The translations under genes and the position numbers were made by a program. Shown piece by piece: positions 1 through 23,168 of a DNA stretch of 23,168 nt (position 1 is the stretch's first letter; each line of letters begins with the position of its first letter). The notes beneath the pieces are model-generated. The model was not told where the DNA came from and made no database searches. It saw only the letters and a list, made by a program, of their open reading frames with translations. The stretch is from Promethearchaeota archaeon (GTDB lineage Archaea; Asgardarchaeota; Lokiarchaeia; Sigynarchaeales; SOKP01): NCBI GenBank assembly GCA_030620005.1, contig JAUXAJ010000042.1:1-23168 (forward strand), in the 5' to 3' direction.

Positions 1-302
1 ACTGTTAATTACTTTAACACTTAAAAGAAATTGGGTGAGATTTGATGTTAAGCATTGAAATTTCACTTAGGAGATAAAAATGCAATGTCTTACTAAAATT
101 ATTAAAATTAACAATAATTACAAATTACAAAACTTAAGTAATAATATAAGAATTTACCTATAAGGTTATTCTATATATAATATTACTACCAAAAAATATT
201 TTAGTAAAACGAGCCGACTTAAGTAAGATCTTTTTTTTTCAAATAAAAAAAAAACCTTTCGATAAACACTTTTAAGAAAAGCTTTTTCTTAATTCATTTT
301 TT
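1..302. other. AT-rich intergenic stretch without a gene
   Basis: No open reading frame, RNA gene or homologous fragment is visible. The stretch is made of A and T runs. Its only structured part is the hairpin and A-tract at 245-292, listed separately as a possible terminator for the minus-strand genes to the right. Confidence 0.6.
245..292 (-). terminator. Possible terminator of the 7TM gene pair
   Basis: A perfect 9-bp inverted repeat (TTAAGAAAA at 272-280, TTTTCTTAA at 284-292, 3-nt loop) lies just beyond the minus-strand stop codon at 303-305. On the minus strand it is followed by a run of ten T residues at 245-254. Archaeal transcription usually ends on T tracts, so the T run is the stronger part of the signal; the hairpin may be incidental in such AT-rich DNA. 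Confidence 0.45.
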
Positions 303-1415
303 TTAAAAAAAAAATTCATTAGCAATATTTTCTACAGGATTAAATATTTCAGGATCTCCGTTCCAATCAATTATAATATTTCGAAATATATTTTCGATTT
401 TTTGAGTGAATTCTCTTAGGTAAAAATTAATCGAATCCATTTCTTCTGTACAAAACAATATACCAGTAATTAACTTGCCGTTAAAAATATATACAATTTT
501 CCCTTTTTTTTTAATAATTGTACCTGTACCCTCAGTTGATGTCAATTCTTTAAGAAAGATGTTGATAGATGCGATATATGCTGTTACCAATTGTTCACTA
601 ATAAGTTCGTCTTTTTTTATGAAAGTTTTGTGATAAAAACAGATTCCATCTTTACTCATGACGAAAATTTCCTCAATTCTATCTTTCCAATCGAATTCAG
701 AATATAGTGGAAGTTTTATAAAAAAGATAAAAAATAAACCAACGGAAATAAGTTGAAATATTGACCCTATTAACCGAATTTCGAGTCCAAGCATTTCAAT
801 CATAAAATCGGTTGAAAAAAGGAATCCAATTGATAGAAGAAGAAAGGTAGTAAGCATTTTAAACAATTTAATGTAAAATCCTCTTTTTTTTTCTACTCTT
901 TTAACAAAATCTACACTATATAACGTAAAAAATAAAAGGAATAAAGGCCAAAATAAAATTGATATTATTGGAGCATAATTTATATCAATAAAGTAGAAGA
1001 TTATGAAAACTAAAAGTAATGTTATAAAGCAACATGAGAAGAAATATTTAGAGATTAAATATTTCTGATATTTTTCCATGAATAATGTAAAGATTAACCC
1101 TCCTGTCATTAAAGAAATAAACCCAAAACTCAAAAATAATGTTCTAATGTTGCCACTTCCCCAAAAGATAAAGGGAGATGTGATCGTGCATGGTGAATAA
1201 AAATCTCCAATAATAAGAAAGTATGACATTAGTGAGAGACTAAAAAATAACGCGGAATATCCAAGTTCCTGGAACATTTTAATGGTTTTCATTTTTTCTC
1301 TAAATTTTTTTAAAAATACATATCCTAATTCTAAAGATGTAAACGAAAAAATCCAATTCAATAATAATAGTGTAATTCTTAAGGAGCCAGTTATAAAATA
1401 TTCTTCATGTAACAT
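303..1415 (-). CDS. 7TM membrane protein with C-terminal longin/roadblock-like domain (copy A)
   Basis: A 370-residue protein with about seven hydrophobic segments in residues 10-245, followed by a soluble domain of about 120 residues. The soluble part begins after the motif LPLYSEFDWKD and continues GICFYHKTF, a long helix, a strand pair (GTIIKKKGKIVYIF) and a final helix (about residues 320-352). That helix-strand order suggests a longin/roadblock-like alpha-beta fold, as found in trafficking and GTPase-regulating proteins that are abundant in Asgard archaea; this is inferred from pattern, not from a search. The start is an ATG preceded by GGTGA at 1420-1424, a good archaeal Shine-Dalgarno site. 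It lies 12 bp downstream of a paralogue of the same design, so the two form an operon. Its role is unknown; membrane sensing or organisation of a small GTPase partner would fit. Confidence 0.8.
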   Translation of the reverse strand: MLHEEYFITGSLRITLLLLNWIFSFTSLELGYVFLKKFREKMKTIKMFQELGYSALFFSLSLMSYFLIIGDFYSPCTITSPFIFWGSGNIRTLFLSFGFISLMTGGLIFTLFMEKYQKYLISKYFFSCCFITLLLVFIIFYFIDINYAPIISILFWPLFLLFFTLYSVDFVKRVEKKRGFYIKLFKMLTTFLLLSIGFLFSTDFMIEMLGLEIRLIGSIFQLISVGLFFIFFIKLPLYSEFDWKDRIEEIFVMSKDGICFYHKTFIKKDELISEQLVTAYIASINIFLKELTSTEGTGTIIKKKGKIVYIFNGKLITGILFCTEEMDSINFYLREFTQKIENIFRNIIIDWNGDPEIFNPVENIANEFFF

Positions 1416-1427
1416 TTTTTCACCTAT

Positions 1428-2609
1428 TTATGTTTCTATGATATTTTTTACGATTATATCAAAACTACCAAAAAAATGCTCTTCACTGCCTTTAAATTTC
1501 TCTAGATTTATTAAGATTTCTTTAAAAAACGATTCAAATTGATTTTTAATGAATATTATGAAATGGCGAAGACTTTTCAAATCTTTTTTAATATGTAAAA
1601 CATACATTATATTAGATGGGTTTTCTCCATATTCTAATAATATATAAGAATCTTGTTGCTTAATTTTGTTAATCTTTTCGTCCCGTGTATCTGTAATAGT
1701 ACTAATAATAGTCTCAATTCCTAAAATGCCTTGTGGTAACAGTCTATCACGTTTAATTTGACCATTAACACCCATATTCTCTTCCATCTCTTCCAAAAAA
1801 TTATGATAATATAGACACGCGTTATTTTTTTGATAAATTATGAACAATTTCAAGAGGTTCTCTTTCCATTCAAACTCATAGAATGGTGGAAACTCGTAAG
1901 CAGAAAATGCCAAGATTATAAACCCGGATAATAATATTGCAACTCCAATAAAAAACACGATTACAGTTAAATCTGGGGACAAGACATTTAATCCCACGAG
2001 GATGGCAAAAAATAAAGATGTTAAACATATAAGTTCGCCTATAAAGAAATGAGTGAATCTTTTTTTCATGTTACCTACTGATCTCTTAATTAATTTTATT
2101 TGAAAGCTAAATATATAGTAGGCATTCAATACCGTAAAAGTTATACTGGAAAGAAAAATGGGTGATTGCGTGGAAGGGATAAAAAACACTATAATTACCG
2201 GAATAAAACTTAACACCATTAAAATTTTCATGATCTTTAGATTTAATATCGTCGAAAATTCATCAAGATTGATAAATAATAGAAATCCAACAGGAGAAAG
2301 CAGAGCAGAAGCCCATCCAATCTTGGAAATAAAATCTTTTAAATCAAGGTCAATAATTAATAGCCTAGCCACATTGATGCATCCCGCACCAAAAATCATG
2401 AATAATATAAAAAATCCGTAAGACAACAAGATCCTATTTAATTTAAGATTCACATCTTTGATCTTATAATATTGATAAAAAAAATAGAACGCTACTTGAA
2501 GTCCTATCATTACCGGTATCTGATAAGCTAGAAACTGCAACTCCTGCAATAAGCCAATTTGGAAAAGCATGTTCGATTTTTGAATTAAATTCGTATGAAT
2601 ATCAATCAA
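1428..2609 (-). CDS. 7TM membrane protein with C-terminal longin/roadblock-like domain (copy B)
   Basis: A 393-residue paralogue of the next gene downstream. Seven hydrophobic segments (about residues 28-245) lead into the linker FPPFYEFEWKENLLKLF, which matches LPLYSEFDWKDRIEEIF of copy A in position and pattern. The following soluble part starts ACLYYHNF and ends in a long helix and a short tail. Sequence identity between the copies is low outside the linker, so the duplication is old or the domain pairing is selected. The frame opens at a TTG at 2609; an ATG at codon 14 (2568-2570) is an alternative, and neither has a clear ribosome binding site. Function unknown. Confidence 0.78.
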   Translation of the reverse strand: MIDIHTNLIQKSNMLFQIGLLQELQFLAYQIPVMIGLQVAFYFFYQYYKIKDVNLKLNRILLSYGFFILFMIFGAGCINVARLLIIDLDLKDFISKIGWASALLSPVGFLLFINLDEFSTILNLKIMKILMVLSFIPVIIVFFIPSTQSPIFLSSITFTVLNAYYIFSFQIKLIKRSVGNMKKRFTHFFIGELICLTSLFFAILVGLNVLSPDLTVIVFFIGVAILLSGFIILAFSAYEFPPFYEFEWKENLLKLFIIYQKNNACLYYHNFLEEMEENMGVNGQIKRDRLLPQGILGIETIISTITDTRDEKINKIKQQDSYILLEYGENPSNIMYVLHIKKDLKSLRHFIIFIKNQFESFFKEILINLEKFKGSEEHFFGSFDIIVKNIIET

Positions 2610-2768
2610 ATTCTATTAATATCAAATTGAAAATTAAGCTATTAAAATTTATTCATTCAATTCCCGTGAAAATCATGAAAATGGGAGTATGATATTTTTT
2701 AAAAAGAAATATTAATTTTGAAAAATTTTAAAATTATACTTTTTGAAAAGAAATAATAATCTTGAAAA

Positions 2769-3608
2769 ATGACAATAAAAATAACCTGGCTGGGGACTGC
2801 TAATTTCGTTTTAGATTTAGACGGGATTAAATTGCTGTTCGACCCGTTCTTTTTGCGAAATGAGAAAGCAACTCCTGTTTTAAAGACAAAAAGAGAAAAT
2901 CTCAAGAATTTAAGCGCAATTTTCATAACACACGGTCATTTTGACCACATTACTGATGCGGGATGGTTTGCTGAAAATTTAAACGTGCCCGTTTATTGCT
3001 CTGAAACAGCCAAGGAAAATATCATCAAATGGGCAGAAGGTAAAATAATCAAGGATCATTCTCACCCCCTCTCAGAGAGAGGCACGAATAATATAAAAAC
3101 AATTGATTATTTCGATAAGATCGATATCACTGGTAACATCTCTGTTGAAGCCATAAAATCTGAACACGTGAAATTTGATGCCAACACAATATTATCCAGG
3201 CTTTTCTCGTGGAAGTTCTTAAAACAAGCAAGATCCCTCGTGGTGTACGGAAAAGGATTTCCGATGGGAAAGGTGTTCGGATATTGCATATCTTTTAAAA
3301 ATAAAAAAATTATTGTATTTGGAAGTCTGTGGCACGAATATACGGATATTTTAAAAAACTATCAAGATTGCGATATTTTTTTAGCTCCACTCGCAGGAAA
3401 TAGTAAAAAAAACATTGCGAAGAAGGCAGGAATAATGGTTGAATTCTTGAAACCAAAAATAGTAATACCCCTTCACTGGGATGATTTCTTCCCACCAATT
3501 AGTAGAACCGAAGATTTAAACCCTTTTTATAAATTGGTGGAAAAGAAATTTCCAGATACAAAAATCATGAAACTTGAAGTTGACGAAGAAATAACCGTAA
3601 TTAGCTAG
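2769..3608 (+). CDS. MBL-fold metal-dependent hydrolase (UlaG-like)
   Basis: A 279-residue member of the metallo-beta-lactamase superfamily. It opens with the family's first strands (ITWLGTANFVLDLDGIKLLF, then DPFF) and carries the metal motif HGHFDH at residues 55-60. A conserved C-terminal histidine appears in VIPLHWDD. The usual later Asp (normally in a GDT-like motif) is not obvious: the matching strand reads VFGSLWHEY, so metal binding may differ from the classical form. The general shape and N-terminus resemble UlaG-type lactonases and related cytoplasmic hydrolases. No signal peptide is visible. It ends 7 bp before the DUF362 gene, so the two are probably co-transcribed. The substrate cannot be inferred from sequence; lactone or ester cleavage is typical of the family. 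Confidence 0.85.
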   Translation: MTIKITWLGTANFVLDLDGIKLLFDPFFLRNEKATPVLKTKRENLKNLSAIFITHGHFDHITDAGWFAENLNVPVYCSETAKENIIKWAEGKIIKDHSHPLSERGTNNIKTIDYFDKIDITGNISVEAIKSEHVKFDANTILSRLFSWKFLKQARSLVVYGKGFPMGKVFGYCISFKNKKIIVFGSLWHEYTDILKNYQDCDIFLAPLAGNSKKNIAKKAGIMVEFLKPKIVIPLHWDDFFPPISRTEDLNPFYKLVEKKFPDTKIMKLEVDEEITVIS

Positions 3609-3615
3609 CTTAAAT

Positions 3616-4449
3616 ATGAAAACAAGAGTTCACGTGATTAAAAGAGAGCCCAACGAGTCAAATCAAGAAGTTACCATAAGAATACTAAAAACCATTCCAT
3701 TAAAGGAATTCGTTAATGATTCTGAAAGTTCAATCCTAATCAATCCTAATTGGGTCATATCCGACCATTCTAAAACCGGAAACGTGACTTCTACCGATAC
3801 TATAGAAGGCATAGTTGTTTATCTCATTGAAGAAGCGAAAATCTCGCCTGAAAAAATTTTAGTTGCTGACGGAGGATACAATACAATGAACACCATGAAA
3901 AAAAACGATGTATTCAGGTTAGAACAACACGGAATCCGAACAACGGACTTGAATTCTGACGAAATGATCCACGATGTTACCATTCCCGAACCGTTAGCGC
4001 TCAAATCTGTAAATATCGCCAAGTCTGCTTTGGATGCAAGCTGTATCATTTCCGTCCCATCCCTTAAGACGCACAACATGGCAGTAACCACCTTGAGCAT
4101 GAAAAACACGATGGGATTTATCGTCCCCAAAAGTATCATGCATTCAAAAATTCACGAGAAAATTGCGGATTTGGCGTCATTATTCAGGCAAAAAATGAAA
4201 TTTCAAGTTATCGACGGAATAATTGGCTCAAACGGCTCGGAGCTAGGAGGAAGACCCGTTCAAATGGATCTTATTATAGCAGGCGAGGATCCGGTTGCTG
4301 TTGACACCGTCGGTAGCGCAATTATTGGATATGACCCTGATAAGGCTAAATATCTCAAACACGCTGAAAATAAGGGGCTTGGCACAGCAAATTTAGAAGA
4401 AATAGATGTTATTGGAAGTCCAATTGAAGAGGTTTTTCTTAAATTTTAG
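3616..4449 (+). CDS. DUF362 domain protein
   Basis: A 277-residue protein that matches DUF362 along its length. It shows the core segment IISVPSLKTHNMAVTTLSMKN followed by MGFIVPK, and later AGEDPVAVDTVGSAIIGYDP. Larger members of this family carry a C-terminal 2x[4Fe-4S] ferredoxin domain; this one does not and has no cysteine clusters, so it is the short form. The biochemical role of DUF362 is not settled, though it is often near iron-sulfur and redox genes. It starts with ATG 7 bp after the MBL gene stop and is likely in the same transcript. A fragment of a second copy lies 160 bp downstream. Confidence 0.85.
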   Translation: MKTRVHVIKREPNESNQEVTIRILKTIPLKEFVNDSESSILINPNWVISDHSKTGNVTSTDTIEGIVVYLIEEAKISPEKILVADGGYNTMNTMKKNDVFRLEQHGIRTTDLNSDEMIHDVTIPEPLALKSVNIAKSALDASCIISVPSLKTHNMAVTTLSMKNTMGFIVPKSIMHSKIHEKIADLASLFRQKMKFQVIDGIIGSNGSELGGRPVQMDLIIAGEDPVAVDTVGSAIIGYDPDKAKYLKHAENKGLGTANLEEIDVIGSPIEEVFLKF

Positions 4450-4602
4450 GAATTATTGTGTTAAAAATAATTATGTTAAAAATGATGACCAGAAGTTCAT
4501 GCTACTTATTGCATTGCCATAACTCACTGATTTAATATAAAAAAACACTTTAGGAAAGATTTTTATATCCCTTCAACCTCTTTGAAAAATTTTCTTGTTT
4601 TT

Positions 4603-4671
4603 AAAGAATTGAAATTAGAAGAAATAGAGGTTGTTGGGTGCAATATTGAAGAACTTTTCCATAAGTTCTAA
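4603..4671 (+). pseudogene. C-terminal remnant of a second DUF362 gene
   Basis: The frame ending at the TAA at 4669-4671 reads KELKLEEIEVVGCNIEELFH plus KF. The last residues of the intact gene upstream are NLEEIDVIGSPIEEVFLKF. The similarity runs to the exact stop codon, so this is the tail of a tandem duplicate whose body has been deleted. No DUF362-like sequence is visible upstream of about 4603. Confidence 0.75.
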
Positions 4672-4828
4672 AATTCTAGTTCTAAAATTTAAGTTTTAAA
4701 ATCAAAAAAATTAACTATTTCACGTTCTAGAATTTAGTCCATTGAACACCAAAAAAATTTATATGACATTCCATACTTTAAATGATATCTTATTTAGAAA
4801 AAATTAACAGTTTTTAAAAAAGTGAATT

Positions 4829-4836
4829 TTTAAATA
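4829..4836 (+). promoter_or_regulatory. TATA-like box of the tRNA gene
   Basis: TTTAAATA is centred about 26 bp before the first base of the tRNA, the usual archaeal TATA spacing, with a purine-rich stretch (AGTGAA, 4821-4826) just upstream in the BRE position. Supported by spacing only; the whole region is AT-rich. Confidence 0.45.
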
Positions 4837-4872
4837 AGATAATATAAAAAAAATTTTGCCAAGGTGGCGTAG

Positions 4873-4900
4873 TAGTCTCCTAATACGGGAGTCTGCGCAA
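4873..4900 (+). other. tRNA-Phe intron 1 (D loop, 28 nt, BHB)
   Basis: Central helix GCGT (4867-4870, exon D stem) with GCGC (4895-4898, intron), 4 bp. Bulges AGT (4871-4873) and AAC (4899-4901), 3 nt each. The inner hairpin includes CTCC/GGAG. Cutting after the second base of each bulge leaves the normal D loop AGCCCGGGA. Confidence 0.9.
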
Positions 4901-4916
4901 CCCGGGAACGCACCAG

Positions 4917-4944
4917 ATATATCAGAATGGTCGATATAGGTGAA
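4917..4944 (+). other. tRNA-Phe intron 2 (anticodon stem, 28 nt, BHB)
   Basis: Central helix CACC (4911-4914) with GGTG (4939-4942). Bulges AGA (4915-4917) and AAA (4943-4945). Inner helix TATATC/GATATA, 6 bp, closed by a 9-nt loop. Cutting after the second base of each bulge joins CCAG to ATTGAAGA and creates the complete anticodon stem-loop. Confidence 0.92.
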
Positions 4945-4966
4945 ATTGAAGATCTGGGTATCGGGG

Positions 4967-4997
4967 ATTTTTTTAGGATTTCCCTATGAAACCGAAT
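4967..4997 (+). other. tRNA-Phe intron 3 (T stem, 31 nt, BHB)
   Basis: Central helix TCGG (4961-4964) with CCGA (4992-4995). Bulges GGA (4965-4967) and ATG (4996-4998). Inner pairing is weaker: TTTT/GAAA and then TAGG/CCTA. Removal joins GGGG to G TTCAAAT, completing a five-pair T stem that is otherwise impossible. Confidence 0.88.
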
Positions 4998-5079
4998 GTT
5001 CAAATCCCTCTCTTGGCATTTCACTATTTTCCATATTTAAGCTCTTTAATTATATTTTTTCCATCAAAATATATCATGA

Positions 5080-5325
5080 TTATTTTTTATAGTAATATGG
5101 ATAACGAGAGCGAATATAATTAATTTTATTTCTTAATTTATGAGTATCTATAAAATCGTAAACATCAAATCTCAAATCTTTTGTTAATAATTTGACTTCA
5201 GGTTGTTCAATTAAAAAATCCCTAAAAGATACACTCAGTACACCTTGATATTCAAATCTACTCTTAGGTTGGCTCTTTTTAAATTGCTCAATATAACGTT
5301 GAAAATTTGAATTATGTGAATAGTG
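5080..5325 (-). pseudogene. Start-less coding remnant, unrecognised
   Basis: An open minus-strand frame of 81 codons runs from just inside a TAG (5326-5328) to a TAA (5080-5082) and has no ATG. Its translation looks protein-like, with segments such as FQRYIEQFKKSQPKSRF, VSFRDFLIEQPEV and LRFDVYDFIDTHKLRNK, ending YPYYYKK. I do not recognise a family. The missing start and the stops directly upstream suggest the 3' end of a decayed gene. A chance open frame in AT-rich DNA is less likely at this length but possible. The rest of 5019-5406 holds nothing I can identify. Confidence 0.4.
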
Positions 5326-5406
5326 CTAAACATGCTTTAAAGCAGCAGTTTAACTCCTTTAAAATTTTCTAACGTTTTTCTTTAGAACATGTTCAATCAT
5401 GCTAAT

Positions 5407-6330
5407 CTAATCTAATTTACTTCCACAATTTTTACAAAAGTGATCCTTTTTTTTATTTTCGCCGCCGCATAAAGGACAGAAAACTTTTTCTATTTCTTGC
5501 TTAGGTACAGGTTGATAAGTAGGTTCTTGCCGATGTATAGGCTCTTGCTGATATACTTTTTTTGGTTGGTAATATTGTTCTCTTTGAGTTTTCATTTCGA
5601 TAAACTCGTTCATTTTTCTAATTCGAGCTTTATTTCGGAGTTTGTGTTCTACAATTTCATTTGGAATTAAGCATATCATCATGACAATTATGGAGATAAT
5701 CCCTCTCATATATTGTTGTTGAACAAAACTCAGAATTGCAAAAATGATGAAAGAAATTAAAATGATGGCCGCTATAAAGTCAAATATTAATCGGATGGCT
5801 TTTTCATTCGCAGTATAATCTTTAAATTTGACTTTGAAGTCTTTAGGCCTAATTTTAGCCGAGATCGTCTTTTCTATTCCTATTACCTGCCTAGTTGCTG
5901 GCGGATACGAAGGTTTCGGTTCATGTACAGGTTGTGGTTGGAGTGTGGGTTCTGATTGATATGCGGGTTGCGGCTGATGTGTAGGTTGGGCTTGAGTTGT
6001 CTGTTGTTGAAGGGATGCTTTTCTTTCGTTTTCCTTCTTGATTAACCAAGCTTTATACGTGCTTGTAAATTTTCCTTTATCAATTGGATAATTTCCCGTC
6101 TCTTTTATAAACTCTTCGTGTTTTTCTATTGTATCAAGTGAATTGCACACTTTAATTCTATTTTGGTGGCTAACAAATATGTAACCAACTATTAAAATTG
6201 CAATAATAGGAATGGTAATATACCAGTATACTATTGATAAAGCGATTAATACCATGGAAAAAGCACAACACAAATAACCACAGCAAGGACAACCTACTTT
6301 CTTTTCTTTTGATTTTCTTTCGTTTGACAC
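5407..6330 (-). CDS. Zinc-ribbon membrane protein with P/Q-rich linkers
   Basis: A 307-residue protein. Order of parts: a short charged N-terminus with a cysteine cluster (CPCCGYLCC, about residues 14-22) directly before two hydrophobic segments (about 23-60); a soluble stretch; a Pro/Gln-rich linker with repeats of the type QPxHxPxPxY (about 113-148); two more membrane segments (about 185-225); a charged helix; a second Gln/Pro-rich linker; and a C-terminal zinc ribbon CPLCGG...CKNCGSKL. Four helices with both Cys clusters probably on the cytoplasmic side would fit. The start is GTG at 6328-6330; an upstream ATG is in another frame. A TTTAAATA element lies about 85 bp upstream on the same strand. 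Function unknown. Confidence 0.78.
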   Translation of the reverse strand: MSNERKSKEKKVGCPCCGYLCCAFSMVLIALSIVYWYITIPIIAILIVGYIFVSHQNRIKVCNSLDTIEKHEEFIKETGNYPIDKGKFTSTYKAWLIKKENERKASLQQQTTQAQPTHQPQPAYQSEPTLQPQPVHEPKPSYPPATRQVIGIEKTISAKIRPKDFKVKFKDYTANEKAIRLIFDFIAAIILISFIIFAILSFVQQQYMRGIISIIVMMICLIPNEIVEHKLRNKARIRKMNEFIEMKTQREQYYQPKKVYQQEPIHRQEPTYQPVPKQEIEKVFCPLCGGENKKKDHFCKNCGSKLD

Positions 6331-6631
6331 GTGAAACCATCTCTTTTTTAATTCTAACTCTAATTGAATTAAGAACTGTAAATGTTCACCATTATATAAG
6401 ATCCCATTTTTCTATTTAAAGATTATGAAAATTTTACACGAGTGTCAAAACATGAATTAGCTACAAGAATTTAAGTTAAACGATGGGACATGGATGATTA
6501 TTGATTAATATACAAAAAAAAGAAAGGAAAAAGCCAGTTCTACTTAGATGTCAAAATTTGAGTTTAAATAAAAAAGCTATTAATCGAAATCTTAGTATAA
6601 CAGGATTGAAGAATTCTTTTTTTTTTTTAAA
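6331..6631. other. Intergenic stretch without a gene
   Basis: No convincing coding frame or RNA is visible between the zinc-ribbon gene and the LRR gene. It carries the candidate minus-strand TATA-like element (TTTAAATA, complement of about 6413-6420) for the zinc-ribbon gene. Confidence 0.5.
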
Positions 6632-7489
6632 TTAAAACTTAAACTCATCCTGATTGCAATAGTCTACAAACTTAATTGGGTCGTTGACTAACCCGTCCAT
6701 ATCAAAACCGCCTAAATCTTTAATTGTCCTGAGTGGAATTGGATTACCATAAAGATATAACTTGTTTAAATTAGCTAGCGTTCCTAATCCTTTAATCCTA
6801 GTAATTTTATTACTATCGAGATCTAATACTTCTAAGTTAACAAGAGAGTCCACGCCTTCAATATCAGTAATTTGGTTTCTTTTAAGAAATAACTCTTTCA
6901 ACTTAGTAAGAGCGTCTAATCCTTTTATCTCTGAAATTCGATTAGAGTTGAGATATAACACTTGCAAGTTTGCGAGACCGTCTAAACCTTTTATCTCGGT
7001 AATTCGAATACCGCTGAGGGACAAAACCTGTAGGTTTTTGAGAGCATCCAATCCTTTTATCTCGATGATTCGATTTGCATCGATGTTTAAGACTTGTAAA
7101 TTTGTAAGAGAGTCTAGCGCGTTTATTTCGGTAATTCTGTTCCCGCTAATGAATAAAGACCTTAAATTGGTGAGCGTGTCTAAGCCTTTTATTTCAGTAA
7201 TTCTATTACCAATTAGAGAAAGCTCTTGAAGGTTATTGAAGGCTCCTAAATTTTTAATCTCTTTAATTTGATTAATTTGAAGGTCTAAAGATTGTAAATT
7301 TATAAGATTTTCTAATCCTTTAATCTCTGAAATCCTATTTATAGCAAGAGTTAAATCTTGCAAGTCTGTAAGAGCGTCTAATCCTTTTATCTCTGAAATA
7401 TCGTTTATTTTTAACGAGGATAAAACAAGACTCGATACCCCCTCTTTTGATTCCACTCCATACTTTGTGCCTTTATATTCTACTGACAT
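6632..7489 (-). CDS. SDS22-type leucine-rich-repeat protein
   Basis: A 285-residue protein built of ten 22-residue leucine-rich repeats plus a capping half repeat, spanning about residues 20-255. The repeat consensus is LQxLxLxxNRIxEIKGLDxLxN, with the NRI-x-EIKGL core nearly constant. This is the SDS22-like class, which forms a curved solenoid for protein binding. A short N-terminal segment (SVEYKGTKYGVESKEGVSSL) and a C-terminal tail ending DPIKFVDYCNQDEFKF flank the solenoid. No signal peptide or membrane segment, so it is cytosolic. LRR proteins of this kind are frequent in Asgard genomes. The partner is unknown. The start is the ATG at 7487-7489, without a clear ribosome binding site. 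The regular repeats make a frame on the opposite strand look open; that frame is a shadow. Confidence 0.88.
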   Translation of the reverse strand: MSVEYKGTKYGVESKEGVSSLVLSSLKINDISEIKGLDALTDLQDLTLAINRISEIKGLENLINLQSLDLQINQIKEIKNLGAFNNLQELSLIGNRITEIKGLDTLTNLRSLFISGNRITEINALDSLTNLQVLNIDANRIIEIKGLDALKNLQVLSLSGIRITEIKGLDGLANLQVLYLNSNRISEIKGLDALTKLKELFLKRNQITDIEGVDSLVNLEVLDLDSNKITRIKGLGTLANLNKLYLYGNPIPLRTIKDLGGFDMDGLVNDPIKFVDYCNQDEFKF

Positions 7490-7508
7490 TTTCTAGCACT
7501 TCTAAAAT

Positions 7509-7521
7509 AATCAAGTTAATA
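7509..7521 (-). repeat. 13-nt element shared by two upstream regions (copy 1)
   Basis: TATTAACTTGATT (minus strand) sits 19 bp before the LRR start codon and recurs exactly at 8144-8156, 11 bp before the start of the next gene on the same strand. It could be a shared regulatory element or a remnant of a duplicated leader. Confidence 0.35.
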
Positions 7522-7601
7522 CTCAAGTAGTATATAGAAATAAAAAAGAAAATATTTATATTAATGTTTTTATAACTGAATTTTCTTAGATGGGATTCGG
7601 G

Positions 7602-8132
7602 CTATAATTTCACGTTCATGTTCTTATCGTTTAATTCAAAATTAATTTCTACTTTTGGAAGCTTGTCAGAATCTAATTTAAGAACGTGCTTTCCTTCGGT
7701 CAACTTATCTAGGTAAATTTCTTCCAATTTCAACAAGACTGAGATGGAATCGCCCATTGCTATGGTTCTTCCGCCCAATTTATTGCTGAGAATATCTTCA
7801 AAAGAAAATGTATCACCTTTATGATGTATCTTAAGGCTATTCTTTATTACATCTACATTACCAGAACCTTTGGAGATGTCCAAAGTCTCGCCATCTAACA
7901 ACAATTTAGCGTATGCAGATGGATCTATTTCATCAATATTTATATTTCCCAAACCTAAATCTTCAGGAATTTTAAATGGCTGAACTACATTAAGAATTTT
8001 TATTTGAATAGAATCTGCTTTTCCATTTCCAGATGTATCAACCGTAGAAATGCTTTTTTTAGGGGGCAAAATTTTTTTTATTAAAGCCTGAGGCACTTTA
8101 AATGTTTTAATGAATTCTTTTATATCGACCAT
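7602..8132 (-). CDS. Hypothetical protein with one EF-hand/dockerin-like loop
   Basis: About 176 residues from the ATG at 8130-8132. I prefer this ATG over the TTG at 8141 because GGTTGA lies just before it. I do not recognise the family. One loop, DTSGNGKAD, has the spacing of a calcium-binding EF-hand or dockerin loop, but there is no second copy. Most of the rest alternates hydrophobic and charged residues, with strands near the end (HVLKLDSDKLPKVEINFEL), suggesting a beta-rich soluble protein. No signal peptide or membrane helix. It has the same orientation as the LRR gene, 112 bp upstream of it, and the two upstream regions share a 13-nt element. Confidence 0.6.
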   Translation of the reverse strand: MVDIKEFIKTFKVPQALIKKILPPKKSISTVDTSGNGKADSIQIKILNVVQPFKIPEDLGLGNINIDEIDPSAYAKLLLDGETLDISKGSGNVDVIKNSLKIHHKGDTFSFEDILSNKLGGRTIAMGDSISVLLKLEEIYLDKLTEGKHVLKLDSDKLPKVEINFELNDKNMNVKL

Positions 8133-8143
8133 ATTTTTCAACC

Positions 8144-8156
8144 AATCAAGTTAATA
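8144..8156 (-). repeat. 13-nt element shared by two upstream regions (copy 2)
   Basis: Exact copy of the element at 7509-7521, here 11 bp before the ATG at 8132 on the same strand. Confidence 0.35.
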
Positions 8157-8275
8157 TTTCAAACGTTATTTTTAATTTAATTAATATAAAATTGCATTTA
8201 TAAATTACGGATTAATTCAAGCACACTTCTTATTACTATTTGTTAAAGTTGCTTAAATTAAAGTCAAATTATTTT

Positions 8276-8551
8276 TTAAAAATACTTTAAACTATTCTTT
8301 CTCTTGATTTCCTTCTCTCCGTTTTCCATTAAAGCTTTTAATCGTTTATACTCTTCCAATCTGCATCTTAAATATTCGTCCTCGAATATTTTTTTTTGAA
8401 ATCGTTTATTTTCGACGCCAATACATGTAAACAGGAAATTCAGCATCTCTGGAAATGTCATTATGTTTCTTCTATAAATGTGTTTAATTAAAAACGAAAA
8501 AACTGATTTGTTTACATCTCCATTGTTCTTTTCTATTTTATTTGCAATCAT
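8276..8551 (-). CDS. Small hypothetical protein
   Basis: 91 residues, rich in Lys, Glu and Arg, with a hydrophobic middle part (MTFPEMLNFLFTCIGVEN) and a charged helical C-terminus (DEYLRCRLEEYKRLKALMEN). No family recognised. It begins with ATG 31 bp after the iolG stop and may be read as the tail of that transcript. The C-terminal half could form a coiled coil. Short length and AT-rich codons leave some doubt that it is expressed. Confidence 0.5.
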   Translation of the reverse strand: MIANKIEKNNGDVNKSVFSFLIKHIYRRNIMTFPEMLNFLFTCIGVENKRFQKKIFEDEYLRCRLEEYKRLKALMENGEKEIKRKNSLKYF

Positions 8552-8582
8552 TTTTTTAACCCGTGGACATGTATCTTTTGAA

Positions 8583-9608
8583 TTAATTGTCCACTTCAGT
8601 AATTTTTATGGGTCGATTCTCTTCAAACGATTTTTGAGCGGCCATTGCTACTAAGACGTCTTGCAGGCCGTCATCACCATTAGGGGAAGGATCTTTATTA
8701 TTTTGAAGGCAATCAAAAAAATATCGCAATTCGTTTGCGTATGATTCCATGTATCTTTCTAAGAAAAAGAACGGAATTTTATCCGTGCTAATATTTTCAA
8801 CGGTATATATACGGACTGTATTGGGGGTATCGTTATCTGCAATTGCGCAACCTTTAGAGCCAAAGACTTCAACTCGTTGGTCATATCCATAAACTGCTTG
8901 GCGAGAATTATCAATAATTCCTAACGCATCATTTTTAAATTTCAAGATGGCAACTGCCGTATCAATGTCTCCTGCCTTGCCAATTTCAGGATCAATGAGG
9001 ACGCCCCCACTTGCGTATACTTCTTCAACTTCGCTCCCCGCCTGGAATCGGGCCATATCCCAATCGTGAATAGTCATATCTATAAAAAGACCTCCAGAAA
9101 CCTTTATGTACTCTATTGGTGGAGGAGATGGATCTCGAGACGATATTTTAATGATCTGAGGCGTTCCAATTTGGCCAGAAGCAACGGCATCGTGAACTCG
9201 CTTAAAGTTGTGATCAAAGCGCCTGTTAAATCCGACCATTAGTTTAACACCTGCTTTTTTGACAATTCCCAAAGTTTCCTTTATCCGCTTTACATCCGTA
9301 TCAATCGGTTTTTCGCAAAAAATGTCTTTCTTTGCTAAGGCTGCTTCTTGAATGAATTTCGCGTGGGTATCCGTAGAAGAAGCAATTACTACGACATTTA
9401 TCTCAGGATCAGTAAAAACTTCACTTGTATCTGTTGTGAATTTAGCCACGCCCATGCCTTCAGCCCATTGTTTCAATTGGTCGTCTTCTTTAATATCTGC
9501 AACAATTTTTAATTTCACATCAGGTACATTGCGCAAGAGATTCTCTACATGAATTTTTCCAATCCGTCCCGCGCCTATCACGCCCACAATAAATTTTTGT
9601 CTTGTCAT
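8583..9608 (-). CDS. iolG: Inositol 2-dehydrogenase (Gfo/Idh/MocA family)
   Basis: A 341-residue NAD-dependent oxidoreductase. The N-terminal Rossmann domain carries GAGRIG at residues 12-17, and the catalytic lysine lies in CEKPID (K100). The C-terminal domain has the Asp/His pair of inositol dehydrogenases in FIDMTIHDWDMARF (D177, H181), followed by typical IolG signatures (AGDIDTAVAILKF, IIDNSRQAVYGYDQRVEVFG, FFFLERYMESY). The expected reaction is myo-inositol to 2-keto-myo-inositol (scyllo-inosose) with NAD+. This is the step before the enzyme encoded by iolM at 15.9-17.1 kb. The gene begins 33 bp after the ferredoxin-domain gene and is likely in its operon. The start is the ATG at 9606-9608; no strong ribosome binding site. 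Confidence 0.9.
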   Translation of the reverse strand: MTRQKFIVGVIGAGRIGKIHVENLLRNVPDVKLKIVADIKEDDQLKQWAEGMGVAKFTTDTSEVFTDPEINVVVIASSTDTHAKFIQEAALAKKDIFCEKPIDTDVKRIKETLGIVKKAGVKLMVGFNRRFDHNFKRVHDAVASGQIGTPQIIKISSRDPSPPPIEYIKVSGGLFIDMTIHDWDMARFQAGSEVEEVYASGGVLIDPEIGKAGDIDTAVAILKFKNDALGIIDNSRQAVYGYDQRVEVFGSKGCAIADNDTPNTVRIYTVENISTDKIPFFFLERYMESYANELRYFFDCLQNNKDPSPNGDDGLQDVLVAMAAQKSFEENRPIKITEVDN

Positions 9609-9641
9609 TATAAATCTAACAATTAATAGTTATTTCTTTTC

Positions 9642-10739
9642 TCATGTTAGTTCTTTCTTTTTCTTCATGATCGTCTCATACAAATGATCCCAATCCTCAG
9701 GGGGAATGTATTCTTTCTCGTTTTTGCGGAGGTGAATCGCATCAGAAGGGCACGTAGGTACACAGGCTCCACATCCGATACACTTGTCATTATTTACTGT
9801 AGAGATGCTATCAACGAGAGTCAGTGCATTCATTTGGCATCGATCTAGACACGTCTGGCATCCCGTGCAAGATTCAGGATCCACTTCCGCGTGATAATTG
9901 GTCTTGAGAAATTCGAGTGGATGTGAAAGTTCCTTTATGTCTGATAAATATCCGCAACAGCAACCGCAACAGCAACAAATGTTTCCAGGTCGCTGCGAGT
10001 TTCCGGGTTGGTACACTAGTCCATCCTCTTCGCATTTTTGCATGATCTCTAGGGCTTCTTCCTTGCTTACTTGTTTTCCCCACCCTTCATCAATGTAAGT
10101 TTGAGCAAACGTTTCGTGCAATATGAAACAGTTTTCGCGCAAATTTGTTTGACGGCATGGTTCTCCGTAAAGATCCTTCTTGTTGCGACATATACATTTA
10201 GCAACGGCAATTGAACCCTTTACGTTTTCAATCACTTTTTTTAAATCCTCGTAAGAACTGACATTATGTTCGTGTGCGACGCTTTTTTCTATCGGAATCA
10301 CGCGAAATTGAGAAATTCCCGTTCGAAATAATTCTGCATCAAATGCTTCCGAAAAATATTGAGATGAATCTGGCAAAAATTCCATTAAAAATTCTTTGCT
10401 CCTTTTTGATTGCATGTCGTACATCCCGATCATGAACATTGCGTTAAAATAGTACTTTTTATTGCCCTCTTTCTTAACATGGATGGCCCCCTTCTTAACA
10501 GAGCTATCTAAAATCCGTTCTAAATCTTTAATTGAAGTTTCCGTCTTTTCCAAGCGCTTGTAAATTTCCTCCAATGGTTCGGGCGTAAAACTAAGATTTA
10601 TTGCGATTTTTGCTTCTTCAGGCGTGAAAAGATGTTTTAATATTCGCAATTCGATTCCCGAATCTGTAGCGGGGAATCCAATAGGCAACTTATCGAGATG
10701 TTCTTGCAATTCTCTATAAATATTAGAGTTTTTGGACAT
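9642..10739 (-). CDS. wHTH plus [4Fe-4S] ferredoxin-domain protein with poly-Cys motif
   Basis: 365 residues from the ATG at 10737-10739. That start is chosen because GGTGA (complement of 10745-10749) stands 5-6 bp before it. The N-terminal third looks like a winged-helix domain (HLFTPEEAKIAINL, then a helix-turn segment and KKGAIHVKKEGNKKYYF). The middle has CICRNKKDLYGEPC and ENCFILHE, then an unusual cluster, NICCCCGCCCGYL. The C-terminus is a 2x[4Fe-4S] ferredoxin domain (CTGCQTCLDRC and CIGCGACVPTC). Proteins of this design are common in anaerobes, but their reaction is not established. A redox-sensing or electron-carrying role is inferred. It sits directly upstream of iolG, so it may take part in or respond to inositol oxidation. 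Confidence 0.85.
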   Translation of the reverse strand: MSKNSNIYRELQEHLDKLPIGFPATDSGIELRILKHLFTPEEAKIAINLSFTPEPLEEIYKRLEKTETSIKDLERILDSSVKKGAIHVKKEGNKKYYFNAMFMIGMYDMQSKRSKEFLMEFLPDSSQYFSEAFDAELFRTGISQFRVIPIEKSVAHEHNVSSYEDLKKVIENVKGSIAVAKCICRNKKDLYGEPCRQTNLRENCFILHETFAQTYIDEGWGKQVSKEEALEIMQKCEEDGLVYQPGNSQRPGNICCCCGCCCGYLSDIKELSHPLEFLKTNYHAEVDPESCTGCQTCLDRCQMNALTLVDSISTVNNDKCIGCGACVPTCPSDAIHLRKNEKEYIPPEDWDHLYETIMKKKKELT

Positions 10740-10968
10740 TATATTCACCAATTTTTTTTGATTTATTCCTTTTTTTTATACATTATTGTTATTAGAGCTG
10801 TTATTATATTATTTTTTAAATGATTTATTAATTTATTTAAAATAACAATTTTTGAATTTTTGTGTAAAGTTTTATATAGTACAAAACCAATAATTTAAAT
10901 CGATTCATAAATTTCAAAAAATTTTTTTTTTTTTAAAAAAAAAACATATAAAAATTTAGTCTAGTTTT

Positions 10969-11073
10969 TCAGGAACAAATGAAAGAAGCCCAGAGAACCT
11001 GCATTATCATGTTTGCAAGGAAAAATAGCAGCAATACAACCCAACGATAACCATAAATATTTAATTCGCTCAT
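10969..11073 (-). pseudogene. N-terminal remnant of an MFS transporter
   Basis: A minus-strand frame from ATG at 11071-11073 reads MSELNIYGYRWVVLLL and FFLANMIMQVLWASFICS, then stops. This is the typical first helix of a nitrate/nitrite-type major facilitator protein (YGYRWVVLL...QVLW). Nothing matching the other eleven helices follows; a pure A/T tract begins about 25 bp later. The gene has lost all but its first 30 or so codons. A longer overlapping minus-strand frame (10961-11143) is a different reading frame and is rejected. Confidence 0.65.
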
Positions 11074-11109
11074 GATATCCTATTATCAAAAGAATTATAT
11101 TTAATAATT
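11070..11109 (-). repeat. Duplicated gene leader (copy 1)
   Basis: About 40 bp covering the start codon and upstream region of the MFS remnant are repeated, with roughly 31 of 40 positions identical, at 11281-11320. Most differences are transitions. The two copies align with an ATG at the same place. This points to an old tandem duplication of the gene's 5' end. Confidence 0.5.
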
Positions 11110-11280
11110 CATTTAAAAAATGTATACTTTCCTTTAATGACATAAAATTAGCAGGTGGGGCCTTTTGGGGGCATTATCATTATGAAGCGGTAGTAAAACT
11201 AAAAGAACGAGTTAAAAACTAAGAATTTAAAAATACTTCATTTAGTTTTATCTGAGGCATTTCTATATCTACAATCCTAA

Positions 11281-11320
11281 TCATAACATCCTGTTATTAA
11301 AAGAATTATGTTCAGATATT
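11281..11320 (-). repeat. Duplicated gene leader (copy 2)
   Basis: Second copy of the 40-bp leader, ending at an ATG (complement of 11282-11284) that opens a frame of only 21 codons (MIRIVDIEMPQIKLNEVFLN plus S). No transporter sequence is left behind it. The remainder of 10740-11392 holds no gene I can support. Confidence 0.45.
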
Positions 11321-11369
11321 TCCTTAGTATAAAAAAAAAAAGGTTAATTGATTTTAAAATAAATTTAAG

Positions 11370-11381
11370 AAAAAAAAAAAA
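11370..11381 (-). terminator. T-tract terminator of the GPH symporter gene
   Basis: A run of about 12 A on the plus strand (T on the coding strand) starts 12 bp after the stop codon of the minus-strand symporter gene. This is the usual form of an archaeal intrinsic terminator. Confidence 0.45.
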
Positions 11382-11392
11382 TTATGTATTTA

Positions 11393-12796
11393 TTAAAGAC
11401 CGCTTAGCTTTTTTTCGTGCATTTCTATTAATTTTCTTCTATTTTCTGCTAATCTCTCTCCTCTAATCGGATAAAAATACATTCCAATTAAAGAAATTCC
11501 AAGAACAATGGCAGGATAAACGCCCATTAGAATTCGAAGGGCTAAAATCGCATCTACACCGGGGTTAGGTTGGTAATTCATCCAATCGGCGGCTGAAAAT
11601 GCAATGCCAATTACTATGAAATTAAGGATGTACATGAATCGTATCAAAAAATTAAGCACTGCGTAATATATGCCAGAACGTCGCGTTCCCTGTTTAATTT
11701 CGTCTTCATCAACGATCTCCGCAATGCATTGATCGTAGAAATAAAGCGCACCCCCCATTCCAAATCCCATGAACATCAAAGTAATAAGAGCCATTATAAA
11801 ATTTCCTTCTTCTGTGAAAGCAAAAGGTAGTATTGATACTATCCATACCGTAATACCGATCAATCCACTCGTTCGAGCACCTTTCTTTACGCGGATTATC
11901 TCCCACAGAGGCATTGAAGCAGCAGATATGATAAAATAAAGCATAAGGAGAAGACCGATTAATTCTGCATCATAAATACCAATTGCGTGTACGAAAAACA
12001 AGGGAGCTAGAGTTGGTAAAATGTTAAGAACGAGCCATGTGCCAAGGGCCGGAAATAAAAACAACAGAAATGATTTATGCTTGAGTGTATGCTTCATCGT
12101 GCTTGTAAAGCCCATGGCGGTTTCTGCATCTTTTGAGATATGTTTAGGTTCGCGAACGCCCCATTTAAGTATGATGAAATAAAAAACAAAAATTATTATC
12201 GCCGCAAAGAGTCCAGTTAGCATGTATTGACTCAATGTCTCTGGATTATTAGTTAAATTAGTCATATCGTCGATTATAAAACCGGGAAAAGTAAATGCAA
12301 AAATGCAACCAAGCATTACGAAGATTAAGCGTATTTTGCCTGTTGAGGCACGTTTCTTCATATCAACGAACATTTCGGAAAAAAGCGCATTATAATTTAA
12401 ATTGAACGCCGTGTAAGCCAAATCAAATGCAAAGAGAATACACATAAAGTATATGAAATTGATGAGATCAGAGTTTAATGCGACAGGAGGAGTAAAAAAC
12501 AATATCATGACTACTCCTAATGGAATTGTCGCACCCATCATCCATGGAACTCTCCTACCCCACCTACTTTTCGTTCGATCAGAAAGATAACCTATTAATG
12601 GGTCGTTAAACGCGTTCCATAAGGCCCATATTATAAAACCTATAGTCATGTATGAGATGGGTAATCTTACAACACAAAAGTAGAAAGTAAATATTAAATA
12701 CGTGAAAATATTTAAAGCAGTATTATCTCCCACTTCTCCACACGCAAAACTAAGTCTCATGCCTAAAGATTGTTTTTGGGGTTCTTTTTCATTCAT
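11393..12796 (-). CDS. GPH-family (MelB-like) sugar:cation symporter
   Basis: A 467-residue membrane protein of the glycoside-pentoside-hexuronide family within the MFS fold, about 12 helices. The diagnostic loop between helices 2 and 3 reads NDPLIGYLSDRTKSRWGRR followed by VPW. The N-terminus (RLSFACGEVGDNTALNIF) is typical of the family, and the C-terminal tail ends in a charged stretch. Members import glycosides or uronates with Na+ or H+. The substrate cannot be read from sequence; neighbours suggest an inositol-related compound or a galactoside. The start is the ATG at 12794-12796. It is a single minus-strand unit between the MFS remnant and the broken oxidoreductase. Confidence 0.88.
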   Translation of the reverse strand: MNEKEPQKQSLGMRLSFACGEVGDNTALNIFTYLIFTFYFCVVRLPISYMTIGFIIWALWNAFNDPLIGYLSDRTKSRWGRRVPWMMGATIPLGVVMILFFTPPVALNSDLINFIYFMCILFAFDLAYTAFNLNYNALFSEMFVDMKKRASTGKIRLIFVMLGCIFAFTFPGFIIDDMTNLTNNPETLSQYMLTGLFAAIIIFVFYFIILKWGVREPKHISKDAETAMGFTSTMKHTLKHKSFLLFLFPALGTWLVLNILPTLAPLFFVHAIGIYDAELIGLLLMLYFIISAASMPLWEIIRVKKGARTSGLIGITVWIVSILPFAFTEEGNFIMALITLMFMGFGMGGALYFYDQCIAEIVDEDEIKQGTRRSGIYYAVLNFLIRFMYILNFIVIGIAFSAADWMNYQPNPGVDAILALRILMGVYPAIVLGISLIGMYFYPIRGERLAENRRKLIEMHEKKLSGL

Positions 12797-12993
12797 AGAA
12801 TAATTTCACTCTCTTTTTTATTTTATTTTTTGAATTATTTTTTATTTTAAATTTAAAAATTAAATTTGATAATTGAAAATTAAAGATATTATCATTTCAA
12901 ATTATTGTTTTTCTACTATATAAAACTTTTCATAAAAAAATTAGAACTATTATTCAAATTATTATGATAATATAAGGGATTCTGCTGAATTCA

Positions 12994-13240
12994 AAAATTT
13001 AATGGAATAAAATTTCCAATCAAAACTTTTGTTTTAAATATAACAGATATTAATTCTAACGTGTTTAAAATATCCAGCGATAAAATGGCGTAGCAATTTA
13101 CTTCAAGCACGGACGAAAATCGGTAATAATAGAGGTTAAAATCCATGTCCAAATACCTGTAAGCGTACTTGTCCATGAACATATGAGAATCCGAGTCGTA
13201 ATGGCTCAGGATGTATTGAGTTAGTGCGCCTTGATCTACC
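12994..13240 (-). pseudogene. Orphan coding remnant ending at the AOR junction
   Basis: A minus-strand frame, open through the AOR junction, reads RQDEVDQGALTQYILSHY, then DSDSHMFMDKYAYRYLDMDF, and continues to a stop at about 12991-12994. Its first half has more G+C than the surrounding spacer and looks like protein, but I do not recognise it. Beyond about 13250 the same frame is simply the antisense of the oxidoreductase. The sequence therefore appears to be a piece of another gene joined to the 5'-truncated oxidoreductase. The rest of 12797-13230 is featureless AT-rich spacer. Confidence 0.35.
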
Positions 13241-15014
13241 TCATCCTGCCTTCCAATAGCCTTAGTAAAGAAGTAATTAATGATCTTCCCATATCTGATG
13301 AAATTTATGAAAATTATTTGGGGGGAAGAGGACTTGGTGTTAAATTATTAACAGATCGAATGCCTGCAAGAGTAGATCCTTTTAGCCCTGAAAATATCAT
13401 GATCTTTGCAACAGGTCCTTTTGGAGGGACTACAATTCCAACTAATGGAAGGTTTTCATTAGTAACAAAATCACCTCTTACGGGAGGGATCTTCTTCTCC
13501 AATTCTGGCGGTTTCTTTGGAGTTTTCATGAAAAAATGTGGTTATGATGGAATTCTAATTGAAGGCGTATTAAAAAAATCTGGTTATCTATTAATAGATG
13601 AAAATAATGGAGCAACAATAAAAGATGCTTCAAATCTTTGGGGCCTTGATACTGAGGACACATTGGAGAAATTGAAAGAAATCGAAGGAAAAGACGTTCA
13701 CGTGCTAATGATCGGACCTGCAGGAGAAAACTTAGTTAAAATCGCGAGCATAATGAATGATGCCGCTCGTGCATTTGGAAGAGGGGGTTGGAGCAGTGAT
13801 GGGATCGAAAAAGATCAAGGCAATAGTTGTAAAAAGGGGTAAAAAGAAAATCGAAGTTGCCGATCCCGATTCTTTAAAGAAGTTCGTTAAAATGGCAAAC
13901 GATAAAATCAAGGTAGTACCCATTACTAGATCTTCTTTGCCTAAATTTGGAACATCCGCACTCGTAAACGTGATAAATGTGTTAGGAATGTTTCCCATTA
14001 ATAATTTTCAAAAAGGGCATGACGAAAGGGCTACTCAAGTTAGTGGAGAAGCCATCAATGATGCCATTTTCCAAGAACAAGAAGGTTGTTATGCTTGTCC
14101 CATTCGTTGCGGGAGATTAACCAAGGCGGGTGACATGGAAGGAAAGAGTCCTGAATATGAATCAGTATGGGCGCTTGGACCTAATCTTGGAATTTATGAT
14201 TTAATCATGGTTACTCAAGCTAATTATCTCTATAACAAATTAGGGTTTGATACGATCTCATGTGGAGGCGCAATAGCTTGTGCAATGGAACTCCAACAAA
14301 AAGGACTAATCACGGATGATTCACTTGAATTTGGGAATGCTGGAATTCTCAAGGAACTCGTAAAAAAGATTGCTAAAAAAGAGGGGATTGGTTTCGAAAT
14401 TAGCGAGGGTGCAGCACGACTCGCAAAAAAATATAATGTTCAGGAAAGTGCCATGCATGTTAAGGGACTTGAACTGCCCGCGTATGATCCTCAAGGAGCT
14501 GTCGGTCATGCGTTAGGGTATGCTACATCCAATAGAGGGGTATATCACTTGACGGGCTACATGGCATCCTTGGAAATCTTTGCAGCTCCCAAAAAAATTA
14601 TAGATTCACGGTTGGAGGTAAACCTGATTTGTTAGCTCTAAAACAAACCAGAAAGCTGCAGAAGATAGTCTTGTTATCTGCACATTCGCGGGTTGGTCCT
14701 TAGGGCTTGATTATTATGCTCGCTTCTTGAGGGCAATCACGGGACACGATTATGATGTTATTACGTTAACTCAAATCGGAGAACGAATTTATACTCTTGA
14801 AAGGTTATTTAACATTCGAGAAGGTCTTAATAAAGAAGATGATGAATTGCCTCCTCGTTTTCTTAATGACCCCCTCAAGGAGGGAGCGTCAAAAGGACAC
14901 GTGGTACCTTTAGATTTAATGTTAAATCAATATTACTATGTGAGAGGTTGGGATGAAAATGGCGTTCCAACCAAAGAATTAAGTGATAGATTGGGAATTA
15001 ATTTTAAATCATAA
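13231..15014 (+). pseudogene. Tungsten aldehyde ferredoxin oxidoreductase (AOR family), broken
   Basis: About 595 codons of AOR-family sequence in four frame segments. Motifs present: YENYLGGRGLG, MIFATGPFGGT, CYACPIRC (three cluster cysteines), AYATSNRG-like GYATSNRGVYHLTGY, the fourth cysteine in LVICTFAG, and the usual tail YVRGWDENGVPTKELSDRLG. The frame is lost at three points: about 13783-13791 (a G run, 2 nt missing, between GRGG and GAVMGSKK), about 14591-14604 (an A run, 1 nt missing, before FTVGGKPD) and about 14641-14648 (1 nt missing, before NQKAAEDS). The normal N-terminal 15-20 residues are absent and the sequence before codon 7 or so belongs to something else; only a TTG is available as start. 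Active AOR oxidises aldehydes with ferredoxin. Taken as a pseudogene, though some indels could be homopolymer sequencing errors. Confidence 0.85.
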
Positions 15015-15032
15015 TTCATGAGGTTTTAAAAC

Positions 15033-15644
15033 TTGATTGATGAATCAATATTCAAGATATTTGATAAGGTTGATAAGCATCTCGTAAGTCAAGGGTATAA
15101 TACTAGTCATTCTGGGAACATTTCGATTTGGAGCGGAGGAAAGATAAACATTAAAAGGCGAGCTGCAATGCTGGGAAATTTAGAAGCAGAAGACTTAGTT
15201 GAATGTGCATTACATGAAGAAGATTCAGGCTCACTCATCGCAAGCACGGAATTAGGCGTTCATCGCACAATTTATCTACAGACAGATGCGATGGCAGTAA
15301 TCCATGCGCATAACCCTTATTGCGTGGCACTATCATTAGTAGAGAAAGAAATAACATGCATTGATGCTGAAGGATTTGCACTTTATAAAAAGATCCCCGT
15401 GATCGATGTTGAAATTCCAGCTGGAACGTATTATACTGCCATTGAAGTTCCTAAAATCTTGAAAAATTATCCATTCGTTATCGTTCGGGGGCATGGAATT
15501 TTTGCAAAAGGTATGACTTTAGAAGACGCACTTCAATACGTGACTGGGGCCGAACAATCCGCAAAAATACGTTATCTCACCATAATGACGGGTAAACCAT
15601 TATTAAGAGATTACTCAAAAGAAAAAGATTTTTCCAGTTGGTAA
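15033..15644 (+). CDS. Class II aldolase (FucA/AraD-like)
   Basis: A 203-residue zinc-dependent aldolase or epimerase of the class II aldolase/adducin family. Zn ligands are visible in VIHAHNP (H91, H93) and VRGHGIF (H154), and the catalytic acid in STELGVHR (E73). These positions almost equal those of E. coli L-fuculose-phosphate aldolase (E73, H92, H94, H155). The N-terminal phosphate-binding part (SGNISIWSGGKINIKRRAAM) is less typical, so a non-phosphorylated or different substrate is possible. It starts with TTG, with GAGGT about 12 bp upstream; the nearby ATG is out of frame. It follows the oxidoreductase by 18 bp and precedes iolM by 240 bp. A role in cleaving a keto-acid or keto-sugar from inositol or galactose breakdown is an inference. 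Confidence 0.85.
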   Translation: MIDESIFKIFDKVDKHLVSQGYNTSHSGNISIWSGGKINIKRRAAMLGNLEAEDLVECALHEEDSGSLIASTELGVHRTIYLQTDAMAVIHAHNPYCVALSLVEKEITCIDAEGFALYKKIPVIDVEIPAGTYYTAIEVPKILKNYPFVIVRGHGIFAKGMTLEDALQYVTGAEQSAKIRYLTIMTGKPLLRDYSKEKDFSSW

Positions 15645-15684
15645 TTCTATCTTAATGATTTAAAATTCTAAGAAGGTTTCTTTC

Positions 15685-15729
15685 TTTCTTAATTTTTTAT
15701 TAAAATTGCAAAATATTTGTTTTTTTTTA
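15685..15729 (+). terminator. T-rich terminator after the aldolase gene
   Basis: Starting about 40 bp past the aldolase stop codon there are T-rich runs, including a run of nine or more T ending near 15728. This fits archaeal T-tract termination and separates the aldolase transcript from the iolM promoter. Confidence 0.4.
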
Positions 15730-15812
15730 GCTTATTGCTTTCCTTACTGTCTTCAATTGGTATTTCTTGCTCATTTTCTATCTCAATCACGGCTTGAGCA
15801 CACGATCAAAAC

Positions 15813-15822
15813 CTTATAAAAG
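15813..15822 (+). promoter_or_regulatory. TATA-like box of iolM
   Basis: CTTATAAAAG is about 70 bp before the iolM start codon, with an A-rich BRE-like stretch before it. Transcription would begin near 15845, leaving a leader of about 40 nt. That leader contains GGAG (15867-15870) and a six-codon frame (ATG at 15865 to TAA at 15883-15885, MELIKK) whose stop overlaps the iolM ATG as TAATG. Confidence 0.45.
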
Positions 15823-15884
15823 TTAAATTTAATAGAATAATATTAATAATTACATTAATTGAACATGGAGTTGATAAAAAAATA

Positions 15885-17125
15885 ATGAAAGCCGTAGAAT
15901 TAGATGCAAAATGGGATCCTAAGCCTGATTTCAAGCTTGGTTATAAGGATGTTGATGGAAAGTTGAGCTATTTGGGCTCTCAAGTGTGGAGAAATCCTGT
16001 TGTTAAAATAGTTGAAAAAGATATTCCTAAAATTAAGCCAAGTGAAGTTTTAATCAAGGTAAAAAGATGTGGAATTCTTGAAAGTTAGCTTTCAAGACTA
16101 CAATATGCGGTTCTGACGTTCATATGGCGCAATCTTACGACGATGGATATATATATTACCCTGGATTGACTGCCTTTCCAGCTACGCTTGGTCACGAATT
16201 TGCTGGTGAAATCGTTGAAGCCGGAAGTGAAGCCATAAGCAAAAGAACCGGAAAACTTTTTGAAAAGGGCGAACCAGTAACTGTAGAAGAAATGGTGTGG
16301 TGTGGTGAATGTAAACCTTGTTGTGACGGTTATCCTAATCATTGTGAACGATTGCAAGAAATTGGGTTCTCCATTGATGGAGCATATGCAGAGTACATAG
16401 CGGCACCTGCTAAGCTGTGTTGGAGTTTAAAAAAGCTTAAGAAAAGTTACGATGACATATATAAAATTGGTAGTTTGGTAGAACCTACATCTGTTGCGTA
16501 TAATGCGGTAATAGAAAGGGGTGGTGGAATTAAACCGGGGGAAAATGTTGTTATTCTTGGCGCAGGGCCGATAGGCATAGCTGCCACGAGAATCTTAAAA
16601 ACCGCCGGAGCGGCAGCATGCATAGTTTCAGAACCAAACGAGCACAGAGCGATATTGGCTAAAAATATGGGGGCTGATTATATGATTAATCCAACTAAGG
16701 AAAATTTTGTTGAGCGAGTTAAGGAATTAACAGATAACGAGGGTGCAGCGCTTTACTTAGAAGCTACTGGGCTACCTCACGTTGTAATGGATGATATTCA
16801 AAATGCCATTTGGGAATGTAAATCAGTAAACAGTACAGTTGTAATTGTAACTCGTGCTGAACAAAGAATGCCTGTATGTGGTGAATATTTCCAAGTAAGA
16901 AGAGCCCGCATTGTTGGCGCACAAGCTTAAATAAATTTATTATTTAAAGTGCATGGTCACAGCGGGCACGGTACGTTCCCTAATGTTATAAGTTGCATGG
17001 CTGCTGGCATGAACATGACGCCTATGATTACTAAAGAAATAACCTTAGATGAGGTACCGGAACATTTGAAATTATTACAAACTGACAGAAAAAATTGTAA
17101 GATTTCCGTTAAGATTGGTTATTAA
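15885..17125 (+). CDS. iolM: Scyllo-inosose 3-dehydrogenase, interrupted by two BHB introns
   Basis: Exons 15885-16074, 16104-16924 and 16955-17125 join to 394 codons (393 residues plus TAA), close to the length of the Thermotoga IolM protein, which it resembles from end to end as I recall it (MKAV.L.AKWDP.P.FKLG at the start, VGAQGHSGHGTFP.VIS near the end). It is a zinc MDR dehydrogenase: CGICGSDVH (catalytic Cys65, encoded directly after intron 1), GHEFAGEI, four structural-zinc cysteines in CGECKPCCDGYPNHC, and Rossmann GAGPIG. The reaction is oxidation of scyllo-inosose to a diketo-inositol with NAD(P)+, the step after IolG. Unspliced, the frame ends in intron 1 at the TAG at 16086-16088. 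Both introns carry in-frame stops, so the active enzyme depends on splicing. Ordinary annotation would call it a pseudogene. Confidence 0.9.
16075..16103 (+). other. iolM intron 1 (29 nt, BHB)
   Basis: Central helix GTGG (16069-16072, exon) with CTAC (16098-16101, intron), one G-U pair. Bulges AAT (16073-16075) and AAT (16102-16104), exactly 3 nt each. Inner hairpin TCTTGAAAG/CTTTCAAGA, 9 bp, with loop TTAG. Cutting after the second base of each bulge, as archaeal splicing endonucleases do, joins GGA-A to TA-TGC and gives Cys-Gly-Ile-Cys-Gly-Ser-Asp. The length is not a multiple of 3, so removal is needed to restore the frame. Confidence 0.9.
16925..16954 (+). other. iolM intron 2 (30 nt, BHB)
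   Basis: Central helix GCAC (16919-16922, exon) with GTGC (16949-16952, intron), 4 Watson-Crick pairs. Bulges AAG (16923-16925) and ATG (16953-16955). Inner hairpin TTAAATAA/TTATTTAA, 8 bp, loop ATTTA, set off by one C-A mismatch. Cutting after the second base of each bulge joins CAA to GGT and gives VGAQGHSGHGTFPNVIS. It contains an in-frame TAA at its second codon. Confidence 0.92.
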
Positions 17126-17130
17126 TCTTA

Positions 17131-17148
17131 ATTTTTTTTATTTTTTTA
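17131..17148 (+). terminator. T-tract terminator of iolM
   Basis: Two runs of seven to eight T, separated by one A, begin 6 bp after the iolM stop codon. This is a typical archaeal termination signal. It also shows that the transcript is expected to extend through exon 3, not stop at the TAA in intron 2. Confidence 0.5.
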
Positions 17149-17348
17149 TATATTAATTGATAAAGGTTTAGAAAAAATCATCTATTCTTGCTTGCTCTGA
17201 CCTTGAAAACAGTAATTATTTTTATAAACCATTTTAAGTAAGCCATACTTAAGAGAAAAAGAAGTAGTTTTAAGTGAAAAATGTGCAATGTTTATTAATT
17301 TCTACAATCCATCAAATTCTTAATAAGTGATTTAAATTTACTTTAATC

Positions 17349-18500
17349 ATGGCATTATCAAAAAGAGAACGCGTAATTCGAACTCTTGAACTAGATGAAC
17401 CAGATAAGGTACCCATCCATAATATGGGATTTGAAAAAACCAGTTCCGTGTTTCAAGTTTTTCGAAATTCTGAAGAAAAAAAACAATATACTACTTCTGT
17501 AATAAACAAATTCTCCAAAGTGAAGTATATAATTGCAGAACAGCGGTTTTGGAACGTAGATATTTTAGAGATGGATCCTTTCGGCTCAAAATTGAAAATT
17601 CGTTTTAAAGCAGCCCCTCCAGAATACCCCGATTGTCGCATCAATCTCATGACTGGAAGCATAACAAAGACAGTGAAACAAGTTGATACGGGGTTAGATT
17701 ACAGCTGGTACGTTGACGGCTATTTTAAAACCCCTGAAATCTTGCATTCATATTGGGACACCCATGGAAAGCCCTCAGAAAGAATAAACAATAGAATCAA
17801 TTATTCACCTCAAGTTTGGGAAGGTTTTGTTGAAGCTATCTCGCCCTATCTTTATCCAATGGTCATGGCACCAATCAACATGTTTGAAGAATTAATAGGA
17901 GGCCTGACATTTGGGCGAATTGGATATTACATGAGAAAAAATCCCCAATTCATTCACGAGGTAATGAGCGAATATACCAAGACAAATTTAGAAATCATAA
18001 AACGATTAGCAGAGGCCGGTGTTGACATTTTCTTTTACGGTGATGATTTAGGCTATAAAGGAAACACGATCGTCTCTATAGAACAATATCGTAAATTTCT
18101 ATTACCCTACCATGAGCAGATTTATCAAGAGTGCAAGAAAAATGGCATGTTTGTTATCCATCATTCTGACGGTTACATTGACGAATTAGTTCCTGACATG
18201 GTAGAAGCAGGGTTAGATTGCATCCAAACGCTAGAGCCTACAGCTGGCGTGGATTTAAAGCTTTTAAAGGAAACTCTAGGAGATCGCATCTGTTTCATGG
18301 GTGGAATGGATCACGCTGTTCTAGGTTTTGGTACGCCTAAAGAAATTGAAGAGGAAGTAAAAAGATGTATTAAAGTAGCCGCTAAAGGCGGCGGATATTT
18401 TGCTGGACCAGGTCATACGATCTTAAACGCACCGTGGGAAAATATTTTGGCATTCAGGGCGGCGATTGAAAAATATCGAAATTATCCGCTAATTTTATAA
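17349..18500 (+). CDS. Uroporphyrinogen decarboxylase-like (MtaA/CmuA-type) methyltransferase
   Basis: A 383-residue TIM-barrel protein of the URO-D superfamily. The N-terminus has the family opening (ALSKRERVIRTLELDEPDKVP). Later strands give AGVDIFFYGDDLGYKGNTI, a metal-site region FVIHHSDGYIDELVPDMVEAG, then LDCIQTLEPTAGVDL, FMGGMD, and the C-terminal GGGYFAGPGHTI. The true heme enzyme differs in these motifs. This branch includes corrinoid-dependent methyltransferases of methanol, methylamine and aryl-ether metabolism, and the His-Ser-Asp in place of His-x-Cys weakens a classic MtaA zinc site. No corrinoid protein gene is nearby. It is transcribed on its own, about 220 bp after iolM. The substrate is unknown. 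Confidence 0.82.
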   Translation: MALSKRERVIRTLELDEPDKVPIHNMGFEKTSSVFQVFRNSEEKKQYTTSVINKFSKVKYIIAEQRFWNVDILEMDPFGSKLKIRFKAAPPEYPDCRINLMTGSITKTVKQVDTGLDYSWYVDGYFKTPEILHSYWDTHGKPSERINNRINYSPQVWEGFVEAISPYLYPMVMAPINMFEELIGGLTFGRIGYYMRKNPQFIHEVMSEYTKTNLEIIKRLAEAGVDIFFYGDDLGYKGNTIVSIEQYRKFLLPYHEQIYQECKKNGMFVIHHSDGYIDELVPDMVEAGLDCIQTLEPTAGVDLKLLKETLGDRICFMGGMDHAVLGFGTPKEIEEEVKRCIKVAAKGGGYFAGPGHTILNAPWENILAFRAAIEKYRNYPLIL

Positions 18501-18755
18501 TTCTAGATTTAAGATTAATTCAAATGAAATTCTCATCTCTTAGAGAGCTTTTTTATTTCAAATTATCATTAACATCAATAGTTAAATGTGAAAATTGAAA
18601 AAAATGGTAATTTTTTAGGGAATAAGATTAATTATTATATTTTTTGTAGAAGAATTTAATTTTTAAAAACATTCAATTATAACAGGTGTTAAACTAATCT
18701 TTTATAAGGAAAATTTTTATCTTACAAAAAACTTAACACTTAGTGGGGAATAATT

Positions 18756-18767
18756 AAAAAAAAAAAA
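18756..18767 (-). terminator. T-tract terminator of the second GPH symporter
   Basis: A run of about 12 A on the plus strand, T on the coding strand, lies about 20 bp after the symporter stop codon. The rest of 18501-18788 is AT-rich spacer between two genes that converge here. Confidence 0.45.
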
Positions 18768-18788
18768 GATTTGTAGAATTAGTATTTC

Positions 18789-20237
18789 TTAAAAACCGAG
18801 TTCCTTTAGCTTGGCTTTATTTTCCATTACTTTCTCTGGAGTTAGTGGATAAAATTTCCAAAAGATTATGGTACCTATTAAAAGAACTACCATTGGGATG
18901 ACGCCTAAGAGAAAGCGAATTCCCCATATTATTGGTCCCATATCAGGAACAACAGCAGCTAATTCCTCATACGTGTCGTAGCCTGCCACGAACCCCGTAA
19001 GACTAAATACCGTTGCGATTAGTAATTCATCAATAAAAGCCGTTACTAATCCAAATATTGCCCACGTTCCGATAAGAAGTCCTTTTTGATTCTTACCCGT
19101 GTGTACGACAAAATCATCTTGTACGTTTGATAATATCCAAGGTATGCCCATGGTCCATACACTCCCTATCACGAACCCGGCAATAAACATGAAGATACCA
19201 AAATCGATGATCGTCTGAAAGAAGGTAAGTGGTATGAGAGCTATGCATAATGCAAAGCTTCCAATAATGTACACTTTCCTATTATCTTCATATCTTCTGG
19301 CTAATTTTAACCAGAAAGGAACGGATATCAATGAGGCCATGAGAAATATTGCGAAAAACACGGTCATCATATCAAATGAAATGCGTAAAACGAACGTTGT
19401 AATATAGACTATCATTGCGGTCATGATCGTAGTTGCTACACCGAAGGAAGTATAATGTATAATAAAGGCGATAAAACTTCTCTGTTTAAGTACCTCGTAA
19501 GCTGCCTTTAATAAGTTCATCCTTTCATATTCCGTTGAAAAATATCGATCGATAATGATCTCATCCTCGTGAGCGCCAGGAAAGAATAAAACGGCACTTA
19601 TGAGAGAAATTGAAGCTATGAATATAGCCATCATGGTATAAGCCATTTTCCCAGTCCCATATCCAATAAGAAGAGGGGGAATTATCATTCCAACAACTTG
19701 AGCAACCATATCTAATGGTCCGAAATATGAAGAATACTTTCTACGTTCAGTTTCAGTACGAAATTTATCTGCTCTAAGAGTAGCTACATTAATATCTGCA
19801 AGAGTCATGAACGTATCCGTTATGAGCAGGGCCATAATAAGCCACCAAAATGCGGGTAAAGGATTTGAAGGACTTATATCCGGTGCTGAGAAAAGAATGA
19901 TGAATGTAAGAGGCCATAAGATAGCTCCAATAACGATCCATGGAAATCGCCTGCCCCATTTTCTTGTCCATTTAAAGTTTCTATCAGTTAAAAAGCCTAT
20001 AAAAGGATCGTTAAGCGAAGCCCATATCGTCGAAATACCAGTAGCAAGGAAGATGAGCCATGGATCAAGACCAACAACAGTATGATAATAGAAGAACAAG
20101 AACATATTTTGTGAAGAGATCAAAATAGTCCATGTTATCTGATAACTTCCAAAAGATAAATATGTTTTTCGAGAATGCCTATTTGTTTGAGACTCCATTT
20201 CTCCATTAGTGCTTTTTATATCCATATCGTTCATCAT
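18789..20237 (-). CDS. GPH-family sugar:cation symporter (second)
   Basis: A 482-residue transporter with about 12 membrane helices. It has the GPH signature NDPFIGFLTDRNFKWTRKWG plus RRFPW in the loop after helix 2. The N-terminus is unusually long and polar (about 25 residues before TYLSFGSYQITW). It differs clearly from the GPH gene at 11.4-12.8 kb, so the two are not a recent duplicate. It is transcribed divergently from the GH36-like gene with only 119 bp between the start codons; the two are probably controlled together. Import of an alpha-galactoside for that enzyme is the most economical reading. The start is the first ATG (20235-20237), with AAAGG 6 bp before it. Confidence 0.88.
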   Translation of the reverse strand: MMNDMDIKSTNGEMESQTNRHSRKTYLSFGSYQITWTILISSQNMFLFFYYHTVVGLDPWLIFLATGISTIWASLNDPFIGFLTDRNFKWTRKWGRRFPWIVIGAILWPLTFIILFSAPDISPSNPLPAFWWLIMALLITDTFMTLADINVATLRADKFRTETERRKYSSYFGPLDMVAQVVGMIIPPLLIGYGTGKMAYTMMAIFIASISLISAVLFFPGAHEDEIIIDRYFSTEYERMNLLKAAYEVLKQRSFIAFIIHYTSFGVATTIMTAMIVYITTFVLRISFDMMTVFFAIFLMASLISVPFWLKLARRYEDNRKVYIIGSFALCIALIPLTFFQTIIDFGIFMFIAGFVIGSVWTMGIPWILSNVQDDFVVHTGKNQKGLLIGTWAIFGLVTAFIDELLIATVFSLTGFVAGYDTYEELAAVVPDMGPIIWGIRFLLGVIPMVVLLIGTIIFWKFYPLTPEKVMENKAKLKELGF

Positions 20238-20311
20238 AAAAACCTTTCAATTATATACCTTTAATTTTTATTTGACTAATTTCATTTATTAAATAACTTT
20301 TTTTTTAAAAG

Positions 20312-20322
20312 TTATATAAATA
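20312..20322 (+). promoter_or_regulatory. TATA box in the divergent promoter (GH36 side)
   Basis: TTATATAAATA is centred about 40 bp before the GH36-like start codon, giving a predicted leader of roughly 10-15 nt. The intergenic region 20238-20356 also serves the divergent symporter, for which a TTTAATAA element on the opposite strand (about 20285-20292) is a possible TATA box. Confidence 0.5.
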
Positions 20323-20356
20323 TTATTAATATTTAGATAAATTAAAAGTACAACAA

Positions 20357-22489
20357 ATGACCATGGAGAATTTTGTTTTAGAAAATCAATGGTGGAAGTT
20401 AGGTATCCAAAATAGCAGTGATAAAGGATTTATCTGCGAATTATACGGTAAAGTAAACGATGTTACTTACGCAGATCAAGATTATCATTATAGCATTGTC
20501 ACTTCGAGAAAGAGAGGATCGCGGTATCAATGGGTAGATCATTTAGTACCCGAATATAAAGCCAAGAATTTGTCAATAAGAAATATTCACATGGATGCCG
20601 AGGATACCCTAATCGTCAATGGAAAATTCGGTAATACAGATATCTGGATTAAACATGAGTATAAACTAAAGAAGGACGATAAATGGCTTGACGAATTTAT
20701 AACTTTAATTAATAAAGGTAGTAAAAAAGTCGGACTAGGTTTAATCAATTTTGGATTTAAAAAAACGCTATTTAGACAACATCAAGGATGGGCAGATAAT
20801 TTAGACGAATATAAGTTAACTCCCATTCCAACTCGAAGGTTTCATGGGTACGATGGAGATAGAAAAAAAGAAGCTTTCAGTGCTAACGATATTTTATATA
20901 ATCCATGGCTTTCTAAAGAATCAGAAATGCCCGGATTTTGTGCTGAAGGATGGCTTTGGGGAAACTCAAATGGTGGCTTGCTCACATGTAAATACAATCC
21001 TTTTCAATTTGAGTTCTCTCGATTCAGGCGATTTTCAACTGTATTACCTGGTAGGGGATGCGAAGATGTAGCAATTATTTTTGGAGGGGTCTCTCTGTGT
21101 CAAGGTAATCCTGAGCTTGCTACAACCTTGGATCCCGGTCAAACCTACGCATTCGGCGTCTCCAGATACGCCGTTTACGAGGGAGATTATAAGAACGGTT
21201 ATTATTTGTATAGAAACCATCTTGATGAAAACGGTCATAAGTTTCAAAAAGGATACGATCCACCAATTAACTGGAATGAACTGTATAATCTAGGTTGGGC
21301 TGCAGAAAAAACAGGGTTCTTCACGGATTGCTCTGAATTTGAAGTCTATAAATTAGAAGATCTATACAACGAGGCCGCCATAGCACGAGACATTGGAGCG
21401 GAATGCTTATATCTAGATCCAGGCTGGAATACATTCATGGGATCAGAAATTTGGAACGCTGAAAGATTCGGATCTTTAAAGGAATTTTCTAAAACTATTC
21501 ACGAAAAATATGGTTTAAAGTTAGGCTTACATCTCATGATGAATTTTGCTAGTGAAAATGAACCTGATGAGTTTTATCTTAGAACTAAGAAAGGCGTAAG
21601 GTTAGTAGCAGATCCTTACATAAACCTATATTCTTTGTGTGCTAACGAAAAATGGGTCCAAGAAAAAAGCCGAAGAATATTGGAATTAGCGAAAGAAGGA
21701 GTAGACTTTTTGATGTTTGATTTTACAGGTTTTTCCAATTTTATGGCAGATAATGTAGGTTGTTGTAGCCCAGATCACGGTCATGAAGTTCCTATGAGAA
21801 GGCAAACTCACGCACAGAACATTTTTCGAGTCATACAGAATGTAAAGAAACATTATCCAAATATCCTTATAGAGGCTCACGATAGGGGAGTGAATCATCA
21901 ACTTTATTATCAACATAATCTTCCACACAGTTTTGATGAAAATTGGGGGTTTGAATGCATGTGGAATTCGATGCAAGATTTAATGTCTTTAAAGGCTATC
22001 AAGCTATACGAATATAATTTGACATGTTCCATTCCGCTCTATTTACACGTAAATGAGAACAGCGATAATGATAGCATGTTACAATTTTGGTGGTACGCAT
22101 CAGTTGCTAGACATGTAGGGATTGGCGGACTGAAAGATAGAAATAGCGCAAAATATAAAGCCTTAAAAAATGCCCTGAATCTCTATAAAAGGGTTAAGCC
22201 AATAATGACGAGAGGGGTTTTTTATGGTATTGAACCAATGATTCACCTTCATGTGGCTGATGATTCCGGCACTGGTGTGCTTGTGGCGTGTAATATAACC
22301 AGTCGCGATAAAAAGTGTAAGATAAAAATTGATACCCAGATATGCGGCGTGCAGTTTCGCTCCGTAGAAATTTTTACAGGGACAAACCAAAAAAGAGAAC
22401 CGATATCAAAATTATACGAAGCAAACAAATTCTTTGAATTTGAAGTGGAGATACCCTCGTTGTCACCGATTATCGCTATTCTTAAATGA
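20357..22489 (+). CDS. GH36-like alpha-galactosidase
   Basis: A 710-residue glycoside hydrolase of clan GH-D, in the length range of GH36. The N-terminal half (about 1-290) is a beta-sandwich. The TIM barrel begins at WNELYNLGW and contains ECLYLDPGWN (about 349-358), close to the LDDGW motif of GH36. KLGLHLMMNFAS (about 388-399) corresponds to the next strand. VDFLMFDFTG supplies a likely nucleophile Asp (about D455). AHDRG (D509) or SFDENWG (D527) is a candidate acid/base. The C-terminal 80 residues are a small beta domain. No signal peptide, so it acts in the cytosol on imported substrate, consistent with the divergent GPH symporter. Relatives include raffinose-type galactosidases and alpha-N-acetylgalactosaminidases, so the sugar is not certain. 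The start is ATG at 20357. Confidence 0.82.
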   Translation: MTMENFVLENQWWKLGIQNSSDKGFICELYGKVNDVTYADQDYHYSIVTSRKRGSRYQWVDHLVPEYKAKNLSIRNIHMDAEDTLIVNGKFGNTDIWIKHEYKLKKDDKWLDEFITLINKGSKKVGLGLINFGFKKTLFRQHQGWADNLDEYKLTPIPTRRFHGYDGDRKKEAFSANDILYNPWLSKESEMPGFCAEGWLWGNSNGGLLTCKYNPFQFEFSRFRRFSTVLPGRGCEDVAIIFGGVSLCQGNPELATTLDPGQTYAFGVSRYAVYEGDYKNGYYLYRNHLDENGHKFQKGYDPPINWNELYNLGWAAEKTGFFTDCSEFEVYKLEDLYNEAAIARDIGAECLYLDPGWNTFMGSEIWNAERFGSLKEFSKTIHEKYGLKLGLHLMMNFASENEPDEFYLRTKKGVRLVADPYINLYSLCANEKWVQEKSRRILELAKEGVDFLMFDFTGFSNFMADNVGCCSPDHGHEVPMRRQTHAQNIFRVIQNVKKHYPNILIEAHDRGVNHQLYYQHNLPHSFDENWGFECMWNSMQDLMSLKAIKLYEYNLTCSIPLYLHVNENSDNDSMLQFWWYASVARHVGIGGLKDRNSAKYKALKNALNLYKRVKPIMTRGVFYGIEPMIHLHVADDSGTGVLVACNITSRDKKCKIKIDTQICGVQFRSVEIFTGTNQKREPISKLYEANKFFEFEVEIPSLSPIIAILK

Positions 22490-22699
22490 AATGTCGGATT
22501 ATATTAGACTTTCTTTCGCAAACTCCAAAATTGATTAAATCTTGTGGCAAATTTAAGGTTAGCAAAAATTATACGATAACATTTTATTTTATACAATCTT
22601 CCATCGATTTCCTGTTCCTCCTCATATTTATCTCTATATTTTTCTATTAGAAAAAAATAAAAATAAAATTATTATTTATTATTTTTCTATTAAATAATT
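22490..22699. other. AT-rich spacer
   Basis: No gene. The last 60 bp are almost entirely A and T and would contain the promoter of the next gene; no single TATA box stands out. Confidence 0.4.
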
Positions 22700-23168
22700 A
22701 TGTCTCAAAAGAAAAAAGTTAAAAAAACACACGGTCCCAAATATTTAATTGGCTTTGTACGAACATTCTACGAATTATTAATAACACAATCGGGACTTGA
22801 TTTAGGTTTTTATGATTTGATTAATCAATATAAATTAATTTCCTTTAAGAAATTAGCATCTTCAAAAAATTGTTCCGAAAAACTAGTCCATTCATGATGC
22901 AATGCTGCTATCGCAATAGATCATTTAAAATTGGAAAATGATAAATATTATCTTTCATCTTGGACGAAGAATTTTCTTTGTAAAGATTCTGCTAGTTATA
23001 TGGGATTTCTACTCCAAAATATAGATGACCTTTTTTTCCTTTATCAAACCTTAAAAGAGAGATTTGATGGAAATTTTCCTCCTTTAAAGGGATCTCATGC
23101 TATTAATATTGTCAAGAGTATAGCTCCACTAGCAAATTATTTAGGTCCCCTTTTGCGAGAGGAAATTC
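22700..23168 (+). pseudogene. SAM-dependent methyltransferase-like gene with in-frame TGA, cut by window end
   Basis: The frame begins MSQKKKVKKTHGPKYLIGF, continues with a winged-helix/dimerisation-type segment (ELLITQSGLDLGFYDLINQY, then KKLASSKNCSEKLVHS), meets TGA at 22895-22897, and goes on in the same frame with CNAAIAIDHLKLENDKYYLS and beyond to the end of the window, with no further stop over 90 codons. The segment on both sides of the TGA looks like one N-terminal domain of O-methyltransferase-like proteins, where an aromatic residue, often Trp, precedes C-x-A-A-x-A. TGG to TGA is one change. Either a nonsense-mutated gene or readthrough of TGA. The catalytic SAM domain would lie beyond the window. 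No clear ribosome binding site precedes the ATG. Confidence 0.6.

Follow-up and report, generated by a model that had tools for sequence, protein, structure and literature searches.

The window, the whole 23,168-nucleotide stretch of the Lokiarchaeia-type contig JAUXAJ010000042.1 that was analysed, carries a gene for scyllo-inosose 3-dehydrogenase (iolM) at 15885–17125 on the forward strand. The gene consists of exon 1 (15885–16074, codons 1–63 and the first base of codon 64), exon 2 (16104–16924) and exon 3 including the stop codon (16955–17125), with inserts of 29 nt (16075–16103) and 30 nt (16925–16954) between them on the same strand. An iolG gene lies elsewhere in the window on the minus strand (8586–9608). 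The raw iolM reading frame is broken twice, once per insert, by stops or a frame shift in both. Excision of the two inserts gave a single stop-free ORF of 393 aa, whose product matched the NCBIfam model NF041097 (IolM) over residues 1–387 with 499.9 bits (cut-off 450). A protein search, in which 7,998 candidates were scored and 4,923 fell within an E value of 0.001, showed 80–86% identity between the spliced window IolM and the homologues among the best 120 of the 4,923 matches (predicted proteins of 389–395 aa), and the names of the IolM matches listed pointed to Promethearchaeota, some of them to Lokiarchaeia. The original prediction had placed two insertions of these lengths at these positions and held that their removal gives back IolM exactly; both statements were borne out, and the homologue alignment it had proposed supports the intron reading. 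The neighbouring aldehyde ferredoxin oxidoreductase (AOR) gene (13231–15014) has Pfam pieces distributed over three frames and an odd N-terminus. Its frame breaks, near 13785 (a run of G), 14605 and 14640, appear by eye to be single-base changes, not introns, and a gene frame-shifted three times indicates some decay or sequencing error on this contig.

All excisions restoring the family motif were enumerated for each insert, and the bulge-helix-bulge (BHB) implied by each was drawn. Protein-restoring registers numbered five at site 1, where AAT stands at both ends, and two at site 2, and exactly one at each site had BHB geometry. On the forward strand, the first BHB comprises a central helix of GTGG on the exon strand (16069–16072) with CTAC (16098–16101), including one G·U pair, a 5′ bulge AAT (16073–16075) with a predicted cut after 16074, a 9-bp intron hairpin with the loop TTAG (16076–16097), a 3′ bulge AAT (16102–16104) with a predicted cut after 16103, and only two outer pairs. 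The second comprises a central helix of GCAC on the exon strand (16919–16922) with GTGC (16949–16952), four outer pairs (16915–16918 with 16956–16959), a 5′ bulge AAG (16923–16925) with a predicted cut after 16924, an 8-bp hairpin (16927–16947) separated from the bulges by a C·A mismatch (16926/16948), and a 3′ bulge ATG (16953–16955) with a predicted cut after 16954. Both introns have two 3-nt bulges on opposite strands with a 4-bp helix between them, by which a BHB is recognised. The bulges, 4-bp helices and 8–9 bp hairpins of the original prediction were all recovered, while its description of the two structures as complete needs correction for the G·U pair in helix 1 and the C·A mismatch in intron 2; the cut after bulge base 2 that it proposed does restore the product and belongs to the sole BHB-fitting register at each window site. 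With RNAfold, the predicted fold of intron 1 contained the hairpin, the central helix and the 5′ bulge at 37 °C as well as at 10 °C; intron 2 took a BHB-like form at 10 °C only of these two temperatures. When the inserts were shuffled with the exons fixed, the observed score was reached by 0 of 200,000 shuffles for intron 1 and 6 of 200,000 for intron 2, so that the window motifs beat shuffled inserts in the suggested scoring against controls; these values, with the recurrence in relatives described below, agree with the earlier view that chance or error is unlikely. A search of the window at the Rfam gathering thresholds returned 0 matches, which together with the length of 29–30 nt sets the inserts apart from introns of groups I and II.

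Genome contigs were scanned with the spliced IolM, yielding 54 loci. Loki-type MAGs, one of which bears the label Helarchaeota, account for 31 of these, and 14 of the 31, including all with a long or broken match, were aligned. Eight iolM genes, the window's included, carry inserts, all of 29 or 30 nt. Site 1 is filled in the window and in loci L014, L015, L017, L022 and L029, site 2 in the window, L003 and L004, and L004 has its other insert 14 nt beyond site 1 (site 1b). Among 227 Asgard genomes searched, 34 matched iolM at an E value of 1e-60, and 32 of these were close (identity of at least 79%), one of them (G024) with a match ending at residue 252; all 32 close genes fall in one class (83 genomes). 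Seven of the 32 genomes carry inserts (five at site 1, one just past it, two at site 2), with intron-free sisters beside some of them, an outcome of the proposed comparison of the same sites in relatives that favours the intron reading. The insert-bearing genes come from different isolates and assemblies, which argues against a single assembly error. In the gene tree the intron-free sisters were L001 (of L003), L012 (of L029) and L006 (of the L014/L015/L017 group); the placement of the window gene was unresolved, and the well-supported branches require at least four changes of intron label, from which repeated gain cannot be told from loss. Around site 2, L003 resembles the window more closely than it does its sister, but 26 of 374 segments compared do as well, and this is only suggestive of a local transfer of the intron together with its flanks. 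Exon swaps involving no intron were also seen, in exon 1 of L008/L010 (87% identity against 97% in the middle) and in exon 3 of L011/L018 (83% against 92%). Six iolM paralogues with stops (L133–L138) were examined and set aside, as their stops lie outside the gene, near its ends, and BHB rows for L003 site 1 and for site 2 of insert-free genes were dropped as by-products of a lax motif test.

Among L014, L015 and L017, which have intron 1 in common, dN was 0.023–0.040 and dS 0.18–0.27, and the resulting dN/dS of ~0.1–0.2 indicates that iolM was kept under constraint after the insertion; of the 12 pairs computed, four gave no dS (saturated) and three more had dS >1.9. In the six site-1 introns 92.3% of cells were paired, a value reached by 6 of 500 shuffles, and both sides had changed in 3 of 13 pairs (44 of 500 shuffles; slid controls 0); within the intron 1 hairpin, three of nine pairs changed on both sides among the six species. 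Each of the 10 iolM inserts has one protein-restoring register that is also the best BHB fit. The geometry is only partly present in L014, L015, L017, L022 and L003, in all of which the central helix is mismatched at its inner end; L022 keeps two of the four pairs, and for L017 the minimum-energy fold (RNAfold, by inspection) favours a neighbouring register that does not restore the frame. The stem of L004 intron 2 is at chance level (score reached by 39,093 of 200,000 shuffles), against 0 to 253 of 200,000 for the other nine iolM inserts. A strict scan for a BHB that restores an ORF over 1.31 Mb gave 26 matches (10 in iolM, two duplicates) compared with 26 in the control and missed L022 and L004 intron 2, and a loose BHB-only scan gave 1,883 ORF-restoring matches compared with 3,744 in a direct-repeat control. 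Because these scans did no better than their controls and iolM stood out by homology alone, structure by itself does not find such introns.

A scan blind to BHB structure was made by tblastn of ORFs against Lokiarchaeal DNA (239 sequences, 2.42 Mb, some stretches present twice), taking interior inserts of 15–60 nt with a stop or frame change. Outside iolM, every interior insert with good support in a host gene of this 2.42 Mb was of 30–31 nt and had a BHB-like register. They comprise a 31-nt insert with bulges ATA/ATT in a transporter gene (Pfam SBF) of L121, L197, L204 and L215, first met beside a cassette (see below), a 30-nt insert with a 9-bp hairpin in an AMP-binding synthetase gene (PF00501, PF16177) of L223, with a score reached by 1 of 100,000 shuffles, and a 30-nt insert with an 8-bp hairpin in a BtuR gene (PF02572) of L022 (5 of 100,000). 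The transporter, which we take from its motif to be of the ACR3 type, has a central helix of GACT/GGTC in three genomes and GATT/GATC in the fourth, a change from C-G to T-A on both sides, and a stem hardly above chance (3,971 and 5,195 of 100,000 shuffles). A further 67 genomes matched the transporter, and none of them had a listed break at the intron residue, although in three or more the match is a fragment that stops short of it. Excision after bulge base 2 also restores the transporter, AMP-binding synthetase and BtuR products, and in total six insert sites in four genes were seen in Lokiarchaeia, with inserts of 29–31 nt. Query L261 gave further rows of low identity in L121 and L215, which coincide with the inserts already described there. 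Other candidates were rejected: the inserts of L164/L216 and L211 lie in proteins of the cassettes and were put down to decay, those of L241 and L254 at query residues 45–47 are weak matches, those of L008, L067 and L010 are weak, 15 nt long and found with one query each, and the transporter gene of G057 merely has a shortened 3′ end.

The machinery expected to process such structures is encoded in the relatives. The splicing endonuclease (PF01974) was found in all eight relatives searched, with two loci in six of them, and RtcB in seven of the eight; the one from which it is missing, G008, has an intron-free iolM. G001 has two endonuclease proteins, encoded by the ORFs L056 1171–1773 and L150 18262–18885. 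One of them can be aligned with endonuclease chains of archaea and has the histidine of 3p1z_B, and the other is without the histidine, as expected if they are the putative catalytic and structural subunits of a heteromeric enzyme. Heteromeric splicing endonucleases are associated with relaxed BHB motifs (as stated in the excerpted text of PMC2738675; see also PMC12397907).

Several intron sites adjoin two-gene cassettes, many of them of nuclease type. At L029 (5775–9990) the displaced original iolM exon 1 is followed by a cassette of two ORFs (222 and 949 aa) and then by a replacement leader and exon 1. The cut-off second iolM start matches exon 1 of the intron-free L012 in 187 of 190 bases, its leader matches as well, and the match ends exactly at the intron-1 site; the working exon 1 agrees with L012 in 137 of 190 bases and the middle exon in 766 of 821. 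Two HNH-like zinc motifs were recognised by eye in the 949-aa ORF, which had no Pfam match above the cut-off. Homologues of the L029 cassette proteins (46% and 61%) lie directly upstream of iolM in L017. L003 has a second, displaced copy of exon 3 at a distance of 3.2 kb on the downstream side of the working exon 3; it matches the sister L001 in 109 of 129 bases, compared with 100 of 129 for the working copy; the ORFs between the two copies are of a different type from the L029 cassette, with helix-turn-helix matches only. ORFs between a replacement and a displaced end, with the native end closest to the sister, were seen in both L029 and L003. The iolM of L007 is intron-free, yet a displaced piece of exon 3 adjoins a LAGLIDADG ORF there. 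A search of the window found neither homologues of the two L029 cassette proteins nor another iolM end. Its iolM leader stretch (15815–15882, forward strand) matches the leader before the L029 cassette-side exon 1 in 56 of 68 bases (score 44, reached by 0 of 2,000 single-base shuffles), and the L029 leader scores slightly higher against L004 (46.5), so the exon ends of the window, L029 and L004 may have a common source.

Of the 83 genomes of the class, 21 encode the N-terminal part of the cassette protein (280 aa), at 52 listed places, and among the best 120 of 191 proteins (E value of 0.001) this N-terminus is joined to HNH_3, LAGLIDADG_3 or other domains; the assignment as nucleases rests on the motifs seen by eye in L029 and, for the others, on the HNH_3 or LAGLIDADG_3 domains of family members. 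When the two flanks of the 52 cassettes were compared (three with a flank too short), a same-strand peptide pair with an E value of <1e-4 was present in 21 of 49. Four of the pairs (L184, L218, L221 and L225) were rejected as displaced ends because they resemble ordinary paralogues, with 25–39% identity. In at least 11 of the 21 followed loci, the host gene and its replacement end form one open frame with no intron. An intron-bearing gene stands beside seven of the 52 cassettes (L029, L017, L121, L197, L204, L215 and L223), that of L223 being the split AMP-binding synthetase. For the transporter, the cassette is adjacent in four of four genomes with the intron, and the intron is present in four of four with the cassette (Fisher 1e-6, with independence overstated since the four genomes are related). 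Both family cassettes beside iolM accompany intron 1 (2/2 compared with 4/30, Fisher 0.03). No cassette of the L029 family was seen beside the intron-bearing genes of the window, L004, L014, L015 and L022, the flank available on one side being only 419, 509 and 311 nt for L004, L014 and L022. Given cassettes without an intron and introns without a cassette, the two do not correspond strictly. In L183 (3273–4706, forward strand), a gene whose product ends in a fucose-isomerase C-terminal domain (PF02952) is intron-free, and its replacement 3′ end shares 75% identity with the displaced original, from which it follows that cassettes can fuse in phase. In L122, L196 and L216, a gene of the HD domain (PF01966) has a cassette at the same place and a displaced 3′ end in each.

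The explanation that we consider best overall, and hold with good confidence, is that the window inserts are BHB introns removed by the splicing machinery, to which a layer of cassette seams is added. Each insert and its exon borders would fold into a BHB in the iolM pre-mRNA, the splicing endonuclease would cut both bulges after base 2, and the RNA ligase RtcB would join the exons into an mRNA for intact scyllo-inosose 3-dehydrogenase, the machinery being the one that archaea use in tRNA and rRNA splicing. BHB splicing of the inserts is very likely on these comparative grounds, and cutting and joining of the mRNA in the cell is highly probable. As to origin, two-gene cassettes of the homing-endonuclease type would enter conserved codons, where introns arise or spread; the cassette would supply a replacement 5′ or 3′ gene end and push the original end aside, leaving the short palindromic intron at the seam between the old gene body and the new end. 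All three elements, the seam and both the replacement and the displaced end, were observed in L029 and L003, and in the window the cassette may have been lost, or the gene may have gained its introns with the sequence around them by recombination. An origin at cassette seams is plausible, and somewhat favoured. More tentatively, with a little less than even confidence, we suggest that Lokiarchaeia have a modular family of cassettes, with a common N-terminus and exchangeable HNH, LAGLIDADG or other parts, which target conserved codons and supply the host with a replacement gene end. At the seam a BHB micro-intron of 29–31 nt would be spliced out, so that the protein is rescued while the site of cutting is destroyed, and introns in protein genes would be a regular relic after cassette loss.

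If iolM were instead a decaying pseudogene, its inserts would be traces left by mobile DNA or small palindromes, and their folding would be due to chance. The stops or frame shifts in both inserts, the three single-base frame breaks of the neighbouring AOR gene and the broken gene ends left by cassettes nearby in relatives are compatible with this. However, the 393 codons outside the inserts are open and 80–86% identical to the homologues listed, three relatives sharing intron 1 evolve at dN/dS ~0.1–0.2, and a protein-restoring BHB register fits the inserts of several genes and species, which makes decay improbable; homologue alignment, relatives and motif controls support the reading of this archaeal protein gene as split by two BHB introns, and not as damaged by decay or error. 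Still less probable is that the mRNA retains the inserts and that ribosomes skip them during translation. Such programmed bypassing is known from phage T4 gene 60 and the byp elements of yeast mitochondria, and short hairpin inserts of nearly fixed size would suit it, as would the near-match of take-off ATT and landing ATA or ATC at site 1 and the ATG/ATG match in the AMP-binding synthetase. The corresponding codons nevertheless differ at iolM site 2 (CAA vs CAT or TAT), at site 1b (GAT vs AAT), in the transporter (CTA vs TCA) and in BtuR (AAA vs ACA), so that the matching take-off and landing codons of a bypass element were not found overall, and hopping leaves unexplained both the 4-bp helix between 3-nt bulges and the C-G to T-A change in the transporter.

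The remaining alternative keeps the BHB introns and gives them an ordinary origin, such as a misplaced tRNA-intron-like sequence maintained by descent with losses, the proximity of cassettes being due to chance or to a shared preference for conserved codons. Some Asgard archaea are very rich in tRNA introns (according to the excerpted text of PMC11291895), the intron loci of the window, L004, L014, L015 and L022 have no family cassette in the flanking DNA available, and no intron is present at 11 or more of the 21 cassette loci followed. Against it, the displaced exon 1 of L029 breaks at the intron site itself, four of four transporter introns lie beside a cassette with no such break listed in the other 67 genomes (some of them short fragments), and both family cassettes beside iolM go with intron 1. 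We regard this account as unlikely, with appreciable weight left to it, and prefer BHB introns tied to cassette seams.

Introns in the cbf5 pre-mRNA of Crenarchaeota were reportedly described by Watanabe in 2002, and a crenarchaeal mRNA for an XPD-type helicase reportedly also has an intron. A search of titles and abstract openings of open-licence PMC papers did not find mRNA introns in Asgard archaea. Archaeal protein-gene introns are known for very few genes, and the excerpt of PMC7714728 names one besides its own. The Lokiarchaeal introns are of a known kind, that of cbf5, and new in their genes, lineage and mobile context. As in the cbf5 case set out in the excerpted account of Yokobori 2009 (PMC2738675), a BHB-like motif spans the borders in a protein gene, the second and third bulge bases flank the predicted cut, gain and loss are patchy, and a heteromeric splicing endonuclease, putatively so in the Lokiarchaeal relatives, goes with relaxed motifs; cbf5, however, is one crenarchaeal gene with cDNA support, whereas the Lokiarchaeia have six sites in four genes, 29–31 nt long and known from sequence, several of them at cassette seams. 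The splicing endonuclease cuts the HVO_1309 mRNA of Haloferax at a BHB, which in the excerpted description lies in the 5′ UTR, outside the coding frame (PMC7714728). Putative introns of archaeal viruses (Peng et al., via the excerpt of PMC2738675) are also very short and in protein genes, but are of 12 bp and viral; splicing is putative in both systems.

For the cassettes, the mobile ORFs of fungal mitochondria (Allomyces atp6; Glomus atp6, atp9, cox2 and nad3; PMC3630166) combine a nuclease ORF and a foreign replacement end with a displaced native end closest to the sister species, an arrangement like that of L029 and L003, where the nuclease nature is putative. In the excerpted part of that paper they insert in phase and replace C-termini, and nothing is said of a BHB intron at the junction; the Lokiarchaeal cassettes, by contrast, have some seams in phase and some with an intron, and replace both 5′ and 3′ ends. 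HeimM2 of a Heimdallarchaeum is also an Asgard mobile element with a homing-endonuclease-like enzyme, but it lies between a 16S rRNA gene and a tRNA gene, and gene-end replacement or an mRNA intron is unmentioned in the excerpted report (PMC8813620).

The comparative evidence points to spliced micro-introns in several catabolic, transport and cofactor genes of a group near the root of eukaryotes, and genes with such micro-introns would be annotated as broken. The tie to cassettes offers a route for intron birth, a question open for cbf5, that can be tested in sequenced genomes. If the proposed family of cassette seams is real, protein-coding introns would be regular in these close relatives of eukaryotes. 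Four cassettes with differing C-terminal parts (L119–L122) lie within ~66 kb on contig C78 of G007 and are a local cluster of gene-invading elements.
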